DNA of 64,000 nt from an uncultured Clostridia bacterium. GTDB taxonomy: Bacteria > Bacillota > Clostridia > Oscillospirales > Ruminococcaceae. The notes under the pieces are model-generated. The model saw only the letters and a list, made by a program, of their open reading frames with translations. It made no database searches and had not been told where the DNA came from. The translations under genes were made by a program, and so were the position numbers. Shown piece by piece: positions 1 to 64,000 of the stretch. The stretch lies in NCBI GenBank assembly GCA_947624555.1, contig CANQKW010000004.1:62001-126000 (forward strand). The letters run 5' to 3'. The stretch's first letter is position 1, and each line of letters opens with the position of its first letter.

Positions 1-987
1 ATAGGCGAAGAATTAAGGCTGCTTTATGTCGCTATGACCCGTGCACGGGAAAAACTGATTATGATAGGACGTTTCAACGAGAAAACCGTCACGGAGCTTT
101 GCGAGAATGATTACATTCCCGAAGAGATTTTTGAAAAAAACGTGCCTTTTTACTGGATATTAAGCTCGCTGTGCAGACGGCTCAACGGTGAAACGATAAT
201 TGAGAACTGCAAAGTAAAATTCTCGGACAAAATACCGCTAAGGCTGATTATAACGAACAGCGCGCCTGTTTTGCCCGTTTCGGACAATGAAAATGAGATA
301 GAATACGATATTCCCGCAGAAGAGGTAAAAGAGCTTGCAAAAATCATTTCAAAGCCGTACAAAAACGCTGCGGAAACAAAGCGTCAGGCGAAATTTTCCG
401 CAACAGAGCTTGCTCATAAAAAATCGCAGATACCCTTTACGCTCACAAAGCCCGCCTTTGCACTTTCCGACAAAAAAAGAGGTACAGACGTGGGAAACGC
501 ATATCATCACTTTATGCAGCATATTTCCATAGACGCCGTGAAAAACTCTCCCGACGAAGAGCTTGACAATTTTGTTGCTTCAGAGCTTTACAGGATTTGC
601 GACGAGGGAAAAATAACCGAAGATGAATCTCAAAGCATTGACACGGAAAAAATCTGCGAGTTTTTCCGCAGTAATATCGGAAAACGCCTGCTCAAAAGCG
701 ATGAAATCGAACGTGAATTTCCGTTCTACGCAGAAATCGAAAGCAGCGAAATCGACGAGGATCTAAGCGGCACGGTCGGCATTCAGGGACAAATCGACCT
801 GTTTTTCACCGAAAACGGCAAAATTATTGTCGTGGATTATAAAACAGATTTTGACGCTGCCCCCGAAAAAGACGCCTATTCAAAGCAGGTAAAAATCTAT
901 GCAAAGGTTTTGCCTCTGCTGACAGGAAAACAGGTTTCACAAACCTATTTATATTTATTTTCAAACGGAGAAACTGTTGAATTATGA
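1..987 (+). CDS. addA: ATP-dependent helicase/nuclease subunit A, C-terminal part (partial)
   Basis: This is the 3' end of a gene that begins before the window; the frame is open from base 1. It starts inside helicase motif VI (RLLYVAMTRAREKL), typical of UvrD/AddA superfamily-1 helicases. It ends with a PD-(D/E)XK nuclease domain: GIQGQIDLFF supplies the metal-binding Asp and VVDYKTD the D-Y-K core. AddA works with AddB in double-strand-break end resection and Chi-dependent recombination in Firmicutes. addB would be expected just upstream, outside the window. The stop codon overlaps the next start (ATGA), so the two genes are probably cotranscribed. Helicase motifs I-V lie outside the window and cannot be checked. 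Confidence 0.93.
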   Translation: MGEELRLLYVAMTRAREKLIMIGRFNEKTVTELCENDYIPEEIFEKNVPFYWILSSLCRRLNGETIIENCKVKFSDKIPLRLIITNSAPVLPVSDNENEIEYDIPAEEVKELAKIISKPYKNAAETKRQAKFSATELAHKKSQIPFTLTKPAFALSDKKRGTDVGNAYHHFMQHISIDAVKNSPDEELDNFVASELYRICDEGKITEDESQSIDTEKICEFFRSNIGKRLLKSDEIEREFPFYAEIESSEIDEDLSGTVGIQGQIDLFFTENGKIIVVDYKTDFDAAPEKDAYSKQVKIYAKVLPLLTGKQVSQTYLYLFSNGETVEL

Positions 988-2231
988 AAAAAATTATATC
1001 ATTGATTTTATCTGCCGCTTTGTCTGTGTGTTTATCGGCAGCCGCTGCCGCCGACAGCGCAGGATTTGCCTGTGAGGACGAGCTTGTTCTTCCGGCAAAA
1101 ACTCCTTACGACAAGAAATATGTTGAAATTATCTGGCACACAGACGAGGCATCAGATGCAGGCGTACCGATAAGCGAAAATGAGTTTTTGTTCTTCCCTG
1201 TATCGAATAAAATCCGTAAAATCGGCGAAAACGACGGAAAAACGATCGTTTCAGCCGAATTGGAGGAAAAGGTTTCTGAAAATTTCAAAGGCGCAATTGT
1301 CAAAGAAAAGCTTGTCCAGCCGACAAGAACAGGTATCTGCGTTGTCGATACGGAAGATATGAGCGTTCTTCAATACAAAAAATTCGGTCAGATTTCAACC
1401 GATGTCGCCGTTATCGACGATTTTGTATTTTTCGGCTGCTCGTCAGAAGAATCATTTTGCTTTTATTGTGTTGATATTAACACTCTCGAAGTGCTTTCGG
1501 AATTTAAATCCGAAAGCAAACCGTCCTCGCCTGCCCTTATGGGAGATTATGTGGTTTTTTCCTGCGGAGAAAAACTCGTCTGCTATTCAAAATCAAAAAA
1601 TAATTTCATCGAAAACAGCATAGGCGCTGAAATCAACTATGTTTTCGCAGGAGAATACGCCGTCTTTATGAGCGGCAGCGACGGCTTTATGTACAAGGTT
1701 CGGCTTAACAGCGACGGTACTGTCGAAAAAAATTCTCTTATGAAGTGCGAGGCAGGCGGAGAACTTACAGCTCCCGCAGAGTCGGGAAACAGGCTGTATG
1801 TCGGCTCTTCGGAGGGATTTTTTATCCTTGACGGTCTTAATATGGAGATCGAAAAGCATTACACCGAAATGAAAAATGCCTGTGCGCCCGTCATCACCTA
1901 CGGAAACGGATTTCGTGTCTATACAGCTGCTCCCGTGGAAAGCGACGGCGGAAAATGGTATCTGTACGGAATTCAGGATATGGAAACGGAGCAGAATATA
2001 AACGAAATAGCCAAAATCATAGACTTCAGCAACGGCAAAATCGCCGTGTCCGAAAGCGGAATTATGTTCTTCCGTGACAGTCGGGGGCAAATTTGGGCGA
2101 TAAAAGTCCCCGAAAACAATATTTTTCTGATGATCTTGAAAATAGCGATTGCTCTTGCAATAATTGTCTTTATGATTTTGATAATCAGAGCGTGGGTGAA
2201 AAAACATTCAGCAAATAAACCGAAAATATAA
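984..2231 (+). CDS. secreted/membrane beta-propeller (PQQ-like) protein of unknown function
   Basis: A 415-residue protein with an N-terminal signal peptide (residues 1-22, MKKIISLILSAALSVCLSAA), a long extracytoplasmic region and one C-terminal transmembrane helix (about residues 380-403) followed by a basic tail. The body repeats short strand blocks of the kind GDYVVFSCGEKLVCYS and GNRLYVGSSEGFFILDG, which is the look of PQQ-like or quinoprotein-type beta-propeller blades. I see no catalytic motif. Its ATG overlaps the addA stop by 4 bases, so it is translationally coupled to addA, although no functional link to recombination is evident. The product should be anchored in the membrane facing outward. 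Function unknown. Confidence 0.8.
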   Translation: MKKIISLILSAALSVCLSAAAAADSAGFACEDELVLPAKTPYDKKYVEIIWHTDEASDAGVPISENEFLFFPVSNKIRKIGENDGKTIVSAELEEKVSENFKGAIVKEKLVQPTRTGICVVDTEDMSVLQYKKFGQISTDVAVIDDFVFFGCSSEESFCFYCVDINTLEVLSEFKSESKPSSPALMGDYVVFSCGEKLVCYSKSKNNFIENSIGAEINYVFAGEYAVFMSGSDGFMYKVRLNSDGTVEKNSLMKCEAGGELTAPAESGNRLYVGSSEGFFILDGLNMEIEKHYTEMKNACAPVITYGNGFRVYTAAPVESDGGKWYLYGIQDMETEQNINEIAKIIDFSNGKIAVSESGIMFFRDSRGQIWAIKVPENNIFLMILKIAIALAIIVFMILIIRAWVKKHSANKPKI

Positions 2232-2241
2232 CTAAATCCTG

Positions 2242-2270
2242 TTGATTTTTTCACCAAAAAGTTGTATAAT
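2242..2270 (+). promoter_or_regulatory. sigma-A promoter for the aldose-1-epimerase-like gene
   Basis: TTGATT (2242-2247), 17-base spacer, TATAAT (2265-2270). It lies about 80 bases upstream of the start codon at 2349. Confidence 0.75.
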
Positions 2271-2348
2271 TATAGTTGTAAGATCCCCATTCGGTGATGA
2301 AATACAAAGCGAAACGGGATATTGAAAAATTCTAAGGAGGATTTTATT

Positions 2349-3206
2349 ATGGAAATCACACTTAAAAACGGCAGCTGCGAGGCTAAGATCTTTTCAAAGG
2401 GCGCAGAGCTTAAATCGCTTAAAGTAGGCGGACGAGAGCTTATGTGGAGCGCAGACCCCGCATTTTGGGCAAATACATCTCCCCTGCTGTTCCCGATGAT
2501 AGGAACGCTTAAAGAGGGAAAAACTCTCATCAACGGCAAGGAATATTCCATATCAAAACACGGCTTTGCAAGAGATTTTGAGCTTACCCGTGAAAAAGTC
2601 ACCGAAGACGCCGCAGTTTTCTCGCTTGTTCAGAACGATACCACAAAGGCGATGTTCCCGTTTGATTTCAAGTTTACAATAGAGTATAAGCTCAATGATA
2701 ACGGTATTACCATAAAACAGACCGTTAAAAACAACAGCAGCGAAAAAATGCCTTACTGCATAGGCTGTCACCCTGCTTTTGCCACTCCGGGAGAATTTAC
2801 CGATTACCGTCTGGAATTTCCCGAAACCGAAACGGCAAATATCCCGAATTACAACAAAGTCACGGGAGTATATGAGCCGAACAATCGCCGTACAATTATC
2901 GAAAACAGCAAGGTTATGCCGCTCAATCACGAGATGTTCTATAATGATGTTTTGTATATGGAACACCCCGTTTCACGTTCGGTAAAACTTCTCGGCAAGG
3001 ACAACAAGGGCGTTAAGGTGGATTTCCCCGATTTCACGGGACTCGGTATCTGGCAGGCAAAAGATGCGCCGTTTCTGTGCATTGAGCCTTGGTGCGGTTC
3101 TCAGGATTTTGAGGACTGTTCGGGAGTATTTGCGGAAAAGAAGGGCATTGAAATACTTGACGCAGGCGCAGAAAAGAGTTATACTTACACTGTTTCGGCA
3201 GTCTGA
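2349..3206 (+). CDS. aldose 1-epimerase family protein (LacX/YeaD-like)
   Basis: A 285-residue protein of the galactose-mutarotase fold. Family features visible are the early GAELKSLKVGGRELMW block, CIGCHPAF with the active-site His, and FLCIEPWCGSQD carrying the catalytic Glu. Such proteins interconvert sugar anomers; the LacX-like branch is poorly defined for substrate. The start at 2349 is chosen because AAGGAGG sits at 2334-2340 with normal spacing; an upstream in-frame ATG at 2322 lies before this ribosome binding site. The gene stands alone between its own promoter and a strong terminator at 3222-3251. Substrate not assignable from the sequence. Confidence 0.88.
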   Translation: MEITLKNGSCEAKIFSKGAELKSLKVGGRELMWSADPAFWANTSPLLFPMIGTLKEGKTLINGKEYSISKHGFARDFELTREKVTEDAAVFSLVQNDTTKAMFPFDFKFTIEYKLNDNGITIKQTVKNNSSEKMPYCIGCHPAFATPGEFTDYRLEFPETETANIPNYNKVTGVYEPNNRRTIIENSKVMPLNHEMFYNDVLYMEHPVSRSVKLLGKDNKGVKVDFPDFTGLGIWQAKDAPFLCIEPWCGSQDFEDCSGVFAEKKGIEILDAGAEKSYTYTVSAV

Positions 3207-3221
3207 TTATCGGAAATCCTC

Positions 3222-3251
3222 AGGGGGAAACAAATGTTTTCCCCCTTTTTT
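3222..3251 (+). terminator. intrinsic terminator after the epimerase gene
   Basis: GGGGGAAA (3223-3230) pairs with TTTTCCCCC (3237-3245) across a 6-base loop and is followed by a run of six T. Confidence 0.85.
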
Positions 3252-3261
3252 GCACTATCTC

Positions 3262-3290
3262 TTGCATTTTGTTCAATATTGTACTATAAT
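3262..3290 (+). promoter_or_regulatory. promoter of fbp
   Basis: TTGCAT (3262-3267), 17-base spacer, perfect TATAAT (3285-3290), 75 bases before the fbp start. Confidence 0.75.
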
Positions 3291-3364
3291 ATAAATAGCC
3301 CCTTTTCAAAATAATATTTGCAGTTTTCCCCATAATTCGGGGGATATAAAAATGAGGTGAAAAA

Positions 3365-5287
3365 ATGGACAGCAGATACCTTAATCTCCTTGCGAAAGAA
3401 TTTCCCACGATAAACAGTGCGGCAAGCGAAATAATCAACCTTTCGGCGATACGAAGTCTGCCGAAAAGCACGGAGTATTTTTTCAGCGATATTCACGGAG
3501 AGCACGAGGCTTTTATCCATATGCTGAGAAGTGCCTCGGGCGTTATCAGGAAAAAACTTGACGACAGGCTTTCTTCGATTATTTCCGAGCAGGAACGGGA
3601 AAAACTTTCCACGCTGATTTACTACCCCGAAAACGAAATGAAACGTCTGCGCAGTGAAAATGTCATCAACGACAACTGGCTGAAAACTACGATTTATCAC
3701 CTTGTTCTGGTGTGTGAGCGTGTTTCTTCAAAATACACACGCTCCCGTGTAAGAAAACGTGCGCCAAAGGATATGGTGTATATCCTTGACGAGCTGCTAA
3801 ACGTTACCGACGACATAAACAAAGAGCTGTACTATGATGAAATCATAAAGACAATTCTCGATACGGGGATCGCCGAAAAATTCATTATTTCACTGTGCAA
3901 GCTGATCCAGTCGCTTGCGCTTGACACTCTGCATATTATCGGCGATATTTTTGACAGGGGTCCCAGAGCGGATATTATTTTCGACGAACTGGAGGCTGTA
4001 CAGGATATCGACATTCAATGGGGAAATCACGATATTTCGTGGATAGGCGCTGCTGCCGGAAATCCTGCGCTTGCAGCTAACGTTATACGTATCGCAATGA
4101 GGTATAACAGCTTTGATCTGCTTGAAGACGGATACGGACTTAATCTGAGAGCTTTGGCGGTTTTTGCGTCAGAGGTTTATAAAAACGACGACTGCTCGCT
4201 TTTCTATCCGAATGTCCTTGACGATAATATTTACGACGCTGTTGACAAGCACCTCGCCGCAAAAATGCACAAAGCGATAACCATTATACAGCTAAAGCTC
4301 GAAGGAAAGCTGATCGAAGAACACCCCGAATGGGAAATGTCCGACAGAGATTTATTCAGAAGAGTGGATTTTGAGAACTATACAATAGAAGAAAACGGGA
4401 AAATTTATAAGCTCAAGGACGAAAATTTCCCGACAGTCGATAAAAATAATCCCCTCGAACTGTCCGAGGGCGAAAAAGAGCTTATGAACGTTCTTGTAAA
4501 TTCTTTCAAGCACAGCGAAAAGCTCAACAGGCACATCAATTTTCTTTTGTCGCACGGCTCGATGTACAAAATTTTCAACGGAAATTTGATGTTCCACGGC
4601 TGTATTCCTATGAATGAAAACGGAGAATTTTCCGAAATGAAAATTTCAGGAAAAAAATACAGCGGAAAAGCTCTTTTTGACGCTATCGACAAAATTGTAA
4701 ACAACGCCTACTACGAGTACGACAGAAATACGCTTGCGTTTGACAAGGATTTTGTCTGGTATCTCTGGTGCGGAGCTAATTCTCCGCTCTACGGAAAGGA
4801 CAGAATGACGTTCTTTGAGAGAACGTTCCTTGACGCAAAGGAACTCCATAAGGAAACGCACAATCCGTATTACAGGCTGAGCGAAAACGTCGGTATTTGC
4901 AGGATAATTCTCCGTCATTTCGGACTGAGCGAAAACGGACATATTATAAACGGTCACGTTCCCGTTAAAATCAAAGACGGAGAAAGTCCGGTAAAAGCAG
5001 GCGGCAGACTGTTTGTCATTGACGGCGGTATTTCAAAGGCATATCAGCCGACAACGGGAATTGCAGGATACACGCTGATTTACGACTCGCACAGCCTAAG
5101 CCTTGCGGAGCATAAGCCTTTCGTCAAAGGGCAGTACAACAGCTCTCCTACGGTAAAAATCGTCGAAAATATGAAAGAGCGTGTCAATATCTCCGACACC
5201 GACAAGGGCATTGAGCTCCTCTCGCAAATAAACGATTTAAGAGAGCTTTTGGAGGCGTACAAAAGCGGCGAAATCAAGGAAAAATAA
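3365..5287 (+). CDS. fbp: fructose-1,6-bisphosphatase class III
   Basis: A 640-residue protein matching the long Firmicutes class III FBPase (calcineurin-like metallophosphoesterase fold), which hydrolyses fructose-1,6-bisphosphate to fructose-6-phosphate in gluconeogenesis. Metal-site motifs are visible in order: FSDIHGEHEAF, IGDIFDRGPRAD, WGNHDISWIGAA, then FLLSHGSMYKIFNG and INGHVPVK near the C-terminus, with the family tail GGISKAYQPTTGIAGYTL. The length is normal for the family. A GGTGAAAA ribosome binding region precedes the ATG. It is monocistronic, flanked by its own promoter and a bidirectional terminator. Class III enzymes are Mn-dependent, and the B. subtilis homologue is activated by phosphoenolpyruvate; that regulation is not visible here. 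Confidence 0.96.
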   Translation: MDSRYLNLLAKEFPTINSAASEIINLSAIRSLPKSTEYFFSDIHGEHEAFIHMLRSASGVIRKKLDDRLSSIISEQEREKLSTLIYYPENEMKRLRSENVINDNWLKTTIYHLVLVCERVSSKYTRSRVRKRAPKDMVYILDELLNVTDDINKELYYDEIIKTILDTGIAEKFIISLCKLIQSLALDTLHIIGDIFDRGPRADIIFDELEAVQDIDIQWGNHDISWIGAAAGNPALAANVIRIAMRYNSFDLLEDGYGLNLRALAVFASEVYKNDDCSLFYPNVLDDNIYDAVDKHLAAKMHKAITIIQLKLEGKLIEEHPEWEMSDRDLFRRVDFENYTIEENGKIYKLKDENFPTVDKNNPLELSEGEKELMNVLVNSFKHSEKLNRHINFLLSHGSMYKIFNGNLMFHGCIPMNENGEFSEMKISGKKYSGKALFDAIDKIVNNAYYEYDRNTLAFDKDFVWYLWCGANSPLYGKDRMTFFERTFLDAKELHKETHNPYYRLSENVGICRIILRHFGLSENGHIINGHVPVKIKDGESPVKAGGRLFVIDGGISKAYQPTTGIAGYTLIYDSHSLSLAEHKPFVKGQYNSSPTVKIVENMKERVNISDTDKGIELLSQINDLRELLEAYKSGEIKEK

Positions 5288-5306
5288 ACCGATTTTGGCA
5301 ATAAAA

Positions 5307-5335
5307 AAACGGCGTATATTTCGATACGCCGTTTT
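5307..5335. terminator. bidirectional terminator between fbp and the hydrogenase gene
   Basis: An 11-bp perfect stem (5307-5317 with 5324-5334, core AACGGCGTAT) with a 6-base loop. It has T after it on the plus strand and an A-run before it that serves the convergent minus-strand gene. Confidence 0.88.
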
Positions 5336-5346
5336 CCGCAAATTTT

Positions 5347-6774
5347 TCAGCTTTCAATCGCAGCAACAGACTCCAAGATGGTTTTTTCGCCCGATTCCTT
5401 GCCGTGCTTGTCGACCTCCACCTTACTCTTAGGTCCGTGAGTTAAGCAGCCTGCTCCGCCGATACAGCCGCCAACGCACGCCATACCCTCGATAAAGTTT
5501 GCGTCGATAGCGCCCTTGCTCTTCTTGAGCAGAGTGATCTTGCACTCCTCGATACCGTCGCAGGAAACAGCCTTAAGCTCGAAATCCTTGATGCCCTGCT
5601 CTTTAAGGCTTTCGGAAACCGCCTCCGCAAGACCGCCGCAGCGTGCGAAAATTCTTCCGAAATAAGAGGCATTATCGAGATTTATCTCATCAAGCGTTGT
5701 AATGTCTATATCACGGCTGTCAAACAATGCCTGAAGTTCTTCAAATGTAAGTACAGAATCCACGTAAGGCTTGACCTCTTCTTTCTGAGCCTCTGCTTTT
5801 TTAGCCGTACACGGACCGATAAACACTATTTTTGCGTCTTTATCGGTGGACTTGATATGCTTTGATATTGCTGCCATAGGCGAGAGATTATGCGAAACAT
5901 TCTCGGACATTTCGGGGAAATTCTTGTGAATAAAATCCACGAAAGCAGGACAGCAAGAGCTTGTCAAAAAGCCCTTTTCCGCAAGCTCTTTGCCCTCGGC
6001 AAGAGCGACCATATCTGCTCCCAGAGCAGCCTCTACAACGGTATGGAAACCCAGCTCCTTTATTCCGGCAACGACCTGACCCAGCTTTGCATAATTGAAC
6101 TGACTGGAAATTGAAGGCGCAACAACAGCGTAAAGATTATATCCTGCGCCCTCCCTGCTCTTCTTGATAAGGTCGATGACATTCAGCATAAAGGATTTTT
6201 CCATAATCGCTCCGAACGGGCATTGATAAGAGCAAGCTCCGCAGGAAATGCACTTTGAGTTGTCTATAACAGCCGCCTTGTTTGCGTTCATAGAAATAGC
6301 CTTTACCTTGCAGGCATTCTGACAGGGACGGGTGCGGCTTACGATAGCCGTATACGGGCAAACTTTTGCACACGAACCGCACTCCTTGCACTTTGTTTTA
6401 TCTATATGAGCAACGTGATTATGGTCGAACGAGATAGCGCCGAACTTGCACACGTCCTCGCAGCGGTGAGCAAGGCAGCCTCTGCACGCATTGGTTACCT
6501 CAAAGCCGCCGACGGGACATTCGTCGCAGGCGACCTCGATGACCTCAATAACATTCGGATTAAGCGGATTTCCTCCGATAGCAAGCTTTACACGCTCTGC
6601 AAGTATCGCCCTTTCCTTATAGACGCAGCAGCGCATTGTCGGGACGTTTCCCGGCACGATTATATTCGGGATATTCAGAAGATTGTTGAACAGCGTATCC
6701 GCCCACGCCTGTCTTGCGACTTCACGAAGAACCTTGTATTTAAGATACTGGATTTTTGTGTCAAATTTTCTCAT
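5347..6774 (-). CDS. [FeFe] hydrogenase, monomeric group-B-like
   Basis: A 475-residue iron hydrogenase that interconverts protons and H2 with reduced ferredoxin as likely electron partner. Two [4Fe-4S] ferredoxin motifs (CKECGSCAKVCP at about 129-140 and CISCGACSYQCP at about 175-186) precede the H-cluster domain. H-cluster motifs are SSCCPAF (about 272-278), GPCTAKKAE (320-328) and EGMACVGGCIGGAG (429-442). These depart from the canonical TSCCPGW, MPCxxKxxE and ExMxCxxGC patterns in the way I associate with group B enzymes. A further Cys-rich segment occurs at 83-109. The start at 6774 has AGGAAGG about 8 bases upstream; a longer in-frame start at 6828 lacks this. It is transcribed alone from a perfect promoter at 6922-6950. 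Maturases are not in the window. Confidence 0.92.
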   Translation of the reverse strand: MRKFDTKIQYLKYKVLREVARQAWADTLFNNLLNIPNIIVPGNVPTMRCCVYKERAILAERVKLAIGGNPLNPNVIEVIEVACDECPVGGFEVTNACRGCLAHRCEDVCKFGAISFDHNHVAHIDKTKCKECGSCAKVCPYTAIVSRTRPCQNACKVKAISMNANKAAVIDNSKCISCGACSYQCPFGAIMEKSFMLNVIDLIKKSREGAGYNLYAVVAPSISSQFNYAKLGQVVAGIKELGFHTVVEAALGADMVALAEGKELAEKGFLTSSCCPAFVDFIHKNFPEMSENVSHNLSPMAAISKHIKSTDKDAKIVFIGPCTAKKAEAQKEEVKPYVDSVLTFEELQALFDSRDIDITTLDEINLDNASYFGRIFARCGGLAEAVSESLKEQGIKDFELKAVSCDGIEECKITLLKKSKGAIDANFIEGMACVGGCIGGAGCLTHGPKSKVEVDKHGKESGEKTILESVAAIES

Positions 6775-6921
6775 AAAAAAACCTTCCTGTATGTATTTTT
6801 CACAGATTTTTCTGCAAATTTTCGGCAAACCCGATTGATTTGCATAAATTTTCCTGCCGAACAGCGGGATACATAAAAACAGCTTTGGGATTTGAAAAAC
6901 AATTACTCAAAGACAACTATA

Positions 6922-6950
6922 ATTATATCTGATTTTTTCTGTTCTGTCAA
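6922..6950 (-). promoter_or_regulatory. promoter of the [FeFe] hydrogenase gene
   Basis: Minus strand: TTGACA (6950-6945), 17-base spacer, TATAAT (6927-6922). An inverted pair, TTACTCAAAG on one side and CTTTGAGTAA on the other, lies at about 6903-6912 and 6981-6990. It flanks this promoter and reaches towards the divergent feoAB promoter. Confidence 0.8.
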
Positions 6951-7015
6951 GTGTGTTTTGCAGGAAACAAAAAATTTCATACTTTGAGTAAATCAGGACG
7001 GATTTTTAAAAATAC

Positions 7016-7044
7016 TTGACAAAATACTGTAAACGTTATAAAAT
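7016..7044 (+). promoter_or_regulatory. promoter of the feoAB operon
   Basis: TTGACA (7016-7021), 17-base spacer, TAAAAT (7039-7044), 20 bases before the first gene of the operon. No Fur-box-like 19-bp palindrome is obvious by eye. Confidence 0.75.
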
Positions 7045-7063
7045 AAAACCGTGGGGTGAATAT

Positions 7064-7375
7064 ATGTACGAAGTAAGAAAGGCAAAGGAAAACGGCGTAA
7101 TTTATATTTCCTTTGACAGGTGGATTTGTCCGAACGGCAGCTTCGACCCCGTTTATGCTTTTATTGAAACGACAGCAGATTTGTGCGAAGGAAAAATCCG
7201 CATAATCGACTGCTTTTACGAATATGAAATCAAGACGGATAATTTTTGTGTCCTTTTCTGCTGGAACGGCAGCTATACCGTAACGGCTTACATAAAAAGC
7301 GAAAACGAAGAAGAAACCGTTTTTGATACTTTGAAAAAAACCTGCAACAGAATAAATTCGGAGATGCAAATATGA
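7064..7375 (+). CDS. small protein of unknown function leading the feoAB operon
   Basis: A 103-residue acidic protein without signal peptide or transmembrane helix; I do not recognise a family. It starts MYEVRKAKENGVIYISFDRW, contains scattered Cys (residues 22, 41, 50, 62, 67, 93) and ends in a helix-like segment. The start at 7064 follows GGGGTGAA with normal spacing. Its stop overlaps the feoAB start (ATGA at 7372-7375), so the two are translationally coupled, which suggests a role in ferrous-iron uptake or its control. It is not recognisably FeoC, which is a short winged-helix protein. Confidence 0.72.
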   Translation: MYEVRKAKENGVIYISFDRWICPNGSFDPVYAFIETTADLCEGKIRIIDCFYEYEIKTDNFCVLFCWNGSYTVTAYIKSENEEETVFDTLKKTCNRINSEMQI

Positions 7376-9720
7376 CTTTAAAGGAACTTGAAATAGGAAA
7401 AAGTGCGGTTATTACCAAAACAGGCGGAGAAGGCTCTCTGCGGCAGCATTTTCTTGATATGGGGGTTATCCCGGGAACGGAAATAACCGTTGAAAAATAT
7501 GCCCCGATGGGCGACCCGATAGAGCTTTTCATTCACGGATATGAGCTTACCCTGCGGCTTGCCGATGCGGAAAAAATCATCGTTGAGCCTGTAAAGCCCA
7601 AGGAAAAACCGCCCATTCTCTCACAGGAGGCAAAACGCAAAAAATCCCACCCCGGTTTGGGCGAGGGCGGCAAATTTCACGTCAAAGCAGACGAACATCC
7701 GCTCCCTAAAGGAACGACGCTCACCTTTGCTCTTGCAGGAAATCAAAACTGCGGCAAAACCACGCTGTTCAATCAGCTTACAGGCTCAAATCAGCACGTA
7801 GGAAATTTCCCCGGCGTTACGATTGACCGAAAAGACGGCTCAATAAAAAATCACCCCGAAACTCTTGTCACGGATTTGCCGGGAATTTACTCAATGTCGC
7901 CGTATACGGGCGAGGAAATCGTCACGCGCGAGTTCATCATAAACGAAAAACCCAAAGGCATTATCAATATCGTGGACGCCACAAATATCGAACGAAATCT
8001 TTACCTCACAATGCAGCTTATGGAGCTTGACGTGCCAATGGTAATCGCACTTAATATGATGGACGAAATGCGTGAAAACGGCGGCTCTGTACATATAAAC
8101 GAGCTTGAAGAAATGCTGGGAATACCTGTCGTTCCTATCTCCGCAGCCAAAAACGAGGGTATCGACGAGCTTGTAAGCCACGCAGTTCATATCGCTTATT
8201 ATCAGGAACGTCCCGGAAGAATTGATTTCTGCGACAAGGACGAATGCGGCGGCGCTGTACACCGTGCGCTCCACGGAATTATGGAGCTTATCGAGGACCA
8301 CGCAAAAGCGGCAGGTATTCCCGTCAGATTTGCGTCAAGCAAGCTCATAGAAGGCGACGCTATTATCGAAGATGCATTAAAACTCACTCAGAACGAAAAA
8401 GAAATGATAGAACATATCGTCTGTCAAATGGAGGAAGAACGAGGTCTTGACCGAAATGCGGCTATTGCGGATATGCGGTTCAGATTTATCAAAAAGCTGG
8501 TCAGAGAAACCGTTGTCAAGCCCGTTGAGAGCCGAGAACACGAGCGCAGCCGAAAAATCGACCGTATCCTTACGGGAAAATATACGGCTATTCCTATGTT
8601 CGTGCTGATTATGGCAGCGATATTCTTTCTCACGTTCAACGTTATCGGCGCATTTTTGCAGGATCTGCTCGAAAGCGGAATAGAACAGCTCACCGACGCC
8701 GCCGACAAAGGACTTGCGGCGATGAATGTAAATGCGGTGCTCCACTCGCTGCTGATAGACGGCGTTCTTACGGGAATAGGCAGCGTTCTCAGCTTTTTGC
8801 CTGTTATCGTCACGCTTTTTTTCTTCCTTTCACTGCTGGAGGACAGCGGATATATGGCGAGAGTGGCGTTCGTTATGGATAAGCTGCTCAGAAAAATAGG
8901 TCTTTCGGGACGAAGTATTGTCCCTATGCTGATAGGTTTTGGCTGCACAGTCCCCGGAATTATGGCGTCGAGGACGCTCCCCTCAGAGCGTGACAGAAAA
9001 ATGACAATTCTCCTCACACCGTTTATGAGCTGTTCGGCAAAACTCCCGATATACGGCTTTTTCACATCGCTGTTCTTCCCTGATTTTGCGGGACTGATTA
9101 TGGTAGGACTTTATTTCGGAGGAATACTTGTAGGAATACTGATCGCGCTTTCCACCAAGGGAACGCTTTTCAAAGGCGAGGCTGTGCCGTTTGTTATGGA
9201 ACTGCCAAATTACAGACTTCCCGGCGCAAAAAATGTCGTTATGCTGCTTTGGGACAAGGCAAAAGACTTTCTTCAGAGAGCGTTTACGATAATTTTCATA
9301 GCGTCCATTATCATCTGGTTTTTGCAGGATTTTACGTTGGGATTTCAGCTCACGGACAATCCGCAGGAAAGTATACTTGCGGCAATTTCGGGATTTATCG
9401 CACCGATTTTTTCACCGCTCGGATTTGGCGACTGGAGAATTTGCACCTCGCTCATCGCAGGATTTATGGCTAAAGAGAGCGTCGTTTCATCGCTTTCCGT
9501 GCTTTTCGGCAGTACTGCGGAGCTGACGGCTTTGCTTTCTGTGGCTGACGCAGCGGCGCTGCTTACATTCTGCCTGCTGTACACTCCGTGCGTTGCTGCA
9601 ATTTCTTCCGTAAAAAGAGAGCTTGGAGGCAAATGGGCGGCAGGCATTGTCCTTGAACAATGCGTAATTGCGTGGCTTATGTCCTTAATCGTAAGAGCCG
9701 TCTGTCTGCTGTTCGTCTGA
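7372..9720 (+). CDS. feoB: ferrous iron transport protein FeoA-FeoB fusion
   Basis: A 782-residue fusion. Residues 1-75 are a FeoA SH3-like domain (GEGSLRQHFLDMGVIPGTEI). A 40-residue linker follows, then a FeoB GTPase: G1 GNQNCGKTT at 123-131, G2 Thr in GVTID, G3 DLPG at 168-171, and G4 NMMD at 228-231 where NxxD is usual. A helical spacer and the polytopic Fe(II) permease fill about residues 390-782, with two Gate-like Cys regions (IGFGCTVPG and MSCSAKLP). It imports Fe2+ across the cytoplasmic membrane under anaerobic conditions and plausibly supplies iron for the neighbouring [FeFe] hydrogenase. The last 36 bases overlap the convergent yolD-like gene. Confidence 0.95.
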   Translation: MTLKELEIGKSAVITKTGGEGSLRQHFLDMGVIPGTEITVEKYAPMGDPIELFIHGYELTLRLADAEKIIVEPVKPKEKPPILSQEAKRKKSHPGLGEGGKFHVKADEHPLPKGTTLTFALAGNQNCGKTTLFNQLTGSNQHVGNFPGVTIDRKDGSIKNHPETLVTDLPGIYSMSPYTGEEIVTREFIINEKPKGIINIVDATNIERNLYLTMQLMELDVPMVIALNMMDEMRENGGSVHINELEEMLGIPVVPISAAKNEGIDELVSHAVHIAYYQERPGRIDFCDKDECGGAVHRALHGIMELIEDHAKAAGIPVRFASSKLIEGDAIIEDALKLTQNEKEMIEHIVCQMEEERGLDRNAAIADMRFRFIKKLVRETVVKPVESREHERSRKIDRILTGKYTAIPMFVLIMAAIFFLTFNVIGAFLQDLLESGIEQLTDAADKGLAAMNVNAVLHSLLIDGVLTGIGSVLSFLPVIVTLFFFLSLLEDSGYMARVAFVMDKLLRKIGLSGRSIVPMLIGFGCTVPGIMASRTLPSERDRKMTILLTPFMSCSAKLPIYGFFTSLFFPDFAGLIMVGLYFGGILVGILIALSTKGTLFKGEAVPFVMELPNYRLPGAKNVVMLLWDKAKDFLQRAFTIIFIASIIIWFLQDFTLGFQLTDNPQESILAAISGFIAPIFSPLGFGDWRICTSLIAGFMAKESVVSSLSVLFGSTAELTALLSVADAAALLTFCLLYTPCVAAISSVKRELGGKWAAGIVLEQCVIAWLMSLIVRAVCLLFV

Positions 9721-10107
9721 AAGCTCTATGTCGAGAATATCGTCAACGGGTATCTTTTCTCCGTTTGACAGCAATAAAAACCGCCCGTTTTTGTCGATTT
9801 TTCTTACAAAACCGCAGGCTGTAAAATATGCGCCGCCCGTTTTGTTTTTATCTGCAACGAAATACGTCACCGCAATTTTCTCTTCGGGGATTTTGCGGAT
9901 TTCTTTTGTCTTTCGGTCAAGCTCATCCTTTTCGTCCTCTGACAGTTCGATTTTTCTATCCACGATCCTTGCTGTTTCCCCGACTGCCTCATCATAACCC
10001 GTAAGCGCCGAAAAGGGAGCAAACTGCGCCGCTCTTTCCGTATCGGTCATTCGGGGACGAACGGGTTCGGGACGCGGCAGGTTTATAATATCATCGTATT
10101 TTCCCAT
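9685..10107 (-). CDS. YolD-like family protein
   Basis: A 140-residue protein with the YolD-like signature: an N-terminal RPRMTDTERAAQFAPFSALTGYDEAV block, then a charged region and a beta-rich C-terminal half (TACGFVRKIDKNGRFLLL, GEKIPVDDILDIEL). In Bacillus, YolD-type proteins are encoded next to UvrX/YqjW-type Y-family polymerases and are thought to act like the UmuD side of translesion synthesis. The same pairing is seen here, with only 4 bases between the upstream polymerase stop and this gene. The 3' end overlaps feoAB by 36 bases on the opposite strand. Confidence 0.88.
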   Translation of the reverse strand: MGKYDDIINLPRPEPVRPRMTDTERAAQFAPFSALTGYDEAVGETARIVDRKIELSEDEKDELDRKTKEIRKIPEEKIAVTYFVADKNKTGGAYFTACGFVRKIDKNGRFLLLSNGEKIPVDDILDIELSDEQQTDGSYD

Positions 10108-10111
10108 AATT

Positions 10112-11575
10112 TCACGCCTTGTGTCCGCCTATCTGAGAATTTCTGGTCCGTGCAGTCGCACCATCTTCCAGGCTCATTCCTTTGAAAACGGCATTTTTCC
10201 CATATCTCTCCTTGACACGCAAAATCGCCTGCTGTACATTTTTCTCCCGTTCCAGAACGAGTTTTTCACGCTCGATTTTATCGTAATCCGTAAACAAGTC
10301 GAGCTGTTCGTACAAATTTTTGCTGATTTTGCTCTCCGAAACAACGCCGCTGGCGCAGATATTTATTCTCCTTATCAGGAGAGATTTGTCGGCGATCCTG
10401 CCGAAAAGCCCCAAAACCGCACTGCTTATAAGCCTCGACGAAGATGTTTCGCTCTCCAGATTTACTGTTCCGTGAGAATGTTTTGGTACAAATCTTCCGT
10501 AGCGGTCGACCAAAAGCTCTCCTGCGTAATTATTGTTATCCTTATCATATCCGACTGTCAGCGTGAGCTGCCTTGTAACCAGCCTTTTACCTGTCAGATC
10601 AAGCGCCAGAGCGTCAGCCATTTCCTTTACGATAAGCCTTGCCTTCCCGTAATCATACGGCTCTGTAAGGACCTGTCCGCTGCTTATACTGTTTGCGGAA
10701 GGTCGGTAATTTTTGATCTTATCAACAGTGCAAGGCTCATATCCCCATGCGTGGTCGATAAGCAGCTCCGCATTCACGCCGAAAATCCTGTAAAGGGACT
10801 CCTGGTCGCTCAGCGAACGCCTTGCCACATCTCCCATTGTAAACATTTGGTTTTCGGAGAGCCTTTTTGCATAACCGCCGCCTATTCTCCAGAAATCCGT
10901 GATGGGAGTATGCTCCCAAAGGAGTTTTCGGTAGCTCATCTCGTCAAGTTCGGCAATTCGTGCGCCGTCTTTATCCGCAGGGATTTTCTTGGCAACGATG
11001 TCCATTGCCACCTTAGCGAGATAAAGATTTGTACCCACGCCTGCCGCAGCTGTTATCCCCGTATTTTTCAGAATATCCCGTATGATCGTCAAAGCCAGTT
11101 CACGGGCAGTTTTTTTGTATACGGCAAGATATTTTTCAGCGTCGATAAAAACCTCGTCTATCGAATAAACGTGAATATCCTCTTCTGAAATATATTTCAG
11201 ATAAATCTCGTAAATTTTCGTGCTGTATTCGATATAGTAAGCCATTCTGGGCGGCGCTGTTATATAATCTGCGGCAAGCTGAGGATTATTTTTCAGCTCA
11301 TCGTCAAAGACGGATCTCCCCGAAAACATCTTCCCCGGAGTATATCTGCGGCGGTTTCTGTTTACTTCGTTTATTTTCTGCACCACCTCAAACAGTCTTG
11401 CTCTTCCCGATATGCCGTAAGCTTTCATAGTCGGCGAAACCGCAAGGCATATCGTTTTTTCGGTTCGGCTTTTGTCCGCAACCACAAGATTGGTTTTAAG
11501 CGGGTCAAGACCTCTTTCCACACATTCCACCGACGCATAAAAAGACTTCAGGTCAATACAGATATAAACGCCCAT
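10112..11575 (-). CDS. Y-family DNA polymerase (UvrX/UmuC-like)
   Basis: A 487-residue translesion polymerase. The N-terminal catalytic motif is YICIDLKSFYASVECVERG with the first metal-binding Asp. The second acidic motif is YSIDEVFID (Asp-Glu pair), followed by the helix-hairpin-helix region TPITDFWRIGGGYAKRL and a little-finger domain. The length and the YolD partner downstream place it with the UvrX/YqjW branch rather than classical DinB. The start at 11575 follows GGCGGTGAG; an alternative in-frame start lies 7 codons upstream at 11596. No LexA box of the CGAACNNNNGTTCG type was found upstream, so SOS control is not shown. Confidence 0.9.
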   Translation of the reverse strand: MGVYICIDLKSFYASVECVERGLDPLKTNLVVADKSRTEKTICLAVSPTMKAYGISGRARLFEVVQKINEVNRNRRRYTPGKMFSGRSVFDDELKNNPQLAADYITAPPRMAYYIEYSTKIYEIYLKYISEEDIHVYSIDEVFIDAEKYLAVYKKTARELALTIIRDILKNTGITAAAGVGTNLYLAKVAMDIVAKKIPADKDGARIAELDEMSYRKLLWEHTPITDFWRIGGGYAKRLSENQMFTMGDVARRSLSDQESLYRIFGVNAELLIDHAWGYEPCTVDKIKNYRPSANSISSGQVLTEPYDYGKARLIVKEMADALALDLTGKRLVTRQLTLTVGYDKDNNNYAGELLVDRYGRFVPKHSHGTVNLESETSSSRLISSAVLGLFGRIADKSLLIRRINICASGVVSESKISKNLYEQLDLFTDYDKIEREKLVLEREKNVQQAILRVKERYGKNAVFKGMSLEDGATARTRNSQIGGHKA

Positions 11576-11882
11576 TTTCTCACCGCCATTGTTCACATTA
11601 AATCTGCCGATGAATATATTATAACAGATTTTTTTGAAAAAATCATTAGCAAAATTAAACGAATTTCAAAGCAAATTTTCGTTCTTATGTAACAAAATCG
11701 TGAACATTTTGCATTTCCTTTCGGAAAAGAGAGAAAAACGAAGTAATTTATTGCGTAAGCATTACAGATATATCAAAAAAGCTGTTGAAAAATTTTTAGA
11801 TATGTGTTATAATTATTATTGTGAGTGACATAAAACACGGCATTATCAACGGCACATAATAATTTAATGGAGGTAACAAAAC
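11576..11882. other. AT-rich divergent intergenic region
   Basis: About 300 bases without a gene between the Y-polymerase and adhE. On the minus strand a TATAAT (11623-11618) with extended TGT serves the polymerase, with only a weak -35. On the plus strand is the strong adhE promoter (11785-11813) and its GGAGG ribosome binding site (11869-11873). I see no other structure in it. Confidence 0.6.
11785..11813 (+). promoter_or_regulatory. strong extended -10 promoter of adhE
   Basis: TTGAAA (11785-11790), 17-base spacer ending in TGT, and TATAAT (11808-11813). The extended TGN -10 suggests high expression. No clear Rex-type operator was identified by eye. Confidence 0.82.
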
Positions 11883-14552
11883 GTGAAAAACAAGACTTAT
11901 GACATCGTTGACAGCGTTGAAAAGCTCGAACAAGCTCTCGCACGCGTAAGAGAAGCGCAGAAGAAGTTTGCAGAGTACACTCAGGAGCAGGTCGACAAAA
12001 TCTTTCTGGCAGCCGCAGTTGCAGCGGATAAAATGAGAATACCGCTCGCAAAAATGGCAGTCGAAGAAACAGGTATGGGCGTGGTCGAGGATAAGGTCAT
12101 CAAGAACCACTATGCCGCAGAATACATCTACAACGCATACAAGGACACCAAAACCTGCGGAGTTATCGAAGAGGACAAGGCTTACGGCATTAAAAAGGTC
12201 GCAGAGTCTATCGGCGTGGTCGCAGCAGTCATTCCTACGACAAACCCCACCTCTACCGCTATTTTCAAGACCCTTATCTGCCTGAAAACACGCAACGGCA
12301 TCGTCATAAGCCCTCATCCCCGTGCAAAAAAGTCCACTATAGAGGCTGCAAAGGTCGTACTTGAGGCTGCTGTTGAGGCAGGCGCTCCCGAAGGAATTAT
12401 CGGCTGGATAGACGTGCCCTCTCTGGAAATGACCAACCTCGTTATGAAAGAGGCTGATATTATCCTCGCAACAGGCGGTCCCGGAATGGTAAAAGCCGCT
12501 TATTCAAGCGGAAAGCCGGCTTTGGGCGTCGGCGCAGGAAATACTCCCGCAATTATTGATGAAACCGCTGATATTCTCCTTGCAGTAAGCTCGATTATCC
12601 ACTCTAAGACATTCGATAACGGTATGATCTGCGCCTCTGAGCAGTCTGTTATCGTACACAAGAACGTTTATGACGCTGTTAAAAAGGAATTTACCGCAAG
12701 AGGCTGCTATTTCCTTAATCCCGAAGAAACCGAAAAGGTCCGCAAGACCATAATCATAAACGGTGCGCTTAACGCAAAAATAGTCGGTCAAAAAGCGCAT
12801 ACCATAGCTGCTCTTGCAGGAGTAGACGTTCCCGAAGGAACGAAAATCCTTATCGGCGAGGTCGAAAGCGTTGACCTTTCCGAAGAATTTGCTCACGAAA
12901 AGCTCTCTCCCGTTCTTGCAATGTACAAGGCAAAGGACCTTCAGGACGCTTTTGCTAGGGCTGAACAGCTTATCGCAGACGGAGGCTACGGTCACACGTC
13001 CTCTATCTACCTCAATGTTTCCACGGGCGAGGAAAAAATTCGGGAATTTGCAGAGAGAATGAAAACCTGCCGTATTCTCGTCAATACTCCGTCTTCTCAC
13101 GGCGGTATCGGCGATTTGTATAACTTTAAGCTCAAGCCGTCGCTCACTTTGGGCTGCGGTTCTTGGGGAGGTAACTCCGTTTCGGAAAATGTCGGAGTTA
13201 AGCATTTGCTGAACATTAAAACGGTTGCCGAAAGGAGAGAGAATATGCTTTGGTTCAGAGCGCCCGAAAAGGTTTATATCAAGAAAGGCTGCCTGCCCGT
13301 CGCATTGGACGAGCTGAAGAACGTTATGGGCAAGAAAAAAGCGTTCATCGTAACCGACAGTTTCTTATACAAAAACGGCTATGCACAGCCGATCATCGAC
13401 AAGCTTAACGAGCTTGGCATTGAACACGCAGCATTCTTCGATGTTGAACCCGACCCCACTCTAGGCTGCGCTTTAAAGGGCGCAGAGCAGATGAGAGCTT
13501 TCGCTCCCGACTGCATTATAGCGCTCGGCGGCGGTTCTGCAATGGACGCAGGCAAGATAATGTGGGTGCTTTACGAACACCCCGAAGCTGACTTTATGGA
13601 TATGGCAATGCGCTTTATGGACATCAGAAAGCGTATCTACACATTCCCGAAAATGGGAGAAAAGGCTTATTTCATAGCAGTCCCCACATCAGCGGGAACA
13701 GGCTCTGAGGTAACTCCTTTCGCTGTTATCACCGATGAAAAGAGCGGTATCAAATATCCTCTCGCCGATTATGAACTTCTGCCGAATATGGCTATCATCG
13801 ACACCGATTTCCATATGAGCGCTCCAAAAGGTCTTACGGCTGCATCGGGTATTGACGCTGTTACCCACGCTCTTGAAGCTTATGCGTCGATTATGGCTAC
13901 CGATTATACGGACGGTCTTGCTATCAGAGCGCTCCAGGTCATCTTCAAGTACCTGCCCCGTGCTTATGAGAACGGTCAGACCGATGTTGAGGCAAGAGAA
14001 AAAATGGCAAATGCCGCTACTATGGCAGGTATGGCTTTTGCAAACGCATTCCTCGGAGTATGCCACTCTATGGCTCATAAGCTTGGTGCTTTCCACCACC
14101 TGCCGCACGGCGTTGCAAACGCTCTTATGATCGAAGAAGTATTGAGATTTAACGCCGCCGAAGTCCCCACAAAAATGGGTACTTTCTCACAGTACGACCA
14201 TCCGCACACTCTCGCACGCTATGCAGAAGTAGCAGACGCTCTCGGAATTGAAGGCAAGAACGATGAGGAAAAGCTGGAGGGTCTTATCAAGGCTGTAAAC
14301 GAGCTTAAAGATAAAATCGGCATAAAGCACTCCATCAAGGAATACGGAATTGACGAGAAGGACTTCCTCGACAGACTTGACGCTATGACCGAGCAGGCAT
14401 TCGACGACCAGTGTACGGGCGCTAACCCGCGTTATCCGCTGATGAGCGAGATAAAGCAGATGTATCTCAACGCATACTACGGCAACAAGCATTTCACAGA
14501 AGTTGACACTCCTGCAAAGTCCGCAAAGACTCGCAGCAAAAAGAGCAAGTAA
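11883..14552 (+). CDS. adhE: bifunctional acetaldehyde-CoA/alcohol dehydrogenase
   Basis: An 889-residue AdhE converting acetyl-CoA to acetaldehyde and then ethanol with NADH, a main route for reoxidising NADH in fermentation. The N-terminal aldehyde dehydrogenase half has the catalytic Cys in SKTFDNGMICASEQS (about residue 251). The C-terminal half is an iron-dependent alcohol dehydrogenase with ALGGGSAMDAGK for nucleotide binding, PTSAGTGSEVTPF and GVCHSMAHKLGAFHHLPHG with Fe-binding His residues. Translation starts at a GTG preceded by GGAGG at 11869-11873. Codon choice is richer in AAG and other C/G-ending codons than in the surrounding genes, consistent with a highly expressed gene. A lysine-rich tail (SAKTRSKKSK) ends the protein. 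Confidence 0.97.
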   Translation: MKNKTYDIVDSVEKLEQALARVREAQKKFAEYTQEQVDKIFLAAAVAADKMRIPLAKMAVEETGMGVVEDKVIKNHYAAEYIYNAYKDTKTCGVIEEDKAYGIKKVAESIGVVAAVIPTTNPTSTAIFKTLICLKTRNGIVISPHPRAKKSTIEAAKVVLEAAVEAGAPEGIIGWIDVPSLEMTNLVMKEADIILATGGPGMVKAAYSSGKPALGVGAGNTPAIIDETADILLAVSSIIHSKTFDNGMICASEQSVIVHKNVYDAVKKEFTARGCYFLNPEETEKVRKTIIINGALNAKIVGQKAHTIAALAGVDVPEGTKILIGEVESVDLSEEFAHEKLSPVLAMYKAKDLQDAFARAEQLIADGGYGHTSSIYLNVSTGEEKIREFAERMKTCRILVNTPSSHGGIGDLYNFKLKPSLTLGCGSWGGNSVSENVGVKHLLNIKTVAERRENMLWFRAPEKVYIKKGCLPVALDELKNVMGKKKAFIVTDSFLYKNGYAQPIIDKLNELGIEHAAFFDVEPDPTLGCALKGAEQMRAFAPDCIIALGGGSAMDAGKIMWVLYEHPEADFMDMAMRFMDIRKRIYTFPKMGEKAYFIAVPTSAGTGSEVTPFAVITDEKSGIKYPLADYELLPNMAIIDTDFHMSAPKGLTAASGIDAVTHALEAYASIMATDYTDGLAIRALQVIFKYLPRAYENGQTDVEAREKMANAATMAGMAFANAFLGVCHSMAHKLGAFHHLPHGVANALMIEEVLRFNAAEVPTKMGTFSQYDHPHTLARYAEVADALGIEGKNDEEKLEGLIKAVNELKDKIGIKHSIKEYGIDEKDFLDRLDAMTEQAFDDQCTGANPRYPLMSEIKQMYLNAYYGNKHFTEVDTPAKSAKTRSKKSK

Positions 14553-14564
14553 GGAGGTTGTTTT

Positions 14565-15314
14565 ATGAATTTGGATAAGGTTATTGCAGTAAGAAATACA
14601 AAGACTATCTACCGTGACGGCGACAAGTGCATAAAGCTGTTCAACGAGGATTATTCTAAAGCTGATGTTCTTAACGAGGCTTTAAATCAGGCAAGAGTTG
14701 AAGAAACAGGTCTTAATATCCCCAAAATCATTGAAGTAACAACAGTTGACGGAAAGTGGGCAATCGTTTCTGAATTTATCAAGGGCAAAACGCTTTCACA
14801 GATTATGAAAGAAAATCCTGCCGATAAGGATAAGTACCTTGATATGTTTGTTGATTTGCAGATTATGGTACAGTCGAAAACCTGCCCTATGCTCAACAAG
14901 CTTAAAGACAAGATGAACCGTAAAATTGCCCAGGCTGAAATTGACGCCACTACACGGTATGACCTCCACACACGCCTTGAAGGTATGCCTAAGCACAACA
15001 AGCTCTGCCACGGCGATTTTTGGGTGTCCAATATAATCATCTCCGATGACAATGTACCGTACATTATCGACTGGTCGCACGCTACACAGGGCAATGCCTC
15101 CGCAGACGTTGCAAGGACTTATCTGCTGTTCTGCCTCAATAACGGCGAAGATGACGCAAAGAAGTACCTCGACCTGTTCTGCAAGAAGAGCAATACCGCA
15201 AAGCAGTATGTTCAGAAGTGGATGCCTATTGTAGCGGCATCTCAGTCAGTCAAGGGCAACGAAAAGGAACGCGAGTTCCTGCTCTCTTGGGCAAACGTAG
15301 TGGATTACGAATAA
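14565..15314 (+). CDS. phosphotransferase of the aminoglycoside/choline kinase fold
   Basis: A 249-residue kinase-like protein. KLCHGDFWVSNIIISDD carries the catalytic HGDxxxxN (Brenner) motif and YIIDWSHATQGNASADVA the metal-binding Asp with the D-x-A tail of the APH family. The N-terminal lobe (YRDGDKCIKLF) gives the ATP-binding Lys. It resembles small LicA/choline-kinase-like or TIGR02172-type proteins; the substrate is not inferable. AAGGAGG lies 8 bases before the ATG. It begins 12 bases after adhE and is probably cotranscribed with it. Confidence 0.82.
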   Translation: MNLDKVIAVRNTKTIYRDGDKCIKLFNEDYSKADVLNEALNQARVEETGLNIPKIIEVTTVDGKWAIVSEFIKGKTLSQIMKENPADKDKYLDMFVDLQIMVQSKTCPMLNKLKDKMNRKIAQAEIDATTRYDLHTRLEGMPKHNKLCHGDFWVSNIIISDDNVPYIIDWSHATQGNASADVARTYLLFCLNNGEDDAKKYLDLFCKKSNTAKQYVQKWMPIVAASQSVKGNEKEREFLLSWANVVDYE

Positions 15315-15320
15315 TCAGCA

Positions 15321-15348
15321 GCGCCGCCGAACCAAAAGTCGGCGGCGC
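15321..15348 (+). terminator. GC-rich hairpin after the kinase gene (terminator or attenuator)
   Basis: A perfect 10-bp stem GCGCCGCCGA/TCGGCGGCGC with an 8-base loop. The T-tract is poor (ATTATT), so readthrough into the next gene 27 bases on is likely. Confidence 0.6.
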
Positions 15349-15374
15349 ATTATTCAAGGAGATTTGTGTTTAAT

Positions 15375-15623
15375 ATGAAAGTTATTATATGCATAGGAAG
15401 CTGCTGTCACTTAAAAGGAGCAAGACAAGTCGTAAAAAAACTCCAATTTCTGATAAACGAAAACGGTCTGACCGACCTTGTCGAGCTGGGCGGCACACCT
15501 TGCAGGGGAAAATGTCAATATGACGTATGCGTTACGGTTGACGATAAGTTTTATTCTGTTTCTCCCGAAACAGCAGAACAGTTTTTCTGCGAAAATATAC
15601 TTTCAAAATTAAACAGGCCCTGA
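15375..15623 (+). CDS. thioredoxin-like [2Fe-2S] ferredoxin domain protein
   Basis: An 82-residue protein of the NuoE/HoxE-type thioredoxin-like [2Fe-2S] fold: CIGSCCHLKGA near the N-terminus and GTPCRGKCQYDVCVTVDD later supply the four-Cys pattern. Small versions of this fold accompany hydrogenase and NADH-dehydrogenase-like modules and pass electrons or sense redox state. The ATG at 15375 is preferred because AAGGAG (15357-15362) lies about 12 bases upstream; a GTG at 15366 would be only 3 bases away. It is followed after 2 bases by a gene resembling the tail of hydrogenase-associated phosphatases. Confidence 0.82.
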   Translation: MKVIICIGSCCHLKGARQVVKKLQFLINENGLTDLVELGGTPCRGKCQYDVCVTVDDKFYSVSPETAEQFFCENILSKLNRP

Positions 15624-15625
15624 TT

Positions 15626-16111
15626 ATGAATATACTTTTCGGACCTCCGTCAAACCCTGCGGACAGTCGGGAAATGCTGTCGCTTTTCTTTTCAGAGAGC
15701 GGAAAGCATATTGTCTGCGGCGGTTCGACCTCGATTATGACGGCAGAATTTCTCGAAAAGCCGCTGAAAACGAGCCTCAGCTACAAAAATCCCGATATAC
15801 CGCCGATTTCAGAGATAGAGGGCGTTGACCTTACAACAGAGGGAATAATCACCCTCAGCAAAGTTCTTTTGTATCTCAATGATTTTCTTTCGGAAAAAAA
15901 GCTGTACAGCGAGTGGAAAAGCCAAGATGACAGCGCCTCGCTTATCTGCCAAATGATTTCAGAGGAAAATGTCGTAAATTTCTTTGTCGGAAAAGCTGAA
16001 AATCACGCTCACGATAATTTAACGGGCTTTGATAAAAAATCCGTGCTCGTTTCAAAGCTCTGCGAATGTCTGCGGCTTATGGGAAAGCAGGTAAATATTC
16101 AATATTTCTGA
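15626..16111 (+). CDS. protein resembling the C-terminal domain of hydrogenase-operon SpoIIE-type phosphatases
   Basis: A 161-residue soluble protein. GPPSNPADSREML, KHIVCGGSTSIMTAEFL and the following PPISEIEGVDLTTEGIITLSK block resemble the region after the phosphatase domain in SpoIIE/RsbU-like proteins encoded in [FeFe]-hydrogenase operons. The PP2C catalytic part is absent here, so the gene encodes the tail domain alone or is a distant relative. It lies 2 bases after the [2Fe-2S] protein gene, which matches the usual neighbourhood of those phosphatases. The function is inferred only from this resemblance. Confidence 0.6.
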   Translation: MNILFGPPSNPADSREMLSLFFSESGKHIVCGGSTSIMTAEFLEKPLKTSLSYKNPDIPPISEIEGVDLTTEGIITLSKVLLYLNDFLSEKKLYSEWKSQDDSASLICQMISEENVVNFFVGKAENHAHDNLTGFDKKSVLVSKLCECLRLMGKQVNIQYF

Positions 16112-16144
16112 ATTTTCTGCTCGCAGAAAAATCTTCAAAAAACA

Positions 16145-16168
16145 AAAAGCGCTCATTCGGGCGCTTTT
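16145..16168. terminator. bidirectional terminator
   Basis: AAAAGCGC/GCGCTTTT stem (16145-16152 with 16161-16168), 8-base loop, flanked by A-run and T-run. It separates the phosphatase-tail-like gene from the convergent LysR gene. Confidence 0.82.
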
Positions 16169-16181
16169 GCTGTATTTTCGG

Positions 16182-17108
16182 TTATTTCATATTTCTCCGT
16201 TTGGATTTTGTAAGTTCGGTAATAAACATATTGTCCAGTTCGGACAGCTTATAGCCTTTTCTGTGCACCAGCAAATCCTTATAAATTCGGGTATTGTCGG
16301 GACATTTTTTCTGTATCAGGTCATACCTGTCAAGCAGCCTCTGCGGAATAGACGAAACCCACATAAATGTGTTTGTATTTTCGCTTAGCAGCTCGTACTG
16401 ACTGCTCCTTTCAAACACAAAAATCCTCTTGTCGATATTGTCGGGAAGTTCTTCTTTCCTTACAGTTGCAAGCGGCAGCGACGGGACGTAAGGGTCTGCG
16501 TGAGCAATCTCTGTAAAACTCTTCAAATCGTCAAAATGAATGTCGTCTTTTTTGGCAAGCGGGTGATTTTTGCTCATTACAAGAACGTAGGTAAACTCCG
16601 CAACAAGCTCTCCTTCAAGCCCTTTTTGTGCCAGCATCTGCTTGAAATGAGAGTCATAATTTTCGGAATAGCGTATTATTCCGAGATTATAGTCCGACTC
16701 CAGTATATTTTTTATCGCCCTTAAAGCATTTGTTTCCTTATAAACCAGCTCTGACGGAGAATTATGGTCGATTGCCTTTGTAAAGCAGACAAAAGCCTCA
16801 GAAATATAGCCTGCTCTGGGCACCGAGATAGAAAAGCTCTGAAGCATTGAAGGTCCGTTCTTGTAAATTGCCTCTACCTCGTCTATCTGTGCGAGAATTT
16901 TATTTGCATATCCGATAAACCGTTCTCCTTCGGGAGTCATCGTCATTCCCCTTGCCGAGCGGTCAAAGATAGTAATACCCAGATTAGCCTCAAGCTCTTT
17001 AATGGCACGGCTGAGATTTGGCTGACCCATATATAAATTCTCTGCCGCCTTGTTCAAAGAACCCGTTTTTGCAATCTCAGAGGCATATTTCAGGTGAAGT
17101 ATGTTCAT
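16182..17108 (-). CDS. LysR family transcriptional regulator
   Basis: A 308-residue LysR-type regulator. The N-terminal winged helix-turn-helix is clear (AKTGSLNKAAENLYMGQPN, SRAIKELEANLGITIFDR, MTPEGERF), followed by a two-lobed periplasmic-binding-protein-like effector domain. Its target is unknown: no divergent metabolic gene sits on its promoter side, where the next gene is the C11 protease on the other strand. It has its own promoter at 17180-17208. Confidence 0.92.
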   Translation of the reverse strand: MNILHLKYASEIAKTGSLNKAAENLYMGQPNLSRAIKELEANLGITIFDRSARGMTMTPEGERFIGYANKILAQIDEVEAIYKNGPSMLQSFSISVPRAGYISEAFVCFTKAIDHNSPSELVYKETNALRAIKNILESDYNLGIIRYSENYDSHFKQMLAQKGLEGELVAEFTYVLVMSKNHPLAKKDDIHFDDLKSFTEIAHADPYVPSLPLATVRKEELPDNIDKRIFVFERSSQYELLSENTNTFMWVSSIPQRLLDRYDLIQKKCPDNTRIYKDLLVHRKGYKLSELDNMFITELTKSKRRNMK

Positions 17109-17179
17109 TTTTTCATTCCTTTAACAAATTATTCTCAATTCGTTGATTATTACTCCGTAAAACATAATTAGCTATAATT

Positions 17180-17208
17180 ATAATAACACAGTTTTTTTTA
17201 AATGTCAA
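17180..17208 (-). promoter_or_regulatory. promoter of the LysR regulator gene
   Basis: Minus strand: TTGACA (17208-17203), 17-base spacer, TATTAT (17185-17180). Confidence 0.7.
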
Positions 17209-17254
17209 TATGGTTTTACCGCAGCACGGTTTATAACGCCTTGATTTTGCGTCC

Positions 17255-17283
17255 TTGACAAAGAGGCGAAAAAAGTGTATAAT
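17255..17283 (+). promoter_or_regulatory. promoter of the clostripain-like gene
   Basis: Perfect consensus: TTGACA (17255-17260), 17-base spacer, TATAAT (17278-17283), 28 bases before the ATG. Confidence 0.85.
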
Positions 17284-17310
17284 ATTATCAAAATCGAACG
17301 GAGGTAGATT

Positions 17311-19641
17311 ATGGACAGAAACAACAGACCCCATTCGCGGGATAAAAATGTTACAAGCGGAAGTAACGGGGTTCACAGAAGAGGCTCGGGACTGGGCACG
17401 GGAAAAGTCGGCTCGGGAAATTATTCCTCGTCAGGCGGCGGAAGTTCGGCAAAAAGAGCCGCTGTCGGCGGAGGCGGCGGTCTGCTTGTGATAATTATAG
17501 CCGTAATTCTGTTTTTCACTCAATGTAACGGAAATAATATCGCAAGCGACATCTTAGGCGGAAATACCGGCGGCAACGTCGATATCGGCGGAAATACGGG
17601 AAACTATGGCAACGATTATACCGCAAACAACGCAGGAAATGTAAATTATACGGTTGCAAGCGGTTCCCGTGAAAAACGGACTTCAATCCTGGGTTCAAGC
17701 AAAGACGATGTGACAATTATGGTTTATATGTGCGGCACCGACCTTGAATCAAAATACGGTATGGCGTCCGCAGATATGGAGGAAATGCGTGCGGCAAGCT
17801 CAGATTTCGGCAATAATTTCAATCTTATCGTTTACACGGGCGGCTGCAGCAAATGGAAAAACGGCGTAAGCTCTTCGGTCAATCAGATATATCAAATCAA
17901 AAACGGAAAAATTTCCACGCTGGTTTCAGATGACGGTAAAAAAGCAATGACCGATTCTGCTACGCTGTCGGCATTTATCCGCTACTGCATGAACAATTTC
18001 CCCGCAAACCGCAGAGAGCTTATTCTTTGGGACCACGGCGGCGGTTCGGTGAGCGGATACGGCTATGACGAAAAATATACAAGCAAAGGCTCAATGACGC
18101 TTGCAGGGATAGACGAAGCACTCAGAAACGGCGGCACAACCTTTGATTTTATCGGTTTTGATGCCTGCCTTATGGCAACCGCTGAAAATGCACTTATGCT
18201 TAACGATTATGCGGATTATCTCATAGCGTCAGAAGAAACAGAACCCGGAATTGGCTGGTATTACACAAACTGGTTAAGCAAATTCGCAAAAAATACCTCA
18301 ATGAAAACGCCCGATATAGGCAAAATCATCATAGACGATTTTGTGACCGAATGTGCAAGAAAATGCAAGGGGCAGAAAACCACTCTCTCCATAATCGACC
18401 TTGCAGAGTTTTCGCATACTGTTCCCGAAGATCTGGCTGCTTTTTCAAAGTCGGTAAGCGCAAAAATTTCACAGAACGATTATAAGACTGTTTCGGACGC
18501 ACGATATAATACGAGAGAGTTTTCGTCAAGCTCAAAAATCGACCAGGTCGACCTTGTAAACCTTGCGGAAAATATGAATACTTCCGAAGGCAGAGAGCTT
18601 AGCAGTTCGCTTAAAAATGCGGTCAAATACAACAGGACGTCGTCAAATATGACCAACGCTTACGGAGTTTCGATATATTTTCCTTACAACCGAACCTCCT
18701 ACGTTGATAAAGCTTGCAGCACCTACGAAATTATCGGTATGGACGATGAGTACGCACAGTGCATAAGACAATTCGCAAGATTGGAAACAAGCGGACAGAT
18801 AGCGGCAGGCGGCTCTTCTTCGCCCGTAAGCTCGCTGTTCGGTTTGGGCAGTTCTTCGGGTTCTTCGGGCAATTCAAATATAATCGGAGACCTTTTAGGC
18901 AGCTTTTTAGGCTCGTTGGGACGTTCGTCAATTGACGGTCTGGACAGCTCCAACACGGACTTTATGCAGGACCTTGATACAAGCAAAACCTCCGAATACC
19001 TCTCGCAGAATTATTTTGACACATCAAATCTTGTCTGGACAAACAACGGCGGAAAATATGTAATGTCGCTCCCTGAAACACAGTGGGAAATGGTACACGG
19101 GCTTGATATGAATATGTTTTACGATGACGGAGAGGGCTGGGTAGACCTTGGAATTGACAATATTTTCTCCTTTGATGATGACGGAAATCTTATTGCCGAT
19201 ACCGAAAGAAACTGGGTCGCAATAAATGGACAGCCTGTGGCTTATTATCATACGGATTCAATCCAAAACAGCGACGGCAGTTATACCGATATGGGATATG
19301 TCCCTGCAATGCTTAACGGCTCAAGGGTAAATCTGATACTTGTTTTTGAGGACGGAAACGGCTATATTGCAGGAGCTAATGAGGATTATCAAAACAGCGA
19401 AACCGAAACGATCGCAAAAAATCTCACGGAAATTCAGGTTGGCGATAAGCTTGATTTTATCTGCGATTTCTACAGCTACGACAGAGAATATCTGGACTCC
19501 TATTATCTTGGCGAGCAGATGACAGTAGGCTCTCAGATGACCGTCAGCAACGTTGATGTTGGCAGCGGAAACGTAAGAATAGCCTATCGTTTCACCGATA
19601 TTTACAACCAGGAATACTGGTCAGAGGCAATCAACTGCTGA
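17311..19641 (+). CDS. membrane-anchored clostripain-like cysteine protease (peptidase C11)
   Basis: A 776-residue protein. Residues 1-50 are basic and Gly/Ser-rich, then one transmembrane helix (about 51-68, LLVIIIAVILFFTQ) and a Gly/Asn-rich linker place the catalytic part outside the cell. The C11 fold begins at VTIMVYMCGTDLESKYG; the catalytic His is in ILWDHGGGSVSGYGYD and the catalytic Cys in FIGFDACLMATAENAL. Clostripain-type enzymes cut after Arg or Lys and usually self-process. A Ser/Gly-rich linker (about 500-545) leads to a beta-rich C-terminal domain. The start follows CGGAGGT. It is monocistronic. Confidence 0.92.
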   Translation: MDRNNRPHSRDKNVTSGSNGVHRRGSGLGTGKVGSGNYSSSGGGSSAKRAAVGGGGGLLVIIIAVILFFTQCNGNNIASDILGGNTGGNVDIGGNTGNYGNDYTANNAGNVNYTVASGSREKRTSILGSSKDDVTIMVYMCGTDLESKYGMASADMEEMRAASSDFGNNFNLIVYTGGCSKWKNGVSSSVNQIYQIKNGKISTLVSDDGKKAMTDSATLSAFIRYCMNNFPANRRELILWDHGGGSVSGYGYDEKYTSKGSMTLAGIDEALRNGGTTFDFIGFDACLMATAENALMLNDYADYLIASEETEPGIGWYYTNWLSKFAKNTSMKTPDIGKIIIDDFVTECARKCKGQKTTLSIIDLAEFSHTVPEDLAAFSKSVSAKISQNDYKTVSDARYNTREFSSSSKIDQVDLVNLAENMNTSEGRELSSSLKNAVKYNRTSSNMTNAYGVSIYFPYNRTSYVDKACSTYEIIGMDDEYAQCIRQFARLETSGQIAAGGSSSPVSSLFGLGSSSGSSGNSNIIGDLLGSFLGSLGRSSIDGLDSSNTDFMQDLDTSKTSEYLSQNYFDTSNLVWTNNGGKYVMSLPETQWEMVHGLDMNMFYDDGEGWVDLGIDNIFSFDDDGNLIADTERNWVAINGQPVAYYHTDSIQNSDGSYTDMGYVPAMLNGSRVNLILVFEDGNGYIAGANEDYQNSETETIAKNLTEIQVGDKLDFICDFYSYDREYLDSYYLGEQMTVGSQMTVSNVDVGSGNVRIAYRFTDIYNQEYWSEAINC

Positions 19642-19655
19642 TTATACCGAAATAC

Positions 19656-19696
19656 AAAAAATCGTCCGCAATCATAACGACTGCGGACGGTTTTTT
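19656..19696. terminator. bidirectional terminator between the C11 protease and the PL9-like gene
   Basis: CGTCCGCA/TGCGGACG stem extended by A-T pairs on both sides (19656-19670 with 19682-19696), followed by T6. It also serves the convergent minus-strand gene. Confidence 0.82.
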
Positions 19697-19719
19697 ATTC
19701 AATTGCTGCTAAGGGTCGA

Positions 19720-22700
19720 TCAAGCAAGCTTGCGTCTTACGATACAAACTGTGATTACAGCTCCCAGAAGAACGATAAAGATGATTATGGGGAGTTCTAT
19801 GCCTGTGCGGGGAGCAGGAAGATTTTCGTCAGCAACAACCTCAATCTCAAGTGAAGAATTGCCTTCCATTCTTGCGCCTGCGTCCTCGGGAGCCTCAGAT
19901 GTAAGCTCCAAAAATCCCTGAAGGTCGATCGTGCCGTCGGCGTTACGCTCAATGCCCTTGAATTCGAGCGATACGAACCAGTCAGCAGATACCTTTACAT
20001 TCTCTGAGTTCTCAGAAGAAGAACCGTTCCAAACGTAGTTGCTCACACCGCCGTAGTTGTCAGCATTCTGTGAACCCTGAGGAGCGAAATTATCAGCCTC
20101 GCTGAGACCGCTCTTGATAGAGTTGTCCTTGAAGGAGATAGCGCCTTCAGATGAGAAGTCGGTATCAATATTTGCGTTGTTGGTGTAAAGTGCTACATTG
20201 TAGCCCTCGTTGTTGTAAGAAGTGCAGTTGATGATATGAACATCGGGGCAGGAGTTGGAATCAATACCCTTTGCCTTGTTGTTGAAAGCAATGGAGTTAA
20301 TGATCGTATGACCTGCGGGAAGGTTTTCACCGCCCATTTTGAAACCGTTACCGTTACCTGCATTTGTACCGTCAAGCAGATAGCCGTTGCTGTAAGCTAC
20401 ACAGTTTCTGATAGTAACAGCGCCGATAGAACCGCTTGATGCTCTTGCGTAGCAGTCCCAGCCGTCGTCGGCATTGTTGTAGGAAACGCAGCCGTCGAAT
20501 ACGTTGTTGTCACCTGTAGTGAGCTTGCAGGCAAATCCGTCTGCGTCCTCATAACCGCTGTCTGCGTTGTTGTAAGATGTACAGTTGAGAATGAGGTTAT
20601 CATGAGGCCAAAGCTCTCTGGGGTCGTCTGAATTGTGGTAAGCGTGAAGATAAATACCCGAATCGGTATTTTCATAAGAGTTTATGCTGTCAAGAACGTT
20701 ATTGCTGCCGCAAACGTGGAAACCGCCGTTCTTGTTGCCTGCTCTTGTTACATCAAAGCCCTTGAAGTACCAGTAGTCGCCTGCTGCTACGATACCGTTT
20801 GCGATAAGCTGCATATCAATAACGGGTCTTGTTTCAGCATTGGGGTCAGCTATCATATAGATAGGAGCGTCCTCGGTACCGTTAATTCCGCGTGCAATAA
20901 CAAGCTGCTTGTCAAGCTTGTAAGTACCCTCCATAAGAATGATCTTCTGACCGGGCTGTACTACCTTAACAGCCTCATATATGCTCAGCGGATAATCAGG
21001 ACCGCCGTTGCCGTAAGAGCCTGCATTCGGTGAAACGTAAATATTCTGCTGATCAGCAAAATATGTGTCATAGCTTACAGTAATTTCACAATTAACAGGG
21101 TCGCTGTTCTTGAGAGCCTTATTTTCTCCCAAATCCTGGTCGGGGTCGGGATTAAATGTAAGTGCAATCTTGTTGACGCCGCCTGTAACCGTCACAGGAA
21201 TTGCGCTAAGAGTACCGGCGTCTAATTCAACTCCCTCGCAAACAACTTCGCCGTTTACCGTAACATCAGCAGTTCCGCTTACGTTAGGAGTAACGAGGAG
21301 GTCATAATTCTCTGTGTTGGAGAATTCCGCAGAGGAGATAACAACATTGGGTTCAACCTTCTCAACGGGTCTTGCCTCAGCAGGAGCGTCGTCCTCGGGG
21401 TCTACCATTGTAAATTCAACATTGGAGAAAGTAGCACGAGCACGTCTTGCAGCGAAAAATCCTACATAAACGTTGTCCTCGTCGAGCTGGTCAAGAGCCT
21501 CTGTGTCATAGAATTTCTGAGTCTTTACAAGCTGACCGTCCTGAGTATAGTAGGAGAGGAAGTAACCTGTGTTATTTCTCTGAATTTCAAGGATAAAGTC
21601 GGTAAGCTGCTTGTAGGAAGGACCGCGGAGGCTGTCGGGGTTGGTGCAGTTGCCTATCATATTGTAGTTGCCGGGATCTGCACCGTTAAGTGCGAGAGAA
21701 AGGTCGAGAGGATACTGACCGTACTCAATCAGACCTGTGGGAGATGCATAAATAGCGTCAATGTTGTCCTTAGTCATACCGAGCTTGGTATCAACGCCAA
21801 GACCGATATACATACTGTACTTTACGCCTGTGCCGTCAAATACAACGCCGTTGTAGATATTGTCGGTCTTTGTGGAGTCGTAATTGTAGGCGATGAGTGT
21901 AGCTGCCGCCATATAGGAGTTGGTCCAGAATACGTTGGAGCTGTTTACTTCAGGAATGCTGTCGAGAGCAACAAGACCAAAGCCTTCCTGACCGTTGGAG
22001 TAATCCCAGTTGTCTACATGAATGCTTGCACGAAGAGTAAAATTCTTGTTCGTGGGGACAGGAGTGTAGTAGAACGAAATACCGTCGTTTGAAGAAGACT
22101 GAATTTTGCCCTTGCCGTTCTCAGAGAAAACGGTAACCTTGCCGTCCTCGTTGAGAGAACCTACATAGCCGTTGTTTGTGTCGTCGGTAGAAGTACCGAA
22201 ACGTACCCAACCCCAAGTCTGCTTAGCGTCTTTAGTAACAGTTGTCGAAATAGCAGAGGACTTCGGACCTTCCTCATCGCCTCTTACTGCTGCAACAACG
22301 AAATCGCACTTGTCGCCGATATTAAGTCCTGTTACCATATAGTTGGTGTCTTCGGTAGAATCTACCAGATCGCCGTCACAGTATACGTTATAGCTTTCAG
22401 CCTCTGTTACGGGGCTCCAGTAAAGCTCAACCTTGCCTTCGCCCTTGCTTGTAGCAGATGAGATAGCAGGTTTGCTGAGAGGAAGAACGAAATCAACGCT
22501 TTCGGTCGTTCCTTCAATGTCAGGCTCGCCGTCACGGGTAAGAACAGACTCAAATGTGTAAGTACCCGATGCTGCGGGAGAGAATGTAAGAGCGTGCGTG
22601 GAGCTCTCGGCAATAGACTGCTGTTCGTCAATCTTTTCGCCGTTTTCGTCATACATTGTGACCTTAACAGCGTCGCCGCCGTCTGCTCCGACTGCAGCGT

Positions 22701-23844
22701 AAACCTTGACTACGACATTGCCTTTATTGTCCTTGTCAACCTTAGCGGAAGTGATAAAAGGATTCAAAACCCTGTTCCAATCCTTGCGGATTACAACAGA
22801 ACCGCCTTCGGTTACCTTAACTCTGAAAATGTAGTTGTTTCCTGTGTCGCCGCCGAGGAAGTAAGTGCCTGCGCCGGGTACCTGGAGAGTAGAAACGCAG
22901 GGGTCGTTCTTAGCGAGAGTAGTTACATTTGTCTTTGCAACAACATTTCCCGATGCGTCGTAAATTACCATCTGACGCTCGGAATTGTCAGCACCCTCGA
23001 CCCACCAAACCTTGATGTTTGCTGCGCCGCTTGTCTTGAAACCGATACAGTTCTTGGGAACGGAAACATCAGCCTTGCCGCCGAAGTTTACTCTGGGTGC
23101 TACACCTGTAGTATCATCAGGGAATTCCTTATCGCTGCCGTCAATTTTAGACTTTTCGCTGAAATAAAGCGTGAAATAGTCGTCCGTACCTGCCTTAACA
23201 GACTGACCGTCCTTGTATGCGCCTGCGTCCGATGCTGTGGGAAGTACGGAAGAAACAAACTCATACTCCTTGCTGGGAGCGGTTTCTGTTACTTCAACCT
23301 TGAAGATGTAGTTGTTTCCTACATCGCCGCCGAGGAAGTATGTACCTGCGTCGGGCACCTGGAGAGTGGAAACGCAGGGGTCGTTCTTAGCGAGATTAGT
23401 GTCATTTGTCTTTGCAACAACATTTCCCGATGCGTCGATAATTACCATCTGACGCTCAGCATTGTCGCCGCCTTCGACCCACCAAACCTTTACATTTGCT
23501 GCGCTGCCCGTGGTGAACTTGATCGCATTATTTTCGGTGGTTACTTTACCGCCCAAATTGAAACGGACTCCCGACGAATAGCCGTCAGTCCATGTCTTGG
23601 AGCTGGTGTCGATTTTTGACTTTGCACTGTAAATAATTGTAAAGAAATCGTCAGTACCTGCCTTAACAGACTGACCGTCGGTAAATGTGCCCTCGCTCGC
23701 CTCTTTCATGGTGTTGGCTTCAAGCACATAGCTTGTTCCCTCTGCTCTTGCCTTAAAGCTGATACCCGTGAACGAAACGCTCATCAAAAGCATCAGAAAA
23801 GCAAGGACAGTACAAACAAGCCTGTTTTGGGTTTTTGATTGCAT
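19720..23844 (-). CDS. large surface protein with PL9-like pectate lyase domain
   Basis: A 1,374-residue secreted protein, anchored by a C-terminal transmembrane helix (about 1345-1368) with basic tail rather than a sortase motif. Signal peptide about 1-34. Two closely related beta-sandwich modules follow (about 36-185 and 190-345, each ending near GTYFLGGD-GNNYIF), then an Ig/FN3-like stretch with an FN3 at about 455-545, a lectin-like region (about 550-815), a cadherin-like sandwich and a right-handed beta-helix (about 955-1260). In the helix, YEDADGFACK and NADDGWDCYA resemble the Ca-binding Asp cluster and catalytic Lys of polysaccharide lyase family 9. Probably degrades pectin or a related polymer at the cell surface. 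C/G-ending codons and AAG dominate, unlike most neighbours. Confidence 0.86.
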   Translation of the reverse strand: MQSKTQNRLVCTVLAFLMLLMSVSFTGISFKARAEGTSYVLEANTMKEASEGTFTDGQSVKAGTDDFFTIIYSAKSKIDTSSKTWTDGYSSGVRFNLGGKVTTENNAIKFTTGSAANVKVWWVEGGDNAERQMVIIDASGNVVAKTNDTNLAKNDPCVSTLQVPDAGTYFLGGDVGNNYIFKVEVTETAPSKEYEFVSSVLPTASDAGAYKDGQSVKAGTDDYFTLYFSEKSKIDGSDKEFPDDTTGVAPRVNFGGKADVSVPKNCIGFKTSGAANIKVWWVEGADNSERQMVIYDASGNVVAKTNVTTLAKNDPCVSTLQVPGAGTYFLGGDTGNNYIFRVKVTEGGSVVIRKDWNRVLNPFITSAKVDKDNKGNVVVKVYAAVGADGGDAVKVTMYDENGEKIDEQQSIAESSTHALTFSPAASGTYTFESVLTRDGEPDIEGTTESVDFVLPLSKPAISSATSKGEGKVELYWSPVTEAESYNVYCDGDLVDSTEDTNYMVTGLNIGDKCDFVVAAVRGDEEGPKSSAISTTVTKDAKQTWGWVRFGTSTDDTNNGYVGSLNEDGKVTVFSENGKGKIQSSSNDGISFYYTPVPTNKNFTLRASIHVDNWDYSNGQEGFGLVALDSIPEVNSSNVFWTNSYMAAATLIAYNYDSTKTDNIYNGVVFDGTGVKYSMYIGLGVDTKLGMTKDNIDAIYASPTGLIEYGQYPLDLSLALNGADPGNYNMIGNCTNPDSLRGPSYKQLTDFILEIQRNNTGYFLSYYTQDGQLVKTQKFYDTEALDQLDEDNVYVGFFAARRARATFSNVEFTMVDPEDDAPAEARPVEKVEPNVVISSAEFSNTENYDLLVTPNVSGTADVTVNGEVVCEGVELDAGTLSAIPVTVTGGVNKIALTFNPDPDQDLGENKALKNSDPVNCEITVSYDTYFADQQNIYVSPNAGSYGNGGPDYPLSIYEAVKVVQPGQKIILMEGTYKLDKQLVIARGINGTEDAPIYMIADPNAETRPVIDMQLIANGIVAAGDYWYFKGFDVTRAGNKNGGFHVCGSNNVLDSINSYENTDSGIYLHAYHNSDDPRELWPHDNLILNCTSYNNADSGYEDADGFACKLTTGDNNVFDGCVSYNNADDGWDCYARASSGSIGAVTIRNCVAYSNGYLLDGTNAGNGNGFKMGGENLPAGHTIINSIAFNNKAKGIDSNSCPDVHIINCTSYNNEGYNVALYTNNANIDTDFSSEGAISFKDNSIKSGLSEADNFAPQGSQNADNYGGVSNYVWNGSSSENSENVKVSADWFVSLEFKGIERNADGTIDLQGFLELTSEAPEDAGARMEGNSSLEIEVVADENLPAPRTGIELPIIIFIVLLGAVITVCIVRRKLA
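22838..23470 (-). repeat. duplicated module within the PL9-like gene
   Basis: The stretches at about 22,838-22,990 and 23,308-23,468 are nearly identical at DNA level. Both encode the GTYFLGGD block and the preceding VSTLQVP, AKNDPC and DASGNVVAKTN segments. This is a recent tandem duplication of one beta-sandwich module. Confidence 0.85.
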
Positions 23845-23866
23845 AATATCCTCCTTTTTTTGTTGG

Positions 23867-23881
23867 CAGAGTATAACTCTG
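23867..23881 (-). promoter_or_regulatory. palindrome in the 5' leader of the PL9-like gene
   Basis: A 15-base palindrome, CAGAGTATAACTCTG read on the plus strand, sits between the promoter and the ribosome binding site, close downstream of the expected transcription start. It may be an operator, but no cognate regulator is evident. Confidence 0.4.
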
Positions 23882-23902
23882 TCAAGAAATTACTCCAATA
23901 TA

Positions 23903-23931
23903 ATGATACAACTTTTTAATCTCTTTGTCAA
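23903..23931 (-). promoter_or_regulatory. promoter of the PL9-like gene
   Basis: Minus strand: TTGACA (23931-23926), 17-base spacer, TATCAT (23908-23903). AAGGAGG precedes the ATG at 23844. Confidence 0.72.
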
Positions 23932-24030
23932 TGAAAATAACCTCGTAATTTTTAACAAATTTTCGCTCTGATTTTCATAAAAAATATAAAAAGCTCCTGC
24001 AAAGCCAAAATCGCTTTGACGCTTTATTCT

Positions 24031-24060
24031 AAAAAACGGGAGAAACAAAAGTTCCCCCCG
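24031..24060 (-). terminator. terminator after rlmH
   Basis: On the minus strand a CGGGGGGA/TCTCCCG hairpin is followed by a run of six T. Confidence 0.65.
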
Positions 24061-24064
24061 TATT

Positions 24065-24541
24065 TCATTTATGATACTTGCTGTTCCCGATAATCGAAAA
24101 CGCCCTGTAGATCTGCTCAGCGAGCATTACCCTTGCCAGCTCGTGCGGAAAAGTCATAGGCGACATAGAAAGCCTGAAATCGCACTCTTTTTTGAAATTT
24201 TCGGAAAGTCCGTAGGAGCTGCCCACGATAAAATCCACCGCAGAAATCCCCTCGCCGCCCAGTTTTTCAAGCTTTAAAGCCAGTTCTTCGCTTGAAAGCT
24301 GCTTTCCCTCGACGCAAAGCGCAATTTTGTACCCGTTTTTCAGCGCTCCCCTGAGCTTTTCCGCCTCGCTTTCAAGAGCGGCGTCGATAAGCGTCCTCGA
24401 CGGCTCTTTCGGCAGAAAAGCAGGCTCAATCTCCTTGACGGTAATTTTCGCATAAGCGGACAGCCGCCTGACATATTCCTCACAGGCATCTCTGAAAAAT
24501 TTTTCCTTCAGCTTTCCGAAAGCGACTAAATTTACGTTCAT
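24065..24541 (-). CDS. rlmH: 23S rRNA pseudouridine-1915 N3-methyltransferase
   Basis: A 158-residue SPOUT methyltransferase acting on pseudouridine 1915 in helix 69 of 23S rRNA. Family marks are the N-terminal NLVAFGKLKEKFF, the glycine-rich FIVGSSYGLSENFK and the knotted C-terminus SMSPMTFPHELARVMLAEQIYRA with YHK at the end. The length is standard. The start overlaps the upstream stop codon (ATGATGA); the second Met is chosen to match the family start, with the first at 24544 as an alternative. It is translationally coupled to the carboxypeptidase gene. Confidence 0.95.
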   Translation of the reverse strand: MNVNLVAFGKLKEKFFRDACEEYVRRLSAYAKITVKEIEPAFLPKEPSRTLIDAALESEAEKLRGALKNGYKIALCVEGKQLSSEELALKLEKLGGEGISAVDFIVGSSYGLSENFKKECDFRLSMSPMTFPHELARVMLAEQIYRAFSIIGNSKYHK

Positions 24542-25998
24542 CATTTCCGTTTGATATTGTTGTTTGTGCCCGATTTTCCGTTGTAACGGGGAGCCATTTG
24601 TATCTTACGGCGGCGATTAAGCTCTTTTGCACGCTTTTTCTTCTTCTTTTCAATATTTATCATAACGACAAGCGCTGTCATAAGAATTACAAAAGCGATA
24701 ACTCCTGCAATAAACCACGGGGACTTCACGATATTCATAATTTTTTCCTGAAGTTCTGCGCCGAAATCCAGACCAATATCAAACTCCGTGGCAAGCGGTA
24801 TCTCTGCAAGCGTTTCTCCGTTAAGCCTAAGTTCAAGATTTCCCACGTTAGTTCCTCTGCTTATCGGAGCAGTCATAGGCTCGATTGTGGGCTTTATCAG
24901 CTGTATTGAGGACTTGTCAAGAGATTTCGGCAGCAGCGTATAAAAATCCTTAGTTGTCACAATTCCGACACGGTCTGCGTCCTGTCCCTTGAGGACTTCT
25001 ACCTGCATTACCTGCTCGTTTCTGCCGATTACCTGCGAATATTCAAACTCGTCAAACGCCCACCTGTACAGATTATAGTGGTCGGCGAAATTCCAGTCGG
25101 TCTCCTCGCCGTTCTCGTCATAATAATCCGCTCCCAGAGTAACTATAAGATAGCTGTATCCTCCCTGTTCTGCAACGGTAACGAGCGAACGTATTCCCTT
25201 TTCGGGATTTTCGGTATCCCACTCTCCGTTTACCTTGTGGATAAGGCAGTCGATACTTCCCGTTTTAACGCCCTTTACTCCCTCAATATAGTACTCGCTA
25301 TCGGCACGCATAAGCTGATTTGTCTGAGTTTTTGTGTAACCGCCGGGATTGTTTTCATTTTCGGGCATATCATACTCATAGGTCGAGCATATCTTTGCAA
25401 ATCCCGGATAATTGTCAAGAGCATATCTTGTAATCAGATACAAATCATAAGCCGTGGTATACTGATCCTCCTCATAAAGACCGTGAGGATTTGTAAAATG
25501 CGTATTCTTACAGCCGATTTTCTCGGCGGTTTGGTTCATCATATCGACGAAATTTTCAATACTGCCGCCGACATTATAAGCAAGAATATTAGCTGCCTCG
25601 CACGCAGACGCCAGCATAAGCGCATACAGGCAGTCGTTATAGGTAAGATTGCTCTGAAGAGGCTCAATAGCCGCATCTGACGCCCCGTAGAAATTCGGGT
25701 TTCCCTCCCAGAACTCGTCGAAACACTCGTACGGACATTCTACCTTTGCATCGAAATCCTTGATATTCTCAAAGCAGACCAGCGCCGTCATAATTTTTGC
25801 CGTTGAGGCGGGCACCATTCTTTTGTCTGCGTTTTTGGACATTATCTCGATGTCCATATCAAGATTTATCATATAAACAGCCTCGCTGTGAACGTCAAAA
25901 GAAGGCGAAAAAGCGGCAAAAGACGTAAAACTTGTGCTTAATAATGAAATTTGTAAAAATATTGTAAAAAAAATTGTGAAAATTTTTAGCTTTCTCAT
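24541..25998 (-). CDS. D-alanyl-D-alanine carboxypeptidase (DacF-like penicillin-binding protein)
   Basis: A 485-residue low-molecular-mass PBP that trims the terminal D-Ala from peptidoglycan stem peptides. An N-terminal signal sequence (about 1-28) and a C-terminal membrane anchor (about 432-452) with a basic tail make it a bitopic membrane protein. Active-site motifs are SxxK in VPASTAKIMTALV, KTG in IEGVKGVKTGSID, and at the second position SAC (LASACEAANILA) where SxN is usual. A PBP5_C-like beta domain follows the catalytic domain. The substitution of the motif Asn by Cys should be checked against relatives. Transcribed with rlmH. Confidence 0.92.
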   Translation of the reverse strand: MRKLKIFTIFFTIFLQISLLSTSFTSFAAFSPSFDVHSEAVYMINLDMDIEIMSKNADKRMVPASTAKIMTALVCFENIKDFDAKVECPYECFDEFWEGNPNFYGASDAAIEPLQSNLTYNDCLYALMLASACEAANILAYNVGGSIENFVDMMNQTAEKIGCKNTHFTNPHGLYEEDQYTTAYDLYLITRYALDNYPGFAKICSTYEYDMPENENNPGGYTKTQTNQLMRADSEYYIEGVKGVKTGSIDCLIHKVNGEWDTENPEKGIRSLVTVAEQGGYSYLIVTLGADYYDENGEETDWNFADHYNLYRWAFDEFEYSQVIGRNEQVMQVEVLKGQDADRVGIVTTKDFYTLLPKSLDKSSIQLIKPTIEPMTAPISRGTNVGNLELRLNGETLAEIPLATEFDIGLDFGAELQEKIMNIVKSPWFIAGVIAFVILMTALVVMINIEKKKKKRAKELNRRRKIQMAPRYNGKSGTNNNIKRK

Positions 25999-26087
25999 AT
26001 AGACAAACCACCTTTTTTAGGGTAAAATATAATGGAGAGCAATTCTTGCAAAAATAATTCGGGGCATTATCCCACCTCATACTACTT

Positions 26088-26116
26088 ATTATACTAAATT
26101 TTGACCGAATTGTAAA
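26088..26116 (-). promoter_or_regulatory. promoter of the carboxypeptidase-rlmH operon
   Basis: Minus strand: TTTACA (26116-26111), 17-base spacer, TATAAT (26093-26088). Confidence 0.75.
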
Positions 26117-26194
26117 GTGCTTTTTGGATATTGTAAGAATTTTGTAACAATTCGATATTACCACCTATCCCGAAAAAAATTCAGGAGTGATAAA

Positions 26195-26923
26195 ATGATT
26201 TACATTACGGGCGACACGCACGCAGATTTTTCACGTTTCAAAGACCCTGCCCTGCGAAAGCTCAGGAAAAACGACGCATTGATCATCTGCGGAGATTTCG
26301 GCTTTATTTGGGACGGAAGTCCAAAGGAAAAAAAGCTGCTCAAAAAGATAGGAAAGCTGCGCTACAACGTGCTGTTCGTGGAAGGCTCTCACGAGAATTA
26401 CGACTTGCTTGAGCAGTACGAAATCTCAGAATGGTGCGGCGGAAAAACCCGTCTTATCAGCGGAAGGCTGCGCCAGTTGATGCGAGGACAGGTTTTTGAA
26501 ATAGCCGAAAAAACGGTTTTTGCATTTGGCGGCGGTCAGACCGATGACGTCTATGATTTGTCCGAAGGGTCAAACTGGTGGCGAAGAGAAGTTCCTGCCG
26601 ACGAAGAGCTTGAAGAGGGGCTAAAAAATCTCGAAAAGGCAGACAATAAGGTTGATTTTATCGTCACCTACGAGCCGCCTTCAAAAATGAGAGAATTTCT
26701 GACCGCAAGCACGGAACGCAACCGCATAAATACTTATCTCAGCGAAATTTTCGAGAAAATCGAGTTCGGAAAATGGTTTTTCGGAAAACTTCATATCAAT
26801 AAGTTCGTTCCGACGAAATATTACGCAGTTTACGACGGGATAGTACCTGCCGATAACACAAAAATAAAAAAGAATAAAAAATCAAAAAAGAAACAAGATG
26901 AAAGGAGCAAAAAAAGTGGCTGA
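26195..26923 (+). CDS. metallophosphoesterase-fold protein with altered metal ligands
   Basis: A 242-residue protein of the calcineurin-like phosphoesterase fold. GDTHAD and CGDFGFIW match the first two motifs. The usual GNHE is EGSHEN, the usual TH is TYEPP, and the usual GHxH is GKLHIN, so three expected metal ligands are replaced (Asn to Ser, His to Tyr, His to Lys). It may be a non-catalytic or altered relative. The start at 26195 follows CAGGAGTG; an upstream in-frame ATG at 26117 lacks such a site. The C-terminal 20 residues are almost entirely Lys, Asp and Arg. Its 3' end overlaps the next gene by 8 bases. Confidence 0.85.
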   Translation: MIYITGDTHADFSRFKDPALRKLRKNDALIICGDFGFIWDGSPKEKKLLKKIGKLRYNVLFVEGSHENYDLLEQYEISEWCGGKTRLISGRLRQLMRGQVFEIAEKTVFAFGGGQTDDVYDLSEGSNWWRREVPADEELEEGLKNLEKADNKVDFIVTYEPPSKMREFLTASTERNRINTYLSEIFEKIEFGKWFFGKLHINKFVPTKYYAVYDGIVPADNTKIKKNKKSKKKQDERSKKSG

Positions 26924-27152
26924 TATTACATTTGAAATCACCAAAGAGCTTGGCATCATATCCGAGACCTCAAAGGGCTGGACGAGAGAGCTTAATATGG
27001 TAAGCTGGAACGAGCGGGAGCCTAAATTCGACATACGTGACTGGAGTCCCGACCACACCCGTATGAGCAAGGGAGTTTCTCTCACCGAAGAGGAAATGAA
27101 AAAGCTGGTTGAGCTGTTCAACGCACGCGACGAAGAAGATTCCTTTGAATAA
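26916..27152 (+). CDS. YdbC/PC4-like single-stranded DNA-binding protein
   Basis: A 78-residue protein of the YdbC family, structurally like the eukaryotic coactivator PC4 (p15) and binding single-stranded nucleic acid. The core KGWTRELNMVSWN, EPKFDIRDWSPDH and MSKGVSLTEEEMKKL is diagnostic. A GTG start at 26916 is preferred because AAGGAG stands 8 bases before it and because it gives the family N-terminus MADITFEITKELG. An ATG at 26898 lies before that ribosome binding site. It overlaps the preceding phosphoesterase gene and ends at a strong terminator. Confidence 0.92.
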   Translation: MADITFEITKELGIISETSKGWTRELNMVSWNEREPKFDIRDWSPDHTRMSKGVSLTEEEMKKLVELFNARDEEDSFE

Positions 27153-27179
27153 TTCGTCACGGATTTTATCACACAGCAA

Positions 27180-27206
27180 AAAAGAGCGGATATTCTCCGC
27201 TCTTTT
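27180..27206. terminator. bidirectional terminator
   Basis: A perfect 11-bp stem AAAAGAGCGGA/TCCGCTCTTTT with a 5-base loop, between the convergent ydbC-like and dockerin-protein genes. Confidence 0.88.
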
Positions 27207-27239
27207 CGTTTTTGTCAGTGTAAAAGATAAGACGCCGTA

Positions 27240-29114
27240 TCAGTCTTTTTTGCCTACAATGTATTTCAGTATTGCCAGAGCGTCACGTGCAGAAACAGTC
27301 TTATTTCCTGCAAAAGCAGCTTTCGGCGTGTTCTGAGCATCGACTTTTTCTCCCGAAACCTTCAAACGCAAAATCATCAGAGCGTCGTTCGAGGTCAATT
27401 TGCAGGAATTATCCATATCGCCGAGGAGTTTTGTTTCCTTAGCTATAACGATAGAGTATTTTCCTGCCTCTTCCATAGGAATTTCCGCTGTACCGTCCTC
27501 GTTTACACGGACAACTTTCTGAAATTCAAGAACGCCCTTTGAATTGTACTTGTAAAGATTGGCAAAAGTAGGGCTTTTTTCGGTCGAGGTATATCCCGTA
27601 TTAACGCTTAGCACACCGCCTTTTCCGCAGGAGGCGTTCACCGTAAGACCCGTTGCTTTGGTGTATTTTCCGAAAACAGCATTTTTTACATCATCAGTAG
27701 GAATAGTTTCATCTTTAAGCGAGAGATTAAGAGATGAAGCAGTGTCCGCAAGACTTGCGGCGCTTATATTCCAGCTGTATACATTATTTACCTTGACCTC
27801 AAAATTAAGACCCTTTTCAGCGGCAGCCTTTACCTGTGCGGAAGTAATCGTAGAAAGCACCGCAACCTTTATCGTATCGCCTCTTTTTGCGTTTCCGATT
27901 TTATCGGTGAGCTGTGTGGTGTTTTTGGCGATTTCGGGGTTGTACTCGTCATTTACAACGCTTACCGTGACGTAATTTCTCTGATAAGATGCGTAGTCAA
28001 CGGGAATTACTTCAAACATATAATCGCCGACAGCCGCATTCTGCATAAAATATGCGGTCTTATCCTTGATAACCACACTATCTCTTACATAACCCGAAGG
28101 GAATTTTACAAGCGATATTTTCGAGATTTCGCCTGTTTCACTCATAAACGAAACAGGAGTTCCGTCCTTGCCTATCTCGTCCTTGTACACCGAAGTTGGC
28201 ATGGTGTAAGCAGGAATAGGTCTGGGTACGACTCTTACCGAAACGGTAAGCGGCACAACGTGCTCCGCCAATAAATCGTCAGTCCACGTAATGGTAAGCT
28301 TTGACGTATATGTACCGACAGGCAGTCCCACAACAGGGGCTATGGTAATGTCGGTATTTTCTGTACCGCCTCTTATCGTTGCCGTTTCGTTATATACGTA
28401 AAAATAGCCGTAATCCATTGTAATGGATTTGATATAACCGTCACCGGGACCGATATTTTTTATCGTGATAGGCAAATAATCGTATTCGTAATACTCAAAT
28501 TCGAGGTTTTTAAACTGCGGCGCAGAAAAATACAAACTTGCAGTATTACTTGTCGGGGTCCTAATTCCTGTTTGATTACTTTCAAAAGAAGAAGAAGTGG
28601 CGGCATATTTCACCAAAATCGTATCATTCACCAAAATTCTTCCCGAACCGATCTCACCGCCGTCATAGTAATTAGACCAGGTAGTGCCGTCGTCCAAACT
28701 GTACATAAGATTATCAACGCTTGTAAGGCTGTCATTATAAAATCTTATATATCCGTTCCGGGGATAAGTCGCCTTTACATTGGGAGCAGAAGGTATAGAG
28801 GGAATTACAAGCGTCTGCGGATCACTTGCTGATTTGCCGTCTGCTGTCGCTGTGATTTCCAAAGTCTTGCCAAACATAGAGCTGTCAATATCGCAAGTAC
28901 CGTTTTCAGGCGTAACAGATGCTCCGGTAATATTGTATGTAACGCCGCTTGTTGCAAATCCTTTCAGCTTTTTGCTTGAATAGTCTATGTAAATATTAGG
29001 CGTAGCTGTTTTCGCAGTTTCGTCCGCATAAGCCACGATTGCCGCTACAGGGAGCGAAAAAATCTGCGCTGCCGAAAGCCCAAAGCACAGCGCTTTCTTT
29101 TTACCGAATTTCAT
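27240..29114 (-). CDS. secreted multidomain protein with C-terminal dockerin
   Basis: A 624-residue secreted protein. Signal peptide about 1-30 (LCFGLSAAQIFSLPVAAIVA). The body contains several Ig-like or cell-surface beta-sandwich modules rich in Thr, Ser, Val and Tyr, with no catalytic motif seen. The C-terminus (about 560-624) is dockerin-like: LGDMDNSCKLTSNDALMILR is a recognisable Ca-binding F-hand, while the second repeat (VSARDALAILKYIVG) keeps the helix but has lost the leading acidic loop residues. Dockerins bind cohesins in cellulosome-like assemblies or surface scaffolds. No cohesin is in the window. Monocistronic. Confidence 0.87.
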   Translation of the reverse strand: MKFGKKKALCFGLSAAQIFSLPVAAIVAYADETAKTATPNIYIDYSSKKLKGFATSGVTYNITGASVTPENGTCDIDSSMFGKTLEITATADGKSASDPQTLVIPSIPSAPNVKATYPRNGYIRFYNDSLTSVDNLMYSLDDGTTWSNYYDGGEIGSGRILVNDTILVKYAATSSSFESNQTGIRTPTSNTASLYFSAPQFKNLEFEYYEYDYLPITIKNIGPGDGYIKSITMDYGYFYVYNETATIRGGTENTDITIAPVVGLPVGTYTSKLTITWTDDLLAEHVVPLTVSVRVVPRPIPAYTMPTSVYKDEIGKDGTPVSFMSETGEISKISLVKFPSGYVRDSVVIKDKTAYFMQNAAVGDYMFEVIPVDYASYQRNYVTVSVVNDEYNPEIAKNTTQLTDKIGNAKRGDTIKVAVLSTITSAQVKAAAEKGLNFEVKVNNVYSWNISAASLADTASSLNLSLKDETIPTDDVKNAVFGKYTKATGLTVNASCGKGGVLSVNTGYTSTEKSPTFANLYKYNSKGVLEFQKVVRVNEDGTAEIPMEEAGKYSIVIAKETKLLGDMDNSCKLTSNDALMILRLKVSGEKVDAQNTPKAAFAGNKTVSARDALAILKYIVGKKD

Positions 29115-29209
29115 AAAAGTCCTCCTTATTTAATGCAAAAATGTTTTCCGTGATATTTCGGTCATACATCAGCGGTTTTCCTCCAAAAAGTAAAACCGTT
29201 CCAATTCTT

Positions 29210-29238
29210 ATTATATCACCGATTTTTTTATTTGTCAA
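29210..29238 (-). promoter_or_regulatory. promoter of the dockerin-protein gene
   Basis: Minus strand: TTGACA (29238-29233), 17-base spacer, TATAAT (29215-29210); perfect consensus. Confidence 0.83.
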
Positions 29239-29248
29239 TGCATAAATA

Positions 29249-29281
29249 AAAAAATACGGACAGCCGTTTTTGACTGTCCGC
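29249..29281 (-). terminator. terminator of the zinc-ribbon gene transcript
   Basis: CGGACAG/CTGTCCG stem (29257-29263 with 29274-29280) with a run of T on the minus-strand side. It sits about 160 bases after the zinc-ribbon stop, so the intervening sequence is transcribed. Confidence 0.75.
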
Positions 29282-29441
29282 ACTTTGGGTATTTAAAACA
29301 GCCGCCGCAGGATAAACCTGCCGCCTACGGCTATTTTGAAGACAGGGCACATATAGCTTTCCTGCCACCTTCGGCACGGCTGTATTGTTTACCCTGCCGC
29401 ATTTTATGCCGAAAGCGCTCAAAGCGTTACTCGCCTTTGCC
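29282..29441 (-). ncRNA. possible structured 3' RNA or interspersed repeat
   Basis: This segment lies between the zinc-ribbon stop codon and its terminator. It is much more GC-rich than nearby intergenic DNA and holds several short hairpins on the minus strand, for example AGCCG/CGGCT enclosing GCAGG/CCTGC near 29300-29335. I could not match it to a known RNA class, and a repeat element is equally possible. Confidence 0.3.
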
Positions 29442-29966
29442 TTAAAATCTGAATTCAAATCCGTATCCGCTTCCCAATCCCAAATATTCTTCGATCATAT
29501 CAGCAAGTCTTTCAAAATTCCAGCCTACAACGCACATAATAATTACAAAGGCAATAACAGACAGAATAACCGCTATAAGATCAAAAATAAGGACTGCACG
29601 GCAGTAATTCTTCTTAGGCTGAGGAGTAGAGCCTCCGAATGCCCATACAAAGAGAAGAATAATGCTTATCAAACCTAACGCTGATGTAAGAATGATCGTT
29701 CCTACCCAAGAGCCGACGCTCATATGCTCCTGATATTCGGGGGCAGGGACGTTATTGTAATACTGCGCCTGCGGTATGTAGCCGGGCTGACCCATAGGCT
29801 GACCGTTAATATTATTCTGCGGAATATTTACGGGAACAGGCTGCGGCTGCTCGACAGACTGCGGTTTATTCAAATCCACTGCACTTCCGAGCGCATTTCC
29901 GCATTCGGGGCAGAACGCTCCGTCGCCGCTTACCAAAGTTCCGCATTTAGGACAAACTCTTTCCAT
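29442..29966 (-). CDS. zinc-ribbon membrane protein of unknown function
   Basis: A 174-residue protein with an N-terminal zinc ribbon (CPKCGTLVSGDGAFCPECG, residues 5-23), a Pro/Gln/Asn-rich linker (about 30-85) and two transmembrane helices (about 90-112 and 125-150). This layout is common in Firmicutes, where the zinc ribbon faces the cytoplasm; no enzymatic role is known. It is transcribed from a perfect promoter at 30020-30048. Confidence 0.85.
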   Translation of the reverse strand: MERVCPKCGTLVSGDGAFCPECGNALGSAVDLNKPQSVEQPQPVPVNIPQNNINGQPMGQPGYIPQAQYYNNVPAPEYQEHMSVGSWVGTIILTSALGLISIILLFVWAFGGSTPQPKKNYCRAVLIFDLIAVILSVIAFVIIMCVVGWNFERLADMIEEYLGLGSGYGFEFRF

Positions 29967-30019
29967 AAAGAACCTCTTTTCTGAAATCTTATTTTTTTCG
30001 CATCAAACGCTATGCGCTT

Positions 30020-30048
30020 ATTATATCACAATGATTTAGATTTGTCAA
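30020..30048 (-). promoter_or_regulatory. promoter of the zinc-ribbon protein gene
   Basis: Minus strand: TTGACA (30048-30043), 17-base spacer, TATAAT (30025-30020). Confidence 0.82.
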
Positions 30049-30057
30049 GATACCTGC

Positions 30058-30086
30058 TTTACAAATTCTCATATATATGGTATAAT
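30058..30086 (+). promoter_or_regulatory. promoter of the barnase-barstar operon
   Basis: TTTACA (30058-30063), 17-base spacer, TATAAT (30081-30086). It is divergent from the zinc-ribbon promoter with only about 9 bases between the two -35 elements. Confidence 0.78.
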
Positions 30087-30154
30087 AAACGCAGAGCGTT
30101 TATATTGAAAATTGTTTCTTCAAGAGGAACGGCTTACATTTAAGGGAGGAAAAA

Positions 30155-30733
30155 ATGAAAAAGATTTTATCAATATTAGTGACTCTGCTGTTGATTTTTA
30201 CGCTGAGCGGCTGCAAAAACAGCAGAAATGAGCAAACGCAAAGCTCCTCTGCCCCGACAATCAGCTCTGTCGAGAGCTTTTCGTCAGACACCGCCGAAAG
30301 TTCTTCCTCGTCAAGCGTGACAGAGAGCAGTTCCGCTGAAATTACAGAGGAAAGCCTGCCCGAAAGCTCCCAGGAAAATACGCCTATCGACGAGGACGGA
30401 AACTATACAAGCAAAGATGACGTGGCGCTTTATATCCACACTTACGGGCATCTTCCGAACAATTTCATCACAAAAAGCGAAGCCGAAAAACTGGGCTGGA
30501 GCGGAGGTTCGCTTGAACCTTATGCTGCCGGAAAATGCATAGGCGGCAGCCGTTTCGGAAACTATGAGGGTCTTCTTCCGAAAAAATCGGGAAGAGTCTA
30601 CACCGAATGTGATATTGACACTTTGGGGAAAAACAGCCGAGGTGCAAAACGCATAGTTTTCTCAAACGACGGACTGATATATTACACCGAAGACCATTAT
30701 GAAAGCTTTACGCTGCTTTACGAAGAGGAATAG
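30155..30733 (+). CDS. barnase-family ribonuclease, predicted lipoprotein
   Basis: A 192-residue protein. The signal peptide ends in the lipobox LSGC with Cys20 as lipidation site. Residues 21-80 are a Ser/Glu/Thr-rich spacer. The C-terminal 110 residues match barnase: DVALYIHTYGHLPNNFI, EAEKLGW, GKCIGGSRFGNYEG, then the active site with Glu151 (YTECDID), Arg162 and Arg166 (GKNSRGAKRIVFS) and His181 (YYTEDHYESF), corresponding to barnase Glu73, Arg83, Arg87 and His102. All catalytic residues are present, so it should be an active RNase tethered to the outer face of the membrane. AAGGGAGG precedes the start. Its inhibitor gene follows after 3 bases. Confidence 0.93.
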   Translation: MKKILSILVTLLLIFTLSGCKNSRNEQTQSSSAPTISSVESFSSDTAESSSSSSVTESSSAEITEESLPESSQENTPIDEDGNYTSKDDVALYIHTYGHLPNNFITKSEAEKLGWSGGSLEPYAAGKCIGGSRFGNYEGLLPKKSGRVYTECDIDTLGKNSRGAKRIVFSNDGLIYYTEDHYESFTLLYEEE

Positions 30734-30736
30734 CTT

Positions 30737-31015
30737 ATGAAAAAAACGCTTTTGATTGACGGAAAAACCGTTGCAGGCAAAGAACAGCTCCACGAAAGAT
30801 TTGCCGCAGCGTTTGATTTTCCCGATTACTACGGAGCAAATCTTGACGCTCTTTTCGACTGTCTGGGAGATGTGAACTGCGAGGCGGAAATACGCATAAT
30901 CAACGCAAAAAATCTTGAAGAAAATATCGGCAGGGATTATGCCGAGAATTTAAAGTCCGCTCTTCTTGACGCTCAAAACGAATTTCCAAACATCACCGTC
31001 GAGTTTATTGACTGA
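30737..31015 (+). CDS. barstar-family ribonuclease inhibitor
   Basis: A 92-residue barstar homologue. It has the fold's start (KKTLLIDGKTV), the binding helix FPDYYGANLDALFDCLGD with the acidic residues that fill the barnase active site, and the closing strand ITVEFID. It has no signal peptide, so it would protect the cytoplasm from any unexported RNase. It forms a two-gene operon with the barnase lipoprotein, in the same order as in other barnase-barstar loci. Confidence 0.93.
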   Translation: MKKTLLIDGKTVAGKEQLHERFAAAFDFPDYYGANLDALFDCLGDVNCEAEIRIINAKNLEENIGRDYAENLKSALLDAQNEFPNITVEFID

Positions 31016-31137
31016 ATACAAAAGCAAAATGATATTTTCAGAAAATGATTTGACGGCATTTTATCGCTTTATATGCAATTGCACGATAACCCGTTTCCCG
31101 ATAAAGATGATAGAGTTATTTCAATATGGAATGATAT

Positions 31138-31173
31138 TAAAAACCGCACCTCGAATTATCGGGGTGCGGTTTA
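31138..31173. terminator. bidirectional terminator after barstar
   Basis: A 12-bp stem TTAAACCGCACC/GGTGCGGTTTAA (31138-31149 with 31162-31173) with a 12-base loop. The T-tract is short. The stem end and loop closely resemble the terminator at 54223-54252. Confidence 0.7.
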
Positions 31174-31201
31174 ATATAATTCTGTTTTTTGCCGACATAG
31201 A

Positions 31202-34200
31202 TTATTCTTTATTTTGCTCACTAAAGCTTTTTATTTTGGACACAATTTCTTCCGAAAGAGGCTTTGGTTCAAATTCGGGATCTGCAAGGCACGTGCCCTG
31301 AACCAAATCAACGCCCAACGATATTACCGTACTCATATCGTCGTCCGTTTCCAGTCCCTGCGCCTTAACAAGCAGACCGTATTCTCTTGCAATATTTATC
31401 ATATTTTTGATGATCGTCGCTTTTCCCGAATCCTTGCTGCACCCGTCCGAAAGAGTTTTATCAATTACGACTATATCGGTATTTGAGGACAACAGCGAGG
31501 CGTCGCTGTTATGTCTTGTGCCAAAATTATCAAGCGCAATCATACCGCCCCATTTTGAGATTATTTCCTGCTTTTGCGAAACATACTCGCTGTTATAATG
31601 ATTTACATCAAGATTTTGCAGCACGATATTCTTCAGAATAGGTTTATAATTCTCCTCGATACTGTTAAAGCTGCGTCGGTCAAGGATACATTCCGAGATT
31701 GATTTCAAGAACAGGTGCGTTTCTTTCGGTATCTTTTTCTCGGAAATAAGACGTGAAAAGCTTGCTATTCCGATGAAAAATGTCATATGCTCGATTTCAT
31801 AGAGCTTTGCGACCGATTTTGCTATACGCAGCAGCTCCGTAAAGGAATTTATCGTATCCGACTGCGGACACATAAGCGCCTCATAACCGAAAATCTCGCC
31901 CGTTTTGACCGAAACAACAGGCTGATATGCAAAGCGCACCGCTCCGTTGTCGATTATGCGATTCAGCTCCTGTATACCTGTCATAAGAATTGAGTCGTTG
32001 AGGTAGCTGCTCTCGTTAAATTCGGCAAAATATCCTTTTGTGGAATGCTTTATCGTATACATCGAGAAATCCGCATATTTTATAAGCTGTTCGTACGATT
32101 TGGAATTGTCGGGATACCACGATATACCGCCGCTTGCTCTCACCTTGTATTCAGAGCCGTCCGCAAGCGTAAAGCTGCTGCTGCGGAGAGTTGCCTTGAA
32201 CTCTTCGATGATCTGTCTTATTTTATCCTTAGTCTTTCCGCCGTAGATGAACGCAATAAATTCATCGCCCGAAAGCCTTGCCACAACGCCGTTTTTGCTC
32301 CTGAGAGTTTTCAATGCGTCAGCCGCCGCTTTGATGTATTTGTCGCCGTAATCGTGTCCGAATGTATCGTTTACGAATTTAAGGTTATCCAAATCCATCA
32401 TAACAAACGCTGCAACACCCAAAGCGTCGGGATTTTCAAACAGACTGCTCACCTTACGGTAGAACGCACGGCGGTTATATATATCCGTGATAACATCATA
32501 ATCACGCTCGTGCTCTATCTTGCGGCGTTCCAGGGCGTCCTTGGTTATATCCTGCACCAGTCCCATTACTGCGTTTTCGTCGCCTGTAAAGGAAAATCTG
32601 AACCATTTTGTATTTTTGCCGTCCCCGTCGGGATCGTACTCTGTTTCTACGTTTATGCCGCCTTTTTTTCCTTGGTCGTCTGTAAAGACCTCGTTGTCGA
32701 ATATATTATATTTTTCGTCAAAATAGCTCAGATACTCTCGGAATTTCTCAAACGGTATCGTGAAATCTTCGTTTGACTCAACTCCCGGAAAATCAAGAAT
32801 ATCCAACAGGCTCTTTCCCACAAAGACGGTGCCGTTTTTGCGGTCGCACATAAATGCGCCTATTCCGCATTCGGAAATGCTCAGAATATTTGACACACGG
32901 GAGGCTTGCTCACGGACGTTTATCTGAAGTTCTACGATAGAATTTGCCAGCGTATCAAACTCGGTGATACCCGAATCTACAAAGCTGATTATATCTCCGC
33001 TGTCGGAATTTATGTCAAGCTGATGCGTCATATCGGAAACAGGTTTTGTTACCATTCGGCTGAGAACTATCGAAATCGTTACTCCTATCACGAGGGAAAT
33101 CAGAGCCGAAATCACAAAAGTGTTGAGCAGCTTATTATAAATCTCCAGTATTGCATTGGAATCCGCAACGGAGATAACTGCCCATTTCTGCTGTCTGAAC
33201 GTAGAGCCTGCGCCGTAAAGATTCATATCGAAAATACAGCCGACAGACGCAGATTTTGTGTTAAAGCTGTACATTCCGTACTCGCTCTCAGAATTTCTGT
33301 CAAACAATGTTTCTTCCGACAAAAGACGGGTATATGCCGCTCCGCTGTACACCTGAGTATCGTATGTTCCCGAATTATTCGTATCAGAGCCGACAATATA
33401 GCAGACGTTTTCGTTCAGGAAATCGTTTGCGGGGATAACCCCCATTATGCTCTTTTCAAGAAGTCCTATTCCTATAACGCCGTACACCGTGCCGTCGTCG
33501 AGGACAAGCGGCATTGTAAACTTCATACTGGCAGACGCAGAGCGTGATATTCTTGAAAATCCGCTCCAATATGCGCAGCTTTGGGGGCTTAGCTCAGGAT
33601 TGCTTTTCTGCGCCGTAATAGGCATATAGAAAAAGCTGAAATCATTGTCATCGGTGATGTCGGTATAAAGCGACCACTCGTAATCCATAGTTATACCGAA
33701 ATCTCTTCCTAATTCCGCTTTTCCTGCCTCAAGCAGCAAATCTTCGTTATTCAAATCATTCGAGAGAGCGTCAATATCGCGGACATAAAATCCCGTGAGC
33801 TTGTTTACGCCGTCAGATTGGTATAAATAGTCTGTATTAAGGTATATGAAAGCGTCGTTGGAGGAGGCGTTCCTGCACAGCGACACTATCAATCCCGCTG
33901 TCTCACTGATGATACGCTGATTTAAAGCCTTATCGGAAAGAATATCCGAAGGAAGTTTGCCATCTTCCTCCAGAATATTTTTTACAACGGTATTTACCTC
34001 TTCAGCGTAGATGTCCACATTGGAAGTGCGCTGATTGAGGAAATTTTCTATATACGAGCAGCGGTTCTGGGTCTTTTCATAAAGAATGTTATATGCATAC
34101 CGTTTCGTTTGTGAGAAAACGCCGCCTATTATCATTGCAGCAAAGAAAACAAGGAACTGCATAATTGCAAGAAGAGCCATCATTGCGCTCATCTTGAAGA

Positions 34201-34243
34201 ACAAAGGCGCTGTTTTACCCCGTATTCTTTTATTCCCGCTCAA
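31202..34243 (-). CDS. membrane sensor with Cache, HAMP, PAS-like, GGDEF and degenerate EAL domains
   Basis: A 1,013-residue c-di-GMP signalling protein. One N-terminal transmembrane helix, a large extracytoplasmic dCache-like region (about 45-350), a second helix (about 365-390), HAMP (MVTKPVSDM), a PAS-like region, a GGDEF domain and a C-terminal EAL domain. The GGDEF signature is RLSGDEFIAF, compatible with diguanylate cyclase activity. The EAL domain keeps YEALM but has Lys for the usual Asn (FLKSIS), LDNFG for DDFG, VVID where LKID is usual and AQGLE for AEGVE. It is therefore probably not a phosphodiesterase. Encoded 50 bases after an orphan solute-binding lipoprotein gene, which may present a ligand to the Cache domain. 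Confidence 0.9.
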   Translation of the reverse strand: MSGNKRIRGKTAPLFFKMSAMMALLAIMQFLVFFAAMIIGGVFSQTKRYAYNILYEKTQNRCSYIENFLNQRTSNVDIYAEEVNTVVKNILEEDGKLPSDILSDKALNQRIISETAGLIVSLCRNASSNDAFIYLNTDYLYQSDGVNKLTGFYVRDIDALSNDLNNEDLLLEAGKAELGRDFGITMDYEWSLYTDITDDNDFSFFYMPITAQKSNPELSPQSCAYWSGFSRISRSASASMKFTMPLVLDDGTVYGVIGIGLLEKSIMGVIPANDFLNENVCYIVGSDTNNSGTYDTQVYSGAAYTRLLSEETLFDRNSESEYGMYSFNTKSASVGCIFDMNLYGAGSTFRQQKWAVISVADSNAILEIYNKLLNTFVISALISLVIGVTISIVLSRMVTKPVSDMTHQLDINSDSGDIISFVDSGITEFDTLANSIVELQINVREQASRVSNILSISECGIGAFMCDRKNGTVFVGKSLLDILDFPGVESNEDFTIPFEKFREYLSYFDEKYNIFDNEVFTDDQGKKGGINVETEYDPDGDGKNTKWFRFSFTGDENAVMGLVQDITKDALERRKIEHERDYDVITDIYNRRAFYRKVSSLFENPDALGVAAFVMMDLDNLKFVNDTFGHDYGDKYIKAAADALKTLRSKNGVVARLSGDEFIAFIYGGKTKDKIRQIIEEFKATLRSSSFTLADGSEYKVRASGGISWYPDNSKSYEQLIKYADFSMYTIKHSTKGYFAEFNESSYLNDSILMTGIQELNRIIDNGAVRFAYQPVVSVKTGEIFGYEALMCPQSDTINSFTELLRIAKSVAKLYEIEHMTFFIGIASFSRLISEKKIPKETHLFLKSISECILDRRSFNSIEENYKPILKNIVLQNLDVNHYNSEYVSQKQEIISKWGGMIALDNFGTRHNSDASLLSSNTDIVVIDKTLSDGCSKDSGKATIIKNMINIAREYGLLVKAQGLETDDDMSTVISLGVDLVQGTCLADPEFEPKPLSEEIVSKIKSFSEQNKE

Positions 34244-34293
34244 ATGCTTTTCCCCCTGTCAAAACGTTCTTTGTCTTTCAGAAATCCGCATGA

Positions 34294-35736
34294 TCATACT
34301 GCCAGAGCTGCCTTAAATCCTTCAAACCATTTTTCAAACGCTGCGTCATCGGTATACTCGGCAAGAACTGTTTCACGGTCCTCACCGTTTGCTATTCTTG
34401 CAGCAGCGGTTTCATAGTCGTTTTTGGTAGTTGACTCCATATAATCTTTCAGGGCACTTCTGAATTCAGCCGATTTTTCAAAGGGCTTTGCCGCATAGAG
34501 GTTATAGGAATTGACCTCTTCCATTGCGGTTGTAAGGGTATTATGCATTGTTTCGTCTATAGAGCCCGAAATGATTTTATTCAGCTCTTCGGGGGAATTT
34601 GCCGATTTCTTTACGGGAAGGTATCCGGAATCCACCGCAAAGCCTATGTTTCTTTCAGCCTCGGTAAACCATTTAAGAAACAGCGTGCAGGCATATTCGG
34701 TCTTTTCGTCTGATTTTATTACGGACATTCCTGCGCCCTGCTGAACGGCATACGGCTCCGTGCCCTCAAAGTTTGGTATCGGGAGAACTACATTTCCGAT
34801 AGAATAGACCGTATCGTCGCTCAATGTGACTTTATCGGGATAATATGCCGCTCCCGTAGTGGAGCAGACGAGCGCTATTACCTTGCCTGTTTTTGCGTCA
34901 TCACTTCTAAAGCGTCCCTCCATAGCAAAATAACCCTTGACAAACGGAACGTAATAGTTCTCCCAAAGGCGTTTTACTACGGATTTATCAATACTCTGTT
35001 CGGGGGTGCCGTCCTCCGAAACAAGAGGAGCGCCAAGCTGCTTTGCTCCTATAAGCATATAATTTTCAACGGAATCGCGTCCGAAAAACGATTTTCCGTC
35101 GTTCGGGACATCGGGAGTAAGTGCGTCGGTGTAATTATAATACTTTTCTGAAACTTTTACAAGCGACTCCCACGTTTTAAGGTCGTCATAGGAAACGCCC
35201 TCGGTGGCTGCAAATCTCTGCCAGTCGGTGGTATTTATCATCATGACCTCTGTGCATTTCGCCGTCGGGAAAATTTTAAGCGTTCCTTCGTCAAATCTGC
35301 CCTCGTTAATGTACTCGTCAACGTATTCCGCAAGCTCTTCTTCGGTAAAATACTTCGAGATGTCGGCAACCATTCCCATTTGGTTGATGATATATGCGTT
35401 GTCGGCATAGCAGCAGAAAATATCGGGCGCCTCGTCTGCACCGGGTTCTCCTTTAAGAGAGCCGGTAACGCTTGCGGCAAGCTCGTTTATGCTGTTTTTT
35501 GATATAGCCTCGACGATAATTCCGTTTTCAACGCCGACCGTATTGTTGAAATCCTTGACCATTTCGTCAAAACCTGTCTGCTGCACTCCGTTATAGTAAT
35601 GCCAGACGGTTATGGTTATGGGTGAATTTTTATCCAGTCCGTAGTTGTTATTGCCTTGTCCTGAGCTGCATCCCGACAAAATCGAAACAATTGACGCAGC
35701 CGCAGCAACCGTGCTTAAAATCTGCTTTATTTTCAT
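34294..35736 (-). CDS. extracellular solute-binding lipoprotein (family 1, sugar-type)
   Basis: A 480-residue lipoprotein: lipobox SILSGC with Cys at about 23, then a family-1 solute-binding fold (ITITVWHYYNGVQQTGFDEMVKDFN and KWFTEAERNIGFAVDSGYLPV). Such proteins bind sugars or oligosaccharides for ABC importers, but no permease or ATPase gene is nearby. The only partner is the GGDEF/EAL sensor downstream, so a sensory rather than transport role is plausible. AAGGAG lies 10 bases before the ATG. The first gene of the two-gene unit. Confidence 0.88.
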   Translation of the reverse strand: MKIKQILSTVAAAASIVSILSGCSSGQGNNNYGLDKNSPITITVWHYYNGVQQTGFDEMVKDFNNTVGVENGIIVEAISKNSINELAASVTGSLKGEPGADEAPDIFCCYADNAYIINQMGMVADISKYFTEEELAEYVDEYINEGRFDEGTLKIFPTAKCTEVMMINTTDWQRFAATEGVSYDDLKTWESLVKVSEKYYNYTDALTPDVPNDGKSFFGRDSVENYMLIGAKQLGAPLVSEDGTPEQSIDKSVVKRLWENYYVPFVKGYFAMEGRFRSDDAKTGKVIALVCSTTGAAYYPDKVTLSDDTVYSIGNVVLPIPNFEGTEPYAVQQGAGMSVIKSDEKTEYACTLFLKWFTEAERNIGFAVDSGYLPVKKSANSPEELNKIISGSIDETMHNTLTTAMEEVNSYNLYAAKPFEKSAEFRSALKDYMESTTKNDYETAAARIANGEDRETVLAEYTDDAAFEKWFEGFKAALAV

Positions 35737-36174
35737 AACAGTATGTTCTCCTTGTACAATAATTCTGCATTATTACTGATTTATTTTTGCTCAAACAGTA
35801 AAATATTGAAGTAGGATTTCAAATTACCCCAAAACGGAAAAACCAACTTCAGTATTCATAAACCGATATACCGAATTTATTATACCACACGGCAGTATGA
35901 AATGTGGATTTTTTTGTAAAACGGGTCAGAATTTCGGCTTTTTGTACATCAAAAATTCCTTGATATAATGATTTTTTGGGCATTATGACGAAACGAATTA
36001 TAGGCGAAAAACTGTAATTTTACATTCGGTCGGTAAAGTCTAAGCTTTGCATTTCAGCTTTGACAAATACAGTAAAATTTGAGCTTTTTGTATTGAATTT
36101 TTATTGAAATTATGGTACAATGTACACAGCATCATATTATGGTGTAATTTTCTGTCAAAAGGGAGATGTCTGAA
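35737..36174. other. AT-rich divergent intergenic region
   Basis: About 430 bases without a gene. It contains a TATAAT on the minus strand (about 35,884-35,879) with weak -35 for the lipoprotein operon and the plus-strand promoter at 36093-36121. I see no conserved RNA or repeat in the rest. Confidence 0.55.
36093..36121 (+). promoter_or_regulatory. promoter of the coiled-coil membrane protein gene
   Basis: TTGAAT (36093-36098), 17-base spacer, TACAAT (36116-36121). Confidence 0.68.
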
Positions 36175-36906
36175 TTGAACGCTAAAATTAAAATCGCTTT
36201 TTTCACAAATATTTCTATCGGCATTGTTATTAGTCTGGCTTTATCTTTGGCAGTAATGCTTGTTTCGGGACACTTTTCCTTTGGTTGGTGGGTGGCGGCT
36301 TTTTTGATTTCAACGGTGATTTCTGCGGTCATAGGACTGTTTGTGCCGATAAATCCGATAACGGGATTTGTCTGCAAAAAGCTGAAAATCAAGGAAAAAA
36401 CCGTCGGCAGGAGGATTACGGGGGCGGTTATCTCGGATCTTATCTATGTGCCCGTAATAACATTGGTAGTTTCGCTTTTTGCCGTAGGTATAGCCTCGCA
36501 CGAAGTCGAAAATTTCAAAAATGATATAAAAAGTTTGCAGAGTACTCTTCGGGAGGAAATAAGAGAGGATAATTCAAATATCGGTCTTCTTTCCGAACAG
36601 CTCGAAATCTATCAGAAAAAAGCTGACAACGAGGAGAACAGACAGTTCGTTTTAAAGCTGAAAGAGGGCATAAACACGCTCAATTCCGCTGTGTTTGAAA
36701 AAGAAAAGCGCATTGACGAAATGAGCGACGCTTTTGAAAATGCCGCTGCACCGTCGTTGGGGTTTGTTTTCGGGATAAGCCTGCTTATTATGATCGCTTT
36801 GGGGTTCGTTCTGATTTTTGTTTTCAGACCGATTTTTGCAAGAATTGCCGTTAAAAGGTTTTCGCCAAAGAAATGCGTGAAGGTCGGCACGGCACGGAAA
36901 AAATAA
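36175..36906 (+). CDS. membrane protein with central coiled coil, unknown function
   Basis: A protein of about 243 residues with two N-terminal transmembrane segments (about 8-30 and 35-55), a third near 85-110, a roughly 75-residue charged helical region suited to a coiled coil (NFKNDIKSLQSTLREEI to KRIDEMSDAFEN) and a final helix (about 200-222) with a basic tail. A TTG start at 36175 is proposed because GGGAG at 36161-36165 is at proper distance; the ATG at 36166 lies directly against it. The N-terminal half resembles DUF2798-like small membrane proteins only loosely. Function unknown. Confidence 0.72.
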   Translation: MNAKIKIAFFTNISIGIVISLALSLAVMLVSGHFSFGWWVAAFLISTVISAVIGLFVPINPITGFVCKKLKIKEKTVGRRITGAVISDLIYVPVITLVVSLFAVGIASHEVENFKNDIKSLQSTLREEIREDNSNIGLLSEQLEIYQKKADNEENRQFVLKLKEGINTLNSAVFEKEKRIDEMSDAFENAAAPSLGFVFGISLLIMIALGFVLIFVFRPIFARIAVKRFSPKKCVKVGTARKK

Positions 36907-36945
36907 AAAAATCCCTGCAAAGAATTGCTTGCAGGGATTATTTAT
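36905..36945. terminator. bidirectional terminator
   Basis: AATCCCTGCAA/TTGCAGGGATT stem (36910-36920 with 36929-36939), 8-base loop, flanked by A-run and T-rich sequence. It lies between convergent genes. Confidence 0.83.
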
Positions 36946-36969
36946 GCCCGAAGGCGACAAATGCTGCCT

Positions 36970-37443
36970 TTAATTCAAAACAGCAGTCGCTGTATTGAGG
37001 TAAGCTGCAAAAAGCAGCCAGATAATGTACGGTATGTTTATCAGAGCCGCCAAGGGGCGTATTTTCGCAAATTTTACCGTCATAATGATAACAAGAATTA
37101 TCAGTACTGCAATAACGATCGTTGACGCCCACAAAGCCTGAAATCGAAAGAAAACTATCGGCCAGAGAAAATTGACAAAAAGCTGTAGGCAATATGTCCT
37201 TAATGCGGATTTTATGCGGACAGGTTCGGCGTCAGAGGTGTTAATAAGAAATGCGGAAATTCCCATAAGCGCATAAAGTATTGTCCATACAATCGGAAAT
37301 ACCAAGCCCGGCGGCGACAAGGGCGGCTTTAAAAATGCGGAATACAATTCTCCCAAATTGCCTGCAATAAGGCTTGAAAGCACGCCTGCAAGCTCCGCCG
37401 AAAGCACAAAAATCAGCAAATCGTAAATGTTGTTCTTTTTCAT
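36970..37443 (-). CDS. tspO: TspO/MBR family protein
   Basis: A 157-residue five-helix membrane protein of the TspO (translocator protein) family. Marks include the early LSSLIAG region, KPPLSPPGLVFPIVWTILYALMGIS and LWPIVFFRFQALWAS, with W and N/Y residues that line the porphyrin pocket. Bacterial TspO binds tetrapyrroles and is linked to stress responses; its exact activity is debated. The start at 37443 is chosen because AAAGGAGCG stands 6 bases before it; the upstream ATG at 37497 lacks one. Confidence 0.92.
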   Translation of the reverse strand: MKKNNIYDLLIFVLSAELAGVLSSLIAGNLGELYSAFLKPPLSPPGLVFPIVWTILYALMGISAFLINTSDAEPVRIKSALRTYCLQLFVNFLWPIVFFRFQALWASTIVIAVLIILVIIMTVKFAKIRPLAALINIPYIIWLLFAAYLNTATAVLN

Positions 37444-37506
37444 AAGCGCTCCTTTGTCCGATGTTTTTGGTAGATTATATGGACAAAACCGGAGCAATAT
37501 TACTTT

Positions 37507-38166
37507 TTATACAGCAGGTTTTTTGCCGTTATAGAAAAAATTCTCATCGCTTACAAATACAAAACGTGAAAGCTTTCCCTCGCTGAGATCCGCAAGGATA
37601 AATGTCCGCTCTTCCATATTGAAATTGAACATATATTTATTTGTGTGCGACAAGGCGTTTTCTATTTCATCAAAATTTACGCCGTATCTGCGGAGCATTT
37701 TTACCGCCTGATTTGGGTCGTCTACGGAAACCGCACTTCTTGATTTAAGCAGAACGCTGAAAATATTGTTCTTTATCAGCTCAAAAACGGTCGTTTTGGA
37801 AAGCGTTATTTCAACAGAACCCTGCATTGATTTTATCAGGAACACGGCAGGGTCCTCTATATTTCCCTCGCAGACAGCTATGCGGTAATCCGACATTCTT
37901 CCGACTGCGACGATAGGCAGTTCTGTGCCGTCGTTGTCCCTGTACGTGTGCGAGGTCATTATATTCGGGTGAAAAAGCGTGATGTCGCCTTGATGATTTA
38001 CGGGTTTATACGCATATTTTTCAAGATAGAGCCTTATGCTGTTCGGGACTTCAATTCCTCGGTCGATTTTGTTTTTGTCAAATTCAGCCTGAGATATACC
38101 GTCTGTATTATTTCCGTATATGACACGAAGAACCTCAGAAGGCTCCATATCGTAGATAACCGACAT
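37507..38166 (-). CDS. protein of unknown function at the end of the polyamine gene cluster
   Basis: A 219-residue soluble protein without signal peptide; I do not recognise it with certainty, though the overall look (PNSIRLYLEKYAYKPV, SHTYRDNDGTELPIVAVGR, KSMQGSVEITLSKTTVFELIKNN) is like DUF5688-type proteins of gut Firmicutes. The start at 38166 follows AAAGGTGGTGA; an upstream ATG at 38202 is possible. It lies 59 bases after nspC on the same strand and may be the last gene of that operon. Confidence 0.68.
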   Translation of the reverse strand: MSVIYDMEPSEVLRVIYGNNTDGISQAEFDKNKIDRGIEVPNSIRLYLEKYAYKPVNHQGDITLFHPNIMTSHTYRDNDGTELPIVAVGRMSDYRIAVCEGNIEDPAVFLIKSMQGSVEITLSKTTVFELIKNNIFSVLLKSRSAVSVDDPNQAVKMLRRYGVNFDEIENALSHTNKYMFNFNMEERTFILADLSEGKLSRFVFVSDENFFYNGKKPAV

Positions 38167-38225
38167 TACTTTCACCACCTTTTTAAAGTCAACGCCGCAC
38201 AAATACCGGGCTTTGCGGTGCTGCC

Positions 38226-39365
38226 TTAAAGTCTTGTTTTAAAGTCCTCATAGCCGAAAGTTTTCAGCAGCTTAATCTCACCGTTTTCACCGAGAAGGTA
38301 AACGGACGGCAGGGGAATGCCGTTGAATGTGTTGTTTTTGCATATCGAATAGATCGCCATATCCTTGAAAACAAGCCTGTCGCCTTCACGGAGCTTTTCG
38401 TCAAAAGAATAATCTCCGATAATATCCCCCGCAAGGCAGGTGTTTCCGCCAATTCGGCAGGTAAACGGCTTTTCGTGCGGCTGTCCTGCGCCGATTATAT
38501 TCGGGCGGTAGGGCATTTCCAGAACATCGGGCATATGACAAGCCGCCGAGGCATCAGTTATCGCTATATCACAGCCGTTTTTCATCGTATCGAGGACGGT
38601 TGTCACGAGATAACCTGCATTCAGAGCGACCGCCTCGCCGGGTTCTAAATATACCTCTAAGTTATATTTAGATTTGAAATTACAGATAGTTGAAATTAAA
38701 AGTTCCAAATCATAGTCGGTTCGGGTTATGTGATGACCGCCGCCGAAATTTACCCACTTGATCTTATTAAGCATAAAGCCGAATTTTTCCTCAAATCGAG
38801 GCAGAGTTCTTGCAAGAACATCGGCATTCTGCTCGCACATAGTGTGAAAGTGCAGCCCGTCGATACCCTCGGCGAGGGACAGATCTTCCTTGAATTGAGA
38901 AAGCGTCGTGCCCAGCCGAGAGCCTGTAAAGCAGGGATTGTAGATGTCGGTTTCGATTTCGCTGTATTCGGGGTTTACACGAATGCCGACTTCAATTTTT
39001 TTCGGGGATTTTCTGACTTTACTGCGAAATTTTGCCCACTGTTTCGGAGAATTGAACACGATATGGTCGCAAATTTTTAAAAGCTCGTCCATATCCTCTT
39101 CCTTATAAGCAGGAGAAAAAACGTGGTTTTCCCCGGCAGGCATTTCTTCATAGCCCAATCTTGCCTCAAACAAGCCGCTTGCGGTACAGCCGTCAAGATA
39201 TTCCGCTATGAGAGGATAGGTCTGATATACCGAATATGCTTTTTGCGCAAGAAGAATTTTACAGCCTGTTTTTTCCTTTACAAATCGTAATATTTTGAGA
39301 TTTTTTAACAATTTGTCGACGTCAATGACGTAACAGGGAGTTTCAACTTCGTTTATCCAATTCAT
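38226..39365 (-). CDS. nspC: carboxynorspermidine/carboxyspermidine decarboxylase
   Basis: A 379-residue PLP enzyme of the alanine-racemase (fold III) class that decarboxylates carboxyspermidine (or carboxynorspermidine) to spermidine (or norspermidine). The PLP Lys lies in ILLAQKAYS. Later motifs include FHTMCEQN, VNFGGGHHITR, LEPGEAVA and DASAACHMPDVLEMPYRP, typical of the family; the C-terminal GNTCLAGDIIGDYSF loop carries the partner-subunit active-site residues. It works after carboxynorspermidine synthase, encoded just upstream with one small gene between. Normal length. Confidence 0.95.
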   Translation of the reverse strand: MNWINEVETPCYVIDVDKLLKNLKILRFVKEKTGCKILLAQKAYSVYQTYPLIAEYLDGCTASGLFEARLGYEEMPAGENHVFSPAYKEEDMDELLKICDHIVFNSPKQWAKFRSKVRKSPKKIEVGIRVNPEYSEIETDIYNPCFTGSRLGTTLSQFKEDLSLAEGIDGLHFHTMCEQNADVLARTLPRFEEKFGFMLNKIKWVNFGGGHHITRTDYDLELLISTICNFKSKYNLEVYLEPGEAVALNAGYLVTTVLDTMKNGCDIAITDASAACHMPDVLEMPYRPNIIGAGQPHEKPFTCRIGGNTCLAGDIIGDYSFDEKLREGDRLVFKDMAIYSICKNNTFNGIPLPSVYLLGENGEIKLLKTFGYEDFKTRL

Positions 39366-39378
39366 CTGAGCCTTTCAC

Positions 39379-39702
39379 CTAACTCTTTTTATTCATCAAA
39401 GCGCTTGAAACTATTGCGTAAATCAGCGTTCCTGCTATTACCGGTATCAGCAGATAGAAAATATTGCTGTTTTTCAAAAGGCAGCCTGCAGCATTTATGA
39501 TAAATATAACACCGATAAGCAGAAAAACTGCGCCCGACTGTCTGAAAAGCGGCTTTAAATCCATAGTTTCACGCTCTTTTTCGCTTGCGAAAAGATATGC
39601 ATTGTTGAACGGTTTTCCCTTTTCGCAAAGCTGCACTATGCCCAAAATCACGCTTGCTGCCGCTAATGTCAGGCAAACAATGCCTACGATAAGCTCTTCC
39701 AT
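39379..39702 (-). CDS. small membrane protein (DUF3784-like)
   Basis: A 107-residue protein with three transmembrane helices (about 3-22, 52-70 and 80-100) and a charged loop KERETMDLKPLFRQSGAVF between the first two. This matches the DUF3784-type small membrane proteins. It begins 11 bases after carboxynorspermidine synthase and ends 13 bases before nspC, so it is embedded in the polyamine operon. A transport or membrane-associated role there is conceivable but unproven. The start at 39702 follows AAAGGA. Confidence 0.75.
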   Translation of the reverse strand: MEELIVGIVCLTLAAASVILGIVQLCEKGKPFNNAYLFASEKERETMDLKPLFRQSGAVFLLIGVIFIINAAGCLLKNSNIFYLLIPVIAGTLIYAIVSSALMNKKS

Positions 39703-39713
39703 TGATAATCCTT

Positions 39714-40916
39714 TCAGTCGACCAGAACGGGGTTTCTGTCCTCTTCCCACGGCAGACCCCACTTATTCAGCGCATCCATAAACGGGTCGGGGTCAAACTC
39801 CTCGACATTGAAAACGCCTGCTTTTTTCCATTTTCCCGTGAGAACCATCATCGCTCCTATCATCGCAGGAACGCCCGTCGTATAGGAAATAGCCTGCGAA
39901 CCGACTTCCTTATAACATTCCTGATGGTCGCAGATATTATAGAGGTAATAATTCTTGTCCTTGCCGTCCTTTTTGCCTTGGAAAATACAGCCGATATTAG
40001 TTTTGCCGACTGTTCTGGGTCCCAAAGACGCAGGGTCGGGCAAAACCGCTTTCAAAAACTGCAACGGCACTATTTCCTTTCCCTCGAACATTATAGGCTC
40101 AATAGAGGTCATTCCTACGTTTTCAAGGCATTTCAGATGAGTGAGATAGCTCTGTCCGAAGGTCATAAAGAAACGTATCCTTTTTATGCCCTTGATGTTG
40201 AGCGCAAGGCTTTCAAGCTCTTCGTGGTGCAGCAAATACATATCCTTTTCGCCCACGCCCTTGAAATTGTACACACGCTTGATTTCCATAGGCTCGGTTT
40301 CGACCCATTTGCCGTTTTCGATATAGCTGCCCTTTGCGGAAACCTCTCGGATATTTATTTCGGGGTTGAAATTCGTTGCAAAAGGATAGCCGTGGTCGCC
40401 GCCGTTGCAGTCGAGAATGTCGATATAATTTATCTCGTCAAACTCGTGCTTTTGCGCATATGCCGAAAAAACTCCCGTGACACCCGGGTCAAATCCGCAG
40501 CCCAAAACAGCCGTAATTCCTGCTTTTTCAAAGCGTTCTTTGTACGCCCACTGCCACGAATACTCGAATTTGGCGGTATCTTCGGGTTCGTAATTCGCCG
40601 TGTCGAGGTAGTCTACCTTACATTCAAGGCAGGCGTCCATAATATGCAAATCCTGATACGGCAAAGCGATATTCATTACAATATCGGGCTGATAGGATTT
40701 AATTAGTGCGACAAGTTCGGGAACATTGTCGGCATTGACCGACGCCGTTGAGATAACGGTTTTAGTCTTATCCTGCCATTTTTCCTTTAATGCGTCGCAC
40801 TTCGACTTAGTCCTTGACGCTATCATAATCTCCGAAAAAACTTCGCTGTTCTGACAGCATTTTGCCACTACGACGGACGCAACGCCGCCTGCACCGATAA
40901 TTAACGCTCTGCTCAT
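39714..40916 (-). CDS. carboxynorspermidine synthase (carboxyspermidine dehydrogenase), saccharopine-dehydrogenase family
   Basis: A 400-residue NAD(P)-dependent reductive condensing enzyme joining aspartate semialdehyde to a diamine to give carboxyspermidine or carboxynorspermidine. The Rossmann motif is ALIIGAGGVASVVVAKC; MNIALPYQDLHIMDACLE, YLDTANYEPEDTA and VLGCGFDPGVTGVFSAYA are typical of this branch, often called LYS1-like. The pairing with nspC downstream is decisive for the polyamine assignment over a lysine-pathway role. A GGAGAT ribosome binding site precedes the start. Confidence 0.93.
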   Translation of the reverse strand: MSRALIIGAGGVASVVVAKCCQNSEVFSEIMIASRTKSKCDALKEKWQDKTKTVISTASVNADNVPELVALIKSYQPDIVMNIALPYQDLHIMDACLECKVDYLDTANYEPEDTAKFEYSWQWAYKERFEKAGITAVLGCGFDPGVTGVFSAYAQKHEFDEINYIDILDCNGGDHGYPFATNFNPEINIREVSAKGSYIENGKWVETEPMEIKRVYNFKGVGEKDMYLLHHEELESLALNIKGIKRIRFFMTFGQSYLTHLKCLENVGMTSIEPIMFEGKEIVPLQFLKAVLPDPASLGPRTVGKTNIGCIFQGKKDGKDKNYYLYNICDHQECYKEVGSQAISYTTGVPAMIGAMMVLTGKWKKAGVFNVEEFDPDPFMDALNKWGLPWEEDRNPVLVD

Positions 40917-41004
40917 AATTTATATCTCCTTATAGTGTTTGGTATTTCGTCGGGGAACAGCGCCCTGCTTTAGACGGGGCGGCAGCATCATTGATGCCTG
41001 ACCT

Positions 41005-41883
41005 TTAGCTGTCGGATTGATCGGGAACCTGCTTTTTGGTTTCTCTCAACACGTCACGCACGTTCTGCGGCAGCGCAAAACAGCCTATATGCACAAATCT
41101 GTTGTAGTAATAGGTCTTTAGCCCCTGTGAAAGCCACCAGTCGGCATTAAAATCGTCGACAGGGTGATATTTCTTTGAGGCAAACCCGAAAAGCCAATGT
41201 CCCGACGGATATGTCGGTATATGCACCTGATAAACAAGCGCTGTCGGGAAAAAGCTCTTGATCCTGCTGTGCGCACGTTTCATCGCCATTGCATACTCGT
41301 CATAAAACGTGCTTTCGTGCTGATTGACAAGAATTCCGTCCTCGGTAAGCGCTTTGTAGCAATTTCCGTAAAACTCCTTGGTAAACAAGCCCTCTCCCGG
41401 TCCGAAAGGGTCGGTAGAGTCAACTATTATCAGGTCATATTCGTTTTCTGCTCCTCGGACGAATTTCAAGCCGTCCTCGTAGTAAATATTGACGCGCGGG
41501 TCGTCAAGCGAACACGCTGTCTGCGGAATGTACTCCCTGCAAAGCTCCACGACACGTCTGTCAATTTCGACCATATCTATATGCTCAACGCTTTTAAAAC
41601 GGCAAAGCTCTCTTACCGTGCCGCCGTCGCCTGCTCCTATGACGAGAATTTTCCTGATATTCGGGTTGACGCTCATAGGAACGTGCGTTATCATTTCGTG
41701 ATAGATATACTCGTCCTTTTCCGTCAGCATAAGATAACCGTCAAGCACGAGAATTTTCCCGAACTCTTCGCTTTCAAGAATATCTATCTTCTGAAACTCG
41801 CTTTGCTCGCTTACCAGATGCTGTTTTATCTTTATGGAGAATCTGACGTTTTCCGTGTGATTTTCCGTGAACCAAAGCTCCAT
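41005..41883 (-). CDS. speE: spermidine synthase (aminopropyltransferase)
   Basis: A 292-residue polyamine aminopropyltransferase that moves the aminopropyl group of decarboxylated S-adenosylmethionine to a diamine. Key segments are YHEMITHVPM, LVIGAGDGGTVRELCRF (nucleotide pocket), IDMVEIDRRVVELCRE, YEDGLKFV and the catalytic DSTDPFGPGEGLF, followed by QVHIPTYPSGHWLFGFAS. The acceptor (putrescine, agmatine or another) cannot be told by eye. GGGAGCGG precedes the start. Third gene of the operon. Confidence 0.96.
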   Translation of the reverse strand: MELWFTENHTENVRFSIKIKQHLVSEQSEFQKIDILESEEFGKILVLDGYLMLTEKDEYIYHEMITHVPMSVNPNIRKILVIGAGDGGTVRELCRFKSVEHIDMVEIDRRVVELCREYIPQTACSLDDPRVNIYYEDGLKFVRGAENEYDLIIVDSTDPFGPGEGLFTKEFYGNCYKALTEDGILVNQHESTFYDEYAMAMKRAHSRIKSFFPTALVYQVHIPTYPSGHWLFGFASKKYHPVDDFNADWWLSQGLKTYYYNRFVHIGCFALPQNVRDVLRETKKQVPDQSDS

Positions 41884-41917
41884 AGCACCGCTCCCTCATA
41901 AAAATCCTTTTCAAAAA

Positions 41918-43363
41918 CTATTTTACGACTTCAAGCCGCTCTACTTTCATATCCCGGCAGCCCGTTACATTACAGCCCTTTTCCTTTGCAAACCTGATAT
42001 AATCGAGTATATCTTCCGTTATGCGCTCTCCGGGTGCAAGTATCGGTATTCCCGGAGGATAGCACATCACAAATTCCGCACATATTTTTCCTGCCGTTTC
42101 ATCAAGCGGAGCGGATATCTGCTTTGAATAGAACGCCTGCTGAGGCGGCATTTCAACCACGGGGTCGATATACTCGTGGTCGTAAAGTCCTACGGGCGAC
42201 TTGCCGTAGATGCGTTTTATTTCCGACAGAGCCGACATAAGGCGTTCGATTTCAAGCGCCCTGTCCGCTCCCGTTATTATTGCGAGAATATTTCCTATAT
42301 CGCCGAATTCGATCTGTATGCCGTATTCGTCACGCAGCAGGTCGTAAACCTCAATTCCTGCAAGACCCATTGTTCTCGTATGAATGGAAAGCTTTGTCTT
42401 ATCAAATGCATAAAACGCTTTTCCGTCGCACAGCTCTTCTCCGAAAGCGTAATATCCGCCTGTATTGTTTACTTCTTTTCTTGCGTAATCCGCAAATTCT
42501 GCGGTTTTGGCGTAATACTCCCTGCCGTGAAGAGCAAGATTTTGTCTGGCAAGATCAAGCGATACCATAAGGAGATAGCTTGCGGACGTAGTCTGCGTTA
42601 AATTTATGATCTGTCTTACGTAATCGTAATTTACGGTTTTTGCGGTGAGCAAAATTGCGCTCTGTGTAAGAGAGCCGCCGGTCTTATGAACCGACACCGC
42701 CGACATATCCGCACCGCAGCTCATTCCCGAAGGCGGCAAATTCTCTCCGAAATAGAAGTGCGTCCCGTGAGCCTCGTCGCAAAGCGCAAGAAGTCCGTGC
42801 CTGTGAGCGGTTTCTACAATGCGTTTCAGATCGGAGCAAATTCCGTAATATGTCGGATTGTTTATCAGGACCGCCTTTGCGTCGGGATTTTCGGCTATTG
42901 CTTTTTCGACCTCTTCGACCTTCATTCCCAAAGGAATGCCCAAGTCCTTATTTACGTCGGGATTGACATAAACGGGGACAGCTCCGCATATGACAAGCGC
43001 ATTTATTGCGCTCCTGTGGACGTTTCTGGGGAGGATTATTTTATCCCCCGCCTTGCATACGGACATTATCATAGCCTGCACAGCGCCTGTCGCGCCGTTG
43101 ACTATGAAAAACGAGCCGTCCGCCCCGAATGCATCGGCAGCCAGCTCTTGCGATTCTTTTATGACGGAAATCGGGTGGCAGAGATTATCGAGCGGTTTCA
43201 TTGAATTTACGTCGTTTTTCAGGCAGTCGCTGCCCAGAAAATCCGTTAGAACCGCATTTCCTCTTCCGCCCTTGTGTCCTGGCACATCAAACGGAACAAC
43301 GCGGTTAAGACGGTGTTCTTTCATTGCCTCGTAAAGCGGAGCACGGGTCTGGTCAAGATTCAT
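41918..43363 (-). CDS. speA: Orn/Lys/Arg decarboxylase family protein (probable arginine decarboxylase)
   Basis: A 481-residue fold-I PLP decarboxylase. DVPGHKGGRGNAV, INGATGAVQAMIM, LCDEAHGTHFYFGENLPPSG and the PLP Lys in SVHKTGGSLTQSA are visible. The length fits the short Gram-positive type related to B. subtilis SpeA (arginine to agmatine); ornithine or lysine specificity cannot be excluded. Its place between speD and speE shows it supplies the diamine precursor. No agmatinase gene is in the operon. Confidence 0.88.
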   Translation of the reverse strand: MNLDQTRAPLYEAMKEHRLNRVVPFDVPGHKGGRGNAVLTDFLGSDCLKNDVNSMKPLDNLCHPISVIKESQELAADAFGADGSFFIVNGATGAVQAMIMSVCKAGDKIILPRNVHRSAINALVICGAVPVYVNPDVNKDLGIPLGMKVEEVEKAIAENPDAKAVLINNPTYYGICSDLKRIVETAHRHGLLALCDEAHGTHFYFGENLPPSGMSCGADMSAVSVHKTGGSLTQSAILLTAKTVNYDYVRQIINLTQTTSASYLLMVSLDLARQNLALHGREYYAKTAEFADYARKEVNNTGGYYAFGEELCDGKAFYAFDKTKLSIHTRTMGLAGIEVYDLLRDEYGIQIEFGDIGNILAIITGADRALEIERLMSALSEIKRIYGKSPVGLYDHEYIDPVVEMPPQQAFYSKQISAPLDETAGKICAEFVMCYPPGIPILAPGERITEDILDYIRFAKEKGCNVTGCRDMKVERLEVVK

Positions 43364-43382
43364 CTTTTTTGCCTTTCAATCG

Positions 43383-44207
43383 TCAGTAAATATTCATTCC
43401 GCTGAAAATCTCTATCATTTCACGGCGCAGGTCGTTGGTTATCTGAAGGCGCTCCTGCGGGTGGATCTCGTAAACGTCCGTATTGAAAAGATAATTCTGA
43501 AGTTCGATTTCTTTTATGAGCATTTTTGTGTGAAAAATGTTGGACTGATATACGTTTACGTCCATAGCGTCATATTTTGTGAGAGTTTCGGGGTTTATAA
43601 AATCCTGAATTGACGTGACGTGACTGTCCATAAAGAATTTTTTGCCCGAAACGTCACGTGTAAAGCCTCTTACACGGTAATCTATAATGATAATATCCGA
43701 GTCAAACGAGCAGATAAGGTAATCCAGCGCATTAAGCGGAGAAATTTCTCCGCAGGTAGCCACATCTATGTCGACACGGAACGTTGAAATCGCTTTGTCG
43801 GGGTGATATTCGGGAAAGGTGTGCACTGTGATATGACTTTTGTCAAGGTGAGCGTGGACAGTTTCCCCGTTGATGTTTGAAAATACGCCTCGGTTGCAGC
43901 TTTCGTCGATATGCGAGGGGTCAATGCTGCCTTCGGCAAACAAAACGTTTACCGACGCACCCTGCGGCTCGTAATCCTGCTTTGATATATTAAGCACGGT
44001 AGCGCCGATCTTATCGGTAACATCGCACAGTATTTTCGTAAGACGCTCGGAATTATACTGTTCATCAATGTAAGCGATATAATCGTGCTGTTCTCTCTCG
44101 CTTTTTGCATAGCAAATATCGTAAATATTAAAGCTAAGTGTTTTGGTGAGATTATTGAACCCATACAACGTCAGCTTTTTATCCAACTTTAATATCAGCC
44201 CTTTCAT
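43383..44207 (-). CDS. speD: S-adenosylmethionine decarboxylase proenzyme, E. coli-type
   Basis: A 274-residue proenzyme closely like E. coli SpeD over its full length ([36 protein letters not shown]). Self-cleavage at [11 protein letters not shown], between Lys123 and Ser124, would create the pyruvoyl group that decarboxylates S-adenosylmethionine to the aminopropyl donor. It is the large one-piece type, unlike the short type of Bacillus. The annotated ATG at 44207 has a weak ribosome binding site; a TTG at 44186, with AAAGGG before it, gives an N-terminus that aligns better with E. coli SpeD. First gene of the operon. Confidence 0.95.
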
Positions 44208-44246
44208 TTTAAATTGCGCAGATTTTCTGTTTATACAGTTACAGTC

Positions 44247-44275
44247 ATTATAACATATATGTGTCTAAATTTCAA
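44247..44275 (-). promoter_or_regulatory. promoter of the polyamine operon
   Basis: Minus strand: TTGAAA (44275-44270), 17-base spacer ending in TGT, TATAAT (44252-44247). Extended -10; 40 bases upstream of speD. Confidence 0.82.
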
Positions 44276-44318
44276 TAATATTTTAAAATTTTTACATAAA
44301 TAAATTTTTCGAGCGTGG

Positions 44319-44347
44319 TTGACAAAATGTCCGAATTATGATATAAT
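44319..44347 (+). promoter_or_regulatory. promoter of the PHP-malic enzyme-metF operon
   Basis: Perfect consensus TTGACA (44319-44324), 17-base spacer, TATAAT (44342-44347) with TGA extension. Divergent from the polyamine promoter. Confidence 0.85.
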
Positions 44348-44418
44348 TATATTGGTATATTTTGTGAAAATCAACTGTACATTAGTCCTAAGAACTGCTA
44401 TTTGAATTGGAGGAACCT

Positions 44419-45282
44419 ATGAAGGCTGACCTGCATTGTCACACTACAATTTCCGACGGCTCGCTGGGCATATCCGATGTAATAATGCAAGCTGAAAGAG
44501 ACGGAGTCGACTGCCTCGCCATAACCGACCACGACAGTCTGGCATCGCTGTCACGCTCTTCTGTTCTGGGAGTGCGTCACAATGTGAAAATTATCCCTGC
44601 TGCGGAGTTTTCCGCATTTGACAGCTCCCGAAAGAAAAAAGTGCATATTTTGTGCTACTGCCCCAAAAAACCCGACCGCCTTGAGGGTCTTTGCCTGAGG
44701 ACCAGCGAGGGGAGAATGAAACTCGGAAAAAGCCTTGCTATGAAGGTCCTTGAAAAGTATCCTATCTCGCTTGAAAGCATTTTGAGATATTCGGCAGGCA
44801 GCAAGGCGATATATAAGTGTCACATAATGCACGCACTTATGGACTACGGATATACGACAGAGCTTTACGGGGACGTTTACGACGAGATTTTTGACTCAAA
44901 AGAGGGTCTTTGTGCGGAGCAGGTTTGTTCGGAGGCTGATTTTTACCCCGATGTGAAATTTGTGCTTACGCTTATCAAAGCGTCGGGCGGAATACCCGTT
45001 CTGGCTCATCCGAAGGTTTTTGAGAGCCTTGATTTGCTTGAAGAGCTTGCAAAAGAAGGACTTATAGACGGTGCGGAGGTTTATCATTCAAGCGCCGACG
45101 AGAAATACCGCCGAGATGTTGCGGAAATTTGCGGGAAATACGGTCTTATTCAGACAGGCGGTTCGGATTTTCACGGATTTTACAATCACTATCCCATACA
45201 AATCGGCTCTTTGACGACCGAAGAAGAACAGCTTGAAAAAATTTTAAAATCATTCCCTTTGGGAAGTATAAAGAAGGAATAA
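44419..45282 (+). CDS. PHP-domain phosphoesterase
   Basis: A 287-residue PHP-fold protein: MKADLHCHTTISDGSLG gives the HxH motif, DCLAITDHDSLAS the second metal motif, IIPAAEFSA the Glu ligand, PVLAHPKVF and QTGGSDFHGFY the later His/Asp ligands. Relatives are nucleoside-3',5'-bisphosphate or oligonucleotide phosphatases (YciV/RNase AM-like). The ATG at 44419 has GGAGGA before it; a TTG at 44407 would lie within that site. It is followed after 2 bases by malic enzyme. Confidence 0.9.
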   Translation: MKADLHCHTTISDGSLGISDVIMQAERDGVDCLAITDHDSLASLSRSSVLGVRHNVKIIPAAEFSAFDSSRKKKVHILCYCPKKPDRLEGLCLRTSEGRMKLGKSLAMKVLEKYPISLESILRYSAGSKAIYKCHIMHALMDYGYTTELYGDVYDEIFDSKEGLCAEQVCSEADFYPDVKFVLTLIKASGGIPVLAHPKVFESLDLLEELAKEGLIDGAEVYHSSADEKYRRDVAEICGKYGLIQTGGSDFHGFYNHYPIQIGSLTTEEEQLEKILKSFPLGSIKKE

Positions 45283-45284
45283 AA

Positions 45285-46445
45285 ATGGATATTAAAGAAA
45301 AAGCCCTTAAAATGCACGAGGAATGGCAGGGAAAAATCGAGGTGATTTCCCGTGCTCCCATTAAGACCCGTGAGGATCTGTCAACGGCATATACGCCGGG
45401 AGTAGCACAGCCGTGTCTGGAAATCGCAGAAAACCCCGAACTCGCCTACAAATACACTCGAAAAGGAAACCTTGTCGCTGTGATCACAGACGGAACGGCT
45501 GTACTCGGTCTGGGCGATATAGGCGGTCTTGCGGGAATGCCCGTTATGGAGGGAAAATGCTGCCTGTTCAAAGAATTTGGCGGTGTTGACGCATTCCCTC
45601 TTTGCGTGAAATCAAAAGACCCCGATGAGATAGTACGCACTATTGAGCTTATTTCGGACAGTTTTGGCGGTATAAATCTTGAGGATATTTCCGCTCCGCG
45701 CTGTTTTGAGATAGAGGCTAAGCTCAAGGAAAAGCTGGATATTCCCGTGTTTCACGATGACCAGCACGGCACGGCGATCGTTGTCGGTGCGGCTCTTATG
45801 AATGCGGTAAAACTTGCAGGAAAAAAGCTCGAAGAGATAACCGTTGTTATCAACGGCGCAGGCTCGGCAGGAATTGCCATAGGCAAATTTTTGCTTAGTC
45901 TTGGCGTGGGAAATCTCATTATGGTTGATTTGTGCGGTATCATAAACCGTGATGATGCCTATGAAAATCCTGCTCACGCAGAGATTTCCGCAGTTTCAAA
46001 CAAAAATAATATCAAGGGAACGCTTGCGGACGCTATGAAAGGCGCAGACGCTTTTGTCGGAGTTTCAAAGCCTAATCTCGTGACTCCCGAAATGGTAAAG
46101 TCTATGGCGGAAAAGCCGATTTTGTTCCCTATGGCTAATCCCAATCCCGAAATCACATATGAGCTTGCAAAGGAAAGCGGCGCATATATCGTAGGCACGG
46201 GACGTTCGGATTATCCCAATCAGATAAACAATGTGCTGGTATTTCCCGGTGTATTCAAAGGAGCGCTTTCGGTTCGTGCAAAGGCAATAACCGAAGAAAT
46301 GAAACTTGCGGCGGCAAAGGCTATCGCAGCTCATATCCCCGAAAACGAGCTTACTGTCGATAATATCATTCCCAGCGCACTTGACAGAACGGTTGCGGAT
46401 TCCGTTGCAAAAGCGGTTGCAGATTGTTGGAAGGAGAAAAATTAA
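45285..46445 (+). CDS. malic enzyme (malate dehydrogenase, decarboxylating)
   Basis: A 386-residue short bacterial malic enzyme converting malate to pyruvate and CO2 with NAD(P). Recognisable are STAYTPGVAQPCLEI, the catalytic Lys region CCLFKEFGGVDAFPLCVK, VFHDDQHGTAIVV, the Rossmann motif VVINGAGSAGIAIGKFLLSLG and FPMANPNPEITYELA. Cofactor preference is not certain. It lies in a tight operon: 2 bases after the PHP gene, 1 base before the TSCPD gene. Confidence 0.96.
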   Translation: MDIKEKALKMHEEWQGKIEVISRAPIKTREDLSTAYTPGVAQPCLEIAENPELAYKYTRKGNLVAVITDGTAVLGLGDIGGLAGMPVMEGKCCLFKEFGGVDAFPLCVKSKDPDEIVRTIELISDSFGGINLEDISAPRCFEIEAKLKEKLDIPVFHDDQHGTAIVVGAALMNAVKLAGKKLEEITVVINGAGSAGIAIGKFLLSLGVGNLIMVDLCGIINRDDAYENPAHAEISAVSNKNNIKGTLADAMKGADAFVGVSKPNLVTPEMVKSMAEKPILFPMANPNPEITYELAKESGAYIVGTGRSDYPNQINNVLVFPGVFKGALSVRAKAITEEMKLAAAKAIAAHIPENELTVDNIIPSALDRTVADSVAKAVADCWKEKN

Positions 46446-46446
46446 G

Positions 46447-46701
46447 ATGACGTTTGAATATTTGCCAAGGGGAGTTTGCTCCCGTAAAATGATTTTTGAT
46501 ATTGAGGACGGCGTTGTCGCTGATTTGAAGGTAGAAGGCGGCTGCAACGGAAATTTGCAGGGAATTTCTTCTCTTGTAAAGGGACTTCCCGTTGACGAGG
46601 TGATAAGCAGGCTTTCGGGTATACGCTGCGGTTCAAAATCCACCTCGTGTCCTGCGCAGATTGCCGACGCTTTAAGGTCGTTTAAGGAGAAAAATCAATG
46701 A
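46447..46701 (+). CDS. TSCPD domain protein (TIGR03905-like)
   Basis: An 84-residue protein matching the stand-alone TSCPD family: FEYLPRGVCSRKMIFDIEDG, VEGGCNGNLQGISSLVKG and the final GIRCGSKSTSCPAQIADAL. The domain is otherwise found at the end of class II ribonucleotide reductases, where it is thought to bind metal. The Cys residues are conserved here. AAGGAG is 11 bases before the ATG. It overlaps metF by 4 bases (ATGA). Confidence 0.9.
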   Translation: MTFEYLPRGVCSRKMIFDIEDGVVADLKVEGGCNGNLQGISSLVKGLPVDEVISRLSGIRCGSKSTSCPAQIADALRSFKEKNQ

Positions 46702-47564
46702 AAATACCCGAACTTTTCAAGAGTGGAAAAACCGTTTTTTCGTTCGAGATTTTTCCGCCGAAAAAAGATGGTTCGATTGAAACGGTTTATAATACGCTTG
46801 ACGGACTGTCCGATCTGCACCCCGATTTCATCAGCGTGACCTACGGCGCAGGAGGAACTCTTCCGGGAGCGTCTACACGGGAAATTGCGTGTATAATAAA
46901 GGAGAAATATCATACGAACAGTATTGCGCACCTCACCTGCGTAAACTCTTCAAAGGCTGATATTGACCGTACTATCGAGGAATTTAAGGCATCGGGGATT
47001 GAAAATGTTCTTGCTCTTCGAGGCGACATTAACCCCGATATTCCGCCGAAAAAGGACTTTATGCACGCCTCGGATCTGATTTCTTATATGAGAGAGCGTT
47101 CGGATTTGTCATTTTCGGGAGCTTGCTATCCCGAAGGACATATCGAAAGCGAGTCGATTGACAAGGATATTGAAAACCTTAAAATCAAGGTTGACGCAGG
47201 CGCATCTCATTTAATATCACAGCTTTTTTTCGATAACAGCGCTTTTTACAGATTTATTCAAAAGGTAAGAGCCGCAGGAATTACCGTTCCTGTTGAGGCA
47301 GGAATTATGCCCTGCGTAAACGCTAAACAGATACAAAGAATGGTAGGGCTTTGCGGAGCGTCCCTGCCGCAGAAATTCACCAAAATGATTGCACGCTATG
47401 AGAATAATCCTGAGGCTATGAGAAGTGCGGGAATTGCTTATGCGGTAGATCAGATTGTGGATTTGTGCTCAAACGGAGTGGACGGTATTCACCTTTATAC
47501 GATGAATAATCCTGCAATTGCACGCAAAATCGCTGAAAGCGTTTCTTCGGTAATAAGAATATGA
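46698..47564 (+). CDS. metF: methylenetetrahydrofolate reductase
   Basis: A 288-residue TIM-barrel flavoenzyme reducing 5,10-methylenetetrahydrofolate to 5-methyl-THF for methionine synthesis. FSFEIFPPKKDGSIE carries the catalytic Glu, SVTYGAGGT, AHLTCVNSS, LALRGDI and ISQLFFDNSAFY follow, and PVEAGIMPCVNAKQI is typical. It is linked with the gene for the methionine-synthase activation domain, whose start overlaps the metF stop by 4 bases. No S-box or other riboswitch precedes the operon. Confidence 0.96.
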   Translation: MKIPELFKSGKTVFSFEIFPPKKDGSIETVYNTLDGLSDLHPDFISVTYGAGGTLPGASTREIACIIKEKYHTNSIAHLTCVNSSKADIDRTIEEFKASGIENVLALRGDINPDIPPKKDFMHASDLISYMRERSDLSFSGACYPEGHIESESIDKDIENLKIKVDAGASHLISQLFFDNSAFYRFIQKVRAAGITVPVEAGIMPCVNAKQIQRMVGLCGASLPQKFTKMIARYENNPEAMRSAGIAYAVDQIVDLCSNGVDGIHLYTMNNPAIARKIAESVSSVIRI

Positions 47565-48226
47565 GCGAAATTGACCGTTTTGATGCATTGAGATACATGG
47601 GGTGGAAAAATCCCGATGAGCTTGACGAAAGGACAGCTTTACTTATTGAAGAGTGTGAACGGGAGCTGCTCAAAAGCGCAAAACCCCGATATGTTTCACG
47701 GGTTTTCGACGTTTTTCGTGACAGAGAGCGGCTGTTTCTCGGCGAAAACGGCATTGAACTTTTCGGCAGGGATATAGAAAATCATCTTAAAGGCTGCGAA
47801 AAAGCCGCAGTTATTTGCGCTACACTGTCATCGGATACTGACAAATTCCTGAAAAAGCAGGAGATTTCCGACGCTCTTTCGGGACTTATAAGCGACGCTC
47901 TGGCGAGCGCTTATGTGGAAAAGATAAGCGAAAAAGCTCTTTCAGAGCTTGTGTCAAAAATGGACGGTTATAATGCAACGTGGATATTTGCGGCAGGTTA
48001 CGGAGATTTTCCGTTTGAAACTCTCCCCGACTTGCTGAATGTCGTTGACGCAGGGCGAAAAATCGGCTTGTGCTGCCTTTCTTCGGGTATGATGTCGCCT
48101 TGCAAAAGCATCGCAGGAGTGGCAGGCTTGTCCGTGAAACCGCTTGAAAAAGCCAAAAAGACCTGTGCAGGCTGCAAAATGAAAGAAAGCTGCGAGTTCA
48201 GGAAAAATGGTCAGAAATGCAGCTGA
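47561..48226 (+). CDS. stand-alone methionine synthase (MetH) activation-domain protein
   Basis: A 221-residue protein like the vitamin B12-dependent methionine synthase activation domain as found separately in Clostridia. Seen are RYMGWKNPDELDE, CATLSSDTDKFLKK, the AdoMet-binding-like AAGYGDFPFETLPDLLNVVDAGRKIGL and a C-terminal Cys cluster (CAGCKMKESCEFRKNGQKC). In full-length MetH this domain reductively remethylates inactive cob(II)alamin using AdoMet; here it would act on a separate MetH core encoded elsewhere. Overlaps metF by 4 bases. Confidence 0.88.
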   Translation: MSEIDRFDALRYMGWKNPDELDERTALLIEECERELLKSAKPRYVSRVFDVFRDRERLFLGENGIELFGRDIENHLKGCEKAAVICATLSSDTDKFLKKQEISDALSGLISDALASAYVEKISEKALSELVSKMDGYNATWIFAAGYGDFPFETLPDLLNVVDAGRKIGLCCLSSGMMSPCKSIAGVAGLSVKPLEKAKKTCAGCKMKESCEFRKNGQKCS

Positions 48227-48262
48227 ATTATGTATTCTCCTGCAAAAAAAATAAAAATTTTC

Positions 48263-48301
48263 AGCTTTTTGAATTCCCGTGGGATTTTCAAAGAGCTTTT
48301 T
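48263..48301. terminator. terminator at the end of the metF operon
   Basis: An imperfect long hairpin, AGCTTTTTGAATTCCC against GGGATTTTCAAAGAGCT, with a 3-base loop, followed by T7. Confidence 0.72.
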
Positions 48302-48685
48302 TTATTTTTCCGGGTCGGCGTTTACACCGAAAACTCCGCCTGCAGCCCCGAAAGCGACGCATAACGCTGTTTTAACAAAAAGCATTACTCCTTCGGTTTT
48401 CCCGAAAATCAGCGATATTATTATCAGCGGAATTATGAAAAAAACTCCGCAGAGCGCTCCTGTTTTCAGTCCGTTTTTTCCTGCAATTTTTCCTGCCGTT
48501 CTTCCGCAGACAAAGCTGCCTGCACAAACGGCAAGCACTGCTGCTATGCCTGATGCTGTCGCCGCCGTATCTGTTATCGTTATTGCTCCTGCCGCAAGAG
48601 CGGCAAAGACCAGAGATGCTGTGTAGCCTGCCGCCATACCTGCCGCAAACGGAGTTGCCCGTGACTGTCTTTTCTTTTTACGCAT
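48302..48685 (-). CDS. TIGR04086-like small membrane protein
   Basis: A 127-residue protein with four hydrophobic segments rich in Ala and Gly (AAGMAAGYTASLVFAALAAG and similar), matching the TIGR04086 family of Firmicutes membrane proteins of unknown function. The start at 48685 is taken after GGGGTG; in-frame ATGs at 48700 and 48787 are upstream but less well placed. Confidence 0.8.
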   Translation of the reverse strand: MRKKKRQSRATPFAAGMAAGYTASLVFAALAAGAITITDTAATASGIAAVLAVCAGSFVCGRTAGKIAGKNGLKTGALCGVFFIIPLIIISLIFGKTEGVMLFVKTALCVAFGAAGGVFGVNADPEK

Positions 48686-48772
48686 AAAAACACCCCGCAT
48701 AGAAATTATCCCGATCTGTTCGTGTATTTTTGCTCCTTTGCCGTAAAAAAGAGCGGTACAGAACAAATTCAG

Positions 48773-48805
48773 GGCAACGCCGTGCAATTTTTGTGCGGCG
48801 TCGCC
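48773..48805 (-). terminator. hairpin after the D-lactate dehydrogenase gene
   Basis: A GGCAACGCCG/CGGCGTCGCC stem (48773-48782 with 48796-48805) with one G-T pair. The T-tract is weak, so it may also be an mRNA-stabilising hairpin. Confidence 0.5.
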
Positions 48806-48852
48806 TTAGTACATTCTATGCAGGGTTTGTACAAAATACAACTGCCTGTTGG

Positions 48853-49839
48853 TTATTTGTGACGAGCTTTAACTTCGTTTACAAGCTCTTTTCCGCTGAG
48901 GTAATCATCAAGATTTTTAAGCGTCACTTCGGCGATATTTGCAAGCGCCTCTTCCGTAAAAAAAGCCTGATGCGAGGTAATTATGACGTTCGGGCGTGAA
49001 ACGAGCAGCGAAATCACCTCATCGGTCACAATTTTATCGGAATTGTCCTCGAAGAACAGACCGCTTTCTTCTTCGTAAACGTCAAGCGCCGCTCCGCCTA
49101 TCCTTTTTTCGTTGAGCGCATTTAACAAAGCCTCGCTGTCGATAAGCTTTCCCCTCGAAGTGTTTACGACAAGCACATTCTTCTTCATAAGCCGAAGAGC
49201 CGCCTCGTCGATAATATAGCGTGTTTGTTCCGTAAGCGGACAATGCAGGGAAATTATATCGGAATTTCTGAAAAGCTCTTCTTTGGACACATAATCTATA
49301 TTGCTGTTTTCGGAAGGATAGGGGTCGTAAGCTATGATTTTCATACCAAATCCCCGACAGATGTCTATGAATACTTTTCCGATTTTGCCTGTTCCGATAA
49401 TTCCTGCGGTTTTTCCGTGCAGATCAAATCCCATAAGTCCGTTTAAGCTGAAATTAAAGTCACGTGTCCTGATATACGCACGGGGAATTTTTCTGTTAAG
49501 CGCAAGGATAAGTCCCATTGTATGCTCCGCTACAGCATAAGGGGAGTATGCCGGTACACGTAAAACTTTGATTTTCCCTTCAGCTGCACTTAGAGCAACG
49601 TTGTTATATCCCGCACAGCGCATTAAAATGACCTCGACGCCCAGCCTGCACAGCGTTTCAACAGTCTTTTCGTTGATATTGTCATTGACAAAGGCGCAGA
49701 CCGCTTTGCAGCCCTCCGCAAGCTTTGCGTTTTCGGGACGCAGCCTGCCTACATAATACTCTATCTCGTAATTTTTGTTGAACTTGTCAAACCATTCCTT
49801 GTCGTAAGGTTTTGCGTCAAAAAAAGCGATTTTTTCCAT
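48853..49839 (-). CDS. D-lactate dehydrogenase / D-2-hydroxyacid dehydrogenase
   Basis: A 328-residue NAD-dependent enzyme of the D-2-hydroxyacid dehydrogenase family, most like fermentative D-lactate dehydrogenases (LdhA type). MRCAGYNNVAL contains the substrate-binding Arg region, YSPYAVAEHTMGLILALNR is typical, TAGIIGTGKIGKVF is the Rossmann motif, NTSRGKLIDSEAL has the catalytic Arg, and TSHQAFFTEEAL the catalytic His. It would reduce pyruvate to D-lactate and oxidise NADH, alongside AdhE. A GGGGGAA sequence precedes the start. Confidence 0.93.
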   Translation of the reverse strand: MEKIAFFDAKPYDKEWFDKFNKNYEIEYYVGRLRPENAKLAEGCKAVCAFVNDNINEKTVETLCRLGVEVILMRCAGYNNVALSAAEGKIKVLRVPAYSPYAVAEHTMGLILALNRKIPRAYIRTRDFNFSLNGLMGFDLHGKTAGIIGTGKIGKVFIDICRGFGMKIIAYDPYPSENSNIDYVSKEELFRNSDIISLHCPLTEQTRYIIDEAALRLMKKNVLVVNTSRGKLIDSEALLNALNEKRIGGAALDVYEEESGLFFEDNSDKIVTDEVISLLVSRPNVIITSHQAFFTEEALANIAEVTLKNLDDYLSGKELVNEVKARHK

Positions 49840-49920
49840 AGTAATTCCCCCGTAAGATTTTTCGGTAAATATTTTTCGCTTTTTATAACGATTTATACTT
49901 GAATATTTCCTGCTGAAAAA

Positions 49921-49950
49921 ATTCGGGGAAAAGCCTTTGCTTTCCCCCGT
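49921..49950 (-). terminator. terminator after the YegP-like gene
   Basis: An 11-bp stem with one mismatch (49924-49934 with 49939-49949, core CGGGG/CCCCG) and a T6 run on the minus strand. Confidence 0.78.
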
Positions 49951-49965
49951 TTTTATTCGATATGA

Positions 49966-50340
49966 TCACTCAACTTCGATTATCTTTGCGTCAACAACAT
50001 TCTTTTTGATGCTTTCAATGCCGTTTTTGCAGCCTGCCTTAGCCTTATAGCCTTCGCCTGTCGCAATTATTTCACCGTTTCTCGCTTTAAGACGGAAACG
50101 AAATTCGCCTTTCTTATCAGTGTACATCTCAAATTTCGGGTTTTTCTCTTCGGCATAACCCTCAACAGTCTGATCTTCAACAGGAGCGTCAGGTGCATTC
50201 TTGATCACGCTGTTTATGCCGTTCTTGCACGCATCAAGTGTGCTGTAAATCTCACTTGTCGCAATTATCTCGCCGTTGCCTGCCTTCAAATTGAACTTGA
50301 ACCCGTCGTTAGCCGTCTTTTTGATTTCAAACTTGCCCAT
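49966..50340 (-). CDS. YegP-like protein with two DUF1508 repeats
   Basis: A 124-residue protein made of two about 50-residue DUF1508 repeats, each with FxFxLKAxNGEIIATSE-like sequence (FKFNLKAGNGEIIATSEIY and FRFRLKARNGEIIATGEGY) followed by a CKNGIxSIKKN segment. YegP-type proteins are small and of unknown function, common in gut bacteria. Own promoter at 50398-50426. Confidence 0.92.
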   Translation of the reverse strand: MGKFEIKKTANDGFKFNLKAGNGEIIATSEIYSTLDACKNGINSVIKNAPDAPVEDQTVEGYAEEKNPKFEMYTDKKGEFRFRLKARNGEIIATGEGYKAKAGCKNGIESIKKNVVDAKIIEVE

Positions 50341-50397
50341 AATTTTCCGTCCTTTCAGATTTTTTGCCCGAGAAAATTTTCATCAGGCTATGCTCTT

Positions 50398-50426
50398 ATT
50401 TTAACATTATTTGACTTTATTGTCAA
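50398..50426 (-). promoter_or_regulatory. promoter of the YegP-like gene
   Basis: Minus strand: TTGACA (50426-50421), 17-base spacer ending TGT, TAAAAT (50403-50398). Confidence 0.78.
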
Positions 50427-50500
50427 GCATTTTACCGAATTTTAAAAAATTTTCGGCTATTTTTCGGAAATTTTCCAAGGTAAAATTGCCTAAAATCTTC

Positions 50501-50529
50501 TTGACAAATTGTGATATATCTGTTATACT
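50501..50529 (+). promoter_or_regulatory. promoter of tRNA-Leu
   Basis: TTGACA (50501-50506), 17-base spacer ending TGT, TATACT (50524-50529). Confidence 0.82.
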
Positions 50530-50541
50530 GTATAAAGAAGT

Positions 50542-50628
50542 GCTGGTGTGGCGGAACAGGCAGACGCAAGGGACTTAAAATCCCTCGGTGGCAACATCGT
50601 ACCGGTTCAAGTCCGGTCACCAGCACCA
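50542..50628 (+). tRNA. tRNA-Leu (anticodon UAA)
   Basis: An 87-base class II tRNA. Acceptor stem GCTGGTG/CACCAGC, anticodon loop with TAA inside GACTTAAAATC, long variable arm (CTCGGTGGCAACATCG), T arm CCGGTTCAAGTCCGG and an encoded CCA end (ACCA). Confidence 0.96.
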
Positions 50629-50631
50629 CAA

Positions 50632-50980
50632 GGGCAGCGCCCTTGACCTAATTCGCCCCACACATCGCTGTGAGGCGTTTTGTTTTATCCCGATGCCAAA
50701 AATCTTTTTTTGCAAAGGTCAGATATTCGGGCAGCGCCCTTGACCTAATTCGCCCCACACATTGTTGTGAGGCGTTTTGTTTTTTCCCGACGCCAAAAAT
50801 CTTTTTTTGCAAAGGTCAGATATTCGGGCAGCGCCATTGACCTAATTCGCCCCACACATCGCTGTGAGGCGTTTTGTTTTATCCCGACGCCAAAAATCAT
50901 TTTTGCAAAGGTCAGATATTCGGGCAGCGCCCTTGACCTAATTCGCCCCACACATTGTTGTGAGGCGTTTTTTCTCTCAA
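50632..50980 (+). repeat. four tandem ~97-bp repeats, each with a terminator-like hairpin
   Basis: Units begin at 50632, 50729, 50826 and 50922 (97, 97, 96 bp and a truncated last unit). Each starts GGGCAGCGCC, contains TTGACCTAATTCGCCCCACA and a hairpin CGCCCCACA/TGTGAGGCG followed by TTTTGTTTT, and ends with CAAAGGTCAGATATTC. The hairpin loops alternate (CATCGC, CATTGT, CATCGC, CATTGT). They begin 3 bases after the tRNA CCA end. Confidence 0.92.
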
Positions 50981-50997
50981 ATCGGTTAAAATCCAAG

Positions 50998-51046
50998 AGC
51001 CTGTAAACTTTTTGCATTAAGCAAGGCAGTTTACGGGCTTTTTTTG
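50998..51046 (+). terminator. terminator after the tandem repeats
   Basis: AGCCTGTAAACT/AGTTTACGGGCT stem (50998-51009 with 51028-51039, one G-T pair) followed by T7. Confidence 0.82.
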
Positions 51047-51130
51047 CAAAAATCGTCAGTAATGCACCGTGCGGATATAAAAGTTGCAGAAATGATAAAG
51101 CGAAAATTTGTTTGTAACAATAAAAAACTG

Positions 51131-51159
51131 TTGACAAATTATAATTGTTGTTATATAAT
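51131..51159 (+). promoter_or_regulatory. promoter of the TetR-CPBP operon
   Basis: Perfect consensus: TTGACA (51131-51136), 17-base spacer, TATAAT (51154-51159). Confidence 0.85.
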
Positions 51160-51177
51160 GTATGTTATACAACAATT
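51143..51177 (+). promoter_or_regulatory. palindromic operator over the TetR promoter
   Basis: Inverted repeat AATTGTTG (51143-51150) and CAACAATT (51170-51177), with further partial symmetry inward (GTTATA and TATAC). It spans the spacer, the -10 element and the likely transcription start, and is probably the autoregulatory site of the TetR protein encoded next. Confidence 0.6.
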
Positions 51178-51200
51178 ATTTTTATCAAGGAGAAATTTCT

Positions 51201-51773
51201 ATGCCGCCGACAGCAAAAATCACAAAAGAGATGATCATAGACGCAGCTTTTGAGGTTGCAAGAACCAAAGGAGCAGAAAAAATCAACGCTCGTACCGTTT
51301 CAAAAAAGCTGAATTGTTCGACGCAGCCTGTTATGTACCATTTTGCAACTATCGAGGAATTAAAAAAAGCCGCCTATGAAAAAACAGGAGAATTTCACAC
51401 CGAATATCTTCTGAAAATTTCCAAAACTCAAAAAAATGCTATGCTTGAAATCGGGCTTAATTATATACGATTTGCAGTCGAAGAACCTTATTTATTCCGC
51501 TTTCTGTTTCAATCGGGCTTTGCCAAAGAAAACAGCATAATTGAAATGATAAATTCCGAGGAGCTTACGCCTGTTCTTTCGGTAATGCAAAAAGCTATGA
51601 AATTAAACGCCGAACAGACCAAAAATGTTTTTATTACGCTTGCAATGTTCGTACACGGATATGCAAGCCTTATTGCCAACAATTCTTTTGAATTTGATGA
51701 AGAACTTGCAGCGGCGCATCTGGGTCAGGTATATAAAGGCGCAATTTCGGCTATACGGGAGGAAAAAATATGA
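51201..51773 (+). CDS. TetR/AcrR family transcriptional regulator
   Basis: A 190-residue regulator with the N-terminal TetR helix-turn-helix (ITKEMIIDAAFEVARTKG, INARTVSKKLNCSTQPVMYHF) and a helical ligand domain. The start at 51201 follows AAGGAGAA; an ATG at 51162 lies inside the promoter region. It overlaps the following protease gene by 4 bases and presumably represses its own operon through the palindrome at 51143-51177. Confidence 0.9.
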   Translation: MPPTAKITKEMIIDAAFEVARTKGAEKINARTVSKKLNCSTQPVMYHFATIEELKKAAYEKTGEFHTEYLLKISKTQKNAMLEIGLNYIRFAVEEPYLFRFLFQSGFAKENSIIEMINSEELTPVLSVMQKAMKLNAEQTKNVFITLAMFVHGYASLIANNSFEFDEELAAAHLGQVYKGAISAIREEKI

Positions 51774-52429
51774 AAAAAACCAAACTGCATACGGCGGTAA
51801 TTATCCTTGTCATTGTGATGATAATTTTATCATTTACAAATCTTCTTAATTTGCAGATAAACGGCGAGCCGCTGAAATTGGCAGGATTATCTGTTATAAT
51901 AGGAATAATTGCCTATTTTACTACCTGCAAAACAAACGAAAGCAAAAACGAAGGATTTAATATCAAAACATTTATCGGTTCGCTCAAAAACAAAACCGTA
52001 ATAATGCTCATTTTGCTTACGCTGATAGTGAATGTGATAAGTTTTGTTACCGCAAAATTATGCCTTCCTGCGTATGTTGAGCATATACTTAAAAGATCAG
52101 GCGATTTATTGGATTTCGCAAATTTGCCGATTATGCTCTTAGAACTCGTTGTTTTTGCGCTTGGAGAGGAAATCGCCTGGCGAGCGTTTTTCCAGAAACA
52201 GACTTCAAAAATAATACCGTTTGTGCCGTCGCTGATACTCACGTCGATTTTATTCTCACTCGGACATTTCAATTTCGGAGAGCCGATAATTGTATTTTTC
52301 GATTTGCTGTTTGTTTTTTTAGACTCGATAATTTACGGCATAATTTTCAAAAAAACCGACAACGCCTGGTGCAGTTTTTCAGCGCATTTTCTCGCAAATT
52401 TGCTTAGTGCGGTTTTGTATGTGCTGTAA
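51770..52429 (+). CDS. CPBP-family intramembrane metalloprotease
   Basis: A 219-residue polytopic membrane protein with about six helices. The CPBP (Abi/CAAX protease) motifs are EEIAWRAFF (EExxxR), SLGHFNFG (the H of motif 2) and HFLANLL (HxxxN-like) near the end. Members cleave prenylated or bacteriocin-related peptides or give self-immunity; here the substrate is unknown. Coregulated with the TetR gene by overlap (ATGA). Confidence 0.87.
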   Translation: MKKTKLHTAVIILVIVMIILSFTNLLNLQINGEPLKLAGLSVIIGIIAYFTTCKTNESKNEGFNIKTFIGSLKNKTVIMLILLTLIVNVISFVTAKLCLPAYVEHILKRSGDLLDFANLPIMLLELVVFALGEEIAWRAFFQKQTSKIIPFVPSLILTSILFSLGHFNFGEPIIVFFDLLFVFLDSIIYGIIFKKTDNAWCSFSAHFLANLLSAVLYVL

Positions 52430-52464
52430 AATTACGGATTAAAAGAAAATTCTATCAAAACCCC

Positions 52465-52493
52465 TTGACAAAAGATGTAAGTGGTGTTATAAT
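52465..52493 (+). promoter_or_regulatory. promoter of the structured leader and surface protein
   Basis: Perfect consensus: TTGACA (52465-52470), 17-base spacer ending TGT, TATAAT (52488-52493). Predicted transcription start near 52500. Confidence 0.85.
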
Positions 52494-52499
52494 TTAAGG

Positions 52500-52656
52500 T
52501 GCTACACAACCGAATATTTTGTCTGTAAAGGTTGCACTATATCCTTTGGTAAAAGTGCAAGCTCTTTTCGTGCATCCTTTATAGACGGAACACGGTTGTG
52601 TAGCAGCAATGAGCTATGCATTTTTGCAGTGCGTAGCTTCGGCTGCGCACTTTTTT
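52500..52656 (+). ncRNA. structured 5' leader RNA, candidate riboswitch or attenuator of unknown class
   Basis: P1 is a perfect 12-bp stem, GCTACACAACCG (52501-52512) with CGGTTGTGTAGC (52593-52604). P2 is an 11-bp stem, 52521-52531 with 52576-52586 (GTCTGTAAAGG/CCTTTATAGAC, one G-T pair). P3 is 7 bp, TTGCACT (52532-52538) with AGTGCAA (52554-52560), with a 15-base loop. The expression platform has two exclusive pairings: AGCTATGCA (52612-52620) with TGCGTAGCT (52630-52638), or the terminator AGTGCGTAGC (52628-52637) with GCTGCGCACT (52642-52651) followed by T5. I do not recognise the aptamer class. Confidence 0.75.
52628..52656 (+). terminator. conditional terminator in the leader
   Basis: A 10-bp stem AGTGCGTAGC/GCTGCGCACT with a TTCG tetraloop and a T-run. 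Its 5' arm is also claimed by the upstream antiterminator pairing, so termination is probably regulated. Confidence 0.8.
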
Positions 52657-52722
52657 ATTTGCGGAGAATTTTGCGCAGTATTACATTATAACATTCCGCA
52701 AAAGAATATGGAGGAAAAGAAC

Positions 52723-54189
52723 ATGAAATTTAAAAGGACAGCCGCATCGGTGCTGGCGGCTCTGACTGCGGTAAGCGCAGTTTCGGTGTGCGCATTCGCA
52801 GAGGAAAACAAGGTAGAACTGACAACGCTTGACTTAACGGACGAAATGAAGTATATGGAATATTTAGGAGACGGATATTTCTTATATGGTTCAAACGCTG
52901 CTTATATCGACGGTTTTGTTCATCTCGAAAAGGACGACAATGGCGAACTTACCTTTACCGATGTTGAAACCGATATTGATTTCAGCGAAAAAAATATTGC
53001 TTGGTGGAACGGTAATAATGACGGAAATGGCGAATATTTCCAGTTGTATAAAAAAGATGAAAATGGCAACGTTGCAAAAAGATATGTCATGCACATTGAC
53101 GCAGCAGCCAACAAGGTGACAACAGCTTACACCATGCCGGCAGATTGGAGCTATACAGCAGATGATGGATATACGGTCGCAATAGACGGTGATTCTTATG
53201 TTGTATACGACCCTAAAGGAAAAGTCAAATCAACACAGGCAAACAAAACAAATCCCGGCTATTACGGTGTTACTGCTTCAATGTATGGCAACAAATATGC
53301 CGGATATTATATTGAAAAAAGTAATGAAAAAGTTGTTGAAGATAGCGGAGACAGATTTGTATACAATGATTATACCTTATACGGAATTGACAAGAAAGGA
53401 AAACTTGTTGAACTGTACACCAAAAATGCTAATGGTATGGTGTTACACGAAGGTTCTAACTTTGTACTTTTACAAGGAGTTGAAGTAATTTACCCCGACG
53501 ATGGTGGAATTATTTATCACAGATATCTTACTTATATCAATTTGGAAACCGGCGAAATCACTGAAGATCCTGTTGAAATATTTGATGATGTCGAAAGCCA
53601 AGCAATTTATAACGATAAAGTGATTTTATCGGTAGATAAAAAGCAGTATTTATATGATATAAAGACTCAAGAACCTGTCAATGATAAGAAATATAAATAC
53701 ATTTACACCTGTGACGAGGGCAAAACCTATCGTGTTCAGAACACCGACGACAAGTGGGGCTATCTTGACGAAAACGGCGAAGAAATCGGCGAGTGGTACG
53801 ACGATGCAGATGCATTCTACGGCGACTATGCCCCCGTTGTTAAAGACGGCAAGGGTTATCTTATCGACAGAAACTTCAACCGTGTTTCCGATATGATAGA
53901 CGCAACGGGCGTTTATTCTTTCGACGATGACTTATTCCAATTTAGAAACGGCGAAACCGATAACGTATTCGCAACTTACAATTCGACTGAACCTGCTCCT
54001 TCCGACGATACTTCCGAGCCTGCTGACGACACTTCCGAGCCTTCCGACGACACTTCCGAGCCTGCCGACGACACTTCCGAGCCTGCCGACGTAAACAACC
54101 CCGAAACGGGCGTTGGCGGCGTTTCCCTGACCTTTGGTCTTGCGGCACTCGCGGGAGCGGCTGTTGTCGTTTACCGCAAAAAGAGATAA
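52723..54189 (+). CDS. cell-wall-anchored surface protein with WG-like repeats and NPETG sorting signal
   Basis: A 488-residue protein. Signal peptide about 1-27 (TAASVLAALTAVSAVSVCAFA). The body is beta-rich with repeated DKWGYLDENGEEIGEW and KGYLIDRNFNRVSD segments, like WG/KWG repeats. A linker of tandem DDTSEP(A/S) repeats follows, then NPETG, a hydrophobic stretch and the tail VVYRKKR, which is a sortase signal of the NPxTG type. The start at 52723 follows GGAGG; an upstream in-frame ATG lies inside the leader RNA. Expression should be governed by the leader RNA. The function is unknown and the repeats suggest binding. Confidence 0.86.
   Translation: MKFKRTAASVLAALTAVSAVSVCAFAEENKVELTTLDLTDEMKYMEYLGDGYFLYGSNAAYIDGFVHLEKDDNGELTFTDVETDIDFSEKNIAWWNGNNDGNGEYFQLYKKDENGNVAKRYVMHIDAAANKVTTAYTMPADWSYTADDGYTVAIDGDSYVVYDPKGKVKSTQANKTNPGYYGVTASMYGNKYAGYYIEKSNEKVVEDSGDRFVYNDYTLYGIDKKGKLVELYTKNANGMVLHEGSNFVLLQGVEVIYPDDGGIIYHRYLTYINLETGEITEDPVEIFDDVESQAIYNDKVILSVDKKQYLYDIKTQEPVNDKKYKYIYTCDEGKTYRVQNTDDKWGYLDENGEEIGEWYDDADAFYGDYAPVVKDGKGYLIDRNFNRVSDMIDATGVYSFDDDLFQFRNGETDNVFATYNSTEPAPSDDTSEPADDTSEPSDDTSEPADDTSEPADVNNPETGVGGVSLTFGLAALAGAAVVVYRKKR
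54001..54090 (+). repeat. tandem DDTSEPA repeats
   Basis: A 21-base unit (GACGACACTTCCGAGCCTGCC and variants) repeated about four to five times, encoding the DDTSEP(A/S) wall-spanning linker before the NPETG motif. Confidence 0.85.
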
Positions 54190-54222
54190 TCGTTAAATCT
54201 TCATCATTTTATTATATTCCTC

Positions 54223-54258
54223 AAACGCACCCCGATAATTCGAGGTGCGTTTTTTTTT
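54223..54258. terminator. terminator after the surface protein gene
   Basis: AAACGCACC/GGTGCGTTT stem (54223-54231 with 54244-54252) with a 12-base loop, followed by T9 in total. Confidence 0.85.
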
Positions 54259-54416
54259 GCTTTTTGGGATTTTTGCAAGTCAAAAAGACGGCTGATTTTT
54301 TTACCCGGATTAAATATTGCCGTGCGGAAATGTCGTTTGTCACCACCGGCAGCAAAGACGATCTTACCAAAACGCCGCAACAACTGCCGAATAATATCAC
54401 ATTTACAAAATCTCGG

Positions 54417-57400
54417 TTATTGATTATTTCCTAAAACATCCCCCTTGATTTTGTTCAGGACAATTTCCGCATCGAACTCCGGAGGCGTCATCTTAAAGTC
54501 GTGACTTTTTTGCTGCAAATTGTTTTCTTTTATCTGAAAGCTTCGCAGCTTACCTATATCTATCTGACCTACGAGAATGGTGCTGTTAATTCCGCCCTTG
54601 GTACGCAGAATGTCCATTTCTTCTGTTTTAGACGGCTTTGTTATGCGGCTGTCACCGTATTCCGATGAATTGACCTGAACGCAGTAACAATGTATATCAC
54701 GGCTAAGGGACTCAAGAATGTTGCTGTAATAATTAGTATCCTTGTTCCATTCAATTGCGACAAGGAAGTCTGCGTATGACTGGAAAATAGCTCTGTCCCT
54801 TACAGATGCCAGCTCATAGCAGCAATATACGGGGAAATAACAGTCATTCCATTTGTAAAGCTCATATGTATTTCCTTCAATACCGTTAAGCCTGTAGCCT
54901 CTGATGAGTTCCTTTTCCTGTGGAGAAAGATAGTTTTTAAGATGAAAACAAATATTTGCACAGCTATAATTGTACTTGCGATTAATGAATGGAAGAATGA
55001 CAGCCGTCAGATTAAACACCTTTTTGTCAAAAACAATGTGCTCTACTCCCGTGACAACAGCCATATTACTCTTGGCACAGGTTCTTGCAAGTATTGTTAG
55101 CCATTCAAACGGAACATATGATTCCGGCATTACCAGCATATCTGCGTGCTGGTCAATTGCGGCATTTACTACATCTACAAGTTCCTTGTATCGTTTATAG
55201 CTGCGATTAGGATTGCCTTTTATCAGCTTATCAAAGTTGTCGTATGAAAGCGATACATTTGCAACAGCTATTTTAAGCGAAGATTTTTTGAAAGAACCTG
55301 CTGATACAAGATAAGTTTTTTTCATTTCTTTTTTATTCTTTGTCTTGTTTCTAATATAAACTGCTTTTACCATATCTTCTAATATATAAGATTTAAATTT
55401 TTTTTGTGGGCAAAAATTATATTTCACAAACCTATTGGCTTGACTTTTAATCATACCTGTTATATCACGGAAGTTTTCAGAATCTTTCTTCATCTGCTCC
55501 AGACTTGATATAATGGAAATATCATACATACTGATAATATACGGATAATAGCGATATTTTGATTTCCAATTGTCCTTCTTGATGTGTGAAACAGCATCTT
55601 GAAAACGGGTAAGATTTACATCGAATTTGTTGTTTAGCTTGTCTTGTTCGATAAGGTCGATAAAGATCGGCATAACAGACTTGTCCATCATTTTAGTTTT
55701 GAGATACTTCAAACAAATTAGTTTTATGTCATCTTTTGAAAAAGGAAAATCACTTCCTATGTCAATGCTTTTTATTGCTTCAGCGACTTTTGGTCCCCAA
55801 ACCAACGAAAATGCTCGACAAATTGCGGAATAAAGATATGAATACAACGTTTCTTGCATCTCAGACAAAGTGTTTTTGTTATCATCTGAAAGGTTTGTAC
55901 TCGAAATGGAGTTTAAAACCTTGTTAATAAAATCCACAGCAGCGGAGAATGAGTTGTCTACCACAAAAGCCTCAATTATTCTCTCCCACATATCATAATA
56001 CCGGATGATAATTCGAGGGGTGAAGATTATATTTATATCATTGATAAACTGATACTCTCCTCTGTCACTTATCATACTGCCTATTCTGAGGTGTTTGCTA
56101 AGGAACTTTGATAATTCGTATTTGTCCAGGCTGATGCTCTTTATCCCTCTGAATTTGTTCGGACTTTCTTCATTTACCAAATGATAAATGTTGCCGTAAT
56201 CATCGTCACTATAAAAGGTTTCATCATCGGGCATATGTCTAAATTCACTGGCATTTATCGCAATTTTTTTCTTGAAACAGGTTATAAGCGCATCGGATTC
56301 TCCACTCTTGAAGTAGAAAATGTTTACCTTACTATTTTGCAGCAGTATCTTGCCATTTCCTTTAGAATGGTATTTGGGATTAACCCTATATATTATCTGG
56401 GACACATCGGGTTCTTCTGCTGCTGCTTTTTTGGTTTCTTCTTTATCTTCTATCAGCAGAGCATTTTCCTGTGATGATAGTTCTTTATTCATACCGCACC
56501 ACTTTGAACATTGCGTCAGTAATAAAGAGATGATATCATCTCTTTTGATAATGCCCTTTGCTGCTTTTTCGTAAAGGTCGCTGTTCTTCTCAACCTTGTC
56601 AATGATGAGAATGTCATCGACATATCTTCCGTAGTATATCGGATTCCAGCCATCGGAAACAGCTTTGTCAAAGGCATTGAGATACCAATTGGATAAGACA
56701 TTTGACGGAAGAAATCCTATTGGAAGGATGGTTCTTCCCTCACTTGCAGCACATTTCTTTGAATAAACATCAAAAACTTTAAAAATAAACTCTGAAAGAT
56801 TCTCAACAAGCTCTCGGTTTTCATCACTATACGAATTTATTTCCAAATTATCAATAATCTGTTTTTTGACTTCATCATTCATATCAACAGAGTAGTAATA
56901 ACGCTTAAAATCCATTGTAATAACGGCAACATCCTGATTTGACTTGAGATGCCATAACGCCTGATCCAGTGCCTTATCGCGCCAGCTCTCATACTGCTGA
57001 AAATAAGGTTCAAACAAATAGGGCGAGTAGGTACACTCATTGCTGAATTCACTTCTGAGGTTTTTGCGAATTCGGTTGCCATAGGAGTGCTCATAAATCT
57101 GCTCGTCTATTTTATATCCTGCCATCATTAGCCATAAAACTCCAAGAATATGACCTTTGACATCCATATCTATGAAATACTGAAGTTCTTTCACAGTAAT
57201 ATCCTTTTCCGTAAAGTTGAAAAGGACATTTGAGTCCTCAGTTTTAGAATGTTCAAGTGTTTTAGGAAAAACCCTACAATTTATACCATCACAAATACTA
57301 CTGCATAGTGATTCAAAGTCGTTTATTAAATCGTTACTCAAATTAATGAATTTATTATCATCTTCATTAACGTTATGCTCTACTTCCCATTTAACAAGTT

Positions 57401-57488
57401 CCTGTCTGAGGATGAGCTGAGTTTTATCATAATACACACTGGATTTCAGTTTCTTGTATGCTATTTTTAATAATTCAATTATTTCCAT
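54417..57488 (-). CDS. defence-associated reverse transcriptase fused to a nitrilase domain (DRT1/UG1-like)
   Basis: A 1,023-residue fusion. The N-terminal half is a reverse transcriptase: motif A with Asp193 in ITMDFKRYYYSVD, motif B ILPIGFLPSNVLSN (254-267) and the catalytic YVDD (289-292) in YYGRYVDDILII. A helical region of about 400 residues follows. Residues about 735-985 are a carbon-nitrogen hydrolase (nitrilase) domain with a full Glu-Lys-Cys triad: Glu789 (VMPESYVPFEW), Lys851 (FHLKNYLSPQEKE), Cys890 (YCCYELASVRDRA). This architecture matches the UG1 group, DRT type 1, reported to protect bacteria from phage. The start at 57488 follows TAGGAGAA; an ATG at 57515 is before it. The gene is AT-richer than its neighbours, suggesting transfer. 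Confidence 0.9.
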   Translation of the reverse strand: MEIIELLKIAYKKLKSSVYYDKTQLILRQELVKWEVEHNVNEDDNKFINLSNDLINDFESLCSSICDGINCRVFPKTLEHSKTEDSNVLFNFTEKDITVKELQYFIDMDVKGHILGVLWLMMAGYKIDEQIYEHSYGNRIRKNLRSEFSNECTYSPYLFEPYFQQYESWRDKALDQALWHLKSNQDVAVITMDFKRYYYSVDMNDEVKKQIIDNLEINSYSDENRELVENLSEFIFKVFDVYSKKCAASEGRTILPIGFLPSNVLSNWYLNAFDKAVSDGWNPIYYGRYVDDILIIDKVEKNSDLYEKAAKGIIKRDDIISLLLTQCSKWCGMNKELSSQENALLIEDKEETKKAAAEEPDVSQIIYRVNPKYHSKGNGKILLQNSKVNIFYFKSGESDALITCFKKKIAINASEFRHMPDDETFYSDDDYGNIYHLVNEESPNKFRGIKSISLDKYELSKFLSKHLRIGSMISDRGEYQFINDINIIFTPRIIIRYYDMWERIIEAFVVDNSFSAAVDFINKVLNSISSTNLSDDNKNTLSEMQETLYSYLYSAICRAFSLVWGPKVAEAIKSIDIGSDFPFSKDDIKLICLKYLKTKMMDKSVMPIFIDLIEQDKLNNKFDVNLTRFQDAVSHIKKDNWKSKYRYYPYIISMYDISIISSLEQMKKDSENFRDITGMIKSQANRFVKYNFCPQKKFKSYILEDMVKAVYIRNKTKNKKEMKKTYLVSAGSFKKSSLKIAVANVSLSYDNFDKLIKGNPNRSYKRYKELVDVVNAAIDQHADMLVMPESYVPFEWLTILARTCAKSNMAVVTGVEHIVFDKKVFNLTAVILPFINRKYNYSCANICFHLKNYLSPQEKELIRGYRLNGIEGNTYELYKWNDCYFPVYCCYELASVRDRAIFQSYADFLVAIEWNKDTNYYSNILESLSRDIHCYCVQVNSSEYGDSRITKPSKTEEMDILRTKGGINSTILVGQIDIGKLRSFQIKENNLQQKSHDFKMTPPEFDAEIVLNKIKGDVLGNNQ

Positions 57489-57574
57489 ATTATGTTCTCC
57501 TAATATCAAAAGCATTTACTAAAGCAACAGCGCACGATTATACAATGATAATTCAAAATAAAGGCACATTCAGT

Positions 57575-57605
57575 GAATAATTGTGCGGTATAGCCTTAAT
57601 TATTC
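57575..57605. promoter_or_regulatory. inverted repeat upstream of the RT gene
   Basis: GAATAATT (57575-57582) and AATTATTC (57598-57605) with a 15-base spacing, between the XRE gene and the RT start. A minus-strand TATAAT (57545-57540) with poor -35 lies between it and the RT start, so this may be an operator or a weak internal promoter region. Confidence 0.45.
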
Positions 57606-57659
57606 TTATTTACTATACACAAAGAATATAAAGTATTTTTTGAGCAATCACCCTATTCA

Positions 57660-58007
57660 TTATTCCTTCTTTATCTCCTTCTGCTTGTCATATAATTGTT
57701 CCATAAACTGCTCCACCCTTCCCTTATTGCGTTCACTTAGCCGTAAAAACATCTTAATAATCATTTCCTCATCAGGGGTTAGCTTGCTGCAGGCAACGGA
57801 GCGAGTACAATCTGTGCGTCCGGCAATATAATCTACACTCACATTGTAATAATCCGCCAATATAACCGCAAAATCAAGGGGAACCGAGTGTTTTCCCTGC
57901 TCGTAATTGGTGTAGGTTGTTTTATGCATATTCAACTCTTTACAAAGAGCGTCTTGTGTCAAATCTCTGTCTTCCCGAAGGTCGCGTATTCTATGATAAT
58001 GGCGCAT
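57660..58007 (-). CDS. XRE-family transcriptional regulator next to the RT-nitrilase gene
   Basis: A 115-residue protein with a Cro/C1-type helix-turn-helix (RIRDLREDRDLTQDALCKELNMHKTTYTNYEQGKHSVP in shorter blocks: LTQDALCKELNMHK, TTYTNYEQGK) and a charged C-terminal helix. It is upstream of and in the same direction as the RT-nitrilase gene, 171 bases away, and probably controls it. The start at 58007 follows GGGGAGG; an ATG at 58028 is less likely. Two direct repeats upstream (58082-58132) are candidate binding sites. Confidence 0.88.
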   Translation of the reverse strand: MRHYHRIRDLREDRDLTQDALCKELNMHKTTYTNYEQGKHSVPLDFAVILADYYNVSVDYIAGRTDCTRSVACSKLTPDEEMIIKMFLRLSERNKGRVEQFMEQLYDKQKEIKKE

Positions 58008-58439
58008 ATCGTCCTCCCCGTCCATCAAAGAGTACTTTTATACTTTTTTTAAAAAATTATAACATTTTTGTGTTAATATTTTCGACAAAATACAACAAAT
58101 AATGTATAATAATATCGAAGAATACAACAAACTAACACTTGCTATTTTATATATTTCACAAATAAATATTTGACATTTTACCTTTACAATTAAAACCGAT
58201 AAACATAGTCACGCAGTTTCTTAAATCAGCTGCTTAGCGCTGCAGATGGACAATTATCAATTATCTGCAGCTCTATTTTCAAGGAGATCATATGTGAAAA
58301 AAATATTAAATATTTTGCACCGTCAACTGTGCTTTCGCTGACGGATGAATTTTTTGCTTGATAAAGGGGCAGCATTAACGGCGATTTTTACATTTCGGGC
58401 AATACAACATTTTTTAATGGCACGTTTACCGAATTTCAG
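58008..58439. other. AT-rich region upstream of the defence locus, with possible gene remnants
   Basis: About 430 bases without a full gene. It holds the direct repeats and promoter-like sites (58082-58132), an inverted repeat GCTGCAGAT/ATCTGCAGC (58239-58247 with 58263-58271), and an AAGGAGA site (58280-58286) followed by GTG and only 15 codons (MKKILNILHRQLCFR). From about 58366 a short open stretch reading DFYISGNTTFFNGTFTEFQ has no start. These look like remnants of a lost gene, but this is uncertain. Confidence 0.4.
58082..58132. promoter_or_regulatory. paired direct repeats, candidate XRE operators
   Basis: TCGACAAAATACAACAAA (58082-58099) and TCGAAGAATACAACAAAC (58115-58132), 33 bases apart, i.e. 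about three helical turns. A plus-strand promoter-like TCGACA-N17-TATAAT (58082-58110) is embedded between them. On the minus strand they lie upstream of the XRE gene, whose likely -10 is TATAAT near 58055-58060. Confidence 0.55.
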
Positions 58440-59291
58440 TCATTCAACTCTATAATGACCCACCCGTCTTTCCTGCCAATCCTTCCGCAAAAAATCAACG
58501 AAATCAGAAAGCTCAAATTCTGCGATATATTGAACAGGATTATCTGTTGTGCTGGTGATAACATTTTCAGATATTTTTGTTACTTCAACAACATTGTTTG
58601 CACAGATTTCCGAGTATTCTCTTCTTACAAGCGCAATCAGCTCGTCGCTGTTGTCGTCAATATCAAAACGGAAGAAATATCCTGCCCCGGATTGCGTTAT
58701 ATCACTTTCTTCAGCCTTGTTAAACAGCGCCACAGTGAATTTTTCTCCCGGCGCATAAGGCGGGTCACCTGCTCTTTGATATACAGGGTCGTAAGAAGAA
58801 AGAGCAATATATAATTCTTTGCTGCAATCTTCTCCCGTAATCAAATCTTTGATCGCTTTAACTTTATAAATGACGCCAAGACCGTAGTGAACTCCGTCGT
58901 ATTCCAAACCGTTCAATTTATAATACCAGTCTTTAAATCCCTGTAATTTTTCACAGTCGGACAATTTCATCAGCTCAATCGCTTCAACAAGATAATACGA
59001 GTCAAGCCCATTATTCATAGGACTTGTCATAGTTTCCATAACCTCGTCATAGGTAATCGGTGCGCCTGTAGTGGGAATTTCCTCGATAATTTCTTTAAAC
59101 ACATCGTCATAATAAGCGCCTTGTTTTTGCGTTTCTTCGCCGGTGCTTTCGGACAAAGAAGATGTTTCTTCGCTTATCTGCGAACTATCCGCTGCGTCGC
59201 TGCCCTGCAATGCCGGTTCATTGCTGCTGCACGCCGTTGTGTTAAGTAAAACTAAAAATAGTGCGAGTAAAGGCAAAATATGCTTTTTCAA
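58440..59291 (-). CDS. lipoprotein of unknown function
   Basis: A 283-residue protein with lipobox NTTAC (Cys at about 21), a Ser/Glu-rich spacer (about 22-60) and a mixed alpha/beta domain containing YYDDVFKEIIEEIPTTGAP, EAIELMKLSDCEKLQGF and FFRFDIDDNSDELIALV. I do not recognise the family. It appears monocistronic, with 273 bases of AT-rich sequence upstream that show only a poor promoter. The body resembles uncharacterised lipoproteins common in Oscillospiraceae. Confidence 0.78.
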   Translation of the reverse strand: MKKHILPLLALFLVLLNTTACSSNEPALQGSDAADSSQISEETSSLSESTGEETQKQGAYYDDVFKEIIEEIPTTGAPITYDEVMETMTSPMNNGLDSYYLVEAIELMKLSDCEKLQGFKDWYYKLNGLEYDGVHYGLGVIYKVKAIKDLITGEDCSKELYIALSSYDPVYQRAGDPPYAPGEKFTVALFNKAEESDITQSGAGYFFRFDIDDNSDELIALVRREYSEICANNVVEVTKISENVITSTTDNPVQYIAEFELSDFVDFLRKDWQERRVGHYRVE

Positions 59292-59564
59292 AAAATTCCT
59301 TTCTGTTTTAATGTCCTTTGCAGCATCGTTTTTTAGATTTTAGGACTTGTTACCCTACTGTTTCCTCTGCGCTGTAAATAGTGACTATAATTTATTTCGG
59401 ACGCATCGTCAAATCCCTTTCCTTAATTTTCTGAGGTTTTTGTCCCTCTATAAATATATCTGTTTTTTTCGACAATTAGGGAACATAACTATTGAAATTT
59501 TTATAAACTTTAGCGCTTTTGCTAAAGCAGGTAAGCTTTCTTTGTCTAAACCGCCGTATACATT

Positions 59565-59933
59565 CTATTTCATCAGCTCGTCCGACAGCCTTATAATCTC
59601 GTCTGCGAGCTTTTCACGCCGCATTTTCGTTATCGCCGAATAGACGGGATAAGCGCAAATTATGCCGACAATTCCGACCACCCCGACAATAATTCCGAGC
59701 ACGAAAAATTCCTCGCCCCAGACCATTGTGCAGCACATTCCTACGCCTAAAATCAGGCAGCTGATTATTCCCATAATCAGCGAAACGACCGTTCCGGGCT
59801 TAGTCACGCTCTTGTCAAGGCGTCGCAATTGCTCCATTTTATCCTCGGTTTTTTCGTGAGTATATTTGCTGCGAATTTTCTTAATTTCCTCCTGCTGCGC
59901 CGCAGAGTAGGTGTAATTAAACGTGTTGTTCAT
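59565..59933 (-). CDS. small membrane protein linked to the two-component system
   Basis: A 122-residue protein with a cytoplasmic helical, charged N-terminus (AAQQEEIKKIRSKYTHEKTEDKMEQLRRLDKS), two transmembrane helices (about 48-70 and 74-97, with ILGVGMCCTMVWG between) and a charged tail. The central CMILG/GVGMC pattern recurs in the membrane protein at 62876-63244, so the two are probably related. It begins inside the end of the preceding gene. AAGGAG is 9 bases before the start. Confidence 0.72.
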   Translation of the reverse strand: MNNTFNYTYSAAQQEEIKKIRSKYTHEKTEDKMEQLRRLDKSVTKPGTVVSLIMGIISCLILGVGMCCTMVWGEEFFVLGIIVGVVGIVGIICAYPVYSAITKMRREKLADEIIRLSDELMK

Positions 59934-60834
59934 TTTCAAAATCTCCTTTCCTGAGCCGTTTAGTTGACTTTACGATCATAAAAATTGCAATTCCGATAAC
60001 AATTGTGCAGACAGCGCCGCCTGTTGCTCCCGTCATTGCCTGCCGAAAAAACGGGTCGTCGTCCTCGCCGAATTGCGCTAACATCGCCGTTTCAAGCGAC
60101 AAAATCGACACCATCGCTGCGACTAGATTTATCACCTTTGCCGCCGACAGCAGCGGACTTCCGTGCTTTCTGAATTTGACAAGATTGATCACGGCAACAA
60201 TTATCGAATAAAACGAGTACGCCGCCATTGCGTAGATAAGCAATCCCGGATAATCAAAACCCTTGTTCTGATACACCATAAAGACAACTATTCCCGCTAA
60301 CAATTGGTTCATTACAAGCAAAATTATTCCGCACATTCGATAGCGTTTCAGTTCGATTTTTAGGTTCAAATCGCTGTTTTTGTGCAGCAAAATAAACCGC
60401 ATAATTGCGAGTAAAATATAATAAACACCGAGCGAAATAAACCACACCGAATGATAATAAATCCCCGAAAAAAGTTTCACGGCAATGTACAGAAAATTTA
60501 TCGCCAAACCGCAGTACAATGCGATTTTCGTGCGAAAACGTACATCCGAAAAAAACCGCTTTCCGAATTTTGTGCTGCGGATTTTTTTCATAAGACCACT
60601 GTCATATAATCTGCTCCGTGTCAGTTTAAAAAACGAAATAATCCGAGGGAAATTCGTTATTGTAATCGTTAAAGCATATGCTGAAAAGATATATGACAGA
60701 TATTCAAGCGCAGGAATTTTTATGTTAAAAACAGCGACCGCAAGCACGAAAAGATAACCCGTCACCGCAAGAATTATCGCAGGCAAAGCGGGCGGAAAAA
60801 GCATTTTTCGGAGTATTTTTTTAATTCGTTCCAT
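59917..60834 (-). CDS. polytopic membrane protein linked to the two-component system
   Basis: A 305-residue protein with about eight hydrophobic helices and basic loops; no family recognised and no catalytic motif seen. Its first 14 bases overlap the end of the histidine kinase gene, and its end overlaps the next small membrane protein, so the four genes form one operon. It could be a transporter-like target or an accessory sensor of the kinase. Confidence 0.75.
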   Translation of the reverse strand: MERIKKILRKMLFPPALPAIILAVTGYLFVLAVAVFNIKIPALEYLSYIFSAYALTITITNFPRIISFFKLTRSRLYDSGLMKKIRSTKFGKRFFSDVRFRTKIALYCGLAINFLYIAVKLFSGIYYHSVWFISLGVYYILLAIMRFILLHKNSDLNLKIELKRYRMCGIILLVMNQLLAGIVVFMVYQNKGFDYPGLLIYAMAAYSFYSIIVAVINLVKFRKHGSPLLSAAKVINLVAAMVSILSLETAMLAQFGEDDDPFFRQAMTGATGGAVCTIVIGIAIFMIVKSTKRLRKGDFENEQHV

Positions 60835-61912
60835 TCAATTTTCTCCTGAGTTTCACGGTGAAAGTGCTGCCTTTTCCGACTTCGCTCCGGACAGAAATTT
60901 CTCCGCCGATTATGTCAATAATTCTCTTCACCAGCGCAAGCCCTAAACCGTTTCCCTGAGAGGCGTGAGAGGTATCGCCCTGATAAAATTTCTCGAAGAT
61001 ATGCTTTCCCGTTTCGGGACTTATTCCGCAGCCCGTGTCGCTGATTTCTACCACCGCAAATTCCCCGTCCGTTGTAAGCGAAAGAGCAACTTTTCCGCCC
61101 GTTTCGGTGAATTTCAGCGCATTTGAAAACAGGTTGCTCCACACAAGCTCCAGCAGCTTAAAATCGCTTTCAATAAGCACTTCGTCTGCGATTTCCGTCG
61201 AAATTTCAATCTGCTTTTCCTCCCAGATTTTCTCGAAATTCAATAGACTTTCGCACAACTGTTCGCCCAGATCGTACACCTTTTTTTCGGGAAAAATTTG
61301 CTGATTTTCCAGCCGATTTAACTTCAAAATATTCGTTATCAGATCCGCCAGCCGCCGTGACGAATTTGTAATTATTTTCGCATATAGGAGCCGTTTTTCA
61401 TCGGGAAGATCGGGCGTTTGCAGCATCGTTCCGTAATTTTGAATTACGGCAAGCGGCGTTTTCAATTCGTGCGAAACGTTTGCAATAAAATCCGTGCGGA
61501 GCGTTTCAATTCCCGATAATTCCTGCGCCATGCGGTTGAAATAATCAATGATTAAATTGAATTCGTCACCGCCGTGAATTTCTGAAATTTGCACCGAAAA
61601 ATCTCCGTCCATAATTTTTTCCGCTGCGGAAATGATGTGTTTAACGGGTCTTGTCACCATAAACCACCGCCGAATTTCGTCGATAATCGTGAATAAAAGG
61701 CTTATCAAAATCACATTCCCGAACGTCAATTTTGCGGCAAGAGTGATATTTTCTTCGGTCAATTCAACTTTCGCACTTTGCTGAAATGTGATTAAAAAAA
61801 GCGTCATACAGCAGGTCACGGTAAACGAAATGACAAGGAAAAACGACGCAAACCGCCGCACCGCACGCAATATTTTAGCAACCCGTAAATCCGCATTGTT
61901 ATGCGCTTTCAC
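60821..61912 (-). CDS. sensor histidine kinase
   Basis: A 363-residue membrane kinase: two transmembrane helices (about 20-40 and 55-75) with only a short outside loop, a HAMP domain (about 70-125), HisKA with FIANVSHELKTPLAVIQNYG (phosphorylated His), and a HATPase_c domain with the N box (LVWSNLFSNALKFTE), ISDTGCGISPE (G1), F box and GNGLGLALVKRI (G2). The lack of a large sensor domain suggests it senses within the membrane, as in intramembrane-sensing kinases. It overlaps the response regulator gene by 4 bases. Confidence 0.95.
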   Translation of the reverse strand: MKAHNNADLRVAKILRAVRRFASFFLVISFTVTCCMTLFLITFQQSAKVELTEENITLAAKLTFGNVILISLLFTIIDEIRRWFMVTRPVKHIISAAEKIMDGDFSVQISEIHGGDEFNLIIDYFNRMAQELSGIETLRTDFIANVSHELKTPLAVIQNYGTMLQTPDLPDEKRLLYAKIITNSSRRLADLITNILKLNRLENQQIFPEKKVYDLGEQLCESLLNFEKIWEEKQIEISTEIADEVLIESDFKLLELVWSNLFSNALKFTETGGKVALSLTTDGEFAVVEISDTGCGISPETGKHIFEKFYQGDTSHASQGNGLGLALVKRIIDIIGGEISVRSEVGKGSTFTVKLRRKLNGTN

Positions 61913-62580
61913 TTGATCACCGCCTTATAGCCCAAGCCGTGTACGGTCTGAATTCCAAACTCATCGCACTCGGAAAATTTATCACGAATTTTTGTGATAT
62001 AGACGTCGACGGCACGAGGCGCAGTGTTGGTTTCTGCGTCCCAGAATTCGTCCATAAGCTGCGTTCGGGTGAATGTTTTTTTCGGATAGGACAAAAGCTT
62101 GTACAAGATATTGAATTCCCTTGCCGTAAGCGAAATTTCCTCTCCGTCGAAAATCGCCGTCCGCTCGTCTGCGTCAAGCGTAAGTTTCCCGATTTCAAGC
62201 CGATGACTTGCGGCAATTTTTGACCTTCTGAGCAACGCCCCGATACGCAAAAACAGCTCGTCGAGGTCTATAGGTTTCACCATATAATCGTCAATTCCTA
62301 TGCGAAATCCCCGCTGTTTTGACGCAAAATCGTCCCGTGCCGTCATAAACAAAATCGGTATATTTTCATTCAACTCGCGCACGGTTTTCGCGAATTCAAA
62401 TCCGTCAATTTCGGGCATCATAATATCGGAAATCACAAGGTCGAACGTGCTGCCGTACATTTCGTTATATGCGTCGTTTGCACCGTAACAGCCTGTTGCA
62501 TTATAACCGCTTTGGTTCAGAAATGCGCACACGGCGTGATTTAAGTCTTTGTCGTCCTCGACTACAAGAATTTTGAACAT
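61909..62580 (-). CDS. OmpR/PhoB-family response regulator
   Basis: A 223-residue regulator with a receiver domain (MFKILVVEDDKDLNHA with acidic pocket, phosphoacceptor Asp in LVISDIMMPEIDG, MTARDD, Lys in YMVKPID) and an OmpR-type winged helix (LTAREFNILYKLL, FTRTQLMDEFW, VDVYITKIRDKF, VHGLGYKAVIK). The start at 62580 follows AAGGGGGG; an ATG at 62613 lies before it. Two TGTTAAAG repeats 11 bases apart in its promoter suggest autoregulation. Confidence 0.95.
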   Translation of the reverse strand: MFKILVVEDDKDLNHAVCAFLNQSGYNATGCYGANDAYNEMYGSTFDLVISDIMMPEIDGFEFAKTVRELNENIPILFMTARDDFASKQRGFRIGIDDYMVKPIDLDELFLRIGALLRRSKIAASHRLEIGKLTLDADERTAIFDGEEISLTAREFNILYKLLSYPKKTFTRTQLMDEFWDAETNTAPRAVDVYITKIRDKFSECDEFGIQTVHGLGYKAVIK

Positions 62581-62603
62581 TTTCGCCGCCCCCCTTTCTT
62601 GAT

Positions 62604-62637
62604 ATTGTATCACATAAATGTTAAAGTTTTGTTAAAG
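62604..62637 (-). promoter_or_regulatory. response-regulator promoter with two 11-bp-phased direct repeats
   Basis: On the plus strand TGTTAAAG occurs at 62619-62626 and 62630-62637 (11-bp period). The -10 TACAAT reads on the minus strand at 62609-62604. Nine bases separate the -10 from the first repeat, as at the promoter at 63294. Direct repeats of this period are typical OmpR-family sites. Confidence 0.68.
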
Positions 62638-62651
62638 TTTTTGAGAAATTG

Positions 62652-62686
62652 AAAAAAATCCGACCCGCATTTTTCAGTGCGGGTCA
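62652..62686 (-). terminator. terminator after the 56-residue protein gene
   Basis: GACCCGCA (62662-62669) pairs with TGCGGGTC (62678-62685), 8-base loop, with a T7 run on the minus strand. Confidence 0.85.
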
Positions 62687-62692
62687 CAGCTT

Positions 62693-62863
62693 TTACTTTG
62701 CATAATTTCGCTTTGCAATGCGCTTTTTTGCGTCCTCAACGCTTTCACCCTCGCAAGTTAAAAACGTATCAACAAATTTGTCCTCGATTTTTTTGTAGCC
62801 CTCTACAACTCCGTTTTCAATCTTCTTGTAACCTTCAACTATGCCTTTTTCAAACTTTTTCAT
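62693..62863 (-). CDS. 56-residue cytoplasmic protein with internal repeats
   Basis: A short gene with AAGGAGG 7 bases before its ATG. It starts MKKFEKGIVEGYKKIENGVV and contains near-identical 11-residue units (EKGIVEGYKKI, ENGVVEGYKKI, then EDKFVDTFLTC), giving an amphipathic helical repeat, and ends EDAKKRIAKRNYAK. No signal peptide or transmembrane helix. It lies 12 bases after the membrane protein at 62876-63244 and ends at a strong terminator. Short proteins of this style accompany two-component systems and membrane proteins in Firmicutes. Function unknown. Confidence 0.8.
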   Translation of the reverse strand: MKKFEKGIVEGYKKIENGVVEGYKKIEDKFVDTFLTCEGESVEDAKKRIAKRNYAK

Positions 62864-62875
62864 ATGTACACCTCC

Positions 62876-63244
62876 TTACTTAAGTCCTGCGCACATCGGT
62901 ATAAGGCTGAGCAGAAGAATAATCCCCACGATTCCTACAACAATGCCCAAAATCATCATATCGAACACCATGACCATACACATTCCGACGCCAAGAACCA
63001 GTGCGCCGAAAACCCCGAACGCAGATTTTCCGACTATCTTCCAATTCACCTTTGCCGCAGGTTTTCCGAGAGCAACTCGCCGTGCGATAAATGTTGCGAT
63101 CAGCACTGCGCCGCCTATTGCCGCCAGAATTACTCCTACCGTAAACGCATTCCATTCGGGGAGCAGGCACATACACATTCCGATTGCGAACAGCATTCCT
63201 CCGATAACAGCACCTATCAGTGTGTAAAAATTTTCTTTTTTCAT
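62876..63244 (-). CDS. small membrane protein of the putative two-component regulon
   Basis: A 122-residue protein with four transmembrane helices in two similar pairs (FYTLIGAVIGGMLFAIGMCM and the later FGALVLGVGMCMVMVFDMM), which suggests an internal duplication. Related in pattern to the membrane protein at 59565. GGAGG precedes the ATG. It is the first gene of a two-gene unit with the 56-residue protein. Confidence 0.8.
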   Translation of the reverse strand: MKKENFYTLIGAVIGGMLFAIGMCMCLLPEWNAFTVGVILAAIGGAVLIATFIARRVALGKPAAKVNWKIVGKSAFGVFGALVLGVGMCMVMVFDMMILGIVVGIVGIILLLSLIPMCAGLK

Positions 63245-63293
63245 AGTAAATACCTCCGTTGTTTATTTTTGAGATTTCTCTCTTTCTGATTGC

Positions 63294-63349
63294 ATTTTAC
63301 AGCTTGAATGTTAAATAATTTTTAGGGAATTGTTAAAGTTTTATTAAAA
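63294..63349 (-). promoter_or_regulatory. promoter with 11-bp-phased TGTTAAA-type repeats
   Basis: Minus-strand -10 TAAAAT (63299-63294). On the plus strand TGTTAAAT (63309-63316), TGTTAAAG (63331-63338) and TATTAAAA (63342-63349) fall on one 11-bp register, with a weak copy at 63320. The distance from the -10 to the first repeat (9 bases) equals that at the response-regulator promoter. Confidence 0.62.
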
Positions 63350-63386
63350 TCGAATTTTTTACTGCAGCAAATTTAAGGCATAAATA

Positions 63387-63418
63387 AAAACGCCCTACAG
63401 CGACCTGCAAGGCGTTTT
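63387..63418 (-). terminator. terminator of the gene entering from the right edge
   Basis: AAAACGCC/GGCGTTTT stem (63387-63394 with 63411-63418) with a 16-base loop. Confidence 0.7.
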
Positions 63419-63537
63419 GCTCATAAATCGGCAAGCACATTACCGCTTTCCAAAATTTTTAGAGCTTTCAATCAAATTCGCAAGATGATATTTAGATAAA
63501 TTGCCGAGAAATTCTCCCTCACAATTACATTCAACCG

Positions 63538-64000
63538 TTAATAAATGGTCGCCTGGTATTTTCCCGTGTCCTCGCACTCCGTCAGTTTCCCCGAAGTATC
63601 GAACGTATATCGGTAAACCTTGCAGTTTCCTTTGATCGGACAACTGCTTACAAACATCATAAATCCCGCATTTACTATGCTTTTGACGTCCCAGACAAGC
63701 TCTCCGTCCGAAACGTCAAGTTCCCCTCCGAGCGCACTCTTTACCGACCAAAATGTTTCGGGCTTACCGCCGTTCGGGTCGCATACAAGCAATACAGCCG
63801 TGTAATATTCACGGACAGACTCGGTTATATCCAACCACGGTTCATCCGAGTTTCTGATTGCAATAGTATCCAAGAGCGAATTGCGTTCGCTGTATGCGCC
63901 GCCTTCGCCTTTCGGGAATGAACGAGCCGACAGGTAAATTTTACCCTCAAATTCCGTCATATCAACTATGCTGTAGTCGCAGTCGTCGCTTTCGTAGAAA
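63538..64000 (-). CDS. protein of unknown function (partial, start outside the window)
   Basis: The frame is open from the right edge to a stop at 63538: at least 153 residues ending NCKVYRYTFDTSGKLTECED, with earlier blocks FEGKIYLSARSFPKG and YYTAVLLVCDPNGGKPETF. There are internal Met codons (for example at 63960), but reading continues to the edge, so the true start is probably beyond it. It is beta-rich, like the body of a lipoprotein. Terminator at 63387-63418. Not recognised. Confidence 0.7.
   Translation of the reverse strand, partial: FYESDDCDYSIVDMTEFEGKIYLSARSFPKGEGGAYSERNSLLDTIAIRNSDEPWLDITESVREYYTAVLLVCDPNGGKPETFWSVKSALGGELDVSDGELVWDVKSIVNAGFMMFVSSCPIKGNCKVYRYTFDTSGKLTECEDTGKYQATIY

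Follow-up and report, generated by a model that had tools for sequence, protein, structure and literature searches.

The RT–nitrilase gene and its surroundings

The window (the whole stretch of DNA analysed, 64,000 nt) comes from a gut bacterium and carries on its minus strand an intact gene for a reverse transcriptase (RT) fused to a nitrilase. The product is 1023 aa long from the likely start, Met10; the ORF opens at 57515 and encodes 1032 aa in full, and residue numbers follow the 1032-aa numbering unless 1023 is stated. The features of the locus are collected in Table 1.

Table 1. Positions of the features of the UG5 RT–nitrilase locus within the window
Feature	Position	Strand	Basis or remark
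UG5 RT–nitrilase gene	54417..57488	-	ORF, PADLOC
Reverse transcriptase region, residues 140–404 of 1032	56304..57098	-	stretch taken for tree
RT catalytic Asp202 (Asp193 in 1023 numbering)	56910..56912	-	55/55 in A2
YVDD 298–301, RT catalytic motif	56613..56624	-	55/55 in A2
Lys396, aligned with UG1 KT lysine	56328..56330	-	76/76 invariant
Ser423 (Ser414 in 1023), predicted protein-priming residue	56247..56249	-	alignments, models
Middle domain, mostly helical, residues 465–718	55362..56123	-	predicted structure
Nitrilase domain, residues 742–1017	54465..55292	-	predicted fold
Nitrilase Glu798	55122..55124	-	alignment
Nitrilase Lys860	54936..54938	-	alignment
Glu867, invariant	54915..54917	-	alignment
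Nitrilase nucleophile Cys899	54819..54821	-	alignment
C-terminal K1008-x-x-P1011-P-x-F1014 tail, predicted DRT1 lid counterpart	54474..54494	-	alignment, profile comparison
XRE/HTH_3 gene, 115 aa	57660..58007	-	171 nt before RT start
Terminator-like hairpin, end of convergent 526-aa gene	54223..54252	+	sequence

The fusion and the catalytic residues reported in a first-pass annotation are borne out: the ORF is unbroken, a nitrilase fold is predicted, and the RT Asp, the YVDD and the nitrilase Glu, Lys and Cys are present and conserved. Glu867 is presumably the second Glu of the nitrilase catalytic tetrad. The same annotation recognised no motif in some 400 residues between the two domains; this region in fact holds two conserved residues, Lys396 and Ser423, and, in the structure prediction, a domain of about 250 residues that is mostly helical. 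In a Foldseek comparison bearing on a possible UG/Abi-type fold (RT plus C-terminal helical domain), the better rows for AbiA, AbiK, DRT4 and DRT9 had E-values of 2.8e-5 to 9e-4 and query-normalised TM-scores of 0.23–0.34. The DRT1 structure 9yfd, the one solved structure found by sequence among nitrilase defence RTs, was absent from the matches listed in the fold searches (50 per search; library to April 2026), and Pfam gave no match to the protein at E 0.1. A search for a membrane partner of the drt1b kind found no ORF of at least 60 aa between 54190 and 54416, and Rfam at gathering thresholds returned only tRNA over 50000–62000.

The gene belongs to UG5, a cousin of UG1/DRT1

A scan of genome contigs, from which the best 80 of 491 rows were retained, yielded at least 79 UG5 loci; their hosts include Bacillota, Bacteroidota, Pseudomonadota and methanogens. 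The A2 alignment draws on 54 of these 79, its counts being given on 55 sequences. Outside it stand nine two-gene loci, nine that are broken or cut (L028, L029, L030, L041, L049, L056, L063, L084 and L087) and seven distant fused ones (L065, L069, L072, L073, L074, L083 and L086). A larger set of 76 proteins (67 fused, nine two-gene) restores the seven distant fused proteins and takes in L008–L010, L095 and L096.

The PADLOC profile UG5-nitrilase (PDLC03780) matched residues 13–1019 of 1032 at 777 bits (E 6.7e-234), against 57 bits for Drt1a (E 2.7e-16, best stretch over the RT) and 59 bits for Drt3a. As in that system, RT, middle domain and nitrilase lie in one chain with all motifs; the upstream XRE gene and the lack of a membrane partner set the window locus apart, which we regard as ordinary variation. 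A careful RT tree was built on 50 of 76 rows, leaving out the Drt3a row, L004 and 24 further ones picked for being long or redundant. It splits five UG1 proteins from 45 UG5 proteins at 100/100 and places the window protein inside UG5 with Bacillota, mostly Clostridia, at 98/90. The nitrilase tree and the RT trees agree on this split, and the branch between UG5 and UG1/DRT1 received 100% in the trees. In a quick tree two very long branches came out within the UG5 side, those of the Drt3a RT and of L004, an unclassified RT; quick trees left out seven rows of the 76-protein set.

Judged by the PADLOC scores and by the RT and nitrilase trees, the RT–nitrilase is a UG5-nitrilase, of a known class 3 UG/Abi group, with UG1/DRT1 as its cousin. 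That it is UG1/DRT type 1 proper, as first proposed, is rejected as a family assignment: the domain order is identical and both RT and nitrilase show distant profile similarity, but 57 bits stand against 777 and the five UG1 proteins are separated at 100/100. The profile search and phylogeny that the first-pass annotation had suggested place the RT outside UG1, the result that it had named as refuting its reading, but still within class 3 UG/Abi by PADLOC and published classes, and not with introns or retrons; the assignment to a defence-RT lineage stands, and the label was wrong by one group within the defence RTs. The window gene adds one member to an already known defence family, and the new part is what we predict below for UG5, a priming serine and a nitrilase lid.

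A candidate priming serine

Of all the columns that lie between YVDD and the nitrilase in A2, just two, Lys396 and Ser423, show no variation across the 55 sequences. Across the 76-protein set Lys396 is retained throughout, the nine two-gene RTs among them, and Ser423 in 75, two-gene forms included; L072 has Thr aligned at the latter column. The step from Lys396 to Ser423 is 27 residues in 71 of the 76, 28 in four and 29 in one. In all five UG1 proteins the distance from the KT lysine to an invariant Ser, whose column contains the DRT1 primer Ser402, is 25–29 residues (counted by script), and in DRT1 (9yfd) Ser402 lies 29 past the matching lysine (counted by eye on the sequence). In the predicted structure, Ser423 stands at a helix end that is followed by a low-confidence loop: the blocks covering 421–440 have pLDDT values of 55–57 in the second model, and of 76 and 60 in the first. 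In DRT1, residues 382–478, S402 included, are not resolved in the structure according to the available text of PMC13275509.

Its invariance, its UG1-like spacing past the lysine and its position at a helix end before a low-confidence loop lead us to predict Ser423 as the protein-priming residue of UG5. Against this, a profile alignment of the loop leaves Ser423 and the UG1 Ser about four columns apart, in a low-confidence stretch, rather than in one column, and S402 is stated to be unconserved in other class 3 RTs (PMC13275509, available text). The failure of the two serines to align would also fit conservation of Ser423 for structure, an explanation that we consider possible though rather unlikely, since no second hydroxyl residue (Ser, Thr or Tyr) in the interval from YVDD to the nitrilase is invariant. 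The runners-up among hydroxyl residues in this interval are Ser469 (48/55) and Tyr376 (40/55, with Phe in the other 15). Tyr382, invariant in a first alignment of six rows, was rejected when it proved unconserved with 55. A priming residue for UG5 was not found in the openly accessible literature, the main 2022 UG/Abi survey lying outside that scope, nor was a DRT5 priming site in the available text of PMC13275509.

The C-terminal tail

The nitrilase ends in a conserved tail, in which K1008 is Lys in 54 of the 55 A2 sequences and P1011 is Pro in all 55; among the 67 fused members of the 76-protein set the two columns hold Lys in 65 and Pro in 64. A script search for the loose pattern [FYIV]K..P near the C-terminal end found it in 64 of these 67, L009, L010 and L039 being the exceptions; in L066 and L067 the tail looks like a poor match on inspection by eye, though the aligner places their K and P. 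When the nitrilase ends of UG5 and UG1 were aligned as profiles (prob. 99.6, E 8e-25), K1008, P1011, P1012 and F1014 fell on the UG1 K-x-x-P-A-x-[FY] tail, so that by alignment and profile comparison the window protein has a counterpart of the DRT1 lid residues K1219 and P1222. In DRT1, K1219A and A1223F abolish protection about as much as deletion of the tail (PMC13275509, available text). We predict that the K-x-x-P tail of the UG5 nitrilase is the counterpart of the DRT1 nitrilase lid.

Two-gene UG5 forms

At nine loci (L071, L075, L077–L082 and L088) the UG5 RT and the nitrilase are encoded by two overlapping ORFs. The overlap is a tidy ATGA or TGATG in eight of them, and in L071 is possibly that of a frameshifted fusion. 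These small forms share with the window gene the same RT region, Ser423 (9/9) and the nitrilase K-x-x-P-P tail (9/9); they differ in that a DNA-carrying RT would need to act on a separate nitrilase. The two-gene state changes four times on the careful RT tree (the number drops should L071 prove to be such a fusion), so that fusion and separation are interchangeable in UG5. With such relatives, unlike with the fused DRT1, RT and nitrilase could be purified apart and then mixed.

The upstream XRE gene

The XRE gene encodes a genuine HTH_3 protein. It had been taken for a dedicated regulator, and it is conceivable, though improbable, that the two genes form a regulated unit, the RT gene being kept silent by the XRE protein up to the time of infection. 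They lie on the same strand, 171 nt apart, with no minus-strand promoter-like match between them, and in L018, which we take to be the single relative with such an arrangement, the XRE gene lies 29 nt upstream. However, of 73 relatives only one has HTH_3 in the ORF next upstream; the count covers the 25 commonest of 112 neighbour families of mechanically called ORFs and could overlook a regulator that is rarer or was mis-called. Proteins resembling the XRE protein P0002 are moreover widespread: of 43 genomes in the genus, 40 encode one, its own included (best other match 47% identical). Promoter-like matches number 15 where 15.9 are expected by chance, the promoter and terminator scan as a whole giving counts at chance level. 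The dedicated-regulator claim is not supported, nor is XRE as a conserved partner of UG5: by these neighbour counts the XRE gene is not a conserved part of the UG5 system, and its product may be a local regulator of the RT gene. A single-sequence search found one further XRE gene, downstream of the UG5 gene in L043. Upstream of the XRE gene of the window lies an exact 11-nt direct repeat (58089–58099 and 58121–58131, 32 nt apart), by estimate no more than chance.

Distribution and genomic setting

The RT–nitrilase gene was found in 3 of 61 genomes (its own, G017 and, as a broken copy, G019; a weak match in G014 is another RT) and in 5 of 391 genomes of the class, its own included. A congener copy, L003 (on the same contig as L030), is broken at the RT–nitrilase joint in a single-base run, through either sequencing error or real decay. 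Around the gene, the stretch from ~52420 to ~59559 is unmatched in the congener regions compared. Conserved flanks end near the former and begin near the latter position, on different contigs in G034 and G024, and since contigs may break anywhere these split flanks do not demonstrate a rearrangement. The congener flanks (both in G034 and G024, the right alone in G834 and G008) do not establish an empty site. Neither P0001 nor L090 had a match in viral contigs, and phage records gave no match.

Neighbours were surveyed upstream at 73 of the 79 loci and downstream at 71 of 72 (L019, with an open end, was left out). Type I restriction genes directly adjoin about 1 in 10 relatives; among the commonest families listed, HsdS-like ones lie upstream in 7–8 of 73 and HsdR-like ones downstream in 5–6 of 71. 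In L033, L078 and L085 the UG5 gene sits directly between type I hsdS and hsdR, and in L042 and L054 hsdR lies directly downstream. In L046, L048 and L055 the next ORF after the UG5 gene encodes a membrane protein, an arrangement also known from the E. coli system described below; none does so in the window. A housekeeping or other non-defence role might be argued from the lack of a noticed mobile element beside the gene; it is very unlikely given so sporadic a distribution and the restriction genes beside the relatives.

A proposed mechanism

Relatives have been described from two sides. In the available text of PMC9122126 (Rousset et al.), an E. coli UG5 RT–nitrilase with a transmembrane partner is among the systems that resist phage, and is noted as a different clade from type I DRT. 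It resembles the window gene in its UG5 RT and C-terminal nitrilase, a likeness of description rather than of sequence comparison, and differs in having the membrane partner; it was assayed at room temperature. In the available text of PMC13275509, purified DRT5S and DRT5L carry out covalent, untemplated, protein-primed DNA synthesis; we infer that these names stand for UG5 small and large, and the UG5-nitrilase is probably DRT5L. According to the same text, the RT of DRT1 makes untemplated DNA on Ser402, filament formation is driven by these adducts and the nitrilase is held shut by the C-terminal tail; the membrane partner drt1b is optional, accompanying ~18% of drt1 genes. DRT1/UG1 (9yfd) shares with UG5 the domain order, the nitrilase Cys column, the lid tail and an invariant Ser at a similar distance past the post-YVDD lysine; it differs in being a separate clade and a longer protein (1229 aa), with S402 not column-aligned. 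In a further difference, all three UG1 loci tested (L091–L093, of five; L090 and L094 are outside this count) have a 1TM protein next downstream.

Our own analysis contributes the family, the intact motifs, the predicted nitrilase fold, the invariant Ser423 and the conserved tail. By analogy with DRT1, the solitary UG5 RT–nitrilase is probably an abortive-infection antiphage gene that works in the same way. Before infection, the RT domain would attach a short piece of DNA, made without a template, to one of its own serines. The best candidate is Ser423 (Ser414 in 1023 numbering), next to the flexible loop that follows the RT core. This adduct would drive assembly through the nitrilase domains, and the C-terminal tail would close over the active site of a neighbour, so that the nitrilase is assembled but shut. 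A phage event would then open the assembly, and the opened nitrilase would act on a cell component, whereupon growth stops. Protein-primed untemplated synthesis and phage resistance are known from DRT5S/L and E. coli UG5 and are predicted here; for the window gene, the Ser423 primer, the filament, the trigger and the substrate are likewise carried over by analogy. Among the points against the DRT1-like reading, the tail is not universal, the partner of E. coli UG5 is absent here, and the invariant Ser could be structural.

More tentatively, and with somewhat less than even confidence, we suggest that all nitrilase-type class 3 defence RTs might share one self-caging mechanism, marked by a single Ser 25–29 residues past the post-YVDD lysine and a K-x-x-P tail, in which the serine (Ser423 here) would prime untemplated DNA and the tail would close the nitrilase. 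Because the two-gene forms keep both serine and tail, in UG5 such caging would extend to an RT and a nitrilase that are separate proteins. Were Ser423 the primer and the tail the lid, a DRT1-like mode of action in UG5 could be checked with a handful of point mutants. One archaeal UG5-nitrilase, L039 from Methanobrevibacter, has Ser aligned at the nitrilase Cys and Glu at K1008, and is perhaps an inactive effector.
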